Of a stretch of DNA of 64,000 nucleotides, positions 1 to 64,000 are shown in pieces. The stretch's first letter is position 1, and every line of letters starts with the position of its first letter. The notes under the pieces were generated by a model. It was not told where the DNA came from. It ran no database searches and saw nothing but the letters and a program-made list of their open reading frames with translations. The position numbers were made by a program, and so were the translations under genes. Source of the DNA: Syntrophorhabdaceae bacterium (GTDB lineage Bacteria > Desulfobacterota > Syntrophorhabdia > Syntrophorhabdales > Syntrophorhabdaceae); NCBI GenBank assembly GCA_026415675.1, contig JAOAGQ010000033.1, positions 1 to 64,000 on the forward strand, written 5' to 3'.

Positions 1-30
1 TTGGCTACAGGAGGAGTTAAAATTTGTTGA

Positions 31-58
31 TTTACAAAAATAAATTCTTTAAAATAAT
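31..58 (+). promoter_or_regulatory. Possible sigma-70 promoter for tRNA-Gly
   Basis: TTTACA at 31-36 and AATAAT at 53-58 are separated by 16 bases. Transcription would begin only a base or two before the tRNA at 66. The spacing is short but acceptable; the call rests on motif match alone. The rest of bases 1-65 shows nothing else. Confidence 0.35.
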
Positions 59-65
59 CCATCAT

Positions 66-141
66 GCGGGCATAGCTCAGTAGGTAGAGTGCAAGCTTCC
101 CAAGCTTGATGCCGCGGGTTCGATCCCCGTTGCCCGCTCCA
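66..141 (+). tRNA. tRNA-Gly (anticodon CCC), CCA encoded
   Basis: A complete cloverleaf can be folded: acceptor GCGGGCA (66-72) pairs with TGCCCGC (131-137), the D stem is GCTC/GAGT, the anticodon stem CAAGC/GCTTG encloses the loop TTCCCAA, and the T arm holds TTCGATC. The anticodon CCC reads GGG glycine codons. The discriminator T is followed by an encoded CCA at 139-141. Confidence 0.95.
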
Positions 142-226
142 TTTTATTATCTGACATCCCTTAAACGAATTGTCTAAAGTTTTTTTAAGAAATAATTGTT
201 TTTTTCTAAAAGTTGATAAATATCAC

Positions 227-260
227 TTTACAAAATCTAAAATGGGTCTATAATTAGACC
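227..260 (+). promoter_or_regulatory. Sigma-70 promoter with palindrome over the -10 box
   Basis: TTTACA (227-232) and a perfect TATAAT (249-254) are spaced by 16 bases, about 30 bases upstream of the large secreted-protein gene. The -10 box sits inside a perfect inverted repeat, GGTCTA (245-250), TAAT, TAGACC (255-260). A dimeric repressor could bind there; that is inference. The promoter elements themselves are clear. Confidence 0.65.
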
Positions 261-287
261 ATCGTTGAGATAAATAAGGAGGAAGTT

Positions 288-3200
288 ATGTTTAAAAAAG
301 CGTTCGTCGCTATAACGTTTTTATTAATAACTTTTTTATTGATATCTACAATTTATGCCCAGACATCACCTAATGTTATAAGGAACGGAAATTTTGAAAA
401 TGGCCTAAACGAATGGGTATTAAATCCCCTCCTTACAGCCACAGACTCATGGCCCGTAGTAACTGTAGGGGATAATAAAAAAATAGACCTCCATCCTGAT
501 AATCCGAGCAATTTCAAGGGGGTCATAATATACCAGAACCTCGATGTGACAGGGATTGCGGGAAAGACCTTTGGCATATCGATGAAACTGACAAATGCTT
601 ACAGCATTAGCACAGGAAAGACGGTGGCGGTATATCTTATATATGTGGATAACCAGGGTAACCTCCAGAGACAAAAGGTCATAAACCCTGAAAATAATAC
701 CATTACAGGGGACACCCCTATCCAGGCTCAGTACACATTCCCGAATGGTGCCCAGAGGCTTGTAAAGATTGAGATAGTGAAAGAGGAAAATGGAAGATTT
801 TACGTAGACGATGTAGCCTTAACCGCAGATGGGGTCACTGTAAATCCCGTCCCTGTTGTTACGTCCCTGTCCCAGGCAAGCGGTAATTACGGTAGCCAGA
901 TTACAATAAACGGAACCAATTTCGGCCAAATTCAGGGGTCTGTCTTTATAGGGGGCTCCTCATCCGGTGTGAATATAGCGAGCTGGTCCGATACGTCCAT
1001 AGTAATTACCGTACAGGATCCCGTTACAAGTGGAAGGGTCTTGGTTGAAAAGAATAATAAAGTCCAGAGCAACATTGATAATTTCTTCAATGTTACTTCC
1101 CCCAATTACACTTTAGCTTCCATAGGCGATATAGAGAAGACCGTCATTAAAGGAGAAAAGACGGTTTTCGTGGTAAGAATAGACTTCAATAACGGTTTTA
1201 CAACACAGAACGAGATTCTGTTCACGACAGATAATCAGGCTATAAACGGTAACGGTGTTTCCAGATTCGCCCCTGTACCCTTAAAGAGCCCAGGTGGTGT
1301 AGTTCTGATGATAGATACGACAGGCCTTGCCCCCGGTACATATAAAGGCAACATACAGGCGAATCTATCGGGCTACGGGACCCGCTCAGCCCCCTTTACC
1401 TTAAATGTAATCACTGTGGCGGAGATAAAGTTCTTTGAGTCTGTATACAACCAGCAGACGCAATCATATACAAATACACAAATCACACAGAAGAACATCA
1501 ATAAACAGGGGGCAATCTCAGGGATCTACGCAAGTGCCCTCGACGGAGATGGAAAGGTAATAAATAACGCCCCCATCTCATACTCATCCAGTAACCCAAC
1601 TATAATAGGTGTATACCCCACAGGGTTTATGGACACATACTATTTCTACGCCCTTGAAAACGGTACCGGTAACATCGTTGCCCAGACCCCTGATGGACAG
1701 ACCGCTTCCCTTCCCGTAAATGTAAGCATACCCGATTCCCCCAGGGTAAACCAGTTAAGTATAAATCCCAATCCGATAACGAACAAATACACGGACCCCA
1801 TCAATTTTTTGGCGGTTGGGACACACCCTATAGGATATGGTTACAGTTCGTCAATGATTTATATGGAGATAATAGATGATACAAGGGATTGGAGCAGTGA
1901 TAAAACACAGGTGGCAGGCACATTCAAGGTGAACCAATCAAAATCGGATTTGGGTTCATACCTCTTCTCCGCATATACCTGTAGCTATGAAGGTAATTAT
2001 TGCATGCATACGGCCGATTACGCCATACCCTTCACCATCATTAACGACCCAACATACAGTGCGATAAAGGGGAGGACATTCTCTATTGACCCTAATCTCA
2101 TGTATTACCAGAGCGAACATGCGACCATTGAGTTATATCAGGGGGCAACGAAGGTCATGTCCAAAGAGGTCATGACCATGCACTCAGAGGGTAAATTTGG
2201 TTTCGGTGGAATAACCCCCGGTACTTATAAAATTAGGGTAGTACCCCCTACGGGATCCGATGCCTTCAAACCCCAGTGGTACCCGAACGCCGAGGACCCC
2301 GCGAATGCAAAGGAAGTAACTTTTACCGCAGGTCAAACAGTGGAAGACATCTTCTTCTTCTTAAAGGCAAAGCCCCAGGAGGTGAAGTATAATATCTCTG
2401 GTAGGGTGACAAGATTTACAGGTACCACGCAGACAGGTGTACAGAATGTGACGTTGATGATAGAAGGGGGGACAAGCGCAACGACCGATGCAAACGGTAA
2501 CTACACATTTACAGGTTTGAGTAACGGCACATATACGGTTACCCCATCCGCAACGGGTAACTATTTTATCCCTTCCTCAAGGACCGTCACCATAAACAAC
2601 GGGAATGTGACTAATGTGAATTTTGTAAGCACAAACTACACGATAGAAGGTCAGGTAAAAGATTTATCAAAGAATGAAGGTATCCAGGGGGTAACGGTAT
2701 ACGTAAAAAATCCGGGGGATAATACTGTTGTAAATCAATCGACCACAAGCGCAAACGGCATGTTCAAGGTCCCTGTCCCATCAGAAGGGGAATATATCCT
2801 CTCTGCCACAAAAGAGGGGTATGATGATTATTTCCAGATGGACCCGCCCTATACCATAGATCAAAATACCCCGATGATACAAAACGTGGCAATTGGTATG
2901 TTTCCTGCCGCCGTTCCACCTTCCGATGCCGTCTCACTGGTTAAGGGGTGGAACTTCATCTCCTTCCCGAAAGATCCACCTCAGGGAAACATGGCAACAG
3001 CCCTCTCCACCACTCAGGCAAAAGTTAGGGTGATTTGGGGATTTGACAATGGGACAAAGCAGTGGCTCAAATGGAGGCCTTCCGATAATACATCCACTTT
3101 GACATCACTTGCGAGCAAAAAAGGCTACTGGATCTACATGAATGAAAGTGGGACCATCGATATGTCATCCTGGACCGCCCCTGCCAATACAACGGTTCAA

Positions 3201-3443
3201 CTCTTTGAGGATTGGAACTTGATAGGTTATCAGGGCACTGACGGCACAGATGTTACAACAGCTTTAAACCCCATATCAGGTAAGTGGACCATTGTGTGGG
3301 GATGGGATGCCGGCATATGGTCTGCGAAACATATAAGCCAAGACCTCCGTCCTACAATCCCCCTCCTTGAAAAATTCTACCAGAAAAAGGCATACTGGAT
3401 AAAACTGAATAAAGGCGAAAACGTAAACTGGACGCAGCCTTAA
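288..3443 (+). CDS. Large secreted multidomain surface protein
   Basis: A 1051-residue exported protein. The first ~25 residues are a signal peptide ending near IYAQ. Residues ~30-185 resemble a carbohydrate-binding-module jelly roll (NGNFENG... then YVDDVAL). Residues ~190-270 look like an IPT/TIG immunoglobulin fold (PVVTSLSQASGNYGSQITI). Further Ig-like segments follow, then two carboxypeptidase-regulatory-like domains (~700-785 and ~788-875). The C-terminus holds two diverged copies of a ~70-residue repeat, each with WNxI, VWG(F/W)D and YWI motifs. No membrane anchor or sorting motif is visible. The ATG follows AAGGAGG. The gene is monocistronic, with its own promoter and terminator. A role in adhesion or polysaccharide binding is likely but not demonstrated. 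Confidence 0.8.
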   Translation: MFKKAFVAITFLLITFLLISTIYAQTSPNVIRNGNFENGLNEWVLNPLLTATDSWPVVTVGDNKKIDLHPDNPSNFKGVIIYQNLDVTGIAGKTFGISMKLTNAYSISTGKTVAVYLIYVDNQGNLQRQKVINPENNTITGDTPIQAQYTFPNGAQRLVKIEIVKEENGRFYVDDVALTADGVTVNPVPVVTSLSQASGNYGSQITINGTNFGQIQGSVFIGGSSSGVNIASWSDTSIVITVQDPVTSGRVLVEKNNKVQSNIDNFFNVTSPNYTLASIGDIEKTVIKGEKTVFVVRIDFNNGFTTQNEILFTTDNQAINGNGVSRFAPVPLKSPGGVVLMIDTTGLAPGTYKGNIQANLSGYGTRSAPFTLNVITVAEIKFFESVYNQQTQSYTNTQITQKNINKQGAISGIYASALDGDGKVINNAPISYSSSNPTIIGVYPTGFMDTYYFYALENGTGNIVAQTPDGQTASLPVNVSIPDSPRVNQLSINPNPITNKYTDPINFLAVGTHPIGYGYSSSMIYMEIIDDTRDWSSDKTQVAGTFKVNQSKSDLGSYLFSAYTCSYEGNYCMHTADYAIPFTIINDPTYSAIKGRTFSIDPNLMYYQSEHATIELYQGATKVMSKEVMTMHSEGKFGFGGITPGTYKIRVVPPTGSDAFKPQWYPNAEDPANAKEVTFTAGQTVEDIFFFLKAKPQEVKYNISGRVTRFTGTTQTGVQNVTLMIEGGTSATTDANGNYTFTGLSNGTYTVTPSATGNYFIPSSRTVTINNGNVTNVNFVSTNYTIEGQVKDLSKNEGIQGVTVYVKNPGDNTVVNQSTTSANGMFKVPVPSEGEYILSATKEGYDDYFQMDPPYTIDQNTPMIQNVAIGMFPAAVPPSDAVSLVKGWNFISFPKDPPQGNMATALSTTQAKVRVIWGFDNGTKQWLKWRPSDNTSTLTSLASKKGYWIYMNESGTIDMSSWTAPANTTVQLFEDWNLIGYQGTDGTDVTTALNPISGKWTIVWGWDAGIWSAKHISQDLRPTIPLLEKFYQKKAYWIKLNKGENVNWTQP

Positions 3444-3469
3444 TAGATGCGGTAAAAAGACCATCCAAA

Positions 3470-3502
3470 GGGCTATCCCTAAAAAGGATAGCCCCTTTTT
3501 TT
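3470..3502 (+). terminator. Rho-independent terminator
   Basis: GGGCTATCC (3470-3478) and GGATAGCCC (3486-3494) form a perfect 9-bp stem with a 7-base loop, followed by a T run (3496-3502). It lies 27 bases after the secreted-protein stop codon and isolates that gene from the next one. Confidence 0.92.
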
Positions 3503-3515
3503 GAGATAAAAAATA

Positions 3516-3544
3516 TTTAAAAAGTAATCGAAAGGTTCTAAAAT
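3516..3544 (+). promoter_or_regulatory. Possible sigma-70 promoter of the di-iron/cyclase pair
   Basis: TTTAAA (3516-3521) and TAAAAT (3539-3544) are spaced by 17 bases, 54 bases before the start of the ferritin-like gene. The -35 box is poor and the region is AT-rich, so the match could be chance. Confidence 0.35.
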
Positions 3545-3597
3545 TATATGAAAAATTTCTTCCTTTACATAACTTGATAAGGAAAGAGAAGAGTAAA

Positions 3598-4092
3598 ATG
3601 GACATTTTGGCCTCAGGGGAGCTTACGGGGATAATCGAGGTTTTAAAAAGAATGGCGATGTTTGAGATGAATATAGCCGAACTCTACTCTGTATGCGCAG
3701 GCACCCATGGTTTTGATGGGGAGTTCTGGCTTGATATCTGGCATGATGAGATTGCCCATGCCCAGTACATAAACCGTACAATAGAACTGATCTCCAAAAA
3801 ACCCGATAATTTTGAAAAAGGGAGGCCCTTTAATGTTTTTGCGTTGGAAACCGTTATAAAGGACATAAGAGAAAAAATACAGATGACAAAAAATGGAGGG
3901 CTTTCAGAAGAGAAACTCCTTTATATTGCAAAGGACTATGAGAATAGCTACCTCGAAGATAGGTATGTAGAGATTGTAAAAACAGAAAACATAGAATTCA
4001 AAACTCTTATGAGAAGGATTGCGGACGAGACGAGAAGGCACAAGGAAAAGCTCCTGAGAAAGATAGGGGAGAAGGAAAAAAAGGCCCTTTGA
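3598..4092 (+). CDS. Ferritin-like (rubrerythrin-type) di-iron protein
   Basis: A 164-residue, probably all-helical cytoplasmic protein. Two halves carry ferritin-like iron ligands: E28 followed by E51-x-x-H54 (HDEIAHAQ), then a second Glu in the helix near DYENSY and DETRRH near the end. There is no rubredoxin domain. Such proteins handle peroxide, oxygen or iron. The ATG at 3598 is preferred over an upstream TTG at 3574 because a purine-rich ribosome site (GGAAAGAGAAGAG) lies just before it. The cyclase-hemerythrin gene begins one base after its stop codon, so the two are surely cotranscribed. It could instead be a non-metal member of the superfamily. Confidence 0.75.
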   Translation: MDILASGELTGIIEVLKRMAMFEMNIAELYSVCAGTHGFDGEFWLDIWHDEIAHAQYINRTIELISKKPDNFEKGRPFNVFALETVIKDIREKIQMTKNGGLSEEKLLYIAKDYENSYLEDRYVEIVKTENIEFKTLMRRIADETRRHKEKLLRKIGEKEKKAL

Positions 4093-4093
4093 A

Positions 4094-5395
4094 ATGACCA
4101 TGAAAACACCCATTCCTAAAACGGACGATATCATAGAGGCGTACAGTCGTTTTTTTCCTGAGAATTTTATAAAACTGATCGGCAAAGAGCATATATTGGA
4201 TGTTAAGCTCGGGGATCACATAGAGAAGACGATGACGATACTCTTCTCTGACATAAGGGATTTTACATCTTTGTCCGAAGGAATGACCCCTAAAGAGAGC
4301 TTTGCCTTTATCAACTCCTACCTGGAAAAGATGGAGCCGGCCATAGCAAATACAGGAGGTATCATAGATAAGTATATCGGAGATGCGGTTATGGTGCTTT
4401 TTCCGAATAACGCCGATTCAGCCTTAAGGTGCGCAGTCGAAATGTTGAGTTCTCTGAAATCTTTTAATAGTGAATGGCAGAAATCAGGCCACAGGCCCAT
4501 AAACATCGGCATCGGTCTAAACACAGGTCTTATGATGCTCGGCATCATAGGGGGAAGATACCATATGGAAAGCACTGTTATAAGCGACGCCGTAAACCTC
4601 GCATCCCGAATCGAATCTATGACAAAGGAATATAAAACGCCTGTTTTGATGAGTGAGCATACATACTATAGCCTCATAGATCAGGAAGGGTTTCATATCA
4701 GATTCATCGACAGGGTTAAGGTCAAAGGTAAAGAACAGTGCCAATCCGTCTATGAGGTCTTTGATGGTGATCCCCCTTCTTTGAAGGAAGCAAAAACAAA
4801 AACAAAGAATATTTTTGAAGAGGCCCTTGCCAATTATCATTTAAAAAAGATACCCGAGGCGATGGAGCTGCTTGATCACTGTGTGAGTATAGCCCCCGAT
4901 GACTCCGTAGCAAGGATATATCTAAACCGTTGCCAGCGCTTTATAGATACCGGGATCCACGAGAGTAGCGGAGAAGTGGGTCTTGTACTGCACTGGGATG
5001 GCTCCCTTGCCATAGGTGATCCTTTGATAGATGGACAACATAAAAGCCTCTTTGACCATGCAGGCGCCTTCGTCGAAGCAGTGGCTAGGGCGAATGATTA
5101 TTCGGAGCTTACTGATATTGTGAAATTTCTAAATGATTACATAGACGAACATTTTACAACGGAAGAGCAACTCATGGGAGATTCTGGTTACCCTTTTCTT
5201 GATTATCAAATAGAGCAACACAGGCAATTCTCAAAAAGTTTCAGACTCTTTCAGGAAGAGATAAAAAAGGACCTTGATAGACACAGGATTTTTCTTCTTT
5301 TTCGGGCACAGATTTTGATTATAGACTGGCTTGTAAACCATACATCGAAAATCGACAAACACCTCGGCGTTTATCTAAGACATCGCAATCATTGA
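4094..5395 (+). CDS. Class III nucleotide cyclase with C-terminal hemerythrin domain
   Basis: A 433-residue soluble protein. Residues ~45-210 form an adenylate/guanylate cyclase catalytic domain. Metal-binding aspartates are in FSDIRDFTS and KYIGDAVM, and the transition-state Asn/Arg pair is in VNLASRIES, so it should be active. A linker with TPR-like character follows (~235-285). Residues ~295-433 form a hemerythrin domain with the whole ligand set: LHW, DGQH, HFTTEE, EQHRQF and NHTSKID. The layout suggests that oxygen (or NO) binding to the di-iron site controls cAMP or cGMP synthesis. No membrane segment or HAMP domain is present. Nucleotide specificity is not decided here. Confidence 0.9.
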   Translation: MTMKTPIPKTDDIIEAYSRFFPENFIKLIGKEHILDVKLGDHIEKTMTILFSDIRDFTSLSEGMTPKESFAFINSYLEKMEPAIANTGGIIDKYIGDAVMVLFPNNADSALRCAVEMLSSLKSFNSEWQKSGHRPINIGIGLNTGLMMLGIIGGRYHMESTVISDAVNLASRIESMTKEYKTPVLMSEHTYYSLIDQEGFHIRFIDRVKVKGKEQCQSVYEVFDGDPPSLKEAKTKTKNIFEEALANYHLKKIPEAMELLDHCVSIAPDDSVARIYLNRCQRFIDTGIHESSGEVGLVLHWDGSLAIGDPLIDGQHKSLFDHAGAFVEAVARANDYSELTDIVKFLNDYIDEHFTTEEQLMGDSGYPFLDYQIEQHRQFSKSFRLFQEEIKKDLDRHRIFLLFRAQILIIDWLVNHTSKIDKHLGVYLRHRNH

Positions 5396-5415
5396 TGAAA
5401 AGATAAATAACCACC

Positions 5416-7569
5416 TTATATTTTTGTCAATCTGCAGAGGATGGTCCTACATCCCGAACCTCCGACAACAGGATCGAAATTGTTTCCCAGTGTGGTGATC
5501 ACATTGGCGTTTACATCCCATAGCCTTTTCTCCTGTTCCTTTTCTTCGGGTAAGTACCAGTGTCCCTCAACGCAGACAACGTTTTTATGGAGTCCTTCCA
5601 CAACCGTTATCCTTCTCCTTATCCTGTCTTTTCTCCCCGGTGTCTCTATATAGACCCAATCCCCTTCCTTCACCCCTAATAACTGCGCGGCCTCTCTGTT
5701 TATCTCACAGAGGGGGTCGGGATGGAGCTTTCTGAAGGCCGGTATTTGAAGGCCGAGGCCGTGGTAATGGGGAAAATACCTCGCCCCTGTTATCATTATG
5801 AAAGGGTAATCCAAAAAAACATCTTCCGTACTATAAGGACTTAAAAGGGGTTCTCTATATTCGGGTATGGGGTCGTAACCGTATTTTTCAAGGGTCGTTG
5901 AGGAGAGTTCGATTTTTGTTGTCGGTGTGTTAAATCCAGGTTTTCGATCTTCCCTTAAAAGCCCTTTTTCGTACTTTTTCTCAACGTTTTCGTTAAGGAT
6001 ATAGCCCCCCTCTGTAAATTGATCGAATGTGATGTTCTGTGGTTTTAGCCTGTAATCGAGATACCCTTTATACGTAGAGAAGGGGAGTCTATCTGCCATG
6101 TTCATGGATTTTAATATGTCGATAAGTATCTCCCCTTCTTCTTTTGCCTCTCCTGAAGGCTTGAAGACCCTTTTTCTTGCCGCAATAAAGTTCATCCCTG
6201 AATACTCCGCTATGCCGTTTGATTCGAGAAACCATGTAATGGGTAACACGTAATCGGCAAATTCGGCACTCGGCGTCATAAATAGCTCAAAGACCACGAA
6301 GAGGTCGAGGTTTAAAAAGGCCTCAACGGCCCTTTTACTATCCTCAAGGGCTGTTACAGGGTTACAATCGGTAAGAAGGGCCTTTAACGGGTATGGTTTC
6401 CCCGTCAGCATGGTGTTAATTACATCGGCAGGGTTCCCCGAAGGAAGGATCGCCCCGACGATTGAAGTGGGACCTGAAAGGAGGGGAAAGGTGTCGGCGC
6501 TTATCTGTTTTTCTAAATATGCACCGGTAAGATCCATCTTTCCTGTCTTCGGGGGTATCTTTATGAAGTTCCCCCCTTTCCTGTCAACGTTACCTGTTAT
6601 CGCAAGGATGATCCCCAGGGATCTCATGGTATTTATAGAATTGCCTCCCATAGCGAGCCCTATGAATGTGAATATGGCGGTAGGTCTATTTTTTGCGATC
6701 AACCTTGCCCCTTCTATGACCTTCTCTTTCGGGACCCATGTGATCTTTTCAACCTTCTCGGGGGTGTAATCCTCTACGTGTTTCACAAGCCTTTCGAATC
6801 CATAGGTCCATCTTGTTACAAATTCTTCATCGTACAAGCGCTCTTTGATGATCACGTTTATCATACCGAGGGCAAGGGCACAATCTGTTCCCGGTCTTAC
6901 CCTCATCCATATATCCCCTTCCCTGGCCGGTTTTATGGGTCTTGGGTCTATTACTATGAGTTTAGCCCCTCTACTTAAGGCCTCATCTATGATTTTGGCC
7001 TTTGCAGGGTTTGTCTCGGGCATATTTATACCCCATAGCACAACCGTATTTGTCTCTTTCGCCTCCTCTGATGTTAGATTAGGATAGGTTATGAGGTGGC
7101 CAAAGGTAAGGGTGTCGGCGATTAGCTGAGGGGTAAAACAGACATGGTGGTCATGCCTAAAGAAGTTTGGCGTTTCGATGGTCTTTGCAAAGGCCTGCCA
7201 GATTGTAATATCTTTTGGAGGCAGGGATTGTACACAGACAGATTCACCCCCGTACTTATCTATTACCTCCTTGAGCTTAGATGATATACCCTCGATCGCT
7301 TCATCCCATGAGATACTCTCCCATTTTCCCGAGCCTCTCTCCCCGATTCTTTTCAAGGGGTATAAAAGTCTGTTTGGGAGGTTTCCTATCTCCAATGCGT
7401 GGAGCCCCTTCTTACACAGAAACCCCCTCGATAAGGGATGATTGGGATCCCCTTTTATCTTTATCCCTTCTTCTGTCCTAAATAATATCATACCGCAGGA
7501 ATTAAGGCACAGTTTGCATATTGTTCTGATCTCATTTGAGTCTTCTTGAGCCCATTGACCGTTCTTCAT
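5416..7569 (-). CDS. Molybdopterin (Mo/W-bis-MGD) oxidoreductase
   Basis: A 717-residue member of the DMSO-reductase/formate-dehydrogenase superfamily. The N-terminus binds a 4Fe-4S cluster (CKLCLNSCG then CKKG). The central pterin-binding folds include VVLWGINMPETNP and VIDPRPIKPAREGD, and the C-terminal molydop-binding domain contains MITGARYFPHYHG. The probable metal ligand is the cysteine in HHVCFTPQ, not selenocysteine. No twin-arginine signal is present, so it is cytoplasmic. No Fe-S or membrane partner subunit is adjacent, so its electron partner and substrate are unknown. Formate, thiosulfate-type and hydratase relatives are all possible. Confidence 0.85.
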   Translation of the reverse strand: MKNGQWAQEDSNEIRTICKLCLNSCGMILFRTEEGIKIKGDPNHPLSRGFLCKKGLHALEIGNLPNRLLYPLKRIGERGSGKWESISWDEAIEGISSKLKEVIDKYGGESVCVQSLPPKDITIWQAFAKTIETPNFFRHDHHVCFTPQLIADTLTFGHLITYPNLTSEEAKETNTVVLWGINMPETNPAKAKIIDEALSRGAKLIVIDPRPIKPAREGDIWMRVRPGTDCALALGMINVIIKERLYDEEFVTRWTYGFERLVKHVEDYTPEKVEKITWVPKEKVIEGARLIAKNRPTAIFTFIGLAMGGNSINTMRSLGIILAITGNVDRKGGNFIKIPPKTGKMDLTGAYLEKQISADTFPLLSGPTSIVGAILPSGNPADVINTMLTGKPYPLKALLTDCNPVTALEDSKRAVEAFLNLDLFVVFELFMTPSAEFADYVLPITWFLESNGIAEYSGMNFIAARKRVFKPSGEAKEEGEILIDILKSMNMADRLPFSTYKGYLDYRLKPQNITFDQFTEGGYILNENVEKKYEKGLLREDRKPGFNTPTTKIELSSTTLEKYGYDPIPEYREPLLSPYSTEDVFLDYPFIMITGARYFPHYHGLGLQIPAFRKLHPDPLCEINREAAQLLGVKEGDWVYIETPGRKDRIRRRITVVEGLHKNVVCVEGHWYLPEEKEQEKRLWDVNANVITTLGNNFDPVVGGSGCRTILCRLTKI

Positions 7570-7780
7570 AAGACCCCCTTTTATCGAAAAGAGTATTATC
7601 CAGAGTATATTCCAATCAAAACAGGTGTCAAGTTTTTCTGTAAATGAAGTAGAATCATTACAAATTCTATAGATGAAAAAAAGACTTGCAAAGCTATATA
7701 CGGTAAAGTAAATCTATCGATGTTTAAGAAGAAGTTCAATGCATGATAAGACCAAACAGAACAAGAAGGGAGGAGTTAAC

Positions 7781-8131
7781 GTGAAGATAATCAACCTTTT
7801 GCAGTCAGCGATGACAAAGATGGACATGGAGGGGGCAAAGGATACATACAAACAGATACCGATATCGAGGGCAGAGGGAACCCCAAATTTTTCCTTCAGG
7901 GTATTTACCATTAAACCAGGGGGTCACACACCTTATCATACCCATCCTTTTGAGCACATAAACTATGTGATAGAAGGGGAGGGGGTGGTTGTCGGGGAGG
8001 ACGGGAAAGAGCACCTGGTCTTAAAAGGAGATTTTATCCTCGTTATGCCCGGGGAGAAACACCAGTATAGAAATAGGGCAGAAGATAAGGATTTTGTGAT
8101 CATTTGTGCGGTTCCGAAAGAGTATGAATAA
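7781..8131 (+). CDS. Small cupin-domain protein
   Basis: A 116-residue single-domain cupin. The first metal motif is seen in GGHTPYHTHPFEHINYVIEG and the second in PGEKHQYRNRAED. These give three His and one Glu, the usual metal set. The GTG at 7781 is chosen because a strong AAGGGAGGAG site precedes it; an upstream ATG at 7739 has none. The protein could be a metal sensor, isomerase or dioxygenase; no neighbour points to a pathway. The gene is divergent from the molybdopterin enzyme and convergent with the histidine kinase. Confidence 0.8.
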   Translation: MKIINLLQSAMTKMDMEGAKDTYKQIPISRAEGTPNFSFRVFTIKPGGHTPYHTHPFEHINYVIEGEGVVVGEDGKEHLVLKGDFILVMPGEKHQYRNRAEDKDFVIICAVPKEYE

Positions 8132-8156
8132 ATAGTCTTTAGTATAAAAGATCGCC

Positions 8157-9050
8157 TTAAGATGAGGGGGTTGTATTCTCGTGGGGGATCAGTATCTTGA
8201 ACGTACTCCCCTCGCCGAGCTTACTCTCAACGTGAATCTTTCCCTTGTGGGCATCGACCAACCTCTTTACAAGAGAAAGTCCAAGCCCTGTCCCTTCCCC
8301 CTTCTTTTTGGTTGTAAAGAATGGATCGAATAGCCTCTCCATGTCTTCCGGTTTTATCCCTGTCCCTTTATCTGTAACGGATACATAGACGTAGCCTTCC
8401 TCCTCCCCTGTCTTGATCTTAATGGCACCCCCCTTTGGCATCGCCTGGGCTGCATTCATCATAATATTGACGAGGGCCTGCTGTATATGTATTTTATCGG
8501 CCAATATGGGTGGTAGATTCTCTCCCTTGTCGAGGATGACCTCTATATTTTTGAATCTCGTAAGATAGTGTTCCATAAAGAGTACCGTATCGTCGACCAC
8601 CTCGTTTATGTTTATCGGCACTTTTTCTGGTTCGTCCATCCTTGAGAATTCGAGGAGCTTAACAAGTACGTTTGAGAGCCTCCCCGATTCACTGTCTATC
8701 AACCTCGCATACTTTTTTATCTTTTCTATGTCCTCCGTCTTCACTATCCGTTTTGCAAAGCCCTGGATGGATATCAGGGGGTTTTTTATCTCATGGGCGA
8801 TCGAGCCTGCAAGCTCACCCATTACGGAGAGTTTGTTTGCCCTTATCAACTCGTTTGCGAAGTCTCTAATCCTCTCATCCTTTTTTCTTATCTCCTTTAG
8901 TTTTTCGTTGAGTACGCCATATACATCGTTGAGTTCCGAGATGTTTGCTTCCAACAGTCTATTTCGGGCCATAGAGAGGCTTTTGGCATCTTCCAGTTCC
9001 AGTTCCAGTTCATGTATCTTTTTTAGGAGGGGATCTTTTTCCTCTTTCAT
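8157..9050 (-). CDS. Soluble sensor histidine kinase
   Basis: A 297-residue kinase without membrane segments or a PAS domain. Residues 1-75 form a long charged coiled coil. The H box with phospho-acceptor H86 (SIAHEIKNPL) is followed by N (NIMMNAAQAM), G1 (DKGTGI), F (FDPFFTTK) and G2 (GTGLGLSLV) boxes. It is the last gene of a minus-strand operon, five bases after the V4R-domain gene, and no response regulator is adjacent. Because it lacks an input domain, it may take its signal from the neighbouring V4R protein; that is inference. Confidence 0.9.
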   Translation of the reverse strand: MKEEKDPLLKKIHELELELEDAKSLSMARNRLLEANISELNDVYGVLNEKLKEIRKKDERIRDFANELIRANKLSVMGELAGSIAHEIKNPLISIQGFAKRIVKTEDIEKIKKYARLIDSESGRLSNVLVKLLEFSRMDEPEKVPININEVVDDTVLFMEHYLTRFKNIEVILDKGENLPPILADKIHIQQALVNIMMNAAQAMPKGGAIKIKTGEEEGYVYVSVTDKGTGIKPEDMERLFDPFFTTKKKGEGTGLGLSLVKRLVDAHKGKIHVESKLGEGSTFKILIPHENTTPSS

Positions 9051-9055
9051 GGTCT

Positions 9056-9505
9056 TCAGTATAAGAATATCTCAAATTCGCAGTAGTTATAGCCCACCGA
9101 CCAGCTTTTCGTCTGCGTTGATTTGGCCTTTTTGCTGTAGATGGTTTCCATAAGGCCTGCTATGATACCGCTCTCCATATCGCAGAACATCTCCCCTGTG
9201 TATGTAAAGCCCGCACATGTGATACATTCGAATAGCCTTACCACTATATGGTCTTCGTCAATAAACTGGAACTCGGGGATACCGATCTTAAGTGTCTTGA
9301 TCTTTTCTGTGGCATCGGATAAATCCTTTGCCCCGAGCATGTTTCCCACCCTTTTCCCCATCATATAGAGGGTAGCCCCCGAGGTATCACCGAGGATGTT
9401 TCTCATCCCTATGATCCTCAAGATACGGAAAAGGGTAAGGGGTATCTCATCCCCGAGCTTTGGTCTTACAATATGCCCTATATCTTCTAAAGAGTATTCC
9501 TTCAT
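9056..9505 (-). CDS. V4R (4-vinyl-reductase-type) domain protein
   Basis: A 149-residue protein. The C-terminal half carries the V4R signature with conserved cysteines and glycines (CITCAG, then MFCDMESGIIAGLME). V4R domains bind small hydrophobic ligands or metals and serve as input modules in regulators or as accessory proteins. ATG at 9505 is preferred to an in-frame TTG at 9526 because GAAGGGGG precedes it. It lies between a SuhB-like gene and a histidine kinase that lacks an input domain. Confidence 0.75.
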   Translation of the reverse strand: MKEYSLEDIGHIVRPKLGDEIPLTLFRILRIIGMRNILGDTSGATLYMMGKRVGNMLGAKDLSDATEKIKTLKIGIPEFQFIDEDHIVVRLFECITCAGFTYTGEMFCDMESGIIAGLMETIYSKKAKSTQTKSWSVGYNYCEFEIFLY

Positions 9506-9522
9506 AAAACCCCCTTCATCAA

Positions 9523-10323
9523 TCAAGCCAAGAATCGATAATTACCCTGCTTCTCCTTTATGGTCTCAACCATCGCCTTGTGTATCAAACTGTTCGATGC
9601 TATTATCTCATCCCTATACAGATTAAAGCCTTCTCCACCGAAATCCGTCACCATCCCTCCGGCCTCAGAGACCATCAATACCCCTGCCGCCATGTCCCAG
9701 GGGTTAAGGCTTAACTCCCAGAAACCGTCAAACCTCCCTGCTGCAACGTAACTAAGATTCAGAGCCGCTGAGCCATCCCTCCTTATTGCCTGCGCCTTTA
9801 AGAGAAACTTCAAAAAATGGTCTATATTGTTCCGTCTGTTTGTTCTTATATCGTAGGGAAAACCTGTGGCGAGCAGGGATGATGTAAGGTTATCGACCTT
9901 TGAAACCCTTATCTTTTCACCGTTTAGGTATGCCCCTTTGCCTTTAACCGCATAGAAAAGCTCGTTGAAGATGGGGTTATAGACAACCCCATGGGTGATC
10001 TCCCCTTTCTGTTCATACCCCAAAGAGGTACAGAAAAAAGGGTATCCGTGGGCGTAATTTGTGGTTCCATCGAGGGGGTCTATGATCCATCTGTTCTTAT
10101 TGTTGCTAACAAAACTATTGTCCTTTTCTTCACTTATAACAGATTCTTCAGGGAAATTATCATGAATTAAGGCTATCAGTTTTTCTTGACAGGCAATATC
10201 CACTTCGGTAACGATATTTATCTCCCCCTTATACTCAATATTGAAGGTCTTTTGAAAGTATCTCCGCTGTATCTTCCCCGATTCGATAGCGCACGTAATG
10301 GCAAATTTTAAAATCTCGTCCAT
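9523..10323 (-). CDS. Inositol-monophosphatase family phosphatase (SuhB-like)
   Basis: A 266-residue enzyme with both family signatures: SEEKD, then WIIDPLDGTTNYAHG (Mg ligands) and ELSLNPWDMAAG near the C-terminus. Length is normal for the family. It would hydrolyse myo-inositol-1-phosphate or a related sugar phosphate; the residues do not rule out a fructose-1,6-bisphosphatase or PAP phosphatase role. An inositol-phosphate synthase gene lies 24 kb away, which makes an inositol role plausible. It is in the same minus-strand operon as the selenoprotein candidate (29-base gap). Confidence 0.9.
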   Translation of the reverse strand: MDEILKFAITCAIESGKIQRRYFQKTFNIEYKGEINIVTEVDIACQEKLIALIHDNFPEESVISEEKDNSFVSNNKNRWIIDPLDGTTNYAHGYPFFCTSLGYEQKGEITHGVVYNPIFNELFYAVKGKGAYLNGEKIRVSKVDNLTSSLLATGFPYDIRTNRRNNIDHFLKFLLKAQAIRRDGSAALNLSYVAAGRFDGFWELSLNPWDMAAGVLMVSEAGGMVTDFGGEGFNLYRDEIIASNSLIHKAMVETIKEKQGNYRFLA

Positions 10324-10352
10324 GACCTTATGACCTTATGCCCCGATATTTT

Positions 10353-10682
10353 TTAATGTCGTCCATTCTGATATCTCCTTTTGCCTTCCATTATCGCATC
10401 CTTCAGGACCTTAACGGATGGAACTTTTGTGAGTCTCCCTGACTCATCGATAAACATCCTTCAGGAAAAACCCTTTATTTCTTGGGGTTGCAATTCAACA
10501 CCGTTTATGTATACTGAAGGCGAACCTTTTATACCCATACGAGATGCCTCTGCCTCATCTATCCTGAATATAGCGATTTTTGCGTCTATGTTGTCTTCCT
10601 TTAATGCGGCCTCTATATTTTTCTTCAATTCCTCCTCTGAAGGGCAGGTAAGGGAAAGATAGCAGTCAATGCTTAATGTCAT
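10353..10682 (-). CDS. Probable selenoprotein: thioredoxin-like protein with in-frame UGA
   Basis: Reading from ATG 10682 gives 73 residues and then TGA (10461-10463). The frame continues for 35 more codons to TAA (10353-10355), for 109 residues with U74. The N-terminal part looks like a short thioredoxin fold: a CP motif (C13-P14), then GIKGSPSVYINGVEL. The UGA falls in a GFS-U-R context followed by ..G.....P....L..AI. As I recall the family, Cys-containing thioredoxin-like homologues have a conserved Cys-Arg at this spot. A 6-bp hairpin with a G-containing loop starts 14 bases after the UGA, as expected of a bacterial SECIS. The gene follows a VKOR-DsbA fusion, which supports thiol redox chemistry. 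Alternatives are a truncated 73-residue protein or a nonsense mutation. No Sec machinery gene is in the window. Confidence 0.72.
10430..10463 (-). promoter_or_regulatory. Candidate bacterial SECIS element
   Basis: On the minus strand the UGA at 10463-10461 is followed, after 14 bases, by a perfect 6-bp stem TGAGTC/GACTCA (10446-10441 and 10435-10430). Its loop is AGGGA, with G at the second loop position. The loop begins 21 bases past the UGA. Bacterial SECIS hairpins are known to sit in this range and to need a G early in the apical loop. The hairpin lies entirely inside the coding sequence. Confidence 0.65.
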
Positions 10683-10725
10683 GTAAGAATACCCCTTAAA
10701 TGTTTTTTTAATACTTCGACAGGCT

Positions 10726-11691
10726 TCATTTCGTACCCCTCTCTATTTTTTTCGACTGTTCCTTCTTTATCTTTTCAAGACCCCCTATAATCTCCTGGCT
10801 ACCGGTATAACGCTCTGTTTTGCCTTCGTTTTCGATTATACAGGTTGGTGTAGAGTTTACCTTGTCTGTCTTTAGATAGGTATTCAATAAATCAAACGTG
10901 GGTTTTACATCAAAGGGCTTAAATTTGATACCTTTGTTTTTCAGGTATTCCTCGAGTTTTTGCTGTTCCCCTATCTTTTCAAGGGATGCCCCTATCAAAG
11001 CATGTCTCGCAAAAAAAGCGGTCTCGATATCTTTTTTTTCATTCAATATGTATAGAAAATATCGGGCATAGAGAGGGGAGGTTTTGTATATAGGGGTATC
11101 GACGAAGGTGATGGTGATTATATTCTTTTTTATCAGATCCAAAATCAAAGGTTCTGCCTTCGGTTCCATAGCCCTGCAGGGAGGGCAGAAATAGTCTGTA
11201 TAGAGCCTCACTTTGACCTGGCCTGTACCAAAGGATGGTACAAGGGTATCGGATGCGTATAGGGGAGTTGCGGTCCCTTTAAAGAATATGGCAAAAAGGA
11301 TGAGGCTGATTGTCCCACTTAATATGGAGAGTCCCACAAAGGTTCTCTTTATATTCAAAAAAAACATCACCATAAGCAAACCTCCAAAGGTCAAACAGTA
11401 AACACAATAGGTGTTATACCATATCTGAAAACCTATGAGATAGAATTCTATCCCGACCCCTGCCGATAGGGAGAGAACGAGAAGCCTCTCCTTCTTCATA
11501 AGGGCGAGGGGGATTAAAAAAGACATGTAGCCAACGCCGATATACTCAAGGGGTATCCCGAAGAGTTCCCCTCTTAAAGAGGAACATCCCCCCTCGCATA
11601 AACTGTAGTATACCTCGACACCTATGGCGAGAAGGGCGATGATTGCCGTGATAAGATCCCGTCGATTTTGTAAAAAAGAGTATAGAGACAT
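10726..11691 (-). CDS. VKOR fused to a DsbA-like thioredoxin domain
   Basis: A 321-residue membrane protein. Residues ~12-140 form the vitamin K epoxide reductase fold with several membrane helices. It has the loop cysteines C32/C36 (CEGGC) and the quinone-facing pair C96-x-x-C99 (CVYC). After a linker, residues ~155-310 form a thioredoxin/DsbA domain with active site C169-P-P-C172 and a cis-proline region (STPTC). Such fusions introduce disulfides into exported proteins and pass electrons to quinone, replacing DsbA plus DsbB. The ATG has AAGGAGAT eight bases upstream. It is the first gene of the operon carrying the selenoprotein candidate, 43 bases downstream. Confidence 0.92.
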   Translation of the reverse strand: MSLYSFLQNRRDLITAIIALLAIGVEVYYSLCEGGCSSLRGELFGIPLEYIGVGYMSFLIPLALMKKERLLVLSLSAGVGIEFYLIGFQIWYNTYCVYCLTFGGLLMVMFFLNIKRTFVGLSILSGTISLILFAIFFKGTATPLYASDTLVPSFGTGQVKVRLYTDYFCPPCRAMEPKAEPLILDLIKKNIITITFVDTPIYKTSPLYARYFLYILNEKKDIETAFFARHALIGASLEKIGEQQKLEEYLKNKGIKFKPFDVKPTFDLLNTYLKTDKVNSTPTCIIENEGKTERYTGSQEIIGGLEKIKKEQSKKIERGTK

Positions 11692-11739
11692 TTAAATGAT
11701 CTCCTTGACCAACAAGATATAACCCCTTTCTCCTCTTAC

Positions 11740-11778
11740 CCAAAGGGATATGCCTTTGGAATCATCTAAATTATACCA
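11740..11778 (-). promoter_or_regulatory. Extended -10 promoter and leader hairpin of the VKOR operon
   Basis: On the minus strand TGGTATAAT (11778-11770) is an exact extended -10 element; no good -35 box is visible. Ten bases further on, CCAAAGG and CCTTTGG (11740-11746 and 11753-11759) form a 7-bp hairpin in the predicted leader. The operon therefore starts after the radical-SAM gene rather than as part of it. The function of the hairpin is unknown. Confidence 0.5.
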
Positions 11779-11785
11779 TGTAAAG

Positions 11786-13393
11786 CTAATTTAGATTGAA
11801 AAGAATTTCACGATTCGTCCTGTATCCTTTTATCTTTAACCCTTCAGCCCTTTTAAAAAAATTTTCGATGATCCCCCTCTCGTGCCTTTCCTCTATATAA
11901 ACCATCCGCCCATGGTCAAAACAGATAAACCTTTTTTCTCTAAAAAGTACATCGATGATATGTCTCACGTGGATATTTTCAGAGAGGAGTTCTGGAAGCT
12001 CTACAAGCCTCTTAAGAGAGGGTTCCCTATCGATATATCTTTTGACGAAATTGATAAACCTTACGAGCTTCATAAGTGTAAACGTTATATCTCTGGGGAA
12101 AAGGGGGTTCACCTCGAGCATGATGCTTGAGCGGTATGAACGAAAGGGTAGATTTTCTGTATGGGGCCTGTAATGTTCAAAGATCCTGCTGTTTGGGGCG
12201 AGGTAGAAGATGCTAGGTCCCAGAAGAGACCTCTTGCCCATAAGGAATAGCATTGTATTTATCACATCTTCGGGGCTCTGACCGGGAAGTCCTATAATAA
12301 AGTGCGTCTCTAAAAGAAAGGGGGAGTCTTCTATAAACGGTAATAATTTGATATAGTTAGAAGAGACACCTCTTTTCTGGGAAGAGAGAACGGTTGGGGT
12401 AATATCCACAAGGGAGAAATTGAGCCTTTTAAAGCCCGCCTTTAACATGTGCCCCAATATCTCTTCATCAAGGGTCTCTGAATATACACCGTTCATCGCA
12501 TATAGCTCCATATCCCTTCCATAAAACATCTCAAGGACCTGTCTGAAAAACGTCCTGTCATATGTGAGCATATCATCTTCAAGGTCTATGATGTCGATAC
12601 CCATCTCCTCGCAGATATCTATCTCATCCATAATCGTTTGGAGCCTTCTCTTTCTATATGGCACAGAAGGCCTTCCACAGAAGGAGCATCGGTTTGGACA
12701 GCCCCTCGTGGTCAACATAAACGTATAGGGTCTACCGTGCATCTTATAGGCGTTTTTATCCACAAGCTCCCTTGCAGGTATCGTGTCTATGTCATGTTCG
12801 TAGTTTATATCGCCTATATGGAATCCCCCCTCTTCCCTTCGAAAACATAGTCCAGGTATATGAAGGAGGGTCTCTTTCCCTTTCTTTTTGAGGGCTTCTA
12901 TCAACAGAAAAAGCGGTGTCTCCCCCTCCCCCCTTATCACGAAATCCACATGGGGGTTTCTTAATGTCTCTTCTGCATAAAATGTAGGGTGGATACCACC
13001 GACTATTGTTACGATATTTTTATCTATTCCCTTTGCGATCTCGAGTATCTGTAATGCCCCTTCCGAGTATGGGGTAAAAAGGGAGGAGACGGCCAATACA
13101 TCGGGTTTGTGCTTAAAAATGGTCTCTTGAATGACTTTATCTTCCTTTCCAAATCTGTAGTAATTGGTGAAAAGGGAGAAGGGGGTGTAGGTATCCCCTC
13201 TATAGTAATCCTTGAGCTCGGCAAAGGGGTGATCCTTTATGATGTTAGGCTTTTTTACATTCCTTAAATCTTCTATAACCACATGGCAAATGTCTTTCAG
13301 TTTTGCTGCGAGGTATAGTATGCCTAAGGGATAGGCCCTTATTTTTGTGTCATAAAAATCCTCTATGGGAGGCTGTACCAGCAGGACTTTCAT
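11786..13393 (-). CDS. B12-binding-domain radical SAM protein
   Basis: A 535-residue protein. The N-terminus has the cobalamin-binding Rossmann fold typical of this class (LLVQPPIEDFYDTKI, then VVGGIHPTFYAEE), although a DxHxxG motif is not evident. Residues ~200-400 form the radical SAM barrel with the CxxxCxxC cluster motif (TRGCPNRCSFCG). The C-terminal ~130 residues are unassigned. The ATG at 13393 overlaps the stop of the MoaD-like gene by one base and has GGAGG upstream, so it belongs to the AOR operon. It may mature a cofactor or modify a lipid; the substrate is unknown. Confidence 0.85.
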   Translation of the reverse strand: MKVLLVQPPIEDFYDTKIRAYPLGILYLAAKLKDICHVVIEDLRNVKKPNIIKDHPFAELKDYYRGDTYTPFSLFTNYYRFGKEDKVIQETIFKHKPDVLAVSSLFTPYSEGALQILEIAKGIDKNIVTIVGGIHPTFYAEETLRNPHVDFVIRGEGETPLFLLIEALKKKGKETLLHIPGLCFRREEGGFHIGDINYEHDIDTIPARELVDKNAYKMHGRPYTFMLTTRGCPNRCSFCGRPSVPYRKRRLQTIMDEIDICEEMGIDIIDLEDDMLTYDRTFFRQVLEMFYGRDMELYAMNGVYSETLDEEILGHMLKAGFKRLNFSLVDITPTVLSSQKRGVSSNYIKLLPFIEDSPFLLETHFIIGLPGQSPEDVINTMLFLMGKRSLLGPSIFYLAPNSRIFEHYRPHTENLPFRSYRSSIMLEVNPLFPRDITFTLMKLVRFINFVKRYIDREPSLKRLVELPELLSENIHVRHIIDVLFREKRFICFDHGRMVYIEERHERGIIENFFKRAEGLKIKGYRTNREILFNLN

Positions 13394-13626
13394 CAACCTC
13401 CGCCTACGGCAGGGAAAAGGGATATCGTATCCCCGTCGCTGGGGGTTGACTCTGGAAACATATGGCGTCCATTTACGAATATCAAGACGACCTCCTCTTT
13501 TGGCAATCCAAGGGAAGAGATGACATCCGAGAGGGTAGTGCCTTCGGGAAAGGTAAAGGATTTCTCATCAAACCTTCCCTTTTTCAGCGAGGCAAAGAGT
13601 TTTACCGTGACGTTTATCGTTCCCAT
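13393..13626 (-). CDS. MoaD/ThiS-family sulfur carrier
   Basis: A 77-residue beta-grasp protein ending in VGGG, the C-terminal di-glycine that is adenylated and thiocarboxylated. VTVKLFASLKKG at the start and IFVNGRHM in the middle are typical of MoaD. Such carriers donate sulfur to molybdopterin. MoaD-like genes are common beside tungsten AOR genes, and here it lies two genes after AOR with overlaps at both ends. Confidence 0.88.
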   Translation of the reverse strand: MGTINVTVKLFASLKKGRFDEKSFTFPEGTTLSDVISSLGLPKEEVVLIFVNGRHMFPESTPSDGDTISLFPAVGGG

Positions 13627-14216
13627 TTTACATCAAAGGTGAAAAATAAAAGCTCATCTTCTTCTTCCTTCAAGATATCCAACAACACCTCGAAATCCAC
13701 AGACTTTCCGTCAACGGTAATCGTAGCATCTCTTGGCAAAAACTGACAGGACTTAGTTGAGATGAGGCCCGAGAGGTCCCGGGCCTTTATGTATATCCCT
13801 GATTTTAAAAAGAGGGGGCCTAAATCTTCTGTCAGGAGGTTGAAGAGTTTAATCGAACAGATACCCTTTCTTTTTTGGAGAAACTTTTCTTCTTTTCCAT
13901 AGCTTATGCCATCCCGCATGACTTTTAACGGACCGCCCCTCTTGAGTATAGCCCCTGCGAGCCCCGGCATTGCGGAGGAGAGGGCGAGGGTGGAACCCTC
14001 TTCTATAACAGCTTTTCCAATATCGTCAACACACTTTCCATCGAGGAATATGGTACTTATCTTCTCTGCCAAGTATGTTTCATCGATGCCGATAGAATCA
14101 ACGAGAAATTCTTTTATGCTTGTCCCTATGGGACACTCCACATAGAAACCACCCTGCAGCATCAGAAAAAAGGATTTTTCCAATTTTCCATCCCCTTCTA
14201 AATGGATATGCCTCAT
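13614..14216 (-). CDS. Unknown AOR-operon protein
   Basis: A 200-residue cytoplasmic protein that I do not recognise. It has no signal peptide, membrane helix or cysteine cluster. Residues ~30-85 have the rhythm of a beta-grasp carrier (GTSIKEFL, then TIFLDGKCV, then GSTLALSSAMPGLAG) but end without a di-glycine tail. A second DGKSVD motif occurs near residue 170. The gene lies between AOR (25-base gap) and the MoaD-like gene (13-base overlap), so it probably helps insert the tungstopterin or mature AOR. That is inference from position. Confidence 0.6.
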   Translation of the reverse strand: MRHIHLEGDGKLEKSFFLMLQGGFYVECPIGTSIKEFLVDSIGIDETYLAEKISTIFLDGKCVDDIGKAVIEEGSTLALSSAMPGLAGAILKRGGPLKVMRDGISYGKEEKFLQKRKGICSIKLFNLLTEDLGPLFLKSGIYIKARDLSGLISTKSCQFLPRDATITVDGKSVDFEVLLDILKEEEDELLFFTFDVKWER

Positions 14217-14241
14217 AGGGAAACCCGTCTCAATTCAGAAC

Positions 14242-15978
14242 CTACCAGTTGAAGACACTGTCCAACTCCTCATCGGGTACGTCGAAGACAACGTTATGGG
14301 GAGGTACCGCTTCATACTTGAAGAATTCGGGAAGTCGGTCCATCTCTTTTGTAAATCCTGCCCTTATGTTAAAATCCCTCTCTGTTTTTAAAACCTTTTT
14401 CCCGAGGGCGACCACATCATCGGATGTCAAGGATATACCGTGGAATGCGTTTATCATATCGAGGAGGGATTGATAAGTCTCAGGCTGGTCTAAAAGGGCA
14501 AAGGCGATAAAGAGACACATGCCTGTAGAATCTATAGCGGCTGTAGCGATCTGGAGGTTTCTCGATAGTTCGATCTGCCCCACAGGTTTTAAAGGATCCA
14601 CAAAACCCCCAACCTTTAGGATATTAGATGCGGTGGCGTACCCTGCGGTATGGTCTGCCCCCATTGTGCTTGTGGCGTATGTGACCCCCAGCCCTTTTAC
14701 CGCCCTCGGATCATAGGCAGGTATACCCTGGCCTTTGACGACAGGCACCCTTTCAACGCCGAAAACCTTACCTGTAACAGCGGCGCCACTTCCTATGATT
14801 CGGCCAAGGGGAGTTCCCTTTTTTATTTCCTGTAAGAGGTTTATCGCACCATCGGCATCCCCGAATTTCAGTAAGCCTGCCTCCATTGCCACTCCTATGG
14901 TAACGCCCATCTCGATGGTATCGAGGCCTATATCGTCATCGAGGAAGTCCATATATGCGATCTTGTCAAGGTCATCGATACCACAGTCTGCCCCGTGGGC
15001 CCATACCGTTTCGTACTCCGGTTGTTTCGTTAAGTAATGGCCATCTTTGTCATTGTATATGCCGGAGCAACGGATCACACAGCCCCTGTGGCAGCCGTGG
15101 GTGGCGAGTCCTCCTCTCTCTGTCTCCAGGGCAGCCTCCGTCTCACCGCTTATCTTCGATGTGCCGGGGAATCTTCCCACCTTGAAGTTGTACGTCGGAT
15201 ACCCCCCTGCTTCATTTAAAATATTGGCAAGGACATTTGTACCGTAAGCAGGAAGGGCCTGTCCTGTGACCCCGTGCTTTCTTAAACCCTCAACAAAAGC
15301 GGTATTCGCCTTCCTGAACTTCTCCGGATCCTTTGGTTGCCTCATTGCCATCCCTGTGTCATCGAGGACGATGACCTTCACCTGCTTTGAGCCCATCACC
15401 GCCCCTACCCCTCCCCTGCCTGCGTGTCTCGTCGGTCTCAATTCCATATCGGTACAGGCGATGGATGCACCGCTTAATTTCATCTCCCCTGCCTGTCCTA
15501 TGGAGATGCAGGCTATTTTGTCCCCGAATTGGGCCCTCATTTTTTCAACAACACCATAGTTACCAAGACCTTTCAGGGTATTATCCACCTCTATCTTTAC
15601 CCCTTCTTTGTTGATGAAGACCCTGTAGATATCATCCCCTTTTGGCTTTCCCTCAAGCACTATCGCGGCGTATCCAAGGCGGGCAAGCACCTGGGATGGT
15701 TGTCCCCCTGCATTTGACTCCTTGATACCCCCTGTTAAAGGACTTTTACACCCTATCGAGATCCTCCCCGACATAGCGGCAGCAGAGCCACTTAATAGCC
15801 CCGGGGCGATCACGAGCTTGTTCTCTTTGCCTAAGGGGTGACAGGTAGGAGGTACCTCACTCGCTACTATCGTCGATGTCAGGGCCCTCCCCCCGAGGCC
15901 ACTATAATCTCCCAGGGGTGTTTCGTATGCCTTAGGACCACCTTCTGCCCCCAAATCTATCCTCAGTATCTTATCCAT
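14242..15978 (-). CDS. aor: Aldehyde:ferredoxin oxidoreductase (tungsten, AOR family)
   Basis: A 578-residue enzyme of normal family length. The N-terminal domain has the pterin-binding signature (LGGRALTSTIV, GKENKLVIAPG, GRISIGCKSPLTGG, RPTRHAGRGGVGAVMGSK). The 4Fe-4S cysteines are in CHRGCVIRC plus a later cysteine near GMCLF. The tungsten-site region includes MGADHTAGYAT. It oxidises aldehydes to acids with ferredoxin, or reduces acids at low potential. It is the first gene of a four-gene operon with an unknown protein, a MoaD-like carrier and a radical-SAM protein. GGAGG precedes the ATG. The aldehyde range cannot be told from the sequence. Confidence 0.93.
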   Translation of the reverse strand: MDKILRIDLGAEGGPKAYETPLGDYSGLGGRALTSTIVASEVPPTCHPLGKENKLVIAPGLLSGSAAAMSGRISIGCKSPLTGGIKESNAGGQPSQVLARLGYAAIVLEGKPKGDDIYRVFINKEGVKIEVDNTLKGLGNYGVVEKMRAQFGDKIACISIGQAGEMKLSGASIACTDMELRPTRHAGRGGVGAVMGSKQVKVIVLDDTGMAMRQPKDPEKFRKANTAFVEGLRKHGVTGQALPAYGTNVLANILNEAGGYPTYNFKVGRFPGTSKISGETEAALETERGGLATHGCHRGCVIRCSGIYNDKDGHYLTKQPEYETVWAHGADCGIDDLDKIAYMDFLDDDIGLDTIEMGVTIGVAMEAGLLKFGDADGAINLLQEIKKGTPLGRIIGSGAAVTGKVFGVERVPVVKGQGIPAYDPRAVKGLGVTYATSTMGADHTAGYATASNILKVGGFVDPLKPVGQIELSRNLQIATAAIDSTGMCLFIAFALLDQPETYQSLLDMINAFHGISLTSDDVVALGKKVLKTERDFNIRAGFTKEMDRLPEFFKYEAVPPHNVVFDVPDEELDSVFNW

Positions 15979-16134
15979 AAAAACACCTCCTTGATTGTGA
16001 TGGGTTTCATTAGAATTTTACACCATGAGGAGACAAATGCAATAAAAGTTTTAATGGTGGGTAAAGATTTATGTTGCTTCAAAAAAATCATCAAATATGG
16101 GATAATCGGTTAATAAAGCTCAAGGGGGTGTATT

Positions 16135-16584
16135 ATGTCGGATAATCTTAATTTGATCATTATCGATGATGACCCTGATATCTGCGAGCTCCTCTTAAGT
16201 ATCATAAAAAGGTTTTACGTCTGGGGTGATGTTATCTCCTTTTCCAATACAAAAGATGCCCTTACTTTCTGCAAAAAGATGGAGGCCGGGGTTGCCATAT
16301 TTGTCATTGATGTCTTTATTAAAAATGAAACGGCCTTTGAGTTTCTCGATAAGATAGCCGCTAAATTTCCCATGTGTTATGAGGACACGGTGATTATCAC
16401 AGGAAATGCCAGCGATGATGTGGTAAATATGTGTATCGCCTCTGACATAAACTATCTCATAGAAAAGCCGATAAAGCCCTATACCCTCCAGCTCACAATA
16501 AGGGCGATAGTCGGAAAATACATAAAATTTGCGAAGAGATTACTCTCAAATCCAGTCCTTGCCGAGAGCATTGCAGGCCTTTGA
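16135..16584 (+). CDS. Single-domain response regulator
   Basis: A 149-residue receiver domain with an acidic pocket (DDD at 11-13), phospho-acceptor D59 in FVIDVF, a TGN loop and the conserved lysine in EKPIKPY. A ~30-residue helical tail follows, with no DNA-binding or enzyme domain. It may act by protein contact, as CheY or a phosphorelay shuttle. Neighbours are AOR (divergent) and RlmI (convergent), so its kinase is not evident. AAGGGGGTG precedes the ATG. Confidence 0.88.
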   Translation: MSDNLNLIIIDDDPDICELLLSIIKRFYVWGDVISFSNTKDALTFCKKMEAGVAIFVIDVFIKNETAFEFLDKIAAKFPMCYEDTVIITGNASDDVVNMCIASDINYLIEKPIKPYTLQLTIRAIVGKYIKFAKRLLSNPVLAESIAGL

Positions 16585-16592
16585 GGTAAAGG

Positions 16593-17783
16593 CTATATAT
16601 GGTCCTGGTTTTTTACATGGATAAAAAGGGATTTCAAATAACCCCCCTCTGTATAGGCCACTCCCTGGGGGTGGTCTATCCCGTGGGTATAGGCTTCTAA
16701 AATATTTAGGAGTCTATGTGTTTTTGCCCCGGCCTCTACAAGGATGAAACGGAACTCATCCATACCGAGATGGGCAGAGCAGGAACAGGTAACGAGTATA
16801 CCGTCATCCTTGATGGTTTTCAAGGCCATCTCGTTTATCCTCTTATACCCGATAACCCCTTCCCTCTTCTTTTTCCTGTCCTTTATGAAGGCAGGAGGGT
16901 CGAGGACGATGGCGTCGAACAGGACCTCTTCGTTCATCAGGTAGTCTTTTACATCGGCACAGACAAAGATGCATCTTTTTAGGTCAAAACCGTTAATCGC
17001 TACGTTTTCTCTGGCAAGCTCAAGGGCTGCACTCGATGTATCGACACTTACAACGGATTTTGCCCCTCCTGCAAGGGCATAGACGGAGAATCCCCCTGTA
17101 TAGGAGAAGCAGTTGAGGACATCCTTCTCTTTTGCGTATTTGATAAAGGATACCCTCTTATCCCTCTGATCCAGAAAAAAACCTGTCTTCTGTCCATGCT
17201 TTATGTCTACAAGAAATTTAAGGCCGTGTTCTTTAATCTCCACCGTATCGGGTACACTACCGTATAGAAGGCCTGTTAGCTCCTCTTCGGCCATATCGGT
17301 CCTAAGGGGTATGTCTGAGCGTTCATAGATACCCTTTGGTGTTAAAAGTTTTTCTATGGCGGATACGATATGTTCCTTCCACCGATAGATACCCCTTGTA
17401 TGGAACTGGACGACGATATACGGGCCGTATTTATCGACGATGAGGCCGGGAAGCCAATCGTTCTCCCCGTTTACAACCCTGTACGCATCTGTTTTTTCAC
17501 TCTCTACATACCTTCTTCTTATATCAAGGGCATCTCTCAATCTTTTAATGAAGAACCCCTCATCTACCTCCTCTTTATCCCGATACCCCCAGATCCTAAC
17601 CGCTATCTGGGAATAACCGTTGAAATAACCGCTCGCCAGAAAATCACCATTCATGGTAATAAGTCTTATAGGTTCCCCTTGTTTAATCCCCTCCGGTATG
17701 TTTGTTAAGGCGTGGGAGAAGACCCACGGGTGGTGTCCTAAGATGGGGCCTATTTTCTCTTTTTTTACCATCAAAGACAACAT
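16593..17783 (-). CDS. rlmI: PUA-domain class I rRNA methyltransferase (RlmI family)
   Basis: A 396-residue enzyme. It has an N-terminal PUA domain (GHHPWVFSHALTNI), a central EEHD-like region, and a C-terminal SAM fold with DQRDKRVSF, VLNCFSYTGGFSVYALAGGA and the catalytic DPPAF motif, followed by a Cys in CSCSAHL. RlmI methylates a cytosine of 23S rRNA at C5. The exact target base in this organism is assumed. It is divergent from the histidine kinase, 51 bases away. Confidence 0.88.
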   Translation of the reverse strand: MLSLMVKKEKIGPILGHHPWVFSHALTNIPEGIKQGEPIRLITMNGDFLASGYFNGYSQIAVRIWGYRDKEEVDEGFFIKRLRDALDIRRRYVESEKTDAYRVVNGENDWLPGLIVDKYGPYIVVQFHTRGIYRWKEHIVSAIEKLLTPKGIYERSDIPLRTDMAEEELTGLLYGSVPDTVEIKEHGLKFLVDIKHGQKTGFFLDQRDKRVSFIKYAKEKDVLNCFSYTGGFSVYALAGGAKSVVSVDTSSAALELARENVAINGFDLKRCIFVCADVKDYLMNEEVLFDAIVLDPPAFIKDRKKKREGVIGYKRINEMALKTIKDDGILVTCSCSAHLGMDEFRFILVEAGAKTHRLLNILEAYTHGIDHPQGVAYTEGGYLKSLFIHVKNQDHI

Positions 17784-17834
17784 GTTTTAAGGTTTATATA
17801 TCACGTTTTCTTGAGAAAATGGTATTATAAACGT

Positions 17835-19364
17835 ATGAACAACAACCCGCCATTTGATCTTAATGTGATCCAGTCGATCCTTGACGTACTGCCAATGGGC
17901 ATATACATCATAGATAAAAAGAGAAGACTGAAATGGGTGAATGAAAGGGTGGCCCACAGGAATAAAATGGACGGCGATGGAGGTTCTATTGGAAAAAGAT
18001 GTTATACGGAGATTTTTAAAAGAAAGAGGCCCTGCAACGATTGCCCTGCAGTAAAGACCTTCAGAACAGGGAAGACGGAGAGGGTCGAGAAGAAGAACGA
18101 GTATAAAGGGGAGATGAGGTCTTACCTCGTAACGACAACGCCCCTTCAAGGTGTTGGACCTGGAAAGGAGATGCTCGTCATAGAGACGGTACAGGATATC
18201 ACATATCAGAAAAAGGCAGAGGAAGAGTTGAGGCGTTTAAACGATTTCAATGCCGCAATAATCGAGAACGCCCCTGTCGCCATATTTACCATAGACAAAA
18301 ACGGTGAGTTTACAAGTGTTAATCCAGCCCTTGCAGAACTATCAGGACTGGGGGCCGAGGCAGAGGAGAAACTTCTGGGGTTCAACTGGCTAAAAAACCC
18401 GTACACCGTCAGGTGTGGTCTTGCAGAATTTATAAAGAAGGGATTAAAAGGCAAACCCTTTGAATTACAGGATTTTCCCTTTACAACATATAGAGGTGAT
18501 AAAGGACAGTACCTCCATTTCAGGGGTGTCCCCCTTAAGGGAAAAGACAGAAAGGTTGAAGGTCTCCTCTGCATCATTGAGGATACAACGGAAAAGGTGA
18601 GGGCCCAGATCAAATCCATCCAGGATGCGAAGACCGCGGTTATCGGGAGACTTATGACCGGGGTTGCCCATGAACTCAACAATCCCCTTGCCACAATAGC
18701 GGCAAACTCTGAACTCGCATGTGAGCTTGTGGAATCGATAAGCAGCAAAGAGGGTGCAGATAAGGGGGATATAGAGGAATTGTACAGTTATCTAAATGTC
18801 ATACAGGAACAGGCGTTTAGGTGTAAAAATATCATCAGGGACATGATAGATATTACAAAGAAAAAAGGCTTTGAAATCCAGGAGATAGACCTAAACGGTT
18901 GTCTCGAAGAGGTCTTGAACGAAATAAAATTCGAAAAAATGGATATCACCCTATCAAAGGAGATCGAGGAAGATTTACCTCCAATCATGGGGGATTTGAA
19001 TGCCATGAAGCAGAGCTTGAGGAACATAATACAGAACGGTGTGGATGCGGTGGCCGATAGAGAGGGGGGTGCAATAAAAGTCAGGGCCTTTACCGATGGC
19101 AGGGATGTAAAGATAGAGATAGAGGACAACGGTGTTGGTATCCACGATGGCCTGATAGACAGGATATTCGAGCCCTTTTTCTCAACGAAGGAAAAGGGGA
19201 AAGGGGTGGGTCTCGGACTCACCTTAAGCCATGAATTCATAAGCAGGATGGGGGGCTCAATCGAGGTGAAGAGCAAGCTCGGTATAGGGAGCATCTTTAC
19301 GATCATACTTCCATCATCAGATAAGGGAGGTAGAGGGTTAAATGATAAAGATTCTTATCGTTGA
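17835..19364 (+). CDS. NtrB-like sensor histidine kinase with two PAS domains
   Basis: A ~509-residue soluble kinase. PAS-1 (~10-125) has a PCNDCP cysteine pair that could hold a metal or act as a redox switch. PAS-2 (~135-255) ends in the LCIIEDTTEK motif. The kinase core follows: H box GVAHELNNPL, N box NIIQNGVDAV, then DNGVGI, FEPFFSTKEKG and GVGLGLTLS. The ATG at 17835 is preferred to a TTG at 17811, but no clear ribosome site is seen, so the start is uncertain. It overlaps the NtrC-type regulator by 23 bases and is surely its partner. Confidence 0.9.
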   Translation: MNNNPPFDLNVIQSILDVLPMGIYIIDKKRRLKWVNERVAHRNKMDGDGGSIGKRCYTEIFKRKRPCNDCPAVKTFRTGKTERVEKKNEYKGEMRSYLVTTTPLQGVGPGKEMLVIETVQDITYQKKAEEELRRLNDFNAAIIENAPVAIFTIDKNGEFTSVNPALAELSGLGAEAEEKLLGFNWLKNPYTVRCGLAEFIKKGLKGKPFELQDFPFTTYRGDKGQYLHFRGVPLKGKDRKVEGLLCIIEDTTEKVRAQIKSIQDAKTAVIGRLMTGVAHELNNPLATIAANSELACELVESISSKEGADKGDIEELYSYLNVIQEQAFRCKNIIRDMIDITKKKGFEIQEIDLNGCLEEVLNEIKFEKMDITLSKEIEEDLPPIMGDLNAMKQSLRNIIQNGVDAVADREGGAIKVRAFTDGRDVKIEIEDNGVGIHDGLIDRIFEPFFSTKEKGKGVGLGLTLSHEFISRMGGSIEVKSKLGIGSIFTIILPSSDKGGRGLNDKDSYR

Positions 19365-20688
19365 TGATGAGCATCAGCTTGTTGAGGCATTCAACAGGAA
19401 GTTATCGAAAGAGGGTATGGATGTCTCCATAGCGATGACAGGGAAAGATGCGATGCACTCGATCAAGAAAGAGTCCTATGACATAGGTCTCTTTGATATT
19501 AAACTCCCCGACATAGATGGGGTTGAGCTGTTAAGAAGGATGAAGCAGCTCCAGCCTACCGCTGAGGTGATTATGCTTACCGGGAATGCATCGGTCGATA
19601 CGGCCATCCAGTCTATGAAGCTCGGTGCATACGATTACCTGACAAAACCGTGCAAACTCGCGGAACTCCATGCGGTGATATTGAAGGCCTATGAAAAAAA
19701 GCGGTTAAAGGAAAAGAATATTCTCCTTGAGGAGCAGTTACAGAGGGTCGAAGTCCACGACAGACTTGTGGGTACAGGGGATAAGATCAGGGAGGTTAAA
19801 AATTTCATATCCCTTGTAAGCAACTCCAAGGCCCCTGTTCTTATTCTGGGGGAGACAGGAACGGGAAAGGAACTCGTATCGAGGGCGATCCATGCCAGTT
19901 CTCCCCGTTCTCAGAACCCCTTTGTTGCGATAAATTCGAGTTGTCTCCAGGATACGATCCTTGAGAGTGAACTCTTCGGGTATAAAAAGGGCGCCTTTAC
20001 CGGGGCGCAGACAGACAAGGTTGGACTTCTCCAGATTGCCGATGGCGGTACGTTTTTCGTCGATGAGGTGGCGGATATGAGCCCGGCGATACAGGCGAAG
20101 CTCCTCAGGGTTCTTGAAACATCCACTTTCAGAAGACTCGGGGATACAAGGGAGATAGAGGTGGATGTCCGTTTTGTGTTTGCCACGAATAAAAATCTTG
20201 AAGAGGAGATGGAGAAAAACAGGTTCAGAAAAGACCTCTTTTACCGTTTGAATACTTTTACCATAACCCTCCCCCCCCTCAAAGAAAGGGTAGAGGACAT
20301 CCCCGCTTTGGCAGAATATTTTATGGAAAAACATTCGAGGGGAGGAAAAAGAAAGACGATAAGCAACGAGGCGATGAGGATACTCACCTCTTATCACTGG
20401 CCGGGAAATGTAAGGGAACTCTCAAACGTCCTTGAAAGGGCGGTCTTGATATCCGGGGAGAGACAGGAGATCATAGCGGATGATTTACCAAAAAATATGA
20501 TTGCCGTCCCCCAAACGATGGCCTTTAGAGACGAAGGAACCATCGATAGGGGTGATCTCAGCTTAAAAAGCATGGAAAGACACCATATATCAAAGGTATT
20601 GGAGCTTGTTAATGGTAACAAAAGTAAGGCGGCGAGACTCCTCGGGATAAGCAGGAAAAAGCTCTATCAAAAACTGGGAGAACTGTAA
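19342..20688 (+). CDS. NtrC-family sigma-54-dependent response regulator
   Basis: A 448-residue regulator. The receiver domain has D52 (LFDIKLPD) and K102 in YLTKPCK. The AAA+ domain has Walker A at 170-177 (GETGTGKE), the sigma-54 contact loop GAFTGA at 217-222, and an arginine-finger region near FRKDLFYRLN. A Fis-type helix-turn-helix (NKSKAARLLGISRKKLYQKL) closes the protein. Phosphorylated by the upstream kinase, it should activate the two sigma-54 promoters that follow it. Confidence 0.95.
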   Translation: MIKILIVDDEHQLVEAFNRKLSKEGMDVSIAMTGKDAMHSIKKESYDIGLFDIKLPDIDGVELLRRMKQLQPTAEVIMLTGNASVDTAIQSMKLGAYDYLTKPCKLAELHAVILKAYEKKRLKEKNILLEEQLQRVEVHDRLVGTGDKIREVKNFISLVSNSKAPVLILGETGTGKELVSRAIHASSPRSQNPFVAINSSCLQDTILESELFGYKKGAFTGAQTDKVGLLQIADGGTFFVDEVADMSPAIQAKLLRVLETSTFRRLGDTREIEVDVRFVFATNKNLEEEMEKNRFRKDLFYRLNTFTITLPPLKERVEDIPALAEYFMEKHSRGGKRKTISNEAMRILTSYHWPGNVRELSNVLERAVLISGERQEIIADDLPKNMIAVPQTMAFRDEGTIDRGDLSLKSMERHHISKVLELVNGNKSKAARLLGISRKKLYQKLGEL

Positions 20689-20695
20689 ATTAGAT

Positions 20696-20711
20696 TGGCA
20701 CGGCAATTGCT
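20696..20711 (+). promoter_or_regulatory. Sigma-54 promoter of the first acyl-CoA dehydrogenase
   Basis: TGGCACG-GCAA-TTGCT is an essentially perfect -24/-12 element: GG at 20697-20698, ten bases, GC at 20709-20710. It lies 44 bases before the dehydrogenase start and just after the NtrC-type gene. An inverted repeat TTGTTA-atgg-TAACAA (20606-20621), inside the regulator's coding end, is a possible activator site but may be incidental. Confidence 0.9.
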
Positions 20712-20754
20712 TAACTCTGATGCGAAGTAAACTTAAAATTACCGGAGGAGTGAT

Positions 20755-21900
20755 ATGGATCTGACGGACGAACAAAAGGATATCGTTAAGGCGGCAAGGG
20801 AGTTTGCCGAGGCAGAATTTAGAGACAGGGCAAAGGAATTCGATGAAAAAGAGGAGTTCGACCTCTCCATAGCGAAGAAGGCCTGCGAGTATGGTTTTGT
20901 AGGTACGTTCATCAAAGAGGAATACGGCGGGGCAGGCCTTGGTTTTCTTGAACATTCACTCATCACAGAGCAATTCTGGCGGGTGGATCCTGGTTGCGGA
21001 CAGGCGATCTGCTCCTATAGTTTCGGTGCTGAGATGGTACAGGCCTTTGGAACGGAGGAGCAGAAGAGGAAGTATCTACCCCCTATCCCTAAAGGGGAGA
21101 AGATGATCGCCTTTGCGATAACGGAGCCTGATGCGGGAAGCGATGTAACGATGGTGAAGACAAAGGCGGAAAGGGTCGGGGATCGATACATCATAAACGG
21201 TTCGAAGATGTTTATAACGAACGGATGCCTCGCCGATTACATGCTTGTCTTTGCATTAACCCATCCCCAGGAACAGGATGTCCATAAGAGACACAGTATC
21301 ATCATGGTCGATACGAAAACCCCCGGTTACGAGGCGAACAAGATACACGGAAAGATGGGTATCAGGGCTTCCAATACGGCAGAGGTGAGTTTTAACAATG
21401 TAGAAGTCCCTGTGGAAAATTTAATCGGACAGGAGCAGAGGGGTTTTTATCAGTTGATGGACTTTTTTAATAAGACGAGGAACCATGTTGCTGCCCAGGG
21501 TGTTGGTGTTGCCCAGGGGGCACTGGAACTCGCCATATCCCATGTGAAGAAGAGAAAGGCCTTCGGGGGTACCCTCTCGAGGCTTCAGGGTGTTCAGTTT
21601 AAGATCGCAGAGATGGCAACGAGGATAGAGGCGGCAAGAAGTCTATACTGGCGTTCCGCATGGTTATTAGATCATGGTAAGGTGGAACCTTCGTTGATCT
21701 CGATGGCAAAATGGTTTGCCGGGGAGACCGCGGTGTATGTGACAAACGAGGCCCTACAACTCCACGGTGGGTATGGTTACATCGCAGAATACGATATACA
21801 GAGGTTTTACAGGGATGCGAAGATCGTCGAGATCTATGAAGGGTCAAAGGAGGTGGAGAAGGCGGTTATCGCCTCAGAACTATTGAAAAAGGTCTTTTAA
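20755..21900 (+). CDS. Acyl-CoA dehydrogenase (catalytic Glu in IYEGS)
   Basis: A 381-residue FAD enzyme with the normal three-domain family layout. FAD and substrate motifs are AFAITEPDAGSD and FITNG, and the C-terminal signature is RDAKIVEIYEGSKEVEK, with the catalytic Glu in YEG. It alpha,beta-dehydrogenates an acyl-CoA and passes electrons to ETF. GGAGGAG precedes the ATG. Transcription should start at the sigma-54 promoter, so expression depends on the upstream two-component pair. Chain length and branching of the substrate are unknown. Confidence 0.93.
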   Translation: MDLTDEQKDIVKAAREFAEAEFRDRAKEFDEKEEFDLSIAKKACEYGFVGTFIKEEYGGAGLGFLEHSLITEQFWRVDPGCGQAICSYSFGAEMVQAFGTEEQKRKYLPPIPKGEKMIAFAITEPDAGSDVTMVKTKAERVGDRYIINGSKMFITNGCLADYMLVFALTHPQEQDVHKRHSIIMVDTKTPGYEANKIHGKMGIRASNTAEVSFNNVEVPVENLIGQEQRGFYQLMDFFNKTRNHVAAQGVGVAQGALELAISHVKKRKAFGGTLSRLQGVQFKIAEMATRIEAARSLYWRSAWLLDHGKVEPSLISMAKWFAGETAVYVTNEALQLHGGYGYIAEYDIQRFYRDAKIVEIYEGSKEVEKAVIASELLKKVF

Positions 21901-21921
21901 AAGAGACGAATTCAAAGGGCG

Positions 21922-22067
21922 TGTCCATATTGCACAGGTTGTATCAAATGTATACAGTCTCTTGAGATTATTAAGGAGGGAAGGGGGTGGTTATATCGTT
22001 CACATCCGACGAGTAAACAATTGTGCCCGTTTTTTGTCCGTTCGATTTTTTCGGCATCAAAATTGCT
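21922..22067 (+). promoter_or_regulatory. Sigma-54 promoter and candidate activator sites for the TRAP operon
   Basis: CGGCAT-N6-TTGCT at 22052-22067 has GG (22053-22054), ten bases, GC (22065-22066), a good -24/-12 element 43 bases before dctP. Upstream, TGTCCA-tat-TGCACA (21922-21936) is an imperfect palindrome, and TGTAT-N7-ATACA (21940-21956) a second one. Both lie roughly 100-130 bases before the promoter, the usual place for NtrC-type enhancer sites. The sites are inferred by position and symmetry only. Confidence 0.7.
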
Positions 22068-22109
22068 TATGATTGAAGGCAACAAATATTAAACAGATAG
22101 GGGGTTTTT

Positions 22110-23141
22110 ATGGTACCAAGATTTCTTGTAATCTCTCTTGTTTCAATCTCGATGATCTTTTCAAGTCTATTTGCCGGTTCCGTTTATGGGGATGAGAAGG
22201 TGATCACCATCAAGGTCACAAACTGGTTTCCCGTGAGCCATCTCCAGAATATTCTCCTTCAGGAATGGGGTAAAGACCTTGAGAAGAGGACAGGGGGAAA
22301 GGTAAAGGTGAATTATTTTGCAGGGGGAACCCTTGCCCCTGCCGCACAGACGTACGATGCGGTTGTAAAGGGCATAGCGGATGTGGGAAACCATGTGCTT
22401 GGATACACAATGGGGAGATTTCCCTTCTCCCAGGTTCTCGACCTTCCCATAGGGACGCCCCCCGGGGAGGCGGCCACAAAGATTTCAAATGAGATGTACA
22501 ACAAGTTCAAACCGAAGGAATTCGACGATGTGAAGGTACTGTGGTTTCATGCCCAGCCAGGGGGATACCTCCATACAAGGGCAAAGCCCGTTGCAAAACT
22601 TGAAGATGTAAAGGGGTTAAAACTGAGATGTTATGGATCAAACGCAAAATTTGTAGGTCTGATCGGGGCTGCCCCTGTTGCCATGCCCATGCCTGAAGTC
22701 TATGATGCCCTATCGAAAGGGGTTGTGGATGGTCTTTTGTCGAGTTATGAGGCCCTAGAAGGTTTCAGGACAGGGGAGCACATTCGATACTCAACAGAGA
22801 ATATAACAACCGCCTATTCCGCAACCTTTATAGTCGCCATGAACAAGAAAAAATTTGCATCCCTTCCGAAGGATATACAGGATACAATTGATAAGATGAG
22901 TGGAGAGTATATCAACAGATATGCAAAAATGTGGGCGGATATAGACATATCGGGAAAGAACTGGCTGATAAAGAGGGGGGTTAAGATCATCTCCTTGAGT
23001 GCCGATGAAGAGGCGAGATGGTATGAGAAGGGGGCAAAACCCCTTGCCGATGAATACATAAAGGAGATGAAGGCCAAGGGTATGCCCGGAGAAGAAGCGG
23101 TGAAATTTCTCCTCGATTCCTTTAAGCAGTACAGAAAATAG
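22110..23141 (+). CDS. dctP: TRAP transporter solute-binding protein (DctP family)
   Basis: A 343-residue periplasmic protein with a signal peptide of about 28 residues (cleavage near VYGDEK). DctP-family landmarks include GGTLAPAAQTYDAVVKGIADVG and the KGLKLR segment whose arginine pairs with the ligand's carboxylate. The substrate is therefore probably an organic acid; the sequence does not identify which. A GGGGG site precedes the ATG. It is the first gene of an operon that continues with dctQ, dctM, an acyl-CoA dehydrogenase and an acyl-CoA ligase. Confidence 0.93.
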   Translation: MVPRFLVISLVSISMIFSSLFAGSVYGDEKVITIKVTNWFPVSHLQNILLQEWGKDLEKRTGGKVKVNYFAGGTLAPAAQTYDAVVKGIADVGNHVLGYTMGRFPFSQVLDLPIGTPPGEAATKISNEMYNKFKPKEFDDVKVLWFHAQPGGYLHTRAKPVAKLEDVKGLKLRCYGSNAKFVGLIGAAPVAMPMPEVYDALSKGVVDGLLSSYEALEGFRTGEHIRYSTENITTAYSATFIVAMNKKKFASLPKDIQDTIDKMSGEYINRYAKMWADIDISGKNWLIKRGVKIISLSADEEARWYEKGAKPLADEYIKEMKAKGMPGEEAVKFLLDSFKQYRK

Positions 23142-23163
23142 CCTCTCCCATCAATGAAGCGAA

Positions 23164-23189
23164 AAAGGGTACACCTCTGTGTACCCTTT
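23164..23189 (+). terminator. dctP-dctQ intercistronic hairpin
   Basis: AAAGGGTACAC and GTGTACCCTTT form a perfect 11-bp stem around a CTCT loop. It is followed within six bases by TCTTTTT and then the dctQ ribosome site. It probably works as a partial terminator or 3'-end mRNA stabiliser, so that the binding protein is made in excess over the membrane subunits. Confidence 0.7.
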
Positions 23190-23214
23190 AGTATCTTTTT
23201 AAGGAGGCTTAATA

Positions 23215-23703
23215 ATGCTCTCTTTTATAAACTTTGTAAAAAGATTGAGTAGAATAACGAACTTTTTGGGGGGTGTCATACTCGGGCTAATGATGTTGCT
23301 CACCGTCATAGACGTGATCTTAAGATACTTAGGAAGACCCATCACAGGGACCTTCGAATTGATGTCCTTTGCAGGGGCCCTTGTGGCAGGATTTGCCATA
23401 GCCCAGACCTCCCTCGATGGAGCCCATGTTAATGTCGATATCCTCACCCAGAGGTTGAGCAGATGGAAAAAGGCGATAATCACCGTCTTTACAAAACTCA
23501 TAGGGATTGGGATATTTACTCTCATATCATGGTCTCTCCTTTTAAAAGGGAACGACTTATATAAGACAGGAGAGGTCTCCCTTACCTTACATGTCCCCTA
23601 TTACCCCGTGGCTTACGGTCTTTCCTTCTGCGGGTTTGTCGAGGCCCTTGTCTTGTTAACGGATGTTTTTAAGACCGTTTTTTATGAGGTGGAACATGAA
23701 TGA
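23215..23703 (+). CDS. dctQ: TRAP transporter small membrane subunit (DctQ family)
   Basis: A 162-residue protein with four predicted membrane helices. The family landmarks are VIDVILRYLGRPITGTFELM in the first loop and a conserved acidic/histidine loop (GAHVNVDI). AAGGAGG precedes the ATG. Its end overlaps dctM by eight bases, as expected for translationally coupled TRAP subunits. Confidence 0.92.
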   Translation: MLSFINFVKRLSRITNFLGGVILGLMMLLTVIDVILRYLGRPITGTFELMSFAGALVAGFAIAQTSLDGAHVNVDILTQRLSRWKKAIITVFTKLIGIGIFTLISWSLLLKGNDLYKTGEVSLTLHVPYYPVAYGLSFCGFVEALVLLTDVFKTVFYEVEHE

Positions 23704-24997
23704 GACCATAATAGGCATTGTTGCCCTTTTCGTCCTTTTGTCTCTGTTTATGATGGGAATAGAGCTTGCCATTGCAATGGTGGCGGTAGGTTTTGTAGGT
23801 TTTATGGTGTTAAACGATTTTGAGACGGCTTTGAGCCTCCTTGCGAATGATTTTCTCGATTCCCTTGCCTCTTATGGACTGACCGCCATACCCCTTTTTG
23901 TGCTCATGGGACAGATAGCGTTTAATGCAGGTATTGCAAAAAGGCTATACGATACGACCCATAAGTTTTTGGGTCATATTCCTGGAGGTCTTGCGGTTGC
24001 AACCGTGGCCGGGGCAACGGTTTTCAAGGCGATATGCGGCTCCGTCGTCGCCACTTCCGCCACCTTTGCCAGCGTTGCCATTCCCGAGATGGACAGGTTC
24101 GGGTATAGCAAAAAACTATCAACAGGGATTGTTGCCACGGTAGGTACGCTCGGGGTCTTACTCCCTCCGAGTGTCACCCTCATAGTCTTCGGTATTATTA
24201 CCCAGCAGTCCATAGGGAGACTCTTTATGGCCGGTATCTTTCCGGGGCTCATCATGTCCTTCTTTTTTATCCTCATCATTTTCGGCTGGTGTAAGGTAAA
24301 CCCTTCATTAGGTCCGAGGAGCGAGAAATACCCATGGGCCGAGAGGTGGAAATCATTACCGGATGTGATCTGGCCGATCGTGATCTTTCTGATCCTCATA
24401 GGGGGCTTGATGTACGGCTTTTTTACGCCCACAGAGGCAGGGGGTATCGGTGCCTTTGCGGTACTCATATTCTGCATCCTAAAAAGGGATATAAAGTTCA
24501 TGGGTTTTTGGCAGTCCATAAAGGAGTCTCTCAGGACCTCCTGTATGGTCCTCCTCCTCATCGCATCGTCTGCGGTTCTCGGCCATTTTATCGCTGTGAC
24601 AAATATGCCCCAGGCAGCTGCAGAATGGATAGTGACCCTTCCCCTGCACAGATCCATCATAATGGTTATAATCTTTCTCATCTACCTCCTTGGAGGCTCT
24701 TTCATAGATGACCTTGCCTTTATGATACTGGCTACCCCTATATTCTTCCCGATAATCACAAAACTCGGGTATGACCCCCTCTGGGCAGGGATCATGGTTG
24801 CATGTACCGTATGTATCGGTTCGGTGATACCCCCCGTTGCGATCTGTGTCTTTGTCGTTAAAAACATCACAAAGACGCCGATGAATATTATTTACAACGG
24901 AGTTTACCCCTTTCTTGCCTCTATGATACTCTGCATGGTTCTCCTCTTTATCTTCCCTGAGCTGGCAACATATCTACCGAAAGTACTTATGAAATAA
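23696..24997 (+). CDS. dctM: TRAP transporter large permease (DctM family)
   Basis: A 433-residue integral membrane protein with about 12 helices. It carries family motifs such as GLTAIPLFVLMGQIAF, TVGTLGVLLPPSV and GFFTPTEAGGIGAF. It couples inward sodium flow to solute uptake. The ATG at 23696 is chosen because GAGGTGG precedes it; upstream in-frame starts would add a non-family extension overlapping dctQ. The next gene, 32 bases on, is an acyl-CoA dehydrogenase, which ties transport to acyl-CoA catabolism. Confidence 0.94.
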   Translation: MNETIIGIVALFVLLSLFMMGIELAIAMVAVGFVGFMVLNDFETALSLLANDFLDSLASYGLTAIPLFVLMGQIAFNAGIAKRLYDTTHKFLGHIPGGLAVATVAGATVFKAICGSVVATSATFASVAIPEMDRFGYSKKLSTGIVATVGTLGVLLPPSVTLIVFGIITQQSIGRLFMAGIFPGLIMSFFFILIIFGWCKVNPSLGPRSEKYPWAERWKSLPDVIWPIVIFLILIGGLMYGFFTPTEAGGIGAFAVLIFCILKRDIKFMGFWQSIKESLRTSCMVLLLIASSAVLGHFIAVTNMPQAAAEWIVTLPLHRSIIMVIIFLIYLLGGSFIDDLAFMILATPIFFPIITKLGYDPLWAGIMVACTVCIGSVIPPVAICVFVVKNITKTPMNIIYNGVYPFLASMILCMVLLFIFPELATYLPKVLMK

Positions 24998-25029
24998 TCG
25001 GTTTAAAAAAAGAACGGAGGTTACTGGCG

Positions 25030-26556
25030 ATGGAAAAATTCCCCTGGTGGACGGAAGAACAGAAAAGGTTTGCCGATGAGATAAACTCCTTTGTGAAAAG
25101 GATGCTCCCCCGAGACATAGAGTCGAGGTGGACCAGGGAATTCCCCTGGGATATGTTTGAAGAGATAGGGAAGAAGGGTTATACAGGAGTTGGAATTCCA
25201 AAAGAATACGGGGGATTGGGCCTTGGGGCAACAGGGGCGTGCATAGCCGCCGAGGCCTTTGGGAGGATGCCGGGGCCCGGGAGGGTCTTTGTCGGGAATA
25301 TGCTCGGCGGTCTAAGACAGGTGATTGAATACGGAAACGAGGAGCAAAAAAGAAGGATTTTACCCCGCATAGCTGAGGGGGAACTCGGGGCGATTGTGAT
25401 AACAGAACCTTTTGCAGGCACCGATGCAGCGGCCATCGAGACTACCGCGAGAAAGGAAGGGGACGTTTATATCTTAAACGGAAAGAAAAGGTTCATCGTC
25501 TCCGCGGGGATAGCGAAAAGGCATATGGTTTATGCAAAGACGAGCGATAACCCCGAAGACATAAAAAACTACAGGCACTTAACGGCCTTTATTGTGGAGA
25601 GGGGAACCCCTGGACTCACGGTCGAGAAGATAAACGAGATCATAGGGTTTAAAAATATCCAGAACGGTGTTTTAAACTTCCATAATGTTCAGGTCCCCGT
25701 TACAGACCGCATTGGAAGGGAAGGGGAGGGCTGGAGGGTGATGACCGCAGGTCTTAACTTCGAGAGGACACTGATCTCTGCGAGTGTTACGGGCTGGATA
25801 GGGGAGCTTCTAAGGAATGTCGTGCCCTACGCACAGAGAAGGGTACAGTTTGGAAGACCTACATCCGATATCCCTGCAAATCAATCTAAAATTGCGGATC
25901 TGATCATAAAGACGAAGATATCCCGTCTCTTCACATATTATACCGCCTATCTCTGGGATTGCGGGGTGGATATAGCCGTTGAATCGAATATAGCAAAGGT
26001 CTTTAGCTGCGAATCGGTGATGGAGGCGAGCATCAAGGCGATACAGGTGATGGGAGGGGACGGTGTTACACCCTTCTACCCCATCGAGGAGATCATGAAT
26101 GTGGCAAAGGTGGAAGAGATTGCAGGGGGGACGATGGAGGCTTGCAGGCTCGTGATATTCCGCTCGGCCCTCCGTCAGATGGCAGAGGATTTGAAGATGG
26201 CAAGAAGGATAGTCCATCCCGAACTGGGGATACCTGTGCCGATCATGGATACCCAGGAAAAGAGGAAAGATATCGACGAGGAGGGTCTCCTTAAGGTATT
26301 GGCCGAGGATTATCGGGTGAATCCCGGTCTTTTTATGAGCAGGGATGATTTAAAGGAGATATACGATGTAGAGGATTCAAGACTCGATGAAACCCTTACA
26401 TCCCTTGAGAAGAAAGGGTTTGTAAGGCTCTACAGGTCAAAGAGAGGGATTGAACTTGCAAAGGCAACCTACGATGGTCTAAACAGGGCATACCCCCTTG
26501 AGTATTACAGGTGGTTTCCGTCCTGGGTAAAGGAAGACAAAAAGAGGATTTTTTAA
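25030..26556 (+). CDS. Acyl-CoA dehydrogenase with C-terminal winged-helix extension
   Basis: A 508-residue protein, about 120 residues longer than a typical family member. Residues ~1-390 are the dehydrogenase (VITEPFAGTDAA, then GRIGREGEGWRVM). The canonical Glu position reads EEIAGGT, so Gly replaces Glu there. A Glu in GLNFERT matches the alternative catalytic base of isovaleryl- and long-chain dehydrogenases. Residues ~415-485 look like a winged-helix domain (SRDDLKEIYDVEDSRLDETL, then LEKKGFVRLYRSKRGIELA). The tail may bind DNA or a partner protein, or be purely structural. It sits between dctM and an acyl-CoA ligase. Confidence 0.88.
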   Translation: MEKFPWWTEEQKRFADEINSFVKRMLPRDIESRWTREFPWDMFEEIGKKGYTGVGIPKEYGGLGLGATGACIAAEAFGRMPGPGRVFVGNMLGGLRQVIEYGNEEQKRRILPRIAEGELGAIVITEPFAGTDAAAIETTARKEGDVYILNGKKRFIVSAGIAKRHMVYAKTSDNPEDIKNYRHLTAFIVERGTPGLTVEKINEIIGFKNIQNGVLNFHNVQVPVTDRIGREGEGWRVMTAGLNFERTLISASVTGWIGELLRNVVPYAQRRVQFGRPTSDIPANQSKIADLIIKTKISRLFTYYTAYLWDCGVDIAVESNIAKVFSCESVMEASIKAIQVMGGDGVTPFYPIEEIMNVAKVEEIAGGTMEACRLVIFRSALRQMAEDLKMARRIVHPELGIPVPIMDTQEKRKDIDEEGLLKVLAEDYRVNPGLFMSRDDLKEIYDVEDSRLDETLTSLEKKGFVRLYRSKRGIELAKATYDGLNRAYPLEYYRWFPSWVKEDKKRIF

Positions 26557-26644
26557 CTATTTGACAGGTTTATTGTTTTTTTGTCCACAGCATATTTTCG
26601 TAGGGCTAAATAGAAATAAAAACATTTTATCTACGGAGGGATAA

Positions 26645-28192
26645 ATGGTTGTTGGAGATATGATTACAAGGAATGCACGAAAATTCCCCCAGAAGATAGG
26701 GGTAGTTTCGGACGCAGGAAGGTTCACCTTTGACTCAATAAACGAAAGGGTAAACGCCCTTGCCAATACCCTTGTCCGTTGGGGTATGAAAAAGGGTGAC
26801 CGTATCGGGGTTCTTTTGCGCAATTCCCATCAATTTATAGAGATATACTTCGCCTCTGCAAAGGCAGGGGGAATCTTCTGCCCCTACAACAACCATTTCA
26901 GCAGAAGGGAGCTTAAGGACATCATCGAATACTCGAAGCCCCGTTATCTTTTTTTGGGTAAGGATTTTTGTGGCATCATTGACGGGATCAAAGGGGATAT
27001 CGACTCCGTTGAAAGGTATATATGCCTTGAAGAGCCCCCCTTTTCCTATATGGAAACCTATGAGAGGTTAATCGAGGAGGGGGAGAAAAAAGAGCCGGAG
27101 GTAGAGATCCTCGATGACGATGTGGTGAGTATGTTTTTTACTGCAGGTACAACGGGCAAGCCTAAAGGGGCGTTACGGACCCACAGACACCTCATCTCGA
27201 ATGCAGTAGCCGGGGTGATAGAACTGAGGGTCGAATACGATGAGAATGTTTTGATCACCTTCCCCATGTACCATGTGGCATGTGAGGACAACATAGTGAG
27301 ACATTCTTTTATGCCGAATACGATCCACATAAGGAAAGAAGGAGGGTTTGACCCCGAAAACACCCTCGAATATATATCAAAGGAAAGGATTACAAGGTGT
27401 CAGTTTGTTCCAACGATGATCCACAGCCTGCTCCAAGTTCCCAACCTCGAACGTTTTGATTTAAGTACCTTAAAACTCATCCTGTACGCCGCTGCCCCCA
27501 TGCCTGTTGAACTTTTAAAACAGGCGGTAAAGGTGTTCCCCTGTGGTTTTGCCCAGCTTTACGGTCAGACGGAAAGCGGTCCTCTAACCACGGTTCTAAA
27601 GCCCGAGGACCATACCATAGATTCTGAGAGAAAGATAGAAAGACTTGCCTCATCGGGAAGGCCTGTTATAAATTATGAGGTAAGGATTGTCGATGAGGAG
27701 GGGAAGGACCTCCCTGTAGGTGAGGTGGGAGAGATCATCTTGAGAAGCGAGGCGATGATGAAGGGTTACTGGCAGATGCCCGAAGAGACTGAGAAGAAGT
27801 TGAAAAACGGTTGGCTTTATACAGGAGATTTAGGAAGACTCGATGAGGAGGGTTATCTCTATATAGTGGAGAGAAAGAACGACATGATCATCTCCGGAGG
27901 GGTAAACATATACCCCAGAGAGATAGAGGAGATAATATACAGACACCCCGCTGTTTCTGAAGTCTCTGTTGTGGGTGTCCCCGATGAACATTGGGGAGAG
28001 GTGGTAAAGGCTATTGTAGTATTGAAAAAGGGTGTGGATATTACCCCCGATGAGATTATCCGTTTCTGCGGTGAACATATGGCAGGCTACAAAAAACCGA
28101 AATCCGTCGAGTTCTGGAAGGAGCTGCCAAAAAGCCCCCAGGGCAAGATATTAAAGAAAGAGATAAGAAGGATACTGGCGGAGAGAACATAA
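26645..28192 (+). CDS. AMP-forming acyl-CoA synthetase
   Basis: A 515-residue ANL-superfamily ligase. Landmarks in order are FFTAGTTGKPKGALRTH (P-loop-like, A3), QLYGQTESG (A5), GWLYTGDLGRLDEEGYLYIV (A7/A8) and the catalytic lysine in SPQGKILKKEIRR (A10). It activates a carboxylic acid to its CoA ester at the cost of ATP to AMP. In context it should act on the acid imported by the TRAP system. GGAGGG precedes the ATG. Substrate class (fatty, alicyclic or aromatic acid) is not decided. Confidence 0.93.
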   Translation: MVVGDMITRNARKFPQKIGVVSDAGRFTFDSINERVNALANTLVRWGMKKGDRIGVLLRNSHQFIEIYFASAKAGGIFCPYNNHFSRRELKDIIEYSKPRYLFLGKDFCGIIDGIKGDIDSVERYICLEEPPFSYMETYERLIEEGEKKEPEVEILDDDVVSMFFTAGTTGKPKGALRTHRHLISNAVAGVIELRVEYDENVLITFPMYHVACEDNIVRHSFMPNTIHIRKEGGFDPENTLEYISKERITRCQFVPTMIHSLLQVPNLERFDLSTLKLILYAAAPMPVELLKQAVKVFPCGFAQLYGQTESGPLTTVLKPEDHTIDSERKIERLASSGRPVINYEVRIVDEEGKDLPVGEVGEIILRSEAMMKGYWQMPEETEKKLKNGWLYTGDLGRLDEEGYLYIVERKNDMIISGGVNIYPREIEEIIYRHPAVSEVSVVGVPDEHWGEVVKAIVVLKKGVDITPDEIIRFCGEHMAGYKKPKSVEFWKELPKSPQGKILKKEIRRILAERT

Positions 28193-28216
28193 GTTACGTA
28201 ATGTATAGGTGGTAGT

Positions 28217-28552
28217 TTGGATAAAGACGAATGGGGCGATAATCGACAGGTCAGATTTTTAAGGCAGGTCTTTTCCCAGATAGAAGAGGCCCAGAGGACC
28301 CTACTTCAGAACCTCGGCATATCTCTTTTTGATGAGAGGTTAAGAAGGATACGGGAGGGTACATTGAGGCTTTTCGAAAAGGCATGGGGTTTGTCCGTAA
28401 AGAGGTGTATCCCTATCGGGGAAAGGGATATCGTAGATTTGTATCTATCTTCCTTCGTTTATATTTTGGGGAGATACGGTATCTATGTGCCCCCCAATAC
28501 CCTTTCCCCTGATGAAAAAATAAAAAGCCTTATCCAGGAGGCCCTTAAATGA
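28217..28552 (+). CDS. Small unknown protein of the TRAP/ligase operon
   Basis: A 111-residue, charged, mainly helical protein that I do not recognise. It has no signal peptide or membrane helix and one cysteine. It begins with TTG, preceded by AGGTGG. It starts 24 bases after the ligase and overlaps the next gene by four bases (ATGA), so it is the penultimate gene of the catabolic operon. Confidence 0.65.
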   Translation: MDKDEWGDNRQVRFLRQVFSQIEEAQRTLLQNLGISLFDERLRRIREGTLRLFEKAWGLSVKRCIPIGERDIVDLYLSSFVYILGRYGIYVPPNTLSPDEKIKSLIQEALK

Positions 28553-28884
28553 TACGTTTGAGGCTCTTCGGCAGATGCCGCATATACCATGACCCTGTAA
28601 GTCCTGTTCTCAAAGCCCCGGCGCAGATAGGGTGGACGGCGTGGTTCAGGACGATTGACCTTGTAACACCCCAACCTTTGAAGGGGGAGGAGTTGCTTCG
28701 GCGTACAAAGGGCTGGTGGACGGTAGACCCATCGGATGTATCGGAAATCGTTAAAAAATATGGCAAACTCGTGGTGGGGGAGAATGGAGAGTTGATGGTA
28801 GAATTCAAAAGCAGCGAGGACGTTGAGGCTTTGTCTTCTGCATTAAAAGAGGCGTTTGGAGATAAGGTGCAACTCGCCCCTTAA
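28549..28884 (+). CDS. Small unknown protein ending the TRAP/ligase operon
   Basis: A 111-residue cytoplasmic protein of mixed alpha/beta character that I do not recognise. The first half is rich in Trp and Pro (GWTAWFRTIDLVTPQPL, then GWWTVDP) and the second half is a helix-strand-helix segment. Translational overlap with the preceding small gene suggests that the two proteins act together, possibly as a complex linked to the dehydrogenase or ligase. That is inference. Confidence 0.65.
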   Translation: MIRLRLFGRCRIYHDPVSPVLKAPAQIGWTAWFRTIDLVTPQPLKGEELLRRTKGWWTVDPSDVSEIVKKYGKLVVGENGELMVEFKSSEDVEALSSALKEAFGDKVQLAP

Positions 28885-28949
28885 GAATCTGTTTATTCCG
28901 TTAAAATCCTGTTTAATATCCCGGATATCACCGTTTTATAAAAAACTAT

Positions 28950-28976
28950 TTAAGTAATTCAAAGATTTTCCGATAA
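28950..28976 (+). promoter_or_regulatory. Sigma-28 (FliA)-type promoter
   Basis: TTAAGTAA (28950-28957) matches five of eight bases of the TAAAGTTT -35 box. TCCGATAA (28969-28976) matches seven of eight bases of the GCCGATAA -10 box. Spacing is the required 11 bases. It precedes a Cache protein and a chemoreceptor, genes that sigma-28 often controls. No sigma-70 promoter was seen in the same gap. Confidence 0.65.
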
Positions 28977-29052
28977 AATTAGTAACAAAAGCTGTGGATG
29001 AGATGGCCTCCACAGAAGGCAGTATGCCAGAAAAACAAACAAGGAGGTTTTT

Positions 29053-29511
29053 ATGAAAAAGGTAGTTTTGTTATCCGTTATCTGTTTTATCTTTGTGTTC
29101 TTTGGGAGGGATGTGCTCTATGCAGCAGGTACCCCTGCTGAGGCAGAGGCGATGGTGAAAAAGGCAATAGCGTTCTACAAGGCAAATGGTAAGGATAAGG
29201 CCTTCTCTGAGATCAGTAATCCCCAGGGACAGTTTGTAAAGGATGACCTTTATATCTTTGTATACGACATGAACGGAAAGTGTATGGCCCATGGGTTTAA
29301 CAAGGCCATGATCGGCAAGGATTTAAAAGAGATGAAAGACCCGGATGGAGTTTATTTTGTCAAGGAGAGGATTGAACTTGCGAAGACAAAAGGGAAAGGA
29401 TGGCAGGATTATAAGTTCACAAACCCCGGAACCAAAAAGATCGAGAAGAAGACCGCCTATATAGAGAAGGTGGACGATTATATCTTCGGTTGCGGTGCGT
29501 ACAAACAGTGA
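29053..29511 (+). CDS. Secreted single-Cache-domain protein
   Basis: A 152-residue exported protein. The signal peptide is about 24 residues, ending near VLYAAG. The mature part is one small Cache-type fold: FSEISNPQGQFVKDDLYIFVYD, then GKCMAHGFN, LIGKDLK-like, and a final YIFGCGAYKQ. Cache domains bind amino acids, organic acids or amines outside the cell. There is no transmembrane anchor, so it is a free periplasmic ligand binder. It is 48 bases upstream of a chemoreceptor with its own sensor domain and shares its promoter. AAGGAGG precedes the ATG. Confidence 0.85.
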   Translation: MKKVVLLSVICFIFVFFGRDVLYAAGTPAEAEAMVKKAIAFYKANGKDKAFSEISNPQGQFVKDDLYIFVYDMNGKCMAHGFNKAMIGKDLKEMKDPDGVYFVKERIELAKTKGKGWQDYKFTNPGTKKIEKKTAYIEKVDDYIFGCGAYKQ

Positions 29512-29559
29512 CAATAAATAATCGTTTACGGGGGGAAGGAGTGAAAGGAGACAAGGACA

Positions 29560-31197
29560 ATGAAAAGATACATCACAAATTTAAAGATGAGAAAGAAGCT
29601 CCTTCTGTCACCTGTATGCGCCATCGTCTTTTTCATGATCTTCGGAGGGGTCTCCTATATAGCCCTATCCAGCCAACAGACCGCCATTGGTATATTTGCC
29701 GATAGGTTCTCTTCGTACAGGACGAGCACAGGTTTCATACAGAACATAGCGAATGTCCACGGGAACCTGTATAAGGTGATATCATGGACAAATGCAGGTT
29801 ATGACCCTGAAAAAGTAAAAAAACTTGGGGAGGAGCAGATAAAGACCTTAAACGAGACGGTAGAGGGCATCACAAGGATTGCGAACAAAAAGGGTTTGAG
29901 CCAGGAAGAGAAAGGGATATACCAGAGACTCATCGAACAGGTAAATGACTATAAAAAACCTGCCCAGGAGACCATCGAGGCGGTACTTGTGGATATGAGT
30001 TTTGCAACGATGCTTATGGGAACCGCAGACGATAAGTTTCAAGCCCTGGAAAAGACATTAAATGACTTGAACCGCCTTGAGGAGAAACTCGCAGAGGAGA
30101 AGTATAAATCATCTGTCAATAACTACAAAAGGGTATTGATGGTTTTTATTGTAGTCTTTGCATCTGCGGTGGGGTTATCCCTTTTGATCAGCCTGTCCAT
30201 GACAAAGACGATATTGGGTCCCATAAGAAAAACGATCGATGTTATAAAGCATATTGCAGAGGGGGACCTCACGCAGAGGGTAGATGTTTCATCGAAAGAC
30301 GAGATAGGGGAGATGGCAGGCCATTTTAACAGTTTTGTAGACAAGCTCCATGAGACCTTTAACAAAGTGGCGGAAGGGAGTAACATGGTGGCCGATGCGG
30401 CCAATACGGTGAGCGTTTCGATGGAGCAGGTAAATTCCAGGATAAACGACGTTGCCTCCCAGGTTAACTCTATTGCCACCGCCGGGGAAGAGATGTCTAC
30501 CACCTCTAACGAGATTGCGAAGAATTGCATGAAAGCGGCACAGAGTGCGGAGGAGACAAACAACACCGCATCAAACGGGGCAGAGGTCATAGCGGAGACG
30601 GTAAGCGCCATCGAGCGTATCAACGCAAAGGTAAAGGACGTTTCCCAGAATATAGAGCAACTGGGAATGAAGTCAGAAAAGATAGGGGAAATAGTAGAAC
30701 TGATAAACGACATAGCGGATCAGACGAATCTCCTTGCCTTAAACGCTGCCATTGAGGCGGCCCGAGCAGGAGAACACGGAAGGGGATTTGCCGTTGTAGC
30801 GGATGAGGTGAGGAAACTTGCGGAGAGAACGACGACCGCGACCAAAGAGATCGCGGAAACCGTAGCAGAGATACAATCGGAAACGAAAAAAGCGGTTATC
30901 TCCATGAAAGAAGGGGTAAAGGAATCCCAAAAAGGGGTGGAGGGAGCCCACAGATCGAGCGTTTCCCTCAAGGAAATTCTTACCCAGATAAATGCTGTAA
31001 ACAGTGAGGTAAACCAGATAGCGGTAGCTTCCGAGCAACAGACGGCAACGACAAATGAGATGGCAGATAATATACAGAGGATATCGGAGGTGATGTCCGA
31101 GATGGCTGCCGTAATCAATAAAAACTCAGACTCTGCGGATAATCTTCTAACCCTCTCAAAAGAGTTAAAAAAACTGGTCAATCAGTTCAAAGTATAG
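29560..31197 (+). CDS. Methyl-accepting chemotaxis protein
   Basis: A 545-residue chemoreceptor. Membrane helix 1 lies at ~14-38 and helix 2 at ~190-213. The ~150-residue helical sensor between them is of the four-helix-bundle type. A HAMP domain follows ([20 protein letters not shown]), then the long signalling coiled coil. Its hairpin tip reads [20 protein letters not shown], the hallmark of MCPs. No C-terminal CheR-tethering pentapeptide is present. AAAGGAG precedes the ATG. No che genes are nearby. Confidence 0.95.
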
Positions 31198-31221
31198 AAG
31201 GGGTTAACCCCCCTTCTATAC
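31192..31221. terminator. Long hairpin between convergent genes
   Basis: GTATAGAAGGGG and CCCCTTCTATAC form a perfect 12-bp stem with a TTAACC loop, overlapping the chemoreceptor stop codon. Neither strand has a T run after it, so it is not a classic intrinsic terminator. It may cap the mRNA 3' end or act in both directions between the convergent genes. Confidence 0.5.
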
Positions 31222-31283
31222 CGAAATATGGGGTCAATCGGTGGATTGTCCAATCTTACCGGTTCTTCTTTTTTAGAAGGCGT

Positions 31284-31661
31284 CTATTCCCCGATCAACG
31301 GCAGTACCTTATCGATACGGAAGTAAACGAGATATTTTGTATCGGCCCCTTCCTTGGAAGTATTGTATCTCTTTTTTCTCCTCAATGTTTCAATTAAGGG
31401 GCTATCCTTTTCCTCTTTTATCTTTGTCAGGTATAGACGTCTCCCCGTATACTTGTCCCCATCCTCTTTGAATAGATATGCAGCATGGGGATTTTTTTCG
31501 AGATTTTTATGGGTAAGTCTATCCGCCATGATGAAGGCGATGATGTTCTCCTCTATAACATGGGGTCTTGAATAGATCGCCACATCTACTATGCCATTCT
31601 CATCTGCCGTTGCAAGGACCCCTACGCCATCTTTTTCGTCAAAATATTCTTTTAATTCCAT
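31284..31661 (-). CDS. Pyridoxamine-5'-phosphate-oxidase-like flavin protein
   Basis: A 125-residue split-barrel protein. The N-terminal GVGVLATADENGIVDVAIYSRP and the middle ADRLTHKNLEKNPHAAYLF are typical of small FMN-binding PNPOx-like proteins. These reduce or bind FMN, F420 or heme; the ligand here is unknown. ATG at 31661 is preferred over a TTG at 31673 because GGGGGA precedes it at proper spacing. It stands alone between the chemoreceptor and the photolyase. Confidence 0.82.
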   Translation of the reverse strand: MELKEYFDEKDGVGVLATADENGIVDVAIYSRPHVIEENIIAFIMADRLTHKNLEKNPHAAYLFKEDGDKYTGRRLYLTKIKEEKDSPLIETLRRKKRYNTSKEGADTKYLVYFRIDKVLPLIGE

Positions 31662-31731
31662 AGATTCCCCCAAAAAAGTTGATTGCTCAATTATAGCAAA
31701 GTTTTAAAAAGAATGATAGTATACGGAGATT

Positions 31732-33075
31732 ATGGAGATAGATAAAAGAAGGGTGAGGGTTTTGGGGCATGGCCTACCCCGGGAGGGCCCTGTTGCGTAC
31801 TGGATGAGCAGAGACCAGCGAATAGAGGATAACTGGGCCCTTCTTTTTGCCCAGTCTATCGCCTATGAGAGAAGGCAACCCCTATGCGTTATCTTCTGCC
31901 TTGTTCATAAGTTTTTAAATGGAACGTTACGCCCGTATGACTTTATGGTAAAAGGTCTCGAAGAGGTGGAAGGAGGTCTTAAAAAGAAAAATATACCCTT
32001 TTTCCTCTTAAAAGGTTTACCCGAAAAGGAGATACCCTATTTTCTCGAGACCCAAAACATAGGGGTCCTCGTCACAGATTTTGACCCATTAAAGATAAAG
32101 AGGGAATGGAAGAGGGGTATTGCCCGGAATATAGACATACCGTTTTTTGAGGTAGATACCCACAATATCGTTCCCTGCTGGATAGCCTCCGATAAACAGG
32201 AATTCGGCGCCTATACCATAAGGCCTAAGATCCATCGCCTGTTAAAAGAGTTTCTCACGGAGTTCCCGCCCCTTCTCAAACATAATTTTTCATGGAAGAA
32301 AAATCTACCGCGCATCGATTGGAACTTTTTGTTTGAGGACCTATCGCTTGACAGATCTGTATCTCCGGTTAAGTGGATAAAGCCTGGGGAAAAAGAGGCA
32401 AGAATCACACTAAAGGGTTTTATAAAAGAGAGATTGTCCCAATACAATAAAGAGAAAAATGACCCTAACAGCAACGTCCAATCGAACCTTTCTCCCTATA
32501 TGCATTTTGGCCAGATCTCATCCCAGAGGATCGCCCTTGAAGTGATAAATGCGGAGGCTGAAAAAGATTCAAAAGAGGCCTTTCTTGAAGAACTCATAGT
32601 AAGAAAAGAGTTATCGGATAACTACTGTTTTTATAACGATGATTATGACAATTTTGAAGGGTTACCCCCCTGGGCAAAAAAGACCTTGAACGACCACAGA
32701 AAAGATAGAAGACCATATTCTTACACCCTTTATGAATTCGAAGAGGGAAAAACCCATGATCCCCTGTGGAATGCGGCTCAACTCGAAATGGTTACAACGG
32801 GAAAGATGCACGGTTACATGCGTATGTACTGGGCAAAAAAGATTCTCGAATGGACCAGATCCCCTGAAGAGGCCCTTGAAATATCCATATATCTAAATGA
32901 TAGATACAGCCTCGACGGTAGAGACCCCAACGGCTATACGGGGATTGCCTGGAGCATAGGAGGGGTTCATGATAGGCCGTGGGCCGAAAGGCCGATTTTC
33001 GGTAAAATCCGTTATATGAGTTATAACGGCTGTAAGAAAAAGTTTGACGTGATGAAATATATAAAAAACCGATAA
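31732..33075 (+). CDS. phr: Class II CPD photolyase
   Basis: A 447-residue DNA photolyase. VAYWMSRDQRIEDNWAL near the N-terminus and the C-terminal block (LSPYMHFGQIS, LWNAAQLEMVTTGKMHGYMRMYWAKKI, then NDRYSLDGRDPNGYTG) are diagnostic of class II, which uses FADH- and light to split cyclobutane pyrimidine dimers. The length is typical and the protein appears intact. Its presence implies exposure to sunlight during the life cycle, unexpected for a strict subsurface anaerobe. Confidence 0.93.
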   Translation: MEIDKRRVRVLGHGLPREGPVAYWMSRDQRIEDNWALLFAQSIAYERRQPLCVIFCLVHKFLNGTLRPYDFMVKGLEEVEGGLKKKNIPFFLLKGLPEKEIPYFLETQNIGVLVTDFDPLKIKREWKRGIARNIDIPFFEVDTHNIVPCWIASDKQEFGAYTIRPKIHRLLKEFLTEFPPLLKHNFSWKKNLPRIDWNFLFEDLSLDRSVSPVKWIKPGEKEARITLKGFIKERLSQYNKEKNDPNSNVQSNLSPYMHFGQISSQRIALEVINAEAEKDSKEAFLEELIVRKELSDNYCFYNDDYDNFEGLPPWAKKTLNDHRKDRRPYSYTLYEFEEGKTHDPLWNAAQLEMVTTGKMHGYMRMYWAKKILEWTRSPEEALEISIYLNDRYSLDGRDPNGYTGIAWSIGGVHDRPWAERPIFGKIRYMSYNGCKKKFDVMKYIKNR

Positions 33076-33082
33076 AATATGC

Positions 33083-33110
33083 TTTAAAAATTTAAAAAAA
33101 TCGATATAAA
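33083..33110 (+). promoter_or_regulatory. Possible sigma-70 promoter of fumarase genes
   Basis: TTTAAA (33083-33088) and TATAAA (33105-33110) are spaced by 16 bases, 44 bases before the alpha-subunit start. The region is strongly AT-rich, so the match is only suggestive. Confidence 0.3.
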
Positions 33111-33153
33111 ATATTCTGTTTTAAAGGTCTATACGCATTGTGGGGTAGTATTT

Positions 33154-33993
33154 ATGAGAGAGGTTCATACGGATGAGATCGCAGAGAAGATAGAAATGAT
33201 GTTTATAGAGGCGAACATTGAACTGCCGGAAGATGTATACGGACTTTTGAAGACGCAGGCAGAGAGGGAGGTTTCCCCTGTTGGAAGAGAGGTATTGGGG
33301 GCACTGATAGAAAATGCCGATTTTGCAAAGAGGGAGGGGATACCTATCTGTCAGGATACAGGACTTGCGGCGGTATTTATAGAAATAGGCCAAGATGTAC
33401 ACATAGTCGGGGGGTCCTTAACGGAGGCAATAAATGAAGGGGTGAGGAGGGGTTACACAAAAGGTTTTCTGAGGAAGTCGTGTTGTGACCCCTTGACAAG
33501 GAAGAACACAGGGGATAATACCCCTGCTATCATACACACGAAGATAGTAACGGGGGATAGAGTAAAGCTCACCGTATTTCCCAAGGGGGGAGGGAGTGAA
33601 AATTATGGAGAGGTGAGGATGCTTTTACCTTCTCAAGGCTGGGCAGGTATAAAGGCCTTTGTCCTCGAGATGGTAAAAAAGGGGGGACCCAATCCCTGTC
33701 CGCCTATCTTTGTTGGGGTCGGGATAGGGGGAAACCTTGAGACATCGGCCACAATGGCAAAGGAGGCCTTGCTCCTCCCAGCAGGAAAAAGAAACGGGGA
33801 CCCTGTAATTGCCGCTTACGAGCTTGAACTGCTCGAAGAGATAAACAGGACAGGTATAGGCCCCCAGGGGTATGGGGGTTATGTGACCTGTCTTGATGTA
33901 CACATCAAGACCATGCCATGCCATATCGCTTCCCTCCCTGTGGCGGTTAACATTCAATGTCATGCCCACAGGAAAAGGGATATGGTATTGTAA
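33154..33993 (+). CDS. fumA: Class I fumarate hydratase, alpha subunit
   Basis: A 279-residue protein equal to the N-terminal half of Fe-S fumarases. The cluster cysteines lie in IPICQDTGLAAV, in KSCCDPL and further along. PKGGGSENYGEVRML and GVGIGGNLETSA are family signatures. With the beta subunit it interconverts fumarate and malate. Two-subunit forms occur in anaerobes and archaea. A tartrate dehydratase role cannot be excluded from sequence. The beta gene starts 19 bases downstream. Confidence 0.92.
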   Translation: MREVHTDEIAEKIEMMFIEANIELPEDVYGLLKTQAEREVSPVGREVLGALIENADFAKREGIPICQDTGLAAVFIEIGQDVHIVGGSLTEAINEGVRRGYTKGFLRKSCCDPLTRKNTGDNTPAIIHTKIVTGDRVKLTVFPKGGGSENYGEVRMLLPSQGWAGIKAFVLEMVKKGGPNPCPPIFVGVGIGGNLETSATMAKEALLLPAGKRNGDPVIAAYELELLEEINRTGIGPQGYGGYVTCLDVHIKTMPCHIASLPVAVNIQCHAHRKRDMVL

Positions 33994-34012
33994 GGCAGAA
34001 GGTGATTCTGAG

Positions 34013-34564
34013 ATGGAGATAAAACATATAAAAACACCCCTGTCGGAAGAGGTGATAGAAGGCCTAAAATCAGGGGATAAGGTGTTACTCACAGGTCATA
34101 TATATACCGCAAGGGATACCGCCCATAAAAGGTTCATGGAGGCATTGAAGGATGGGAAGGATTTACCCTTCGATATAAGAAACCAGGTCATATATTACTG
34201 TGGCCCATCGCCTGCTCCATCAGGACGGGTGGCAGGTTCCTGTGGTCCCACAACGAGTACAAGGATGGATCTTTTTGCCCCTGAACTCATAAAAAGGGGT
34301 TTAAAGGGTATGATAGGAAAGGGCAGGAGGTCTGAAAAGGTAAAAGAGGCGATAAGGGAATACAAGGCCGTCTATTTTGGGGCGATAGGGGGGGCAGGGG
34401 CTTTGATCTCCCGGTGTGTTATCTCTATGAGGGCGATGGCGTATGAGGATTTAGGTCCTGAATCGATTTTTAGACTCGAGGTAAAAGAGATGCCCCTTTT
34501 TGTTATAAACGATATTTTCGGCCATGATTTATATGATGATGGTATGTTAAAATACAAAAGATGA
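34013..34564 (+). CDS. fumB: Class I fumarate hydratase, beta subunit
   Basis: A 183-residue protein equal to the C-terminal half of class I fumarases: GDKVLLTGHIYTARDTAHKR, YCGPSPAPSGRVAGSCGPTTS and the KGMIGKG segment. The ATG at 34013 is chosen because it gives the standard subunit length; upstream in-frame codons lie inside the alpha-subunit gene. Confidence 0.92.
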   Translation: MEIKHIKTPLSEEVIEGLKSGDKVLLTGHIYTARDTAHKRFMEALKDGKDLPFDIRNQVIYYCGPSPAPSGRVAGSCGPTTSTRMDLFAPELIKRGLKGMIGKGRRSEKVKEAIREYKAVYFGAIGGAGALISRCVISMRAMAYEDLGPESIFRLEVKEMPLFVINDIFGHDLYDDGMLKYKR

Positions 34565-34629
34565 GATTACCATAATTTTTTTGACTTTTTAGGGTAAATA
34601 TTTTAAAAACAAAATAAAATGAGGTGAGA

Positions 34630-35721
34630 ATGCACGAAATACGTATCGGAATCGTAGGTATTGGCAACTGTGCCAGTTCTCTTATCCAGGGGATAAGTTA
34701 CTATTCAAAGAAGAGTGAAGATGTAATAGGCCTCATGCATTATGACATAGGGGGGTATAAACCTGGTGACATAAATGTTGTCGCCGCCTTTGATATAGAC
34801 AGAAGAAAAGTGGGGAAGCCGTTAAAGGAGGCTATATTTGCAAAACCAAACTGTACGAAAACTATAGACCCCGATATAGATGACAAAGGGCTCATAGTCT
34901 CTATGGGCCATGTACTCGATGGTGTATCCCCCCATATGAAGGATTATCCCGAAGACAGGAGGTTTATAGTAGCAGAGGAGGAGCCGGAGGATGTTGTAAA
35001 AATACTGAAAGAGAGGGGTGTGGAAATACTGGTGAATTATCTCCCCGTAGGTTCTGAGGCTGCTGCGAGGTTCTACGCAGAGTGTTGTCTTGAGAGTGGG
35101 GTAAGTTTAATAAACTGCATACCTGTTTTTATCGCCTCTGACATAGAATGGGCCGAAAGATTCAAAAAGAAAGGGATACCCATCATAGGGGATGATGTAA
35201 AATCCCAGATCGGGGCAACGATAATCCACAGAACCCTCGCCCGACTCTTTTCTGATAGGGGGGTAAAGGTTGATAGGACTTACCAGTTGAATACAGGGGG
35301 CAACACGGACTTTCTCAACATGTTAAACAGGGACAGACTGGTCTCAAAGAAGATCTCGAAGACAGAGGCCGTACAGTCCGCCCTTGATTTACCCCTTGAA
35401 CCGGAATCTATCCATATAGGGCCATCCGATTATGTGCCGTGGCAGAAGGATAACAAGGTGTGTTTTATGAGGATAGAGGGCAGGATCTTTGGAGACATTC
35501 CTGTCAATCTGGAATTGAGACTTTCTGTGGAGGACTCACCAAACAGTGCGGGATGTATTATCGATGCCATAAGGTGTTGCAGGCTTGCAAGGGACAGGGG
35601 TGTGGCAGGAGTCCTTGAATCGATCTCGGCGTATACGATGAAACACCCGATCAAACAGTATCCCGACAACATCGCCCAGTTGATGGTTGAGGATTTTATA
35701 AAAGGAAAAAGGGAGAGATAG
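34630..35721 (+). CDS. ino1: myo-Inositol-1-phosphate synthase
   Basis: A 363-residue enzyme converting glucose-6-phosphate to inositol-1-phosphate using NAD. It shows the N-terminal Rossmann fold (GIVGIGNCASSLIQGI) and the family core (VNYLPVGSEAAARFYAECCL, GDDVKSQIGATIIHRTLARL, QLNTGGNTDFLNM, then SDYVPWQKDNK). It is of the short bacterial/archaeal type. The ATG at 34630 is chosen because GAGGTGAGA precedes it. The next gene is a CDP-alcohol phosphotransferase, so the product probably feeds an inositol phospholipid. Confidence 0.93.
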   Translation: MHEIRIGIVGIGNCASSLIQGISYYSKKSEDVIGLMHYDIGGYKPGDINVVAAFDIDRRKVGKPLKEAIFAKPNCTKTIDPDIDDKGLIVSMGHVLDGVSPHMKDYPEDRRFIVAEEEPEDVVKILKERGVEILVNYLPVGSEAAARFYAECCLESGVSLINCIPVFIASDIEWAERFKKKGIPIIGDDVKSQIGATIIHRTLARLFSDRGVKVDRTYQLNTGGNTDFLNMLNRDRLVSKKISKTEAVQSALDLPLEPESIHIGPSDYVPWQKDNKVCFMRIEGRIFGDIPVNLELRLSVEDSPNSAGCIIDAIRCCRLARDRGVAGVLESISAYTMKHPIKQYPDNIAQLMVEDFIKGKRER

Positions 35722-35728
35722 ATAGTTT

Positions 35729-36322
35729 TTGATAAGCGAAAAGATAGGACATTCCCTTGACCCCTTTATACTTGAGATATACCGTTTTTTCTTCCGGGAT
35801 AAGAGGATTAACCCTAATGTAATTACCGTACTGGGTGTCTTGCTGGGTTTTCTATCGGCCCTTGCCATCTCTCTCGGGTATCTGAAAGCGGGAGGGATTA
35901 TCATAATTCTTTCCGGTTTTTTTGATATGATGGATGGGGTGATAGCGAGGACTTCAAACAGGGTTACCCCCTTCGGCGGTTTTTTGGATTCTGTGCTCGA
36001 CAGGTATTCTGATCTCACCATCATGTTGGGGGTATTCATCTATTATATGTCCATACAGCATATCTTTTACGGTATACTCGTTTTTATTGCGGCTATGGGG
36101 ATTGCGATCATCCCCTATGCGAGGGCAAGGGCCGAGGCCGCATCGTTTGGTTGCAAGATAGGTTTACTCGAAAGGCCGGAAAGGTTGATCATACTCATCG
36201 CGGGGCTATTATTCAATCTTCTCGGTTATGCTATTATTGTGCTTGCCGTATTGAGTCATGTAACCGTTATCCAGAGGATTTTTTTCGTGATGAGGACAGC
36301 CCGGAAGGCAGAGGAGGTTTAA
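35729..36322 (+). CDS. CDP-alcohol phosphatidyltransferase, probably inositol-phosphate-lipid synthase
   Basis: A 197-residue membrane enzyme with about six helices. The catalytic motif DGxxAR...GxxxDxxxD is complete (DMMDGVIARTSNRVTPFGGF then LDSVLDR). The late YARARAEAASFGCKIGLLER region resembles archaeal and actinobacterial inositol-phosphate-lipid synthases. It begins with TTG at 35729, eight bases after the inositol-phosphate synthase. The pair would make phosphatidylinositol phosphate from CDP-diacylglycerol. A phosphatidylglycerophosphate synthase role is less likely given the neighbour. Confidence 0.85.
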   Translation: MISEKIGHSLDPFILEIYRFFFRDKRINPNVITVLGVLLGFLSALAISLGYLKAGGIIIILSGFFDMMDGVIARTSNRVTPFGGFLDSVLDRYSDLTIMLGVFIYYMSIQHIFYGILVFIAAMGIAIIPYARARAEAASFGCKIGLLERPERLIILIAGLLFNLLGYAIIVLAVLSHVTVIQRIFFVMRTARKAEEV

Positions 36323-36357
36323 ATTGCCTCCGTTAAACAGAAGGACAGAGAAAAAAG

Positions 36358-38670
36358 GTGAAGGCTAATCTTATCCTTGAATTTACCGATGGAAGAAGAG
36401 AAGAGGGGGCGTTGATCGGCAATTTCATGCCCGAACAGAACGTGATAAAGGCGATTCTGATGAGGACAGGCATGAGCCATACCTTTTTCCTTAACACGCT
36501 ATGTGCGATATTGATGCAACCCCCTAAGGATTTTAAAGTACCCACAAAAGACTTAACCCACGAGATCATCACTACGGTTACGGGGAAGAGGTATAACGCT
36601 GCGGTAATTGATGAAAAAAAATACCAGACCGGATTTTATGCGATCTCTGCCGAGATGGATAACCCTTTTCGCCTCCTGTTTTTCCCCTCCGGGGGTGTTA
36701 AACTAAGGGAAAAAGAGAGCCCAATAGGCACCCTCCTGAAAGACAAAGGTTTTGTCACAGATTTTGAAATAGAGAAGGTCCTAAAAGAGCAGCAGGATTT
36801 AAGGGAGAAGAAACTCGGGGAGATTATTGCCAAAAAAGAGGATGTGCCCCAAGAAGCGATAGAAAAGGTGATAGAGAGTGCATACAAAGGGGGAAAGGTA
36901 ACCCCGAGGATGAAGGTGGGAGACATCCTCGTCGAAGCAGGTCTTGTGACAAAAGAACAGGTTGAGGATGCGATCAGTCATCAACAGGAAGGCAAGAAAA
37001 AGAAGATAGGGACACTCCTCATAGAGAAAGGCCTTATCACGGAGAAGCAACTATTGAATGTCCTGGCGGTTAAATTCCTCCTCCGTTTTGTGGATCTTGA
37101 TCAGGTAACGCCTAAGAAAAAGGCCCTCGAGGCCCTTCCTGTTGATGTGATAAAGAGTCTAAAAGTGCTCCCTATAGACGATGACGGGAAAAAGCTCGTT
37201 GTTGCCACCTCTGAGCCAACGGATTACACGATCCCCGACACCCTCCGTTTTTATACAAAAAGAAAAGTAGAACTCGTCGTTGCAACTTCAAAGCAGATCT
37301 CCGAGGCGATAAAAAAGTATTTTCCCGAGAAGGAAGAGGAGCTAAAGGTTGAGGATTTCATAAGCGGTCTCACGGAAAAGCTCGTAATCGAGGAGGAGCC
37401 AGAAGAGCCCGAGGTATCTGAGACAGATTCCCAAATCGTATCCCTTGTTAACAAGATTATGCTCGATGCCTATAATAAAGGGGCTTCAGATATCCATTTT
37501 GAGCCAGGCTACAGAGATGCACCCTTTCAGGTGAGATACAGGATAGATGGTGTATGCAGCAAGACCCATGAGATACCGAAGATGTATAAGAGGGCTATCA
37601 TATCGAGGATAAAGATTATGGCAAACCTCGATATTTCCGAGCGCAGAAAGCCCCAGAGCGGAAAGATTGTGATGTGGCATCAGGGTCGTCAGATAGAATT
37701 CAGGGTAGAGATCACACCGACCATAGGGGCCAATGAGGATGCGGTACTTCGGATTTTAAATACCGGAGAGCCCCTGCCCTTAGAATCTATGGGGTTTTCC
37801 GACTTTAACCTGGAGATTTTAAAAAACATGCTCAAAGAGCCCTTTGGCATGATTCTATGCGTAGGTCCCACAGGTTCGGGGAAGACAACGACCCTCCACT
37901 CCATTCTAAAGGCCTTAAACACCCCTGATGTTAAGATATGGACCGTTGAAGACCCCGTGGAGATCACCCAGAAGGGGTTGAGGCAGGTGCAGGTTTTACC
38001 AAAGATAGGCTTGACCTTTCAGGAGGTTCTTCGCTCATTTTTAAGGGCAGACCCTGACATCATCATGGTCGGCGAGATGAGAGACGTAGAGACGGCAAAG
38101 ACGGTGATAGAGGCCTCCCTGACAGGTCATCTCGTTTTGAGCACATTACATACGAACAATGCCCCCGAGACCATAAACAGGTTGATAGAGATGGGTATGG
38201 ACCCCTTCAATTTTGCAGATGCCCTCCTTGGAATCATTGCCCAGCGTTTGATCCGTCGTCTCTGCGAAAAATGTAAGGAGCCGTACCATCCTAAAAAAGA
38301 GGAGTATGAGCACCTCGTCAACCTTTACGGTTCAAGATGGTTTTACATGCACGATGGAGTCCAGTACTCCGATAAATTGACATTTATGAGGAGGAAGGGC
38401 TGTGGGGCATGTAACAATACCGGTTATAAGGGGAGGTTAGCGGTACACGAACTCCTTTTTAACTCGGAAAACATAAAGCACCTTATAACCCAGAAGGCAT
38501 CTTCAGAGCAGATAAGGGTTGCCGCCCTTGCCGTTGGGATGAGGACTCTTATAATGGACGGTATCCAAAAGATTTTTCTCGGACTGACGGATATGGACGA
38601 GGTGCTCCAGGCGTGCCGGTACGAGAAGAACAACATAAGCGAGATAAACTATTCAATGTCCGTCGGTTAA
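36358..38670 (+). CDS. GspE/PilB-type secretion ATPase with two MshEN-like domains
   Basis: A 770-residue hexameric ATPase. The first ~120 residues form a domain I do not recognise (begins MKANLILEFTDGRREEGALI). Two MshEN-type repeats follow, with the I/VGxxLxxxGxIT pattern (MKVGDILVEAGLVTKEQVED; KIGTLLIEKGLITEKQLLN), which in relatives bind c-di-GMP. The ATPase core has Walker A GPTGSGKTTT, an Asp box, Walker B DPDIIMVGEMRD, a His box, and a zinc tetracysteine (CEKC...CGAC). The start is GTG. No other pilus or secretion genes are adjacent. Its end overlaps the convergent folK by 18 bases. Confidence 0.88.
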   Translation: MKANLILEFTDGRREEGALIGNFMPEQNVIKAILMRTGMSHTFFLNTLCAILMQPPKDFKVPTKDLTHEIITTVTGKRYNAAVIDEKKYQTGFYAISAEMDNPFRLLFFPSGGVKLREKESPIGTLLKDKGFVTDFEIEKVLKEQQDLREKKLGEIIAKKEDVPQEAIEKVIESAYKGGKVTPRMKVGDILVEAGLVTKEQVEDAISHQQEGKKKKIGTLLIEKGLITEKQLLNVLAVKFLLRFVDLDQVTPKKKALEALPVDVIKSLKVLPIDDDGKKLVVATSEPTDYTIPDTLRFYTKRKVELVVATSKQISEAIKKYFPEKEEELKVEDFISGLTEKLVIEEEPEEPEVSETDSQIVSLVNKIMLDAYNKGASDIHFEPGYRDAPFQVRYRIDGVCSKTHEIPKMYKRAIISRIKIMANLDISERRKPQSGKIVMWHQGRQIEFRVEITPTIGANEDAVLRILNTGEPLPLESMGFSDFNLEILKNMLKEPFGMILCVGPTGSGKTTTLHSILKALNTPDVKIWTVEDPVEITQKGLRQVQVLPKIGLTFQEVLRSFLRADPDIIMVGEMRDVETAKTVIEASLTGHLVLSTLHTNNAPETINRLIEMGMDPFNFADALLGIIAQRLIRRLCEKCKEPYHPKKEEYEHLVNLYGSRWFYMHDGVQYSDKLTFMRRKGCGACNNTGYKGRLAVHELLFNSENIKHLITQKASSEQIRVAALAVGMRTLIMDGIQKIFLGLTDMDEVLQACRYEKNNISEINYSMSVG

Positions 38671-39153
38671 CCGGAAGATCCTTTGATTTTCTCCTATCTC
38701 ATCGAGAAATGTTTTAAGCTCCCTTTTATAGACGGGGTGTACGAGGGTAGGGTCTATCTCAATACAGGGGACTAACGCAAATTTTCTCCTGTGGAGTTCG
38801 GGATGGGGGATAATTAGAGAAGGGGTATGTATCACAGCATCTCCGAAGAGGAGTATATCAAGGTCGATTGTCCTAGGCCCATCCTTTATAACCCTTATCC
38901 TTCCCATCTCCCTCTCTATACCGTTTAAGAAAGAGAGTAGACTAAAGGGGGTATCATTCCAGGAGATTTTTATCGCACAGTTTATAAAGTCCTCCTGTTC
39001 TATCTTTGAGACAGGGGAGGTACGATAAAGGGAAGAGCAGGATAGAATCTCCGCCCTTTTATCCTTCTTTATCTTTTCAATGGAGGCAAGACAGTTTGCT
39101 ACGCCATCGCCAATGTTAGAGCCAATCCCTATGAAAGCAATGTTGCCCTTCAC
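38653..39153 (-). CDS. folK: 6-Hydroxymethyl-dihydropterin pyrophosphokinase (HPPK)
   Basis: A 166-residue folate-pathway kinase. It shows the family signature GPRTIDLDILLF with GSNIGD near the N-terminus and PHPELHRRKFALVP near the end. It transfers pyrophosphate from ATP to 6-hydroxymethyl-7,8-dihydropterin. It lies 11 bases after tatA on the minus strand. Confidence 0.95.
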   Translation of the reverse strand: MKGNIAFIGIGSNIGDGVANCLASIEKIKKDKRAEILSCSSLYRTSPVSKIEQEDFINCAIKISWNDTPFSLLSFLNGIEREMGRIRVIKDGPRTIDLDILLFGDAVIHTPSLIIPHPELHRRKFALVPCIEIDPTLVHPVYKRELKTFLDEIGENQRIFRLTDGH

Positions 39154-39164
39154 AATTTACTTTT

Positions 39165-39356
39165 TCAGGATGCTTTTTCGTTCTTCTTTTCCTCGACGAT
39201 CGTGGTCTCTATGGAATCCTCATCCTTTGTAGCCTTTCTAAAACTCTTGATGCCCTTCCCAATGGCGCCCCCTATCTCGGGGAGTTTTCCAGCACCAAAG
39301 ATGATAAAGATGATGACGAGGATTATTATGAGTTCCGGCAGTCCCAATCCAAACAT
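39165..39356 (-). CDS. tatA: Twin-arginine translocase subunit TatA/E
   Basis: A 63-residue protein with an N-terminal membrane helix ([20 protein letters not shown]), the conserved FGxxKLPE hinge and an amphipathic helix ([14 protein letters not shown]), then a charged tail. The start at MFGLGLPEL is chosen by family convention; an alternative ATG lies five codons earlier. No tatC is adjacent. Confidence 0.92.
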
Positions 39357-39420
39357 GATTAAAAATATCATTTCGATTGAGGGATAGTCAAATACTTTTT
39401 CACAGCATACGTGAAGTCTG

Positions 39421-39449
39421 TTGACAAAAAGGATGGATAAAGTTACATT
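39421..39449 (+). promoter_or_regulatory. Sigma-70 promoter of the UroD-like gene
   Basis: A perfect TTGACA (39421-39426), a 17-base spacer and TACATT (39444-39449) lie about 40 bases before the start codon, in the divergent gap with tatA. Confidence 0.6.
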
Positions 39450-39489
39450 CAAAACGGGCAAGGCTAAAAACAAAAACGGGGAATCAAGC

Positions 39490-40728
39490 ATGGAAGATAG
39501 AAAAAGGAAGATATACGAAGAGAGGGAGAGGCGTATAAGGGATACGATAGAACTGAGGAGGCCGGACAGGTTACCCGTTGTTTTGAGGTTCGGTTTCTTC
39601 CCCGCCCGCTATGCGGGGATTACGATGGAAGAGTTTATATACGACCCGGAGAAGATGTGGGATGCGGTTTGGAAGACTATCAGAGATTTTCCGTGCGATA
39701 TGGTGCAGGATCCCTATTTCAGACTGATTGGCCCCTTAATGGATATACTCGATACAACTCAAATAAAATGGCCCGGTCGCCATCTTAAGCCCGACATATC
39801 GTATCAGTTTGTTGAAGGGGAATATATGCTCCCGGAAGAATACCCCGAATTCCTATCGGACCCTTCGGATTTTATCATAAGGAAATACTGGCCGAGGATT
39901 TTCAATGCATTAAAGGGGTTAAATAAACTATCCCCCCTCCACGGGATGACCGGTTATGCCTCAGGGGTGGTAGGCTTTCTCTCAAGCCTTATGGACCCCG
40001 ATGTTTTGGAGGGTTTGGCGGTACTTAAGAAGGCAGGAGAAGAGGCATTAAAGGTGGTATCATACAGGAAGAAGTTTATAGAGGAGGCGAAAAGGGAGGG
40101 TTTTCCCCTGGATGCGATTGCGATTACGAATGCCCCTTTCGATAAGCTCGGTGATTATTTCAGGGGGACAAAAGGTATTATGCTCGATATGTATAGAAGG
40201 CCGGATCTATTAATTATGGCATGCGAGAGGTTATTGCCCTTTATGATAGAAAGGGGTGTGGAAGGGGCGAAGAAATCGGGGAATCCCTTTGTCTTTATAC
40301 CCCTCCATAAGGGTGCGGGAAATTATATGTCCTTAAAACAATTTTTAAAATTTTACTGGCCCACCCTCCATAGGTTGATGCTCGCCTTAATAGATGAAGG
40401 CCTCATACCCTGTCCCTTTTTTGAGGGGGATTACAATTCGAGGCTGGAAATAATAAAGGAGATACCAAAAGGAAAGGCGTGCTATGCCTTTGAAGTCGTC
40501 GATATGAAACTCGCAAAGAAGATACTCGGAGGTACGGTCTGTTTAAGGGGTAACATACCTGCCTCCCTTCTCGCCACAGGGACCCCCGAGGCGGTGAGAG
40601 ATTATTGCATGAGACTTATAGACCTCTTCGGTGATGAAGGTGGGCTTATCATCGATACCGGAGGGGGTCTTGACGATGCAAAAATTGAAAACGTAAGGGC
40701 TATTTTTGAGGCGGTAGGCATTTCATAA
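39490..40728 (+). CDS. Uroporphyrinogen-decarboxylase-like (MtaA/UroD fold) protein
   Basis: A 412-residue TIM-barrel protein of the broad UroD superfamily. Recognisable blocks include the RxPDRLPVV start, [17 protein letters not shown] and [15 protein letters not shown], then [13 protein letters not shown]. True HemE residues are not clear. Many anaerobes have large sets of such proteins, some acting as corrinoid methyltransferases. The ATG at 39490 is preferred over in-frame starts from 39421, which overlap the promoter. Substrate unknown. Confidence 0.78.
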
Positions 40729-40751
40729 TATTTTATGAGAGGTGTAGAGGG

Positions 40752-41705
40752 ATGAAGGTACTTGTGACAGGAGGTTGTGGTTTTATCGCATCCCATGTTG
40801 TGGATGTTTACGTTGAGAACGGTTTTGATGTTGTCATAGTGGATGACCTATCCACAGGAAAAAGGGAGAATAGGAATGAGAAGGCGAGGCTTTATGTCGT
40901 TGATATCTGCAGCGAAGATATGGAGGCTGTTTTTCATGAAGAAAGACCTGTTATCGTAAACCACCATGCCGCACAGATTTCTGTTCCGTTTTCAGTACAG
41001 AACCCCTTATTCGATGCGGAGGTTAACATCAAAGGCACGATAAGGTTGCTTGAGCTTTCAAAGAAGTACGGGGTGAAAAAGTTTATATTCTCCTCAACAG
41101 GGGGTGCGATATACGGAGATGCCGATATTGTCCCCACAGGGGAGGACTACATACCGGAGCCTGCATCGCCCTATGCGATCTCGAAGTTTGCCTGTGAAAA
41201 GTATATAAAGATGTACCACAACCAGTATAGCATAGGGTATACGATACTGAGGTACAGTAATGTGTATGGACCGAGGCAGATACCCCACGGGGAGGCAGGG
41301 GTTGTATCGATATTCATAGAGAAGCTCCTCTCAAGAGAACATCCTGTGCTCAACTATTTCCCCGAGGAGCCCCGGGGGATGATTAGGGACTACTGTTATG
41401 TGAAGGATGTGGCATACGCCAATATTTTGGCAACGAGAGATGGTATTTCAGGTCTTTACAACATAGGGACAGGTATAGGCACCCATACCTTAGACCTCTA
41501 TAGATGCATATACACTAAACTTATTGAAAAAGGGATACCCTTGCCGGATGTATTCTACGAACCTCAGCGGGCAGTTGCCCGACCAGGGGATATAAGGGTG
41601 AGTACCCTTAAGATAGACAGGGCAGTAAAAGAACTCGGGTGGCGGCCGCGACTCAATATTGAGGAAGGCATAGGGGAGACCATAGAGTGGTATCTGAACA
41701 GATGA
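40752..41705 (+). CDS. NAD-dependent sugar epimerase (GalE-like SDR)
   Basis: A 317-residue extended short-chain dehydrogenase. The NAD motif is VTGGCGFIASHV and the catalytic residues are the Ser/Thr in FSSTGGAIYG and Tyr-x-x-x-Lys in SPYAISKFACEKY. Most likely it is UDP-glucose 4-epimerase or a related nucleotide-sugar epimerase. It overlaps the next gene by four bases. Confidence 0.9.
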   Translation: MKVLVTGGCGFIASHVVDVYVENGFDVVIVDDLSTGKRENRNEKARLYVVDICSEDMEAVFHEERPVIVNHHAAQISVPFSVQNPLFDAEVNIKGTIRLLELSKKYGVKKFIFSSTGGAIYGDADIVPTGEDYIPEPASPYAISKFACEKYIKMYHNQYSIGYTILRYSNVYGPRQIPHGEAGVVSIFIEKLLSREHPVLNYFPEEPRGMIRDYCYVKDVAYANILATRDGISGLYNIGTGIGTHTLDLYRCIYTKLIEKGIPLPDVFYEPQRAVARPGDIRVSTLKIDRAVKELGWRPRLNIEEGIGETIEWYLNR

Positions 41706-42424
41706 AACTTCTAATCCTCGGAAGTGGCACCGCAACCCCATCCATAAGGAGGCTCTCCTCTTCGTATCTTCTAACGACGGAGAGGCACAATATACTCATA
41801 GATATAGGTCCATCGGTTGTGAGAAGGCTTATCGAGTTTGGTTACAGTATAAACGGGATAGACGTGATCATCCTAACCCATTTTCATATTGACCATACGG
41901 CGGACCTCTCCACCTTTCTTTTCGCAAGCAACTACGGTGATACAGAACGGTCAGAGCCCCTGACGATACTCGGAGGAGACGGGATCTACAAGTTTTACAG
42001 GGCATTAAGAAATCTGTATCCATGGGTTAAACCGATTAATTACGAATTAAACTTAATCAACATTCTTAAAAGTGACATCCAACTATTTGGAATTAAAATA
42101 AAAGCCATGAGAATGAACCACAACAGGGAGAGCATAGGGATAAGCGTAGAGGGGAAGAAGAAGGTCGTCTTTTCGGGGGATACGGATTATTCAAAGAACC
42201 TCATTAAGCTCTCCCGGGATGCAGAACTCTTGATCGTTGAATGCTCTTTTCCGGAGAGGAAATTAAAAGGCCACATGAACCTTCAGCTTGTAAACAGGAT
42301 TACCCAGGAGGCAAAACCGAAAAGGGTGATACTGACACATCTATATCCCCAGTGGGATGAGTTCAAGGGCATTATTCCGAGGCCATACCTCCTCGCAGAG
42401 GATGGTATGGAGATCGAGTTATGA
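41702..42424 (+). CDS. Metallo-beta-lactamase-fold hydrolase (RNase Z-like)
   Basis: A 240-residue enzyme. It has LLILGSGTATPS at the start, the zinc motif THFHIDHTADL, FSGDTDYS and a late ILTHLYP. This pattern fits the RNase Z/ElaC-like branch, which includes tRNA 3' processing enzymes and small phosphodiesterases. At 240 residues it is shorter than a typical tRNase Z. The ATG at 41702 overlaps the epimerase stop (ATGA), and the next gene overlaps in the same way. Confidence 0.85.
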   Translation: MKLLILGSGTATPSIRRLSSSYLLTTERHNILIDIGPSVVRRLIEFGYSINGIDVIILTHFHIDHTADLSTFLFASNYGDTERSEPLTILGGDGIYKFYRALRNLYPWVKPINYELNLINILKSDIQLFGIKIKAMRMNHNRESIGISVEGKKKVVFSGDTDYSKNLIKLSRDAELLIVECSFPERKLKGHMNLQLVNRITQEAKPKRVILTHLYPQWDEFKGIIPRPYLLAEDGMEIEL

Positions 42425-43569
42425 AAGAGAAGTATACGTTAGTTGCCACAGCCTCTTTTGGTCTTGAGTCCGTTGTGGCAGGAGAATTGAAGGGGCTCGG
42501 TTACAAGGACCTCATCGTTGAGAACGGAAGGGTGATATTCAAGGGTAACGAAGAGGATATAGTCAGGTGTAACCTGTGGCTTAGGGTAGCCGACAGGGTT
42601 CTTATCAAGGTCTCCGAATTCGATGGGGTAGACTTCGACCAGCTGTTCCAGGGCACCTATGACGTTCCGTGGGAGGAGATGATCCCCATTAACGGGAAGA
42701 TACACGTCACAGGGAGATCCGTAAAATCAAAACTCGCAAGTGTCAGGGATTGCCAGTCTATCGTTAAGAAGGCTATTGTTCAGGCGATGAAAAGACGATA
42801 CAGAAAAGACTGGTTTGAAGAGACAGGCCCCCTCTACAGGATTGAGATCTCCCTTCTTGCAGATAGGGCGACGCTCCTTCTCGATACAACAGGGGAGGGT
42901 TTACACAAAAGGGGATACAGAAAGGATACAGGAGAGGCACCCCTCAAAGAGACTCTGGCGGCAGGTATCATCCTTTTGAGCCGATGGTCAATCGATGTGC
43001 CCCTCTCAGACCCTATGTGCGGGTCGGGAACCATACCGATTGAGGCCGCCTTGCTCGGAAGAAGAATGGCCCCGGGGAGAAACAGGTCTTTTGTGTCTGA
43101 AGGGTGGCCTATTATACCGAAAGGACTGTGGGATGAGATGAGGTTTGAGGCAGCTCAGAAGGTGATAAGGGACAATTTTACAATAATCGCCTCCGATAAC
43201 AACCCATCTGCCCTGAGGAAGGCGAAGGAGAATGCGTTACGGGCAGGGGTCGCAGATGTGATAGAGTTTAAGAAGATGGATCTGGCGGAGTTCGAACCAA
43301 AAGAGGATGGATCCTTTATTATCACGAACCCTCCCTATGGGATAAGAATGGGGATGGGACAGGAGGTTGAGAGTGTATATAGAGTACTCGGTAGATTATA
43401 CCGAAGGTTTCCGACATGCTCTATGTTTATACTCTCTGCCCACCCTGCCTTTCAGAGGGTATTCGGCATCAGGGCGGATAGAAACAGAAAGTTATATAAC
43501 GGAGATGTGAGGTGTTATCTCTATGAGTATCGAGGAGCTAAAAAGACAAAGCCCCCTAAATCTTTATAA
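42421..43569 (+). CDS. THUMP-domain RNA methyltransferase (RlmL/YpsC-like)
   Basis: A 382-residue enzyme. Residues ~1-155 contain a ferredoxin-like plus THUMP RNA-binding region. The rest is a SAM methyltransferase with LSDPMCGSGTIPIEAAL (motif I) and the catalytic NPPYG. Bacterial relatives make N2-methylguanine in 23S rRNA; this short form corresponds to the N-terminal half of E. coli RlmKL. Its 3' end overlaps the convergent DUF362 gene by 14 bases. Confidence 0.87.
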   Translation: MKEKYTLVATASFGLESVVAGELKGLGYKDLIVENGRVIFKGNEEDIVRCNLWLRVADRVLIKVSEFDGVDFDQLFQGTYDVPWEEMIPINGKIHVTGRSVKSKLASVRDCQSIVKKAIVQAMKRRYRKDWFEETGPLYRIEISLLADRATLLLDTTGEGLHKRGYRKDTGEAPLKETLAAGIILLSRWSIDVPLSDPMCGSGTIPIEAALLGRRMAPGRNRSFVSEGWPIIPKGLWDEMRFEAAQKVIRDNFTIIASDNNPSALRKAKENALRAGVADVIEFKKMDLAEFEPKEDGSFIITNPPYGIRMGMGQEVESVYRVLGRLYRRFPTCSMFILSAHPAFQRVFGIRADRNRKLYNGDVRCYLYEYRGAKKTKPPKSL

Positions 43570-44659
43570 GGGTATAGGCCTTCTCACCGAGACCCAGTTT
43601 TTCAGCATAATCGAGTTGTATCCGCCAGTCTATCGCTGGGTATAGTGCCTTCCATTTGTCCATCCCGTCTTTTAAGTCTTTTTTGATCGCCGTACCTGGT
43701 AAGGCCTGTTCATTGTTTACAAGGTCACAGGATGCGGCGTCTATGGAGACAGGGTCGAAAGAGGCGAGTATCCCGATGTCCCTTACGATCGGGGCATCGC
43801 TATTTGGATAACAGTCGCAGGCAGGACTTATCTGTATGAGAAAGTTTAGAAAAAAACTTTTCTTTTCCTTTCCGGATAAGGCACCGGCGGCATGCTCAAC
43901 CATCTTCTTCTGAAATACGTCCTGAGACTCGCACCACTGGACCTCCATTGCCTCGAATTGACATATAAGGATACATTCACCACACCCTATGCATTTCTCC
44001 TCATTTATCGAGGCCTTTTTCTGGGAGACGGTGATGGCCCCGGAAGGGCAGAAATGGGTACATTGCCTGCACCCTGTGCATTTCTCCGTATTTACCTTGG
44101 GGGCTATTCCGCTGTGCTGGATTAACTTCCCTTCCCTTGTGGCGCAACCCATACCGAGGTTTTTTAATGTACCCCCGAAGCCGGAGAGTTCATGGGCCTT
44201 AAAATGGGTAACCCCTACTATACCGTCTGCGTCTATGATCCCTTTTGCGATGCTCACTTCTTTGAGGACCTCCCCTTTTACAGGTACTTTCCTTCCTTCT
44301 TTCCCCTTTAAACCGTCGGCGATAAAAATGGGGCACGATGTGCAGGAAAAACCAAACCCGTTTTCAATGGCCGTCACATAGTGGCTAATCCCATCACTTC
44401 TCGAGCCCTTATAAAGTGTATTCGTGTCCGTAAGAAATGGTTTTGCCCCTGTCTTTTTTACACAATCCGCTATCGTCCTTAAAAAAATGGGTCTCAAATA
44501 AGAGGTGTTACCCTTTTCACCGAAATGTACTTTGATGGCTATCAGTTCGTCTTTTTTAAATCGTTTATCTATTTTTAGCCTGTTTATCAGATCCTCTATC
44601 TTATTTAGCAGATTCCTTTTTGGTGTTGTCCTCATATCCGTATAGTAGACCTTTGACAT
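43556..44659 (-). CDS. DUF362 protein with two 4Fe-4S clusters
   Basis: A 367-residue protein. The DUF362 domain (AIKVHFGEKGNTSYLRP, GVTHFKAHELSGFGGTLKNL) is interrupted at ~190-250 by a 2[4Fe-4S] ferredoxin unit: CTGCRQCTHFCP and CIGCGECILIC. Members are presumed electron-transfer or maturation proteins of anaerobes; the reaction is unknown. It is divergent from the third acyl-CoA dehydrogenase, 106 bases away. Confidence 0.88.
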   Translation of the reverse strand: MSKVYYTDMRTTPKRNLLNKIEDLINRLKIDKRFKKDELIAIKVHFGEKGNTSYLRPIFLRTIADCVKKTGAKPFLTDTNTLYKGSRSDGISHYVTAIENGFGFSCTSCPIFIADGLKGKEGRKVPVKGEVLKEVSIAKGIIDADGIVGVTHFKAHELSGFGGTLKNLGMGCATREGKLIQHSGIAPKVNTEKCTGCRQCTHFCPSGAITVSQKKASINEEKCIGCGECILICQFEAMEVQWCESQDVFQKKMVEHAAGALSGKEKKSFFLNFLIQISPACDCYPNSDAPIVRDIGILASFDPVSIDAASCDLVNNEQALPGTAIKKDLKDGMDKWKALYPAIDWRIQLDYAEKLGLGEKAYTLIKI

Positions 44660-44730
44660 ATGGCTCCTCTCTATTTCTATTTAACTTATAGGAAAATTAT
44701 GTTAGAAGTATTTAAAAATTGTCAACACAA

Positions 44731-44749
44731 AAAAATTGGTCCAATTTTT
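44731..44749. promoter_or_regulatory. Perfect 19-base palindrome, candidate operator
   Basis: AAAAATTGG-t-CCAATTTTT is an exact 9-bp inverted repeat about a single base. It ends one base before the AAGGAGG ribosome site of the third acyl-CoA dehydrogenase. A TetR- or MarR-type repressor of fatty-acid genes could bind here; no such regulator is in the window. Confidence 0.55.
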
Positions 44750-44765
44750 GAAGGAGGAGTTTTTC

Positions 44766-45944
44766 ATGTTAAATCTTTCGGAAAAGCACGGCATGATAAG
44801 GATGATCGCAGAGAAGATCGCAAAGGAGAAAGTGGCCCCGAGGGCAAAAGAGATAGATGCCACAGGAGCGTTCCCGTGGGATCTGGTAGAAATATATAAG
44901 AAACACGGTTTTCTCTATCTCATGCTTCCGGAGAGATACGGCGGTCTCGACGGAGACATCACCTCCCTCTGTCTTGTTATAGAGGAGCTTGCAAAAGTAT
45001 CGGGGGCATCCTCTCTCATTCCCCTTGCACACAACGTTGGTCTTATGCCCATAATGGTTGCAGGAAACGATGAACAGAAGGACTATATCTATAGCAAGAT
45101 CGCCGAGCCGGATAGACTTTACCTCGTTGCCTTTGCATTGACAGAGCCCGATGCAGGTTCAGATGCATCCCACATGAGGACGAGGGTGGTAAAAGAAGGG
45201 GAATACTATTACCTAAACGGTAAGAAGTCGATGATCACAAACGGGGCGAATGCCCAGATATACACCGTTTTTGCAACATCCAATCCCAAGCTGAGGACAA
45301 AAGGTATTTCCGCATTTTACGTGGAGAGAGACTACCCCGGGGTGATTATCGGAAAGAGCGAGGATAAGATGGGTATGATAGGCTCGGACATCACAGAGCT
45401 TATCTTTGATAATGTAAGACTCACAAAAGAAAACCTCCTCGGGCAGGAAGGGGATGGCTGGGATATAGCGATGTCAACGCTCAACCTGTCGAGGCCTGCC
45501 GTAGGGGCACAGGCGGTGGGGATCGCCCAGGGTGCCCTTGACTTTTCCGTGGAATATGCATGGAAAAGGGTGCAGTTCGGTCAGAAGCTCGCAGATTTTG
45601 AGGGGATTCAATTTATGATCGCCGATATGGCAACCCAGATAGAGGCCGCAAGGGCCCTCGTCTATGATGCTGCCCACCTCCTCGATATGAAGGTATACGA
45701 AAGGGACAAGATGAGCGCCATCGGCGTCGATAAGATGTCGGCCATGGCAAAGGTATATTCCGCAGATACCGCTATGAAGGTCACAACGGATGCCGTTCAG
45801 ATCCTCGGCGGGTATGGCTATACAAAGGAGTATCCCGTTGAGAGGATGATGAGAGATGCAAAGGCAACGCAGATATACGAAGGCACAAACCAGATCCAGA
45901 GGATAGTGATTGCCCGGGATATATTCAGAAAATTTATGCCTTAA
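44766..45944 (+). CDS. Acyl-CoA dehydrogenase (short/branched-chain type)
   Basis: A 392-residue FAD enzyme with all standard landmarks: AFALTEPDAGSD, MITNGANA, GFEGDGW-like GQEGDGWDI, and RDAKATQIYEGTNQIQRIVIAR with the catalytic Glu in IYEGT. It resembles butyryl-CoA or other short-chain dehydrogenases. ATG at 44766 is chosen for the strong GAAGGAGGAG site. It appears monocistronic and is probably controlled through the palindrome just upstream. Confidence 0.94.
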   Translation: MLNLSEKHGMIRMIAEKIAKEKVAPRAKEIDATGAFPWDLVEIYKKHGFLYLMLPERYGGLDGDITSLCLVIEELAKVSGASSLIPLAHNVGLMPIMVAGNDEQKDYIYSKIAEPDRLYLVAFALTEPDAGSDASHMRTRVVKEGEYYYLNGKKSMITNGANAQIYTVFATSNPKLRTKGISAFYVERDYPGVIIGKSEDKMGMIGSDITELIFDNVRLTKENLLGQEGDGWDIAMSTLNLSRPAVGAQAVGIAQGALDFSVEYAWKRVQFGQKLADFEGIQFMIADMATQIEAARALVYDAAHLLDMKVYERDKMSAIGVDKMSAMAKVYSADTAMKVTTDAVQILGGYGYTKEYPVERMMRDAKATQIYEGTNQIQRIVIARDIFRKFMP

Positions 45945-45953
45945 AAATCTTTT

Positions 45954-46307
45954 TTAATACATCTTCTCTTCGTATTCTACAGGTATGGGATGATGCTTGG
46001 ACTCAACGGATAGGTTGTACTGGACCTCCATCTTCTCTATAAACTCGAATATGGGGATCGCCGGCATTGTTGTAAGCTGGACAGTGCCCCTTGCCCCGAG
46101 TTCGATCGATACCCTTGCGATGGTCTCATTGTTTGGGGCCTCAAGGATGTTTATAAAATCGTATTCCCCCATCACCGCATACTGGGCCAAGACTTTTGCG
46201 CCCATCATCTCGATCTCTTTATCTACCTCTTTTATCCTTTCGGGATTTTTCTTAATCGTTCTCCTACCTTCGTCTGTCAGTTTGCTGAACATGATGTATA
46301 TAGGCAT
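45954..46307 (-). CDS. GYD-domain protein
   Basis: A 117-residue small protein. The family core is recognisable in MFSKLTDEGRRTIKKNPERI, MGEYDFINILEAPN and GTVQLTTMPAI. GYD proteins form ferredoxin-like dimers of unknown function and are often near metabolic genes in anaerobes. AGGGGGT precedes the ATG. Confidence 0.85.
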   Translation of the reverse strand: MPIYIMFSKLTDEGRRTIKKNPERIKEVDKEIEMMGAKVLAQYAVMGEYDFINILEAPNNETIARVSIELGARGTVQLTTMPAIPIFEFIEKMEVQYNLSVESKHHPIPVEYEEKMY

Positions 46308-46405
46308 TTTTTGACCCCCTAATATTTTTTATCAAAGTATAGTCTAAGTAAGGGGTTTGTCAATAAAATTCTCTTTTCGTTTTTTCCCTTAATCTCAATA
46401 GGACG

Positions 46406-47464
46406 TTATCCATATATTACCCCCCCTCCCACCACGATATCACCTTTGTAGATAACAACGGACTGTCCTGGTGTTACAGCATAAACAGGATTGTCGAATA
46501 TCACCTCCATCTTATCCCCTGAAATGTAGATACGGCAACCCTCCTCTGTCTGTCTGAACCTTACTTTTCCGGAGAGTTCTCCTGATAGATGGCCTTCGTC
46601 ATTATAGAGCATGTTTACACTATGGGCGAGAACATGTCTTGTTTTCAAAAGTTCCTTTGGGCCTACAACTAAAGTATTTTCTTCAGGGATCAGTTGAAGG
46701 ACATACAAAGCCTCTCTGTAGGGTGTACCCAACCCCTTTCTCTGCCCTACGGTGTAATAGTGGAGTCCATTATGGTAACCGAGGATATGGCCCTCTACGT
46801 GCCGTATGGGCCCTTTAGACTCTCCGATCTTATGCCTTAGAAAACCTCTTATATCCCCATCAGGGATAAAACAGACATCCTGGCTTTCCTTTGAATCTCC
46901 CATGCCCCATCTCTGTGTGACAGGATGGTTTCTGATAGATTTTTTCCTCCACCTACCGAGAGGGAAGAGAATATGCCCTAAATATTCCTTCTCTATAGGG
47001 TATAGAAAGTACGACTGGTCTTTTTCCCTATCCACACCTTTTTTGAGGACAAAACCTCTCTGATCCTCCTCGATTGCCGCATAATGACCGGTAGCTACCA
47101 TATCCGCCCCTATGGACAGGGCCTTTTTAAGGAAGGCGTTAAATTTGATAAACCTGTTACACAGGACGCAGGGGTTTGGGGTCCTACCGTTTTTATACTC
47201 ATTGATGAAATGATCGACGACATAGGCCTGAAATTCATCCCTTAAGTTCATCACATAGTGGGGGATGGATAGTTCATGGGCGATCTTTTTTGCCCTTAAA
47301 ATCATATCGGCAGAGCAACACGCCCTTGGGTTTTTAATATTTTTTATCTCCTTCGGGAGCAGTTGAAAGGTAACGGCGACAACATTATAACCGCTCTCTT
47401 TTAAGAGATAGGCAGAAAAGGAGCTATCGATGCCCCCGCTTACTGCGATAAATACCGTTTTCAT
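46406..47464 (-). CDS. mnmA: tRNA-specific 2-thiouridylase MnmA
   Basis: A 352-residue enzyme that thiolates U34 of tRNA-Glu, -Gln and -Lys. Visible motifs are the PP-loop SGGIDSSFSAY, the catalytic cysteines in NPCVLCNRFIKF and SQDVCFIPDGD, plus GHYAAIEED and KDQSYFLYP. Length is normal. It is divergent from the CtpA gene. Confidence 0.94.
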   Translation of the reverse strand: MKTVFIAVSGGIDSSFSAYLLKESGYNVVAVTFQLLPKEIKNIKNPRACCSADMILRAKKIAHELSIPHYVMNLRDEFQAYVVDHFINEYKNGRTPNPCVLCNRFIKFNAFLKKALSIGADMVATGHYAAIEEDQRGFVLKKGVDREKDQSYFLYPIEKEYLGHILFPLGRWRKKSIRNHPVTQRWGMGDSKESQDVCFIPDGDIRGFLRHKIGESKGPIRHVEGHILGYHNGLHYYTVGQRKGLGTPYREALYVLQLIPEENTLVVGPKELLKTRHVLAHSVNMLYNDEGHLSGELSGKVRFRQTEEGCRIYISGDKMEVIFDNPVYAVTPGQSVVIYKGDIVVGGGVIYG

Positions 47465-47500
47465 AGTTGAGATAATATATCATATATGAGAAAGGGAAGA

Positions 47501-47529
47501 TTGAATTTTTAAAGATTTTGTAGTATTAT
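47501..47529 (+). promoter_or_regulatory. Sigma-70 promoter of the CtpA gene
   Basis: TTGAAT (47501-47506), 17 bases, TATTAT (47524-47529), ending 19 bases before the ATG. Spacing is ideal and each box differs from consensus at one or two bases. Confidence 0.55.
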
Positions 47530-47548
47530 CGAAGAGGAGGAAAAAATT

Positions 47549-48856
47549 ATGGATAAAAAATGGAAGATTTCTCTGAGCCTTTTTCTCGTTTCCGTTTTTT
47601 TGCTCGGTTTTCTCATAGGGGCCTCTGCCCAGGGGAAGAAGGTATATTCAAAGATCGGGGACAGCAAAGAGATATACGAATATCTGAAGACCTTTTCCGA
47701 TGCCATAGACCTTATTAAAAGAAGCTACGTTGACGAGGTGAAAGACAGAGATATCATCTATTCCGCCATAAAGGGTGTACTCGAATCGTTAGACCCCCAT
47801 TCCACCTTTCTCACCCCGGATATGTACAAGGACATGCAGACAGAGACAAAGGGTGAATTCGGGGGCATAGGCATAGAGATCACGATAAAAGACGGATTCC
47901 CAACAGTAATCACCGCTATAGAAGATACCCCGGCCTATAAGGCAGGTTTAAAGTCAAACGACCATATCATAAAAATAGATGGCAAGCCCGCAAGAAACAT
48001 GAGCCTTATGGATGTGGTGAAGATGATAAGGGGGCAGAAGGGTAAGCCCGTCACCCTTACGATCATGAGGGAGGGGTTTACAGTACCGAAAGACTTTACC
48101 GTGGTAAGGGATGTGATAACGGTAAAGAGCGTAAAATATAGGATGATAGACAACGGCTACGGGTATATTAGAATTGCCCAGTTTCAGGAGAGGACCGCAA
48201 AGGACCTTGACAATGCGATAAAAGACCTCGAGAAGATGAACAAGGAAAAACCTTTGAAGGGCATACTCCTCGATTTGAGAAATAATCCCGGGGGTTTGCT
48301 GGAACAGGCGGTAGATGTCTCCGATAAATTTCTAAGCGAAGGTTTAATCGTCTACATAGAGGGCAGACAAAAAGAGGAATCGAAGATGAACTTTTATGCG
48401 AGCAAAAAGAACGATTATACAGGACCTCTTGTCGTCCTCGTAAACGAGGGAAGCGCCAGTGCATCGGAGATCGTGGCGGGGGCCATGCAGGATTACAAAA
48501 GGGCGATCATCGTTGGGGCGAAGACATTTGGGAAGGGTTCTGTTCAAACGATATACCCGTTGAGTGATGGCTCCGCTGTGAGATTGACCACGGCAAAGTA
48601 TTACACCCCGAAGGGAAGGTCGATCCAGGCGGAAGGTATAGTCCCTGATATTCTAATCGATAACAACTACGTGAGATCCACAAAAGAAAAGATGGTTCCC
48701 TTAAAGGAAAAGGATCTGGAGAGACACCTCGAGGTTGATAAAAATTCAACCCCAAAAACAGAGGGTAGCCCCCAGGGTCTCATAAACGAGGACGATTTCC
48801 AGCTTGTCATGGCGCTACAGATTCTAAAGAGCTGGGATGCCTTAAGGGGTAAATAA
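47549..48856 (+). CDS. ctpA: C-terminal processing protease (S41 family)
   Basis: A 435-residue periplasmic protease. It has an N-terminal signal/anchor (LFLVSVFLLGFLIGASAQ), a PDZ domain (~95-175; FGGIGIEITIKDGFPTVITA) and the tail-protease core. The catalytic Ser is in NEGSASASEIVAGAMQDY and the Lys in TFGKGSVQTIYPL. It trims the C-termini of exported proteins. AGGAGG precedes the ATG. Confidence 0.94.
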   Translation: MDKKWKISLSLFLVSVFLLGFLIGASAQGKKVYSKIGDSKEIYEYLKTFSDAIDLIKRSYVDEVKDRDIIYSAIKGVLESLDPHSTFLTPDMYKDMQTETKGEFGGIGIEITIKDGFPTVITAIEDTPAYKAGLKSNDHIIKIDGKPARNMSLMDVVKMIRGQKGKPVTLTIMREGFTVPKDFTVVRDVITVKSVKYRMIDNGYGYIRIAQFQERTAKDLDNAIKDLEKMNKEKPLKGILLDLRNNPGGLLEQAVDVSDKFLSEGLIVYIEGRQKEESKMNFYASKKNDYTGPLVVLVNEGSASASEIVAGAMQDYKRAIIVGAKTFGKGSVQTIYPLSDGSAVRLTTAKYYTPKGRSIQAEGIVPDILIDNNYVRSTKEKMVPLKEKDLERHLEVDKNSTPKTEGSPQGLINEDDFQLVMALQILKSWDALRGK

Positions 48857-48862
48857 AAAAGC

Positions 48863-50566
48863 CTATACAAGCATATTTAACGGGAATTCATAGTATACGG
48901 CCCCACCAGGACAGGCGATCCTGCAACACCCGCAGTGCCAGCATTCGTCGTAGTAAGTGGGTTCCGGCCCTTTTTTTGTCATCGTAAGGACAAGACCAGG
49001 GCAGTTTTCTACACAGCACCCACATAAAGTACAGTGACCGCAGTGCATACAGCGGCTCGCCTCTGTTTTCGCCTCATCGAGGTCAAGGCCCTTTTCCATC
49101 TCCTGGAAGGCCGTTACCATCCCATCGACGGGGATTTTTATTGTCTTTACCCGCCCTTTCTTTTCAAAGAAATCCGCATTCATGATTTCATGGTACTCTA
49201 CTACATGGGGGACAATCTGTCCTTCCATCGCTTTCCGAACGATATGGCCTTCACCGTTTATTATGATCTTTTCTCTTCCATCAAAACCCTTCCCCCTTAA
49301 ATAGGAGTCTATGGCCACTGCGGCATGTCTACCACTCCCTATGGCATGGGCGACGGTAGAAGGCCCCGACACCACATCCCCTGCGGCAAAGAGTCCGGTC
49401 TTTGAGGTCATATAAGTATCGGGATGGACATATAGGGTTCCCTTCGGGGTTCCCTTAAGATTAAACCCATCGCCGAGGAAATCGAGGTCAGGTTGAACAC
49501 CTATTGCGGATATGACTCTATCGGCTACAATAATCTCGATCTCGCCCTCCTCGGTCACCGCTGATAGCGTACCTTTTTCATCAAAATTAAAGGAAGACAC
49601 CTTCCGATGTTTAACAAGGAATCTTCCGTCCCCGTTTCTCGATACCTCTGTAACCAGCCTCGAGTGTTTTATATCGATATTTTCAAGTCGGGCCTGTTCG
49701 ATGTCCTCTTTGGGGGCACACATATTATCGGGCCCCTCAACGCAGAGAATCTTTATATCGGAGGCGCCGAGTCTTTTTACAGTAAAGGCGCAATCAAAGG
49801 CAACCCCGCCCCCTCCTATGATCACAACTTTTTCCCCTATGTATGTTCTGTTACCGAGATTTACCTGTCTTAAAAATTCTGTGCCTGGGATCGCCGATTC
49901 GGCCCCGGGGAAGTCGGGTCTTTTTGCCTTCCATGCCCCTGTTGCCATCAGGCATGCATCGTATTCGGCCATGATTTTAGAAAAATCGATATCCCTTCCC
50001 ACCTTTGTATTGGACACGATGGAGACACCGAGTTCGAGGATCTGACCTATTTCTCTATCGACGACATCTTTGGGAAGTCTAAAATCAGGGACGAGTAAAC
50101 GGGGGATCCCCCCTGGCATAGGGGCCGCATCGAATACGGTTACCTCATGGCCGAACAGGGCCGAAAAATAGGCACAGGTCAGTCCTGAAGGTCCTGCCCC
50201 TATGATCGCAAGCCTTTTCCCTGTTGGACCCTCCTTTTTGGGCTTTCCAAGAAAAGCGGGGTCTGCCTTTTCTGAGACGCACCTCTCGAGGGCTTTAATG
50301 GAGATCACCTCATCGTGGTTCCCCCTGTTACATGAATCCTCACAGGGGTGGGCGCATATGCGTCCTGTGATGGAAGGAAAGGGGTTCCTCGACCTTATAT
50401 AAGACAGGGCATCTTCGATCATGCCTTCTTTTACCAGTCCATGGGACTTCTGTATGGGGTTGCCTGCAGGGCAGGCGACCTCACACGGTGAGGTCCTCTC
50501 TTGCTTTTCATATCTTTCAGGATATATGGTCCTTTCTTCGAGTTCTCTACTGAATTTAGGGGGCAT
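48863..50566 (-). CDS. FAD/NAD(P) oxidoreductase with 4Fe-4S domains (GltD-like)
   Basis: A 567-residue electron-transfer protein. The N-terminal cysteine domain typical of glutamate synthase small subunits (CEVACPAGNPIQKS, CAHPCEDSCNRG) is followed by an FAD fold (LAIIGAGPSGLTCAYF) and an NAD(P) fold (VVIIGGGGVAFDCAF). The C-terminus has two ferredoxin-like clusters (CMHCGHCTLCGCCVENCPG; CWHCGCCRIACPGG). It probably moves electrons between NAD(P)H and its flavoprotein partner encoded 13 bases upstream. It lacks a glutamate synthase large subunit, so that role is excluded. Confidence 0.85.
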   Translation of the reverse strand: MPPKFSRELEERTIYPERYEKQERTSPCEVACPAGNPIQKSHGLVKEGMIEDALSYIRSRNPFPSITGRICAHPCEDSCNRGNHDEVISIKALERCVSEKADPAFLGKPKKEGPTGKRLAIIGAGPSGLTCAYFSALFGHEVTVFDAAPMPGGIPRLLVPDFRLPKDVVDREIGQILELGVSIVSNTKVGRDIDFSKIMAEYDACLMATGAWKAKRPDFPGAESAIPGTEFLRQVNLGNRTYIGEKVVIIGGGGVAFDCAFTVKRLGASDIKILCVEGPDNMCAPKEDIEQARLENIDIKHSRLVTEVSRNGDGRFLVKHRKVSSFNFDEKGTLSAVTEEGEIEIIVADRVISAIGVQPDLDFLGDGFNLKGTPKGTLYVHPDTYMTSKTGLFAAGDVVSGPSTVAHAIGSGRHAAVAIDSYLRGKGFDGREKIIINGEGHIVRKAMEGQIVPHVVEYHEIMNADFFEKKGRVKTIKIPVDGMVTAFQEMEKGLDLDEAKTEASRCMHCGHCTLCGCCVENCPGLVLTMTKKGPEPTYYDECWHCGCCRIACPGGAVYYEFPLNMLV

Positions 50567-50579
50567 GGTCTCTCTCCTT

Positions 50580-52229
50580 TTATAACCAGGCGATCTTTAT
50601 TTCCCCATCCTCCTGCCAGAGGGCGACCTTTTTTGCGTATTCGGGGTTCAGTTCGGGGTAGTCGCTTCTTCTGTATATCGCCCTTCCTGTCTCTTTCCGC
50701 TCCAATGTTGCCATTGTTGCGAGCTGACAGGCCTTAAGGAGGTGTATGGCTTCATTGGTTCTCAGTAGTTCACGGAAATCCTTTGCGTATAATCTATCCG
50801 TATAGCCCTCTATGAATGTTAATCTCTCGAGGGCGCACATTATCCCCTTCTCATTTCTGACGAAGCCCATATAATAGTTCATCACCTGCCTTATTGCCTG
50901 TTCAAACCTTCTGTAATCGATGCCGTCCTCTTTCTCCTTCATAGGCTCAAAGGCCCTGTTTAGTCCTCTATCCACCTCGTCCATGTCTAAATCGGGCAAG
51001 GTATTTATCTTCGACAGGGAATTCCCTGCCTCGACGGCGGCGATATAGCCACTGCACATGGAGCCCGAGAATGAATAAAAGACACAGCCGTTATAAAGGC
51101 CGCATACGGTGGATTCGAAATTCTCCTCCGTTAGGATCATCCCTCCGAGCTCTATCTCCGATAGTTCCACTTCCATAGGATATCGGGCAAAATCGATACC
51201 CCTCTGTTCAGCATAATCGAGGAATGTGGCCTTATCTCCGGGCATTAGCACGTACTGGAGGTGGTGGAGTTCGTCCTTATCGCAGTGTCTCATATCCATA
51301 TAGAAAGGCGGTCCCTTCCCCTCTGTAAGCTCTCTGTGTGTGCCCATGATCTGGAAACGCCTGGGCCCGTTCTCCATCATGGGGTGGTATTTCCCCATGA
51401 AACGTTCGCCAAGGGCATTTAGTTCGTGGGCCCCAACGGCATTTATACCGTTCATCCCTGCCGAGCCAAAACTCTTAGGGAGGAGGGTTGCCTGTTGACC
51501 TATGTCCATGTTTATGATCTTCGCCCCTACCTCATAGGCAAGCACATACTGACTCCCCGTGTTGTAGGGGCTATGCCATGTGTTGTAGGGGTTCCCCGTT
51601 GAATTGGTTGTGGCACGGTTTGCGCTATTGCCGAGGGCGAGGATCGTTGCCTTTGCCTTAAATACGTATGGGGTGCCATCGAGTACATGAAAACCTACCG
51701 CTCCAACAACCCTGCCGTCCTTTTTAATCAGCCTTGTGATGAACACATGGTCTATCACCTGAACACCCATCTGCCTTATCTTTTTGGCAAGGCGCATCTT
51801 TATCACCTGACCGTTCTCTATGTTGATAAACCATGCCCCTGGCTGGCCAAAACCCACGGTCCTCAAGAGGGAACCATCGGGATTTTTTGCAAATTTAACG
51901 CCTATCTCCTTTAATACCTCGAGCATTAAAGGCATGGCCTCAGCCCACCTCAAGAGCATGGATTCCGTATAGCCGCTTAAAGGCCCTTTAAAGAAGTTTA
52001 CAAGGGCATAGGGGGTATCCGTTTCATCCCCCTCATTTAATACGGCCATGAAATGGTCGTTTCCCCCTCCCAGGGCTCCGGAGCTTTCAAGTTTACCTTT
52101 GTCCACCATCACAACTGAGGCGTTCTTTTCCCTCGCGCCTATCGCTGCCCCGCATCCCGCTGCCCCTGAACCGAGGATCAGTATGTCGCTTTCGATAATT
52201 TTCATTTCAGGATAATGGTTTGATTTCAT
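50580..52229 (-). CDS. FAD-binding oxidoreductase (fumarate-reductase/AprA superfamily)
   Basis: A 549-residue flavoprotein. The FAD motif is ILGSGAAGCGAAIGAREKNA, followed by GALGGGNDHFMAVL and ANRATTNSTGNPYNTWH, which recall adenylylsulfate reductase alpha rather than succinate dehydrogenase. The C-terminal helical domain is present. No AprB or sdh subunits adjoin; its partner is the downstream NAD(P)/Fe-S protein. ATG at 52229 is used because GGAGG lies seven bases before it; an ATG at 52244 lacks a site. The substrate is unknown. It is the first gene of a two-gene operon. Confidence 0.82.
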   Translation of the reverse strand: MKSNHYPEMKIIESDILILGSGAAGCGAAIGAREKNASVVMVDKGKLESSGALGGGNDHFMAVLNEGDETDTPYALVNFFKGPLSGYTESMLLRWAEAMPLMLEVLKEIGVKFAKNPDGSLLRTVGFGQPGAWFINIENGQVIKMRLAKKIRQMGVQVIDHVFITRLIKKDGRVVGAVGFHVLDGTPYVFKAKATILALGNSANRATTNSTGNPYNTWHSPYNTGSQYVLAYEVGAKIINMDIGQQATLLPKSFGSAGMNGINAVGAHELNALGERFMGKYHPMMENGPRRFQIMGTHRELTEGKGPPFYMDMRHCDKDELHHLQYVLMPGDKATFLDYAEQRGIDFARYPMEVELSEIELGGMILTEENFESTVCGLYNGCVFYSFSGSMCSGYIAAVEAGNSLSKINTLPDLDMDEVDRGLNRAFEPMKEKEDGIDYRRFEQAIRQVMNYYMGFVRNEKGIMCALERLTFIEGYTDRLYAKDFRELLRTNEAIHLLKACQLATMATLERKETGRAIYRRSDYPELNPEYAKKVALWQEDGEIKIAWL

Positions 52230-52267
52230 CGCCAACCTCCTCATGTCGGCCCCGGAGGCCTTGTCTA

Positions 52268-52296
52268 TTTATAAAAAACTTAACTTGTGTTTGCAA
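52268..52296 (-). promoter_or_regulatory. Sigma-70 promoter of the flavoprotein operon
   Basis: On the minus strand TTGCAA (52296-52291), 17 bases, TATAAA (52273-52268). It lies about 40 bases before the start codon of the AprA-like gene. Confidence 0.6.
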
Positions 52297-52339
52297 TATT
52301 TTTTTAAGTCGAGCATACCCCGGAGGGTCTATTTTTGTA

Positions 52340-52368
52340 TGGAAATCCAAGTATTTTTTTGATATGAT
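52340..52368 (+). promoter_or_regulatory. Possible sigma-70 promoter for tRNA-Glu
   Basis: TGGAAA (52340-52345), 17 bases, TATGAT (52363-52368). Transcription would begin about five bases before the tRNA. The -10 box is good and the -35 box weak. Confidence 0.4.
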
Positions 52369-52379
52369 TCTACGACTTC

Positions 52380-52452
52380 GGTCCCATCGTCTAGTGGCCT
52401 AGGACGCTGGCCTCTCACGCCGGAAACGCGAGTTCGAACCTCGCTGGGACCA
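52380..52452 (+). tRNA. tRNA-Glu (anticodon CTC), CCA not encoded
   Basis: Acceptor GGTCCCA (52380-52386) pairs with TGGGACC (52445-52451), with discriminator A at 52452. The anticodon stem CTGGC/GCCGG encloses CTCTCAC, giving anticodon CTC for GAG codons. The T arm is GCGAG-TTCGAAC-CTCGC. After the discriminator the sequence reads TAAA, so CCA must be added enzymatically, unlike the tRNA-Gly at the start of the window. Confidence 0.93.
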
Positions 52453-52461
52453 TAAATTAGA

Positions 52462-53070
52462 TCACCTTTTTCTGCTACGGATAAAGAAATCGGCATTTAA
52501 GAATTCTTTCATGGCATTTAACGCCTTACCCCTGTGACTTATCCTGTTTTTCGTCTCCATTTCGAGTTCCGCTAAGTATTTACCCAGTTGGGGGATGTAA
52601 AAGATGGGGTCGTAGCCAAAACCGAGATCCCCTTTTGCCTCAAAACCTATGAATCCCTTAATCTGACCGTAGAATATGTATACCCATCCCTTATCGGGCA
52701 TATAAAGGGCGATGTATGCCTTAAATACCGCTCCTCTTTTTTCCCAGGGCACACCATTTAACTCCTGCAGAACCCTTTCTATCCTGTCTTTATCGTCTAT
52801 CCCGTATCGTGCGGAGAGAACGCCAGGTTTTCCCCCTAAGGCTTCTATTTCGAGGCCCGAATCATCCGCCAATGTGGCCATATTAAACCTATCCCCTACC
52901 TTTCTCGCCTTTTTCATGGCGTTTTCAAAGTATAGGGGGCTATCCTCTTCCACCACAACTTTTTCATCAAAGTCTCCGAGGGAGTAATATCTATCAAAAG
53001 TGTCACCGAGGGTGCTCACTATCTCCTTATATTTACCTTCGTTTCCTGTTGATATGATGAGTTCTCTCAT
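52462..53070 (-). CDS. rdgB: XTP/dITP diphosphatase (RdgB/HAM1)
   Basis: A 202-residue nucleotide-pool sanitising enzyme that hydrolyses dITP and XTP to monophosphates. Family motifs: IISTGNEGKYKEI, FENAMKKA, LADDSGLEIEALGGKPGVLSAR and GFGYDPIFYIP, then SHRGKAL. It follows rph by one base on the minus strand, a common pairing. Confidence 0.95.
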   Translation of the reverse strand: MRELIISTGNEGKYKEIVSTLGDTFDRYYSLGDFDEKVVVEEDSPLYFENAMKKARKVGDRFNMATLADDSGLEIEALGGKPGVLSARYGIDDKDRIERVLQELNGVPWEKRGAVFKAYIALYMPDKGWVYIFYGQIKGFIGFEAKGDLGFGYDPIFYIPQLGKYLAELEMETKNRISHRGKALNAMKEFLNADFFIRSRKR

Positions 53071-53071
53071 G

Positions 53072-53803
53072 TCAGAAAGAGGGGAAGAATGACCCGAGAA
53101 TCATCCTTTGATGCCTTGTGATGTCCGCTATACCCTTACACGCATAGGAAAACATGGTATCGAGTTGTTCTTTTGTAAAGGGTATTTTTTCTGCTGTGCC
53201 CTGTACCTCTATTAGAAGTCCCTTTCCTGTCATCACAAAATTCATATCCACCTCAGCCCTTGAATCCTCACTGTACGATAGATCGAGGAGGATTTCCCCG
53301 TCCACGATACCGACACTTACCGCGGCCACAGAATCCTTCAGGGGGATTTTTTCAATCATACCCCTTTTTTTCATTGCCCAAAGGGCCTCCACAAGGGCAA
53401 CATAGCCTCCGGTGATACTCGCGGTTCTCGTTCCGCCATCCGCCTGTATCACATCGCAGTCTATCCATATCGTCCTCTCTCCGATTATATCGAGGTTTAA
53501 TATGGCCCTCAATGCCCTTCCTATTAACCTCTGGATCTCATGGGTTCTCCCACCGACCCTGCCGGCGGTGGCCTCCCTTACCGTCCTTGTTTGGGTTGCC
53601 CTGGGGAGCATGGAATATTCTGCCGTCAACCACCCCTTTCCCGTATTTTTCAGGAAGGGAGGGACCTTTTCCTCAACGGAAACTCCACAGATGACCTTTG
53701 TCTCCCCCATCTCCACAAGGACAGACCCTTCGGGATATTTTAAAAAATTTTTTGTAATTTTCAGGTCCCGGATTTTATCGTTTGCCCGTCTATCATCCCT
53801 CAT
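53072..53803 (-). CDS. rph: Ribonuclease PH
   Basis: A 243-residue phosphorolytic 3'-5' exoribonuclease that trims tRNA 3' ends. Clear motifs: [52 protein letters not shown]. Length is normal. It overlaps the upstream amidase-like gene by four bases. Confidence 0.96.
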
Positions 53804-54384
53804 GATGCATCATCCCTCCTGAAGAAATTTTTTAAACAGCCGTCCATCTTTTCATAAATATCGTTTATCCTTTCTCTTGTGGTTTCAAAAGAGAGAAATA
53901 CCCCGGGCATGTCTATTCCGAGTAAGGGGAATAGAGGTATCTCTTTTGAACTTTTCCCCAGAAACGAGGCGATACATCCCGCGAGTCTCTTCGAACTTTC
54001 AATGTGCTTTCCCGGTATCTCCTCGATCGTTAGTAACCTTCCTGTTACAGGTTTTGCACTTCCATATGCCACAAGAAGTCTTTCCCTTTCTCCGATCCGA
54101 ACGTCCATGGCGAGAAAAAGTCCTGCCTTTGACCTGTTGATTCTATTTGCGTTTTCAATCTGTTTTTCAAGGGTTTTTGCCTTCTTGTAGAGGTTGACCC
54201 CATATCCTTTCCTCTGAAGATACGTCCTTACCTTTACCATCTCCTCTGTCTCATCATCGGACATAAAGGAGATTGCGATCGTATCCTCCCCGTATATAAC
54301 AGACGATGGGAGGAGTATGAAAAACAGAAGGAGAGATAGGGTAATTGCCTTTATGGAGAGGCCTCTTTTTTTACTTTTTTCCAT
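53800..54384 (-). CDS. Secreted protein, probably a degenerate N-acetylmuramoyl-L-alanine amidase
   Basis: A 194-residue exported protein with a signal peptide ([22 protein letters not shown]). The body has the rhythm of an Amidase_3 fold: [21 protein letters not shown] where active enzymes have a KADLFISIHAN-type motif, [13 protein letters not shown], and [20 protein letters not shown] near the end. The zinc-binding His and Glu appear to be replaced, so catalysis is doubtful. In related bacteria an amidase gene often precedes rph and rdgB, which supports the assignment. ATG at 54384 is chosen because it begins the signal peptide and avoids overlapping trxB. Confidence 0.55.
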
Positions 54385-54391
54385 GGGTTGA

Positions 54392-55318
54392 CTACTGGTC
54401 TCCAAGGAGATACCTCTCGAGACTGACCGCTGCCGTTGCCCCATCGCCTACAGCGGTCGATATCTGTCTCAATGTCTTTACCCTCACATCCCCGGCGGCA
54501 TAGATACCCTTTGTCTTTGTGGAGAGGGCGTTATCCGTATATATAAAACCCCCTCCATCCCTGTCTACAAGGTCTCCGAGGAATGCGGTATTGGGTTTTA
54601 TCCCTATGTAGACAAAGACTCCATCGACCCTTAAAGGAAGTATCTCCTTTGTCTTTGTGTCCTCAAGGACGATGGATTCTATCTGTTCCTTACCCTTTAT
54701 CTCTATGGGTCTTTTGTTCCATAGAAACTCTATCTTCTTCTCCCTGAATGCCCTTTCCTGTAATATCTTCTGTGCCCTGAGGGAGTCCCTTCTATGGATG
54801 ATATAGACCTTTTTCACAAGATGGGCGAGGGATAGGGCCTCGACTATAGCAGAATCACCGCCTCCGATCACCGCCACCTCAAGTCCTCTGAAAAAGGCCC
54901 CATCGCATGTGGCGCAGTAAGATATGCCCCTCCCTAAAAATTCGTTCTCCCCGGGGATACCCATCTTTGCCGGTTCACAACCGGAGGCAACGATTATGCC
55001 TTTGGTATAGTAAGAGCCGTCTACGGTCTTAACTGTAAACCCCTTCTCCCCCTTTTCCACCCCTTGAACCTCGGAAAATTCTTTTATTGAAAGGCCTAAT
55101 GCCCTTGCCTGCCCTGAAAAGAGGTCCATCAATGCCCTACCGGATATCCCCTCTGGAAAACCTGGATAGTTTTCTATATGTTCTGTATTTACAGGAGCGC
55201 CTCCTGGAAGCATCTTTTCGAGGAGCAACGTATTTACCCCTGCCCGGAGGAGATATATACCTGCTGTTAAACCTGCAGGACCACCCCCTATTATGATTGC
55301 ATCGTAGGATTCTTCCAT
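54392..55318 (-). CDS. trxB: Thioredoxin reductase
   Basis: A 308-residue flavoenzyme that transfers electrons from NADPH to thioredoxin. FAD motif IIGGGPAGLTAGIYLLRAG, redox-active CATC (SYCATCDGAFF), NADPH motif VIGGGDSAIVEAL and the C-terminal GIYAAGDVR. Length is normal. It may serve the thioredoxin-like proteins at 10-12 kb; that link is speculative. Confidence 0.95.
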   Translation of the reverse strand: MEESYDAIIIGGGPAGLTAGIYLLRAGVNTLLLEKMLPGGAPVNTEHIENYPGFPEGISGRALMDLFSGQARALGLSIKEFSEVQGVEKGEKGFTVKTVDGSYYTKGIIVASGCEPAKMGIPGENEFLGRGISYCATCDGAFFRGLEVAVIGGGDSAIVEALSLAHLVKKVYIIHRRDSLRAQKILQERAFREKKIEFLWNKRPIEIKGKEQIESIVLEDTKTKEILPLRVDGVFVYIGIKPNTAFLGDLVDRDGGGFIYTDNALSTKTKGIYAAGDVRVKTLRQISTAVGDGATAAVSLERYLLGDQ

Positions 55319-55463
55319 TATGCCTCCGGTTTATTCCATCGTTGGTTTTACAATATGTACTTCATTGTAAGGGATTCGATGTTAATATGCAATGCTTTTT
55401 AACGCATTAATTCACTTGAATTTTCGTGTATTAGTTGAAAAAATATTACTCAAGGTGCTAAAG

Positions 55464-56285
55464 GTGTATAAAATCCTCTTTTTTACAATCCTTCTTCTTA
55501 TCCCGGAGTCTGTCCTGGCCCAGGTAATAGGACCTGTGAGAGAAGGGGAGGAGAGGTTTGTCGCATATTTTGATGTACCATCGGTGAAAAGAGGGACCCT
55601 TACGACGAGTCAGGATGGCAGAAGTATCGCATGGGTTGAACGGTTGGAGGGGAAAGAGTTCGTGGTATTGGACGGGGTACCACAGAAAAGGTACGATGAA
55701 ATATTGTTGGTCAAGGGGGGTCTCTTCTTCGGCAGTGAGGGCAACAGGATCACCTTCTATGGAAGACAGGGAAGGGAATGGTTTTTAATCTTGGGGAATG
55801 TGGAAGTGAAACTCTTCGATGTTACACCCGATACCTCAAACCCCGGGACATCGAAGGACCCACTAAAAGAAGATAAAAAATTTTTAGACGATACAAAGAC
55901 AGAGAATTCAAGTAGCAAAGAGAAAGGTTATTTAGAGATGGGGTCGCAAGTTTTGAGCCATGACAAGAAACGTATGGCCTTTGGTGTTAAAACAGAGGGG
56001 GGTTGGTCTATGGTTGTAGATGGAAAGGAAGGAAGGTTCTATGACAGGGTTGGTACCCCCTCTTTCAGTCCTGATGGAAAGAGGGTTGCCTATATAGCAA
56101 CCCTCAAAGGGAAACAGTCCGTTATAGTCGATGGAATAGAAGGGGACTGGTACGATGCTATCTATCCCAGGGCATGGCAGGAAGGTACGGATGGGGCAGG
56201 GATAGGTTTTTTAAATTCCGGCACCTTTTATTATTTTGCAGTGGATGGACAGAGGATATTTTTTATCACAGAATCCATCTATTAA
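55464..56285 (+). CDS. Secreted beta-propeller-like (PD40/TolB-type) protein
   Basis: A 273-residue exported protein. Repeats of the type SxDGKRVAYIxxxxGKxxVxVDG occur at several places (for example SFSPDGKRVAYIATLKGK and LSHDKKRMAFGVKTEGG), as in WD40-like TolB propellers. GTG at 55464 is proposed because it is preceded by AAGGTG and opens directly into a signal peptide (YKILFFTILLLIPESVLAQ). An ATG at 55392 would add 24 residues. It is followed within 21 bases by another unknown gene. Function unknown. Confidence 0.65.
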   Translation: MYKILFFTILLLIPESVLAQVIGPVREGEERFVAYFDVPSVKRGTLTTSQDGRSIAWVERLEGKEFVVLDGVPQKRYDEILLVKGGLFFGSEGNRITFYGRQGREWFLILGNVEVKLFDVTPDTSNPGTSKDPLKEDKKFLDDTKTENSSSKEKGYLEMGSQVLSHDKKRMAFGVKTEGGWSMVVDGKEGRFYDRVGTPSFSPDGKRVAYIATLKGKQSVIVDGIEGDWYDAIYPRAWQEGTDGAGIGFLNSGTFYYFAVDGQRIFFITESIY

Positions 56286-56305
56286 ACATGGGAGACCGAG
56301 GTTCT

Positions 56306-56881
56306 ATGGGACGGTTGTACTTAAGTGGAAGGGTTTTTAGCGAGAGGAATAAGGGGTGGGTGAGTTTTGAGAGTAACCCGAGGTTTGATAGAACAAAAGA
56401 GGATATATACAAGAGGTGTGTGCCCTGCATCTCCCATCTATACGAACAGTTAAAAGATGGCAAAAGGGAAGTTGATTTGGGGTATGCCTTCGACTGTTGG
56501 AAGGTCGTTGTGGTCGTAGATAATATGGATGCCTGTGTGGATCTCCTCTCAGAATACGAGAGGCTCTTCCTCAAGGATAGGTGGGTAAAAGGGAGGTTCG
56601 GCTCAGGAGATAGCACGAAGAAGACGAAGGTGGTTGTCTTCAATGCAGAGGATGAATCGGAAAAGGATAGACTGATAGATGAACTGAACATATGCATAAA
56701 AAACACCGGTCTAAATGGGACCGTAACCTCCCATAAGGCCTGTGCTGAACTCTACCATGAGCTTTTTGGGGACTGGGGAGAATGGAAGAGGAGGGTAATG
56801 GTTAAGGATCCCTCTACAGTACCCTCCATGTTGGAGAAAATAAGGGAGATACTCTACTGGAAATCGCGAAAAAAGGAATAG
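56306..56881 (+). CDS. Unknown protein upstream of meaB
   Basis: A 191-residue cytoplasmic protein that I do not recognise. It opens with GRLYLSGRVFSERNKGWVSFES, has a CVPC pair, a hydrophobic strand CWKVVVVVDNMDACVDLL and a TKVVVFNAEDESEKDRLIDEL segment suggesting an alpha/beta fold. Start is uncertain: ATG 56306 has GAGG just upstream, ATG 56288 has none. It is 15 bases before meaB and probably in the same operon as the B12 mutase. Confidence 0.6.
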   Translation: MGRLYLSGRVFSERNKGWVSFESNPRFDRTKEDIYKRCVPCISHLYEQLKDGKREVDLGYAFDCWKVVVVVDNMDACVDLLSEYERLFLKDRWVKGRFGSGDSTKKTKVVVFNAEDESEKDRLIDELNICIKNTGLNGTVTSHKACAELYHELFGDWGEWKRRVMVKDPSTVPSMLEKIREILYWKSRKKE

Positions 56882-56896
56882 AAAGATGGTGAGTCT

Positions 56897-57877
56897 ATGA
56901 GAAGGATATTTTCCACAGAGGAGATTGTAACAGGTGTAAAAAGGGGGGATAAACGTTTTGCCTCGATCCTTATGACCATGGTAGAAGATGGGGTAGAGGA
57001 GGGAAGGGTATGCATAAAGGCTTTGGCGCCTTTTTCTCAGACCCCCCATACCATAGGGGTCACAGGATGGCCCGGGGCAGGAAAGAGTACAATTATAAGC
57101 AAAATCGCCCGAAAATACCTCGATATGGGGAGAAAGATAGGGATCATAGCGATTGACCCTACGAGCCCAATCTCTGGCGGGAGCTTTCTCGGCGATAGGG
57201 AGAGGATGAGGGAGATAGATGGCAATGAGGGGGTCTTTATAAGGTCCATGGCAACGAGGGGCCATTCAGGAGGGATAGCCCGGGCTACAGATGCCTTTAT
57301 AAAGATAATGGGGGCAATGGGAAAGGATACCATCATTGTTGAGACAGTGGGGGTGGGACAGGATCAGGTCTCTATCAGGCATCTCGCCGATACCCTCTTG
57401 ATGGTGGTAATGCCCGGGATGGGAGACTACCTCCAGGCCTTAAAGGCAGGGATTCTGGAGCTGGGGGACATCTTTGTGGTGAATAAGGCCGACCGTCCCG
57501 GTGCCGAGGAGATGGTCATGGATCTTGAGATGTTGTTTAGTATGGCCTGTAGGGAGGATGGGTGGAGACCCCGTATAGTAAAGACCGTGGCAACGGAGAG
57601 GAAAGGGGTGGAAGAGCTCATCGTCGTGATAGATGAGCATAGGGAGTTTTTAACGAAAAACGGCCTTTTGCCGTTGAAGAAGATGGAACATATAAAGATT
57701 GAGATAAAAGAGGCCTTAAAAGGCAGGTTGTTGGATATCATCGATAAGAGGATGGATCTTAAAGGGAGGCTTGATGCCTATGCAAAAGAAATAGGCGATG
57801 GCAAACAGGATATGGAGGGCGTCATAGATGATATTTTAAAAGGGGCCGGTTTTGATTCACCGAACAGAAAGGGCTGA
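56897..57877 (+). CDS. meaB: MeaB/ArgK-type GTPase chaperone of a B12 mutase
   Basis: A 326-residue G3E-family GTPase. It shows the P-loop (GWPGAGKSTIISKI), IDPTSPISGGSFLGDR, switch elements with MATRGHSGGIARAT, ETVGVGQDQV and the NKAD guanine motif. It gates delivery and removal of adenosylcobalamin on acyl-CoA mutases. The catalytic mutase gene begins 32 bases later. Confidence 0.95.
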   Translation: MRRIFSTEEIVTGVKRGDKRFASILMTMVEDGVEEGRVCIKALAPFSQTPHTIGVTGWPGAGKSTIISKIARKYLDMGRKIGIIAIDPTSPISGGSFLGDRERMREIDGNEGVFIRSMATRGHSGGIARATDAFIKIMGAMGKDTIIVETVGVGQDQVSIRHLADTLLMVVMPGMGDYLQALKAGILELGDIFVVNKADRPGAEEMVMDLEMLFSMACREDGWRPRIVKTVATERKGVEELIVVIDEHREFLTKNGLLPLKKMEHIKIEIKEALKGRLLDIIDKRMDLKGRLDAYAKEIGDGKQDMEGVIDDILKGAGFDSPNRKG

Positions 57878-57909
57878 TAAAAGATACCTTTGAAGGGGGA
57901 AGTATATAG

Positions 57910-59514
57910 ATGAGAGAAGAGATAGAGAGGATCACCAATTACAGATCCCAATCAGGGATAGAGTACAAAGAGTACTATGACAGTTCGGACTGGAAGGGGA
58001 GTCTATCCCCTCCAGGGGAATACCCTTATACAAGGGGTATCCATAGGGATATGTACAGGGGGAGGCTCTGGACGAGAAGGCAGCAGAGCGGCTTTGGAAC
58101 CCCCAAGGAGAGTAACAGGAGGATAAAATATCTCTTGAGCATAGGTCAGACAGGGATCAATATGGATGTGGATGTGGCTACAAAGACAGGCCTCGATGCG
58201 GATTATCCCCTTGCCCAGGGGGATGTAGGTCTCCAGGGTACTTCCATGAGCACCTATGAGGATATGAAGGAACTCTACGATGGTATCCCCATAGATAAGG
58301 TGAGTTCGACCTTGATCATCCAGCCCCCTTATTCGGTTGTAACCATGGCACAGTATCTTCTGATGGCAGAGGAGAGGGGTATCCCGTGGGACAGACTCAC
58401 AGGGACCATCATGAATTGTGCGATAACCCAGTATGTGGGGCCTACACTACAATCGAATATGACGTTCTTCCCTTTTGACCTCTCCATAAAAATAGGCTAT
58501 GACCTTATGGAGTATCTTATCGAGCAGGTTCCGAGGTGGAATATTATCAACATAAATGCTTACAACATGAGGGAGACCGGGATAGATGCAGTTCAGGAGG
58601 CCGCCTTTTCCATGTCCCTTGCAGCGGATTATATAAAAGGCTTATTAGAAAGGGGTTATGATGTGGATAGATTTGCCCCCAGGATCGCCTTCTTTTCCTG
58701 TGCCCACATGGACTTATTTGAAGAGGTGGCAAAATTGAGGGCGATGAGAAGGGTATGGGCGAGGATGCTTAAAGAGAGATTCAAGGCGAAAAATAGTAAA
58801 AGTTTGACCTGGAGGACCGCAGTTCAGACGGCAGCCTTACCCTTAACCGCCAGGGAGCCCTTAAACAATATCGTAAGGGCGACGATAGAGACCCTTGCCG
58901 CGGTTTTAGGAGGGGTTCAATCCATCCACACAACAGGATACGACGAGGCCTATTCTCTGCCCACCGAGGAGAGTCACAGGCTTTCCGTCAGGACCCAGCA
59001 GATTATAGCCTATGAGTCAAAGGTGGCAAATAGTGCAGACCCCCTCGGCGGATCCTATCTCGTTGAAAGCCTAACCGATGAGATAGAGGAGAAAATCTGG
59101 GAATTGATGAAGGTGATAGAGGAGAAAGGGGGTTTTATAAACTGTTACAAAGAGGGATGGGTGGAAGATAAGATAAACGAGGCGAGGTATAGGTATGCGG
59201 AGGCTATAGAGAATAATGATATTACTGTAGTTGGGGTAAATAGATTTGAAGGGGGGGATGAAGAGGCAACGATCAACATATTCAGACACGAAGAGGACAT
59301 GCAGAGGAAGAGGATCGAGTATGTGAAAGAGTATAAGAGAAAGAGAAATCAGGAACCGGTGAAGAGAGCGCTGGAAAATGTATATCGGTTGACAAGGAAG
59401 GGAGCGGATATGAATATGGTGGGGCCTATCATGGAGGCCGTCAGGGCCGGGGCCACGATGCAGGAGATCTGCGATGCCATGCGGAGGGCCTGCAATTTTC
59501 AAATACCAAAATAG
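57910..59514 (+). CDS. B12-dependent acyl-CoA mutase, catalytic subunit, atypical active site
   Basis: A 534-residue subunit homologous to the TIM-barrel part of methylmalonyl-CoA mutase (YTRGIHRDMYRGRLWTRRQ, GDVGLQGTSMSTYEDM, LPTEESHRLSVRTQQI, ADPLGGSYLVE). By ungapped comparison with the Propionibacterium enzyme, Tyr89 is kept (Y49). Arg207, which holds the substrate carboxylate, reads Ser (S182), and His244 reads Asn (N219, in NAYNMRETG). Isobutyryl- and 2-hydroxyisobutyryl-CoA mutases also lack the Arg but, as I recall, keep the His. It is therefore unlikely to be a methylmalonyl-CoA mutase. The B12-binding subunit follows 15 bases downstream. Confidence 0.87.
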   Translation: MREEIERITNYRSQSGIEYKEYYDSSDWKGSLSPPGEYPYTRGIHRDMYRGRLWTRRQQSGFGTPKESNRRIKYLLSIGQTGINMDVDVATKTGLDADYPLAQGDVGLQGTSMSTYEDMKELYDGIPIDKVSSTLIIQPPYSVVTMAQYLLMAEERGIPWDRLTGTIMNCAITQYVGPTLQSNMTFFPFDLSIKIGYDLMEYLIEQVPRWNIININAYNMRETGIDAVQEAAFSMSLAADYIKGLLERGYDVDRFAPRIAFFSCAHMDLFEEVAKLRAMRRVWARMLKERFKAKNSKSLTWRTAVQTAALPLTAREPLNNIVRATIETLAAVLGGVQSIHTTGYDEAYSLPTEESHRLSVRTQQIIAYESKVANSADPLGGSYLVESLTDEIEEKIWELMKVIEEKGGFINCYKEGWVEDKINEARYRYAEAIENNDITVVGVNRFEGGDEEATINIFRHEEDMQRKRIEYVKEYKRKRNQEPVKRALENVYRLTRKGADMNMVGPIMEAVRAGATMQEICDAMRRACNFQIPK

Positions 59515-59529
59515 AACTGGAGATGCTTT

Positions 59530-59925
59530 ATGGTGGAAAGGAGAAAAAAGATAGTCCTTGCAAAGCTCGGTCTCGACGGGCACGACAACGGTATAAGGAT
59601 TATAGCGAAATGGTTGATGGATGAAGGGTATGAGGTGATCTATGCAGGCCTTTACAATAAACCGGAGAGGGTTATAGATATTGCCGTTGAAGAGAGTGCC
59701 GACGCTATAGGGATGAGCTTTCAAGGTGGGGGGCATCTATACTATGCAAAAAGGATTATCGATTTGATGAAAAAGCGGAATATAGAAGGTATCAAGGTGA
59801 TAGTGGGTGGGGTGATACCCCCTTTTGATGTGGAGGAGCTAAAGAGGACAGGTGTCCATGAGGTTTTTACCCCAGGGGCAAGGAAACAGGTGATACTTGA
59901 ACGTATCGCATCCCTTTTGTCTTAA
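59530..59925 (+). CDS. B12-binding subunit of the acyl-CoA mutase
   Basis: A 131-residue cobalamin-binding domain in the base-off/His-on class. The motif DGHDNG within KLGLDGHDNGIRIIAKWL supplies the lower axial His, followed by MSFQGGGHLYY and IVGGVIPPFDVEELKR. The size matches small subunits of two-subunit mutases of anaerobes and archaea. It pairs with the preceding catalytic subunit. Confidence 0.94.
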   Translation: MVERRKKIVLAKLGLDGHDNGIRIIAKWLMDEGYEVIYAGLYNKPERVIDIAVEESADAIGMSFQGGGHLYYAKRIIDLMKKRNIEGIKVIVGGVIPPFDVEELKRTGVHEVFTPGARKQVILERIASLLS

Positions 59926-59989
59926 TTCTCCGGTTTACCTTTCTTAAAGGTTGTGCAATAATAATTTAAAAAAATAAGAGGATGATAGA

Positions 59990-62900
59990 ATGCTTCACTT
60001 TTTTTTAAAAATCGATGGGGAAAGGGAGTTTTGTTTTAATGTAGAGGCAAAAGAGGCCTTAACCGAAGAGGAACTGTCAACCTTAAGGCAGATACTCGCT
60101 GAGGGCTTCATAGAGGAGAGTATATCTGATGGGCCCTTCATAAGGGATGGTAGAAGCGTGGTCGAACTGGGCCCAAGGATGAACTTTGCCACTGCCTACT
60201 CTACAAACCTGGTGGCAATCTGTGAAACGTGCGGCCTAAACAAAATCACCAGGGTTGAGAGGTCGAGGAGGTATAGGATTCCCCCTGGAGTAGAGGTGGA
60301 ACATTTTATCCGAGAACACCACGATAGGATGACCGAGTGTCTGTATGAAAAACCCCTCGAGACCTTTGAAACGGGGATTATCCCTGAGCCTGTCTATGAG
60401 ATACCCCTCATAGAGAAAGGCCCTGACGCCTTCCTTGAGATACCAGGTCTTGCGATGGATGAATGGGATAGAAAGCTCTATTATGAATATTTTGTGAAAG
60501 AGGAGGGGAGGAACCCCACCATAGTGGAGATAAGGGACTTAGACAATGCGAACAGTGAACATTCGAGGCATGGTTATTTCAAAGGAAAACAGATAATAAA
60601 CGGTATCCCCATGCCGGAGACGCTCATGGAGATCGTAAAATCGACACTTCTCGCCAATCCATCTAACAGCATTATCGCCTTCAAGGATAATTCAAGCGGT
60701 ATTAAGGGCTACGAGATATGGACGATCATCCCTGAGAGGCCGGGGATGGCATCACCTTTCAAGAAGGAGAAGCTTTACTACCACATCATTTTTACCGCAG
60801 AGACCCATAACTTTCCTACAGGGATTGCCCCTTTCCCTGGGGCGGAGACAGGAACGGGGGGAAGGATAAGGGACATCCAGGCAACAGGAAGGGGTGGACT
60901 TGTCATAGCCGGTACCGCGGGGTATTGCACAGGGAACCTCCTGATACCCGGATATGACCTACCCTGGGAGGATAGATACCTCCCCTATCCATCGAACCTG
61001 GCGAGTTCCCTCGAGGTTGAGATAAAGGCGAGTGATGGTGCAAGCGATTACGGAAACAAATTTGGAGAGCCTGTGATCCTCGGTTTTACAAGGTCCTTTG
61101 ATTTGAGGCTCCCCCCCGGGGAGAGATGGGGCTGGATAAAGAAGGTGATGTTTACAGGGGGCATAGGTCAGATAGATGACCGTCATATAGAGAAAGAGGA
61201 AGCGAAAAAAGGGATGCTCATTGTGCAGGTCGGGGGTCCTGCCTATGGCATAGGGGTAGGGGGTGGTTCGGCCTCAAGCAAGCTCCAGGGAGAGAACGAA
61301 GAGGAACTCGATTTCAACGCTGTCCAGAGGGGGGATGCGGAGATGGAGCAGAAGTTGAACCGGGTGATAAGGGCCTGTATTGAGATGGGGGATAAAAACC
61401 CCATTTTGAGTATCCATGACCAGGGTGCAGGGGGTCCTGCAAATGTGTTGAAGGAGCTCGTTGAAAAGGCAGGGGGGAGGATAGAGATAAGACGTATCGC
61501 CCTCGGAGACCCAACCCTCTCGGTGCTTAAAATATGGATTGCCGAATACCAGGAGAGATGCGGATTTCTCATATCCCCGGAGAGGATAGAGGAATTTAAA
61601 GATATCTGCAGGAGGGAGAAGGTAAACTGTGAGGTGTTAGGGGAAGTAACAGGGGATGGCCGTTTTGTGGTACACGATGAGATAGACGGTTCAACCCCTG
61701 TAAACCTAAACCTCTCAAGGGTGCTGGGAAACATGCCCCAGAAGACATTCGTCGACGAGAGGATCGATGTAAAAAGGGTACCTTTCATACCCCCTCCGGA
61801 TGTTTCCTTTGAAGATGCCTTAAAAAGGGTATTAAAAAATCTCGCCGCAGGCTCGAAGAGGTTTCTCACAAATAAGGTGGATAGAAGCGTAACAGGTCTT
61901 ATCGCAAGGCAGCAGTGCTGTGGCCCCCTGCAACTCACAGTGGGAGACCTGGCGGTTGTTGCCCAGAGCCATTTCGGTCTAACAGGGGCTGCTACATCGA
62001 TCGGGGAGCAACCCATAAAGATGATTGTAGACCCCAAAGCAGGGGCGAGGATGGCAGTAGGGGAGGCCATAACGAATATCATCTGGGCAAAGGTCACATC
62101 CCTGACTGACATAAAATGTTCTGCAAACTGGATGTGGGCCCCTAAACTGCCAGGGGAAGGGGCGGCCTTATATGATGCGGCCTGTGCCATGAGGGAAATC
62201 ATGGTCGCCCTCGGTATCGCCGTAGACGGGGGGAAGGATAGCCTTTCAATGGCCACGAAGGTAGGGGATGAGATTGTGAAATCCCCGAGGGAACTGGTGA
62301 TATCCGCATACGCTACAATGGAAGACATAACAAAGGTTGTAACCCCTGATATAAAGCATCCGGGGAGAAGCTCGATCCTCTATATCGATATAAGCAGGGG
62401 GAAGGGTAGACTCGGAGGTTCTGTCCTCGCCCAGGTATACGGTCAGATCGGAGATGTATCCCCTGACGTGGATCACCCGGAAACGTTAAAAAAAGTATTT
62501 TTTGTTATCCAGGAGCTGATCTCTGAGGACTTGATCCTTGCAGGCCACGATGTAAGCGATGGAGGCCTCGTAACCTCCCTTCTCGAGATGGCATTCTCGG
62601 GAAACTGTGGATTGGAGATAGATATGGAAGGGGAGTTGGGTCTTATGGAGAGGTTTTTTTCAGAAGAACTGGGACTCGTTATCGAGTGCGATACGGATAA
62701 ACTCGCTTTAGTCGAGGGGAGACTCAATTCTTACAGTGCTCCCTATAGGATCATAGGCATAACAAGAAAGGAGAAGCGTATAAGCATAAGATATAACGGC
62801 AATAGAGTCCTCGACCACGATATGTGTGCCCTAAGGGATCTATGGGAGGAGACCTCGTACAGAATAGAGCGCCTCCAGATGAACCCTCTATGCGCCGAAG

Positions 62901-63808
62901 AGGAGAAGAGGAACATATACGACCGTAAAGGGCCTGTATATAAGGTGACCTTTGAGCCTGAGCCTACACCCTTCAATATACTGGAAAGGGAGGACAGGCC
63001 GGAGGTTGCCATTCTAAGGGAAGAGGGGAGTAACGGGGACAGGGAGATGACATCCGCCTTCTACCAGGCTGGTTTTAAACCCTGGGATATAACGATGACA
63101 GATTTAATAAGGGGTCGTATCAGCCTCGAGCGCTTCAGGGGGCTTGTGGCGGTTGGAGGATTCTCCTATGCCGATGTCCCTGAGAGTGCAAAGGGTTGGG
63201 CTGCCCCCATAAGGTTCTACGATAGATTGAAAGAGATGTTCGATGAGTTTTACAGACGTCCTGACACATTCTCCCTCGGGGTCTGTAACGGATGCCAGCT
63301 CTTTGCCCTGATCGGATGGGTACCATGGCCTGGTATACCCGATGAGAAACAGCCCCGTTTTGTGAAAAATATCTCCGGAAGGTTTGAATCGAGGTGGACT
63401 ACCGTTAAGATCCTTGAAAGCCCTGCCATTATGTTAAAGGGGATGGAAGGATCCATACTCGGTGTCTGGGTTGCCCACGGTGAGGGGAGGCTATATTTTC
63501 CCGATGAATCGATTATGGATGAGGTGTTGAGGAAAAAACTGGCCCCTCTATTCTACACGGACGATGAGGGCAGACTCGATGAGAAGGTATCCCGGATGTA
63601 TCCATTTAACCCCAATGGCTCCCCCTACGGTATGACCGCCCTTTGTACGGAAGATGGTCGCCACCTCGCCATGATGCCCCACCCTGAGAGGGCCTTCCTG
63701 AAATGGCAGTGGCCATGGATGCCGGAGGATTTAAGGCTTAGCCTTAAGGCATCGCCGTGGATAAGGATGTTCCAGAACGCAAGGGAATGGTGCGAAAGGA
63801 CAGGTTAG
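59990..63808 (+). CDS. purL: Phosphoribosylformylglycinamidine synthase, full-length fused form
   Basis: A 1272-residue enzyme that converts FGAR, glutamine and ATP to FGAM in purine synthesis. The N-terminal domain, two AIRS-like halves (HNFPTGIAPFPGAETGTGGR; IHDQGAGGPANVLKE; AVDGGKDSLSMATKV) and a C-terminal class I glutaminase are fused. The glutaminase nucleophile is in LGVCNGCQLF and the His/Glu pair in MPHPERAF. This matches the large PurL of gamma-proteobacteria and eukaryotes rather than the small PurL/PurQ/PurS set of many other bacteria. The ATG has GAGG upstream. Confidence 0.95.
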   Translation: MLHFFLKIDGEREFCFNVEAKEALTEEELSTLRQILAEGFIEESISDGPFIRDGRSVVELGPRMNFATAYSTNLVAICETCGLNKITRVERSRRYRIPPGVEVEHFIREHHDRMTECLYEKPLETFETGIIPEPVYEIPLIEKGPDAFLEIPGLAMDEWDRKLYYEYFVKEEGRNPTIVEIRDLDNANSEHSRHGYFKGKQIINGIPMPETLMEIVKSTLLANPSNSIIAFKDNSSGIKGYEIWTIIPERPGMASPFKKEKLYYHIIFTAETHNFPTGIAPFPGAETGTGGRIRDIQATGRGGLVIAGTAGYCTGNLLIPGYDLPWEDRYLPYPSNLASSLEVEIKASDGASDYGNKFGEPVILGFTRSFDLRLPPGERWGWIKKVMFTGGIGQIDDRHIEKEEAKKGMLIVQVGGPAYGIGVGGGSASSKLQGENEEELDFNAVQRGDAEMEQKLNRVIRACIEMGDKNPILSIHDQGAGGPANVLKELVEKAGGRIEIRRIALGDPTLSVLKIWIAEYQERCGFLISPERIEEFKDICRREKVNCEVLGEVTGDGRFVVHDEIDGSTPVNLNLSRVLGNMPQKTFVDERIDVKRVPFIPPPDVSFEDALKRVLKNLAAGSKRFLTNKVDRSVTGLIARQQCCGPLQLTVGDLAVVAQSHFGLTGAATSIGEQPIKMIVDPKAGARMAVGEAITNIIWAKVTSLTDIKCSANWMWAPKLPGEGAALYDAACAMREIMVALGIAVDGGKDSLSMATKVGDEIVKSPRELVISAYATMEDITKVVTPDIKHPGRSSILYIDISRGKGRLGGSVLAQVYGQIGDVSPDVDHPETLKKVFFVIQELISEDLILAGHDVSDGGLVTSLLEMAFSGNCGLEIDMEGELGLMERFFSEELGLVIECDTDKLALVEGRLNSYSAPYRIIGITRKEKRISIRYNGNRVLDHDMCALRDLWEETSYRIERLQMNPLCAEEEKRNIYDRKGPVYKVTFEPEPTPFNILEREDRPEVAILREEGSNGDREMTSAFYQAGFKPWDITMTDLIRGRISLERFRGLVAVGGFSYADVPESAKGWAAPIRFYDRLKEMFDEFYRRPDTFSLGVCNGCQLFALIGWVPWPGIPDEKQPRFVKNISGRFESRWTTVKILESPAIMLKGMEGSILGVWVAHGEGRLYFPDESIMDEVLRKKLAPLFYTDDEGRLDEKVSRMYPFNPNGSPYGMTALCTEDGRHLAMMPHPERAFLKWQWPWMPEDLRLSLKASPWIRMFQNAREWCERTG

Positions 63809-63811
63809 GTA

Positions 63812-64000
63812 TTAAAACAGGTGCCTTGTCCAGAGAAAGAACTGTCCTTTCGGGAAGGGCACATTGAGAAACCTGTCGAAGACGAGGTAGACAAAGGCCC
63901 AGACAACAAACGTAAGGGCCAACGATAGGACCCATTTTTCCCTTTCACCCAGTTTTAGCTGGATGAATGTGCAAAGGGGGGCCCCTAAATTAAATCCAAA
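63812..64000 (-). CDS. TctB-like small membrane subunit, C-terminal part
   Basis: The reading frame enters from beyond the window end and stops at TAA (63812-63814), giving the last 62 residues. It contains a membrane helix (VLSLALTFVVWAFVYLVF) and ends DRFLNVPFPKGQFFLWTRHLF. The DRxLxVxxPxG ending after a final helix is typical of the TctB subunit of tripartite tricarboxylate transporters. The rest of the system would lie to the right. It is convergent with purL, three bases apart. Confidence 0.7.
   Translation of the reverse strand, partial: FGFNLGAPLCTFIQLKLGEREKWVLSLALTFVVWAFVYLVFDRFLNVPFPKGQFFLWTRHLF

What the first reader, a model, noticed from the sequence alone, without database searches (positions are those of the whole stretch)
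10353..10682. Probable undetected selenoprotein: thioredoxin-like protein with in-frame UGA
Seen: the minus-strand frame from 10682 runs 73 codons, meets TGA (10463-10461), then continues 35 codons to TAA at 10353. The continuation keeps protein-like composition (R-M-F-I-D-E-S-G-R-L...P-S-V..L-K-D-A-I). Known: Cys homologues of this thioredoxin-like family carry a conserved Cys-Arg followed by a similar tail. Inference: the UGA encodes Sec at that cysteine. A standard gene caller would end the protein at residue 73 and lose the catalytic residue.
Basis: partly seen in the sequence, partly recalled or inferred. Interest (0 to 1): 0.82.

Follow-up and report, generated by a model that had tools for sequence, protein, structure and literature searches.

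The report
Thioredoxin-like selenoprotein hidden by UGA
A small redox protein in this bacterium reads a stop codon as the rare amino acid selenocysteine at a key site; gene finders cut it short, and its relatives sit in mercury and arsenic resistance operons, which suggests a job in handling toxic metals.

Summary
The finding holds. On the minus strand, 10682-10353 encodes a 109-residue thioredoxin-fold protein with an in-frame UGA at codon 74 (10463-10461). Every relative of its clade that I could read has UGA at that column (28 tree rows, Desulfobacterota-type and Nitrospirota genomes); with more distant relatives the count is 39 Sec, 6 Cys. The sequence after the UGA is under purifying selection. 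A bacterial SECIS-type hairpin (10446-10430) is conserved with compensatory changes. selA, selB, selC and selD are in the genome. The nearest named family is NCBIfam NF049942 'DF family (seleno)protein', published in 2025 as a hypothetical protein with one Sec species. The window protein scores below that family's cut-off (50.9 against 70 bits) and belongs to a separate, all-Sec clade. New here: DF-type genes sit in mercury and arsenic resistance loci (20 of 50 within 3 kb of a mer/ars gene; none in 464 kb of control DNA), and in four Nitrospirota genomes the selenoprotein is fused in frame to a MerB-like lyase. I infer a Cys/Sec redox or metal-relay protein. In the window the neighbour is a VKOR-DsbA-type oxidoreductase, not a mer or ars operon, so that function is inferred from relatives.

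The parts
10353..10682 (-). DF-like thioredoxin-fold selenoprotein gene, 109 residues with Sec74
   Evidence: frame; NF049942, E 1.2e-13, 50.9 bits, under cut-off; homologues with UGA at the same column; Trx-like fold
10461..10463 (-). In-frame UGA read as selenocysteine (codon 74)
   Evidence: UGA in 39 and Cys in 6 of 45 distinct homologues, always followed by Arg
10430..10446 (-). SECIS-type hairpin UGAGUC-AGGGA-GACUCA; loop starts 20 nt after the UGA and has G at its second position
   Evidence: conserved in place in 12 of 13 clade members counted; 94.9% of cells paired, 8 double-sided changes, 0/500 shuffles as high
10644..10646 (-). Cys13 codon (invariant), N-cap of the first Trx helix; candidate partner of Sec74
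   Evidence: invariant in 14 sequences; replaced by a second UGA in L041 and L047
10692..10697 (-). Shine-Dalgarno-like AAGGGG, 9 nt before the ATG
   Evidence: Sequence
10726..11691 (-). Upstream neighbour: VKOR-like membrane domain fused to a DsbA/Thioredoxin_4 domain with CPPC; 43 nt from the DF start
   Evidence: PF13462 2e-08; PF07884 weak; adjacent to DF also in G007; present in 44 of 46 genomes of the order, so not specific to DF
9523..10323 (-). Downstream neighbour: inositol monophosphatase family; 29 nt after the DF stop
   Evidence: PF00459 3.4e-69

Best explanation
The gene at 10682-10353 (-) encodes a 109-residue thioredoxin-fold selenoprotein. UGA at codon 74 is decoded as selenocysteine by SelB and tRNA-Sec with the hairpin at 10446-10430 (inferred from comparative sequence; not shown biochemically). 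The protein keeps an invariant Cys13 at the start of the first helix, a cis-Pro loop (GSPS) and Sec74-Arg75. The likely working unit is a Cys13/Sec74 pair that forms a selenyl-sulfide or binds a soft metal(loid) (inferred). Across the family the gene is repeatedly placed in mercury (MerR, MerTP, MerA, and a MerB-like domain fused in frame) and arsenic (ArsR, ArsP, Acr3, ArsM) loci, so the best-supported role of the family is a thiol/selenol redox or relay step in metal(loid) and organometal detoxification: it takes the metal(loid), or an oxidised thiol, and passes it to a partner such as MerA, an exporter or a disulfide exchanger. In this genome the likely partner is the adjacent VKOR-DsbA-type oxidoreductase (weakest step). 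My split: Sec decoding 0.95; Cys13/Sec74 redox or metal pair 0.6; metal(loid) role in this organism 0.4. The confidence below is for the selenoprotein reading.
For: UGA at one column in every clade member: 5 of 5 in the order and 21 of 21 named clade loci from Desulfobacterota-type and Nitrospirota MAGs; Cys in actinobacteria (L088, L089) and in four f29 genomes. Tree: 39 Sec, 6 Cys, only 2 changes of label. Purifying selection after the UGA. SECIS hairpin with covariation; 3 of 4 Cys homologues have no comparable hairpin there. selA/B/C/D present. Trx fold: Pfam Thioredoxin_3 4.3e-05, just under its gathering score, AF2 model pLDDT 79, best Foldseek hits are thioredoxins and PDI-type domains. 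Neighbourhoods: 20 of 50 DF loci have a mer/ars core gene within 3 kb, none in 464 kb of control DNA; Fisher p about 1e-9 (loci not independent). DF:MerB-like fusion in L070-L073 (PF03243 3.4e-29). Order MerR, MerTP, DF(Cys), MerA in L101. Arsenic clusters L079, L080, L082, L083, L098, L103.
Against: No protein or mRNA evidence. The hairpin alone is -6.5 to -7.1 kcal/mol, short of the -7.5 rule quoted in PMC13188914, and is not better than shuffles by itself (z about -1). tRNA-Sec is in about 90% of the phylum (133 of 148), so its co-occurrence does not discriminate. For function: the window gene is not in a mer or ars cluster; no MerA over cut-off in the genome and no MerB hit, though that control did not ring; 30 of 50 DF loci show no mer/ars gene within 3 kb; the VKOR-DsbA neighbour is near-universal in the order and absent in one DF carrier (G001).
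Confidence: 0.93

Rival explanations
1. An ordinary 73-residue protein ending at a real UGA stop; what follows is untranslated.
For: A standard caller ends there; 35 open codons are not rare by chance.
Against: The 35 codons are conserved as protein with purifying selection in the right frame only, including invariant R75, E80, G82, P88, and Cys homologues read straight through.
Confidence: 0.02
2. A pseudogene or sequencing error: a Cys codon (TGT/TGC) mutated or misread to TGA.
For: TGA is one base from TGC/TGT; most relatives are MAGs.
Against: The same TGA occurs in 39 distinct homologues from at least two phyla, with a downstream hairpin that covaries.
Confidence: 0.01
3. Another meaning of UGA (Trp or Gly code change, or plain read-through).
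For: Read-through of UGA occurs in bacteria (general knowledge).
Against: The homologous residue is Cys, never Trp or Gly; the neighbouring VKOR-DsbA gene ends at TGA; complete Sec machinery.
Confidence: 0.02
4. It is a selenoprotein, but a general thiol-disulfide (VKOR/DsbA-linked) redox protein, and the mer/ars placement of relatives reflects recruitment of a generic redoxin. This competes on function, not on Sec decoding.
For: In the window and in G007 the neighbour is a VKOR-DsbA-type oxidoreductase; 30 of 50 loci lack mer/ars genes within 3 kb; in the f30 genomes the gene follows alaS.
Against: The mer/ars association recurs in Sec and Cys clades and in several unrelated genera, includes an in-frame MerB-like fusion, and is absent in control DNA.
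Confidence: 0.4

Closest known systems
DF family (seleno)protein, NCBIfam NF049942 ('hypothetical protein DF', Xiao and Zhang 2025, PMC12013277)
   Same: Same length and fold, aligned nearly end to end (residues 10-96 to model 6-96), Sec/Cys at the same place followed by Arg, SECIS downstream.
   Different: Below the curated cut-off (50.9 against 70 bits), as are the other clade members tested: L020, L024, L028, L031 and the L071 fusion. The 2025 paper reports one Sec species and no TGA homologues in other Sec-using bacteria; here Sec is the common form. No domain or function was assigned there.
SAO (Sec-assisted organometallic) system: MerB-like lyase SaoL and thioredoxin-like SaoT
   Same: The MerB-like domain fused to DF in L070-L073 scores best with SaoL (85 bits); both settings pair a Trx-like selenoprotein with a MerB-like lyase.
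   Different: Below SaoL's cut-off (140). SaoT is listed with UxxC (PMC13188914); DF has Cys13 and a distant C-terminal Sec. No SAO genes were seen next to the window gene.
MTH895/ArsE thioredoxin-like proteins and Thioredoxin_3 (PF13192)
   Same: Same fold and weak profile similarity; an ArsE-type gene lies next to DF in the arsenic clusters L079, L080, L083.
   Different: The ArsE-type neighbour carries CxxC (CANC in L079); DF has only the first Cys and adds a C-terminal Sec/Cys-Arg segment.
MerP / NmerA metallochaperones of mer operons
   Same: Proposed job (carry Hg with a thiol pair) and place in the operon between MerTP and MerA (L101).
   Different: Different fold (HMA against Trx, general knowledge); likeness of role only, untested.

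Membership tests
Bacterial selenoprotein | In-frame UGA aligned with Sec or Cys in homologues | tested here: met
   39 UGA, 6 Cys of 45; alignments
Bacterial selenoprotein | bSECIS hairpin: stem 4-16 bp, loop 3-9 nt, G in first two loop bases, loop 16-37 nt after UGA | tested here: met
   6 bp, 5 nt, AGGGA, 20 nt; covariation. Rules from PMC13188914
Bacterial selenoprotein | Hairpin energy at or below -7.5 kcal/mol | tested here: inconclusive
   -6.5 to -7.1 alone, -12.9 with an outer stem
Bacterial selenoprotein | SelA, SelB, SelC, SelD in the genome | tested here: met
   all over cut-off
Bacterial selenoprotein | Selenium in the purified protein | not testable with these tools
   Needs 75Se labelling or mass spectrometry
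DF family NF049942 | Score at or above curated cut-off of 70 bits | tested here: not met
   50.9 bits; clade members 44-53 bits; so filed as a sister clade, not as a member
DF family NF049942 | Full-length alignment with conserved Sec/Cys-Arg | tested here: met
   (model 6-96 of 96), alignment
Thioredoxin fold | Thioredoxin topology with cis-Pro loop | tested here: met
   TM-scores 0.4-0.6, model confidence moderate
Thioredoxin (classical) | CxxC active site | tested here: not met
   CPSE in place of CxxC
Mercury resistance (mer) component | Gene lies in a mer operon | tested here: not met
   Not in the window; met in relatives L059, L070-L073, L075, L101

The most novel reading that the evidence does not exclude
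DF-type proteins are a widespread class of selenocysteine-using thioredoxin-fold metal(loid) handlers: Sec74 and Cys13 form a soft-metal site that receives Hg(II) or organometal from a MerB-like lyase (fused in some Nitrospirota) and hands it to MerA or an exporter, and an equivalent step serves arsenic loci. Some lineages even place a second Sec at the Cys13 position.
Probability: 0.35. Interest if true: 0.8.

Novelty: new variant of a known kind. Interest (0 to 1): 0.62.

Why it matters
A standard gene call would lose the Sec residue and the C-terminal third of this protein, and in the Nitrospirota relatives would split a selenoprotein-MerB fusion and report only a bare lyase. The related family was published as a function-less hypothetical with one Sec species; here Sec is its common form in several phyla and it has a concrete, testable link to mercury and arsenic resistance. 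Selenium binds mercury more tightly than sulfur does (general chemical knowledge), so a selenoprotein inside mer operons would directly test whether microbes use Sec to handle mercury.

Tried and rejected
Single-protein scan of genome contigs found nothing; an alignment of closer relatives worked. Alignment A1 was too divergent as a scan query. tRNA-Sec co-occurrence: 27 of 28 DF genomes have it over cut-off, but so does about 90% of the phylum, so I use it only as presence. VKOR-DsbA as a specific partner: rejected as specific, since it is in 44 of 46 genomes of the order. Single-sequence folding energy of the SECIS is not significant. Weak phylum hits such as L046 and L048 look DsbA-like, not DF, and were dropped. 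The two Haft papers on the SAO and Tso systems are not held, so whether they mention DF near mer genes could not be checked. Paper searches for selenoproteins in mer or ars operons gave no report of this link, which covers only open-licence papers.

Full report
OBSERVATION. The minus-strand frame is as described: ATG 10682, 73 codons, TGA 10463-10461, 35 codons, TAA 10355-10353. The length of the open run after the TGA proves nothing by itself; the comparison with relatives does.

HOMOLOGUES. Searching all 46 held genomes of the same order with the read-through protein gave 5 carriers, each with exactly one in-frame TGA. In 395 genomes of the phylum, 37 gave a match; the strong ones again carry one TGA. 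Alignment puts the TGA at one column, always followed by Arg, and shows Cys at that column in L033, L038, L040 and L044. A scan of named genomes returned 23 loci; 21 of the window's clade, from 'Deltaproteobacteria', Syntrophaceae and Nitrospirae MAGs, all have TGA there; Salinispora and Micromonospora have Cys. A tree of 45 distinct rows (39 Sec, 6 Cys) needs two label changes and splits into the window's clade (28 Sec rows, with the two actinobacterial Cys rows as neighbours) and a second clade that holds the canonical DF family.

SELECTION AND SECIS. Over 12 gapless clade members pN/pS is 0.35/0.82 before and 0.28/0.75 after the UGA, and this pattern is lost in the other frames. A hairpin with stem UGAGUC/GACUCA and loop AGGGA starts its loop 20 nt after the UGA, within the published bacterial SECIS rules. 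Over 13 sequences 94.9% of cells pair, three of six pairs show changes on both sides, and no shuffle of 500 reached the covariation score; RNAalifold finds the same stem unaided. L029 breaks it. Three of four Cys homologues have no comparable hairpin; L044 has a G+C-rich one. The single-sequence energy is modest and slightly short of the usual threshold.

MACHINERY. tRNA-Sec, SelB, SelA and SelD are present over cut-off; SelD itself carries a TGA. In the phylum about 90% of genomes have tRNA-Sec, so this is permissive, not discriminating.

FAMILY. NCBIfam NF049942 'DF family (seleno)protein' is the best match (E 1.2e-13) but under its cut-off, as for the other clade members tested, whereas L033-, L035- and L039-type sequences pass it. 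The family comes from the deep-Sep paper (PMC12013277), where 'hypothetical protein DF' had one Sec species, no TGA homologues elsewhere and no conserved domain; the 2026 review PMC13188914 lists it likewise. The fold is thioredoxin-like. Invariant are one Cys (Cys13) at the first helix, the GSP loop and Sec-Arg. In two genomes of one genus the first Cys is also UGA (L041, L047), which hints that the two positions work as a pair; the hairpin after that first UGA is weak.

NEIGHBOURHOODS. Four Nitrospirota loci (L070-L073) continue in frame from DF into a MerB domain (PF03243 3.4e-29; best NCBIfam match SaoL, 85 bits, under cut-off); the stretches CATD and FFCS that correspond to the known MerB catalytic Cys/Asp/Cys are visible in the sequence (from general knowledge of MerB). 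MerA lies directly upstream in L059, L070, L071, L072 and L075. The Cys member L101 has the order MerR, MerTP, DF, MerA. Arsenic genes (ArsP, ArsR, Acr3, an ArsE-type Trx) flank DF in L079, L080, L082, L083, L098 and L103; an arsenite methyltransferase lies close by in L065. Counting mer/ars core genes within 3 kb: 20 of 50 DF loci, against none in 464 kb of control DNA (20 stretches from the same genomes plus the window) (Fisher p about 1e-9). Loci are not independent and the probes came from DF loci, so the p-value is nominal; I count about eight separate occurrences.

THE WINDOW GENE. Its neighbours are a VKOR-DsbA-type gene 43 nt upstream and an inositol monophosphatase 29 nt downstream. 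Among the loci compared, the VKOR-DsbA pairing recurs only in the closest relative G007, which has DUF2703 and a cation-efflux gene after DF. The genome has no MerA over cut-off. So the metal(loid) role is carried over from relatives, and a general redox role remains a serious rival.

VERDICT. Sec decoding: very likely. Family: a distinct, mostly overlooked all-Sec clade beside the DF family. Function: a Cys/Sec redox or metal relay, with a link to mercury and arsenic handling that is new as far as the open papers searched show.

Noticed in passing
L070:864-1847, L071:6001-6987, L072:6001-6984, L073:6001-6981: DF selenoprotein fused in frame to a MerB-like lyase domain in Nitrospirota MAGs; callers would start the lyase after the UGA.
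   Followed up: partly
L041:1501-1503 (G054) and the equivalent codon in L047 (G126): Second in-frame UGA at the position of the invariant Cys13, so possibly a double-Sec protein inside an arsenic cluster; the hairpin after it is weak.
   Followed up: partly
G000:C13:9657-10571: selD of this genome has an in-frame TGA, so selenophosphate synthetase is itself probably a selenoprotein.
   Followed up: no
L054:836-1201: In the closest relative a DUF2703 gene (another small family with a CxxC) follows DF, then a cation-efflux gene.
   Followed up: partly
window 11786-13396: B12-binding radical SAM gene two genes upstream of DF; a distant homologue is also directly upstream of DF in Nitrospirota L077 and L081 (about 25% identity).
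   Followed up: partly
L056:2436-3215, L057:5915-6583: A methyltransferase resembling the selenoprotein MduS (285 bits for L056, under cut-off) directly follows DF.
   Followed up: no
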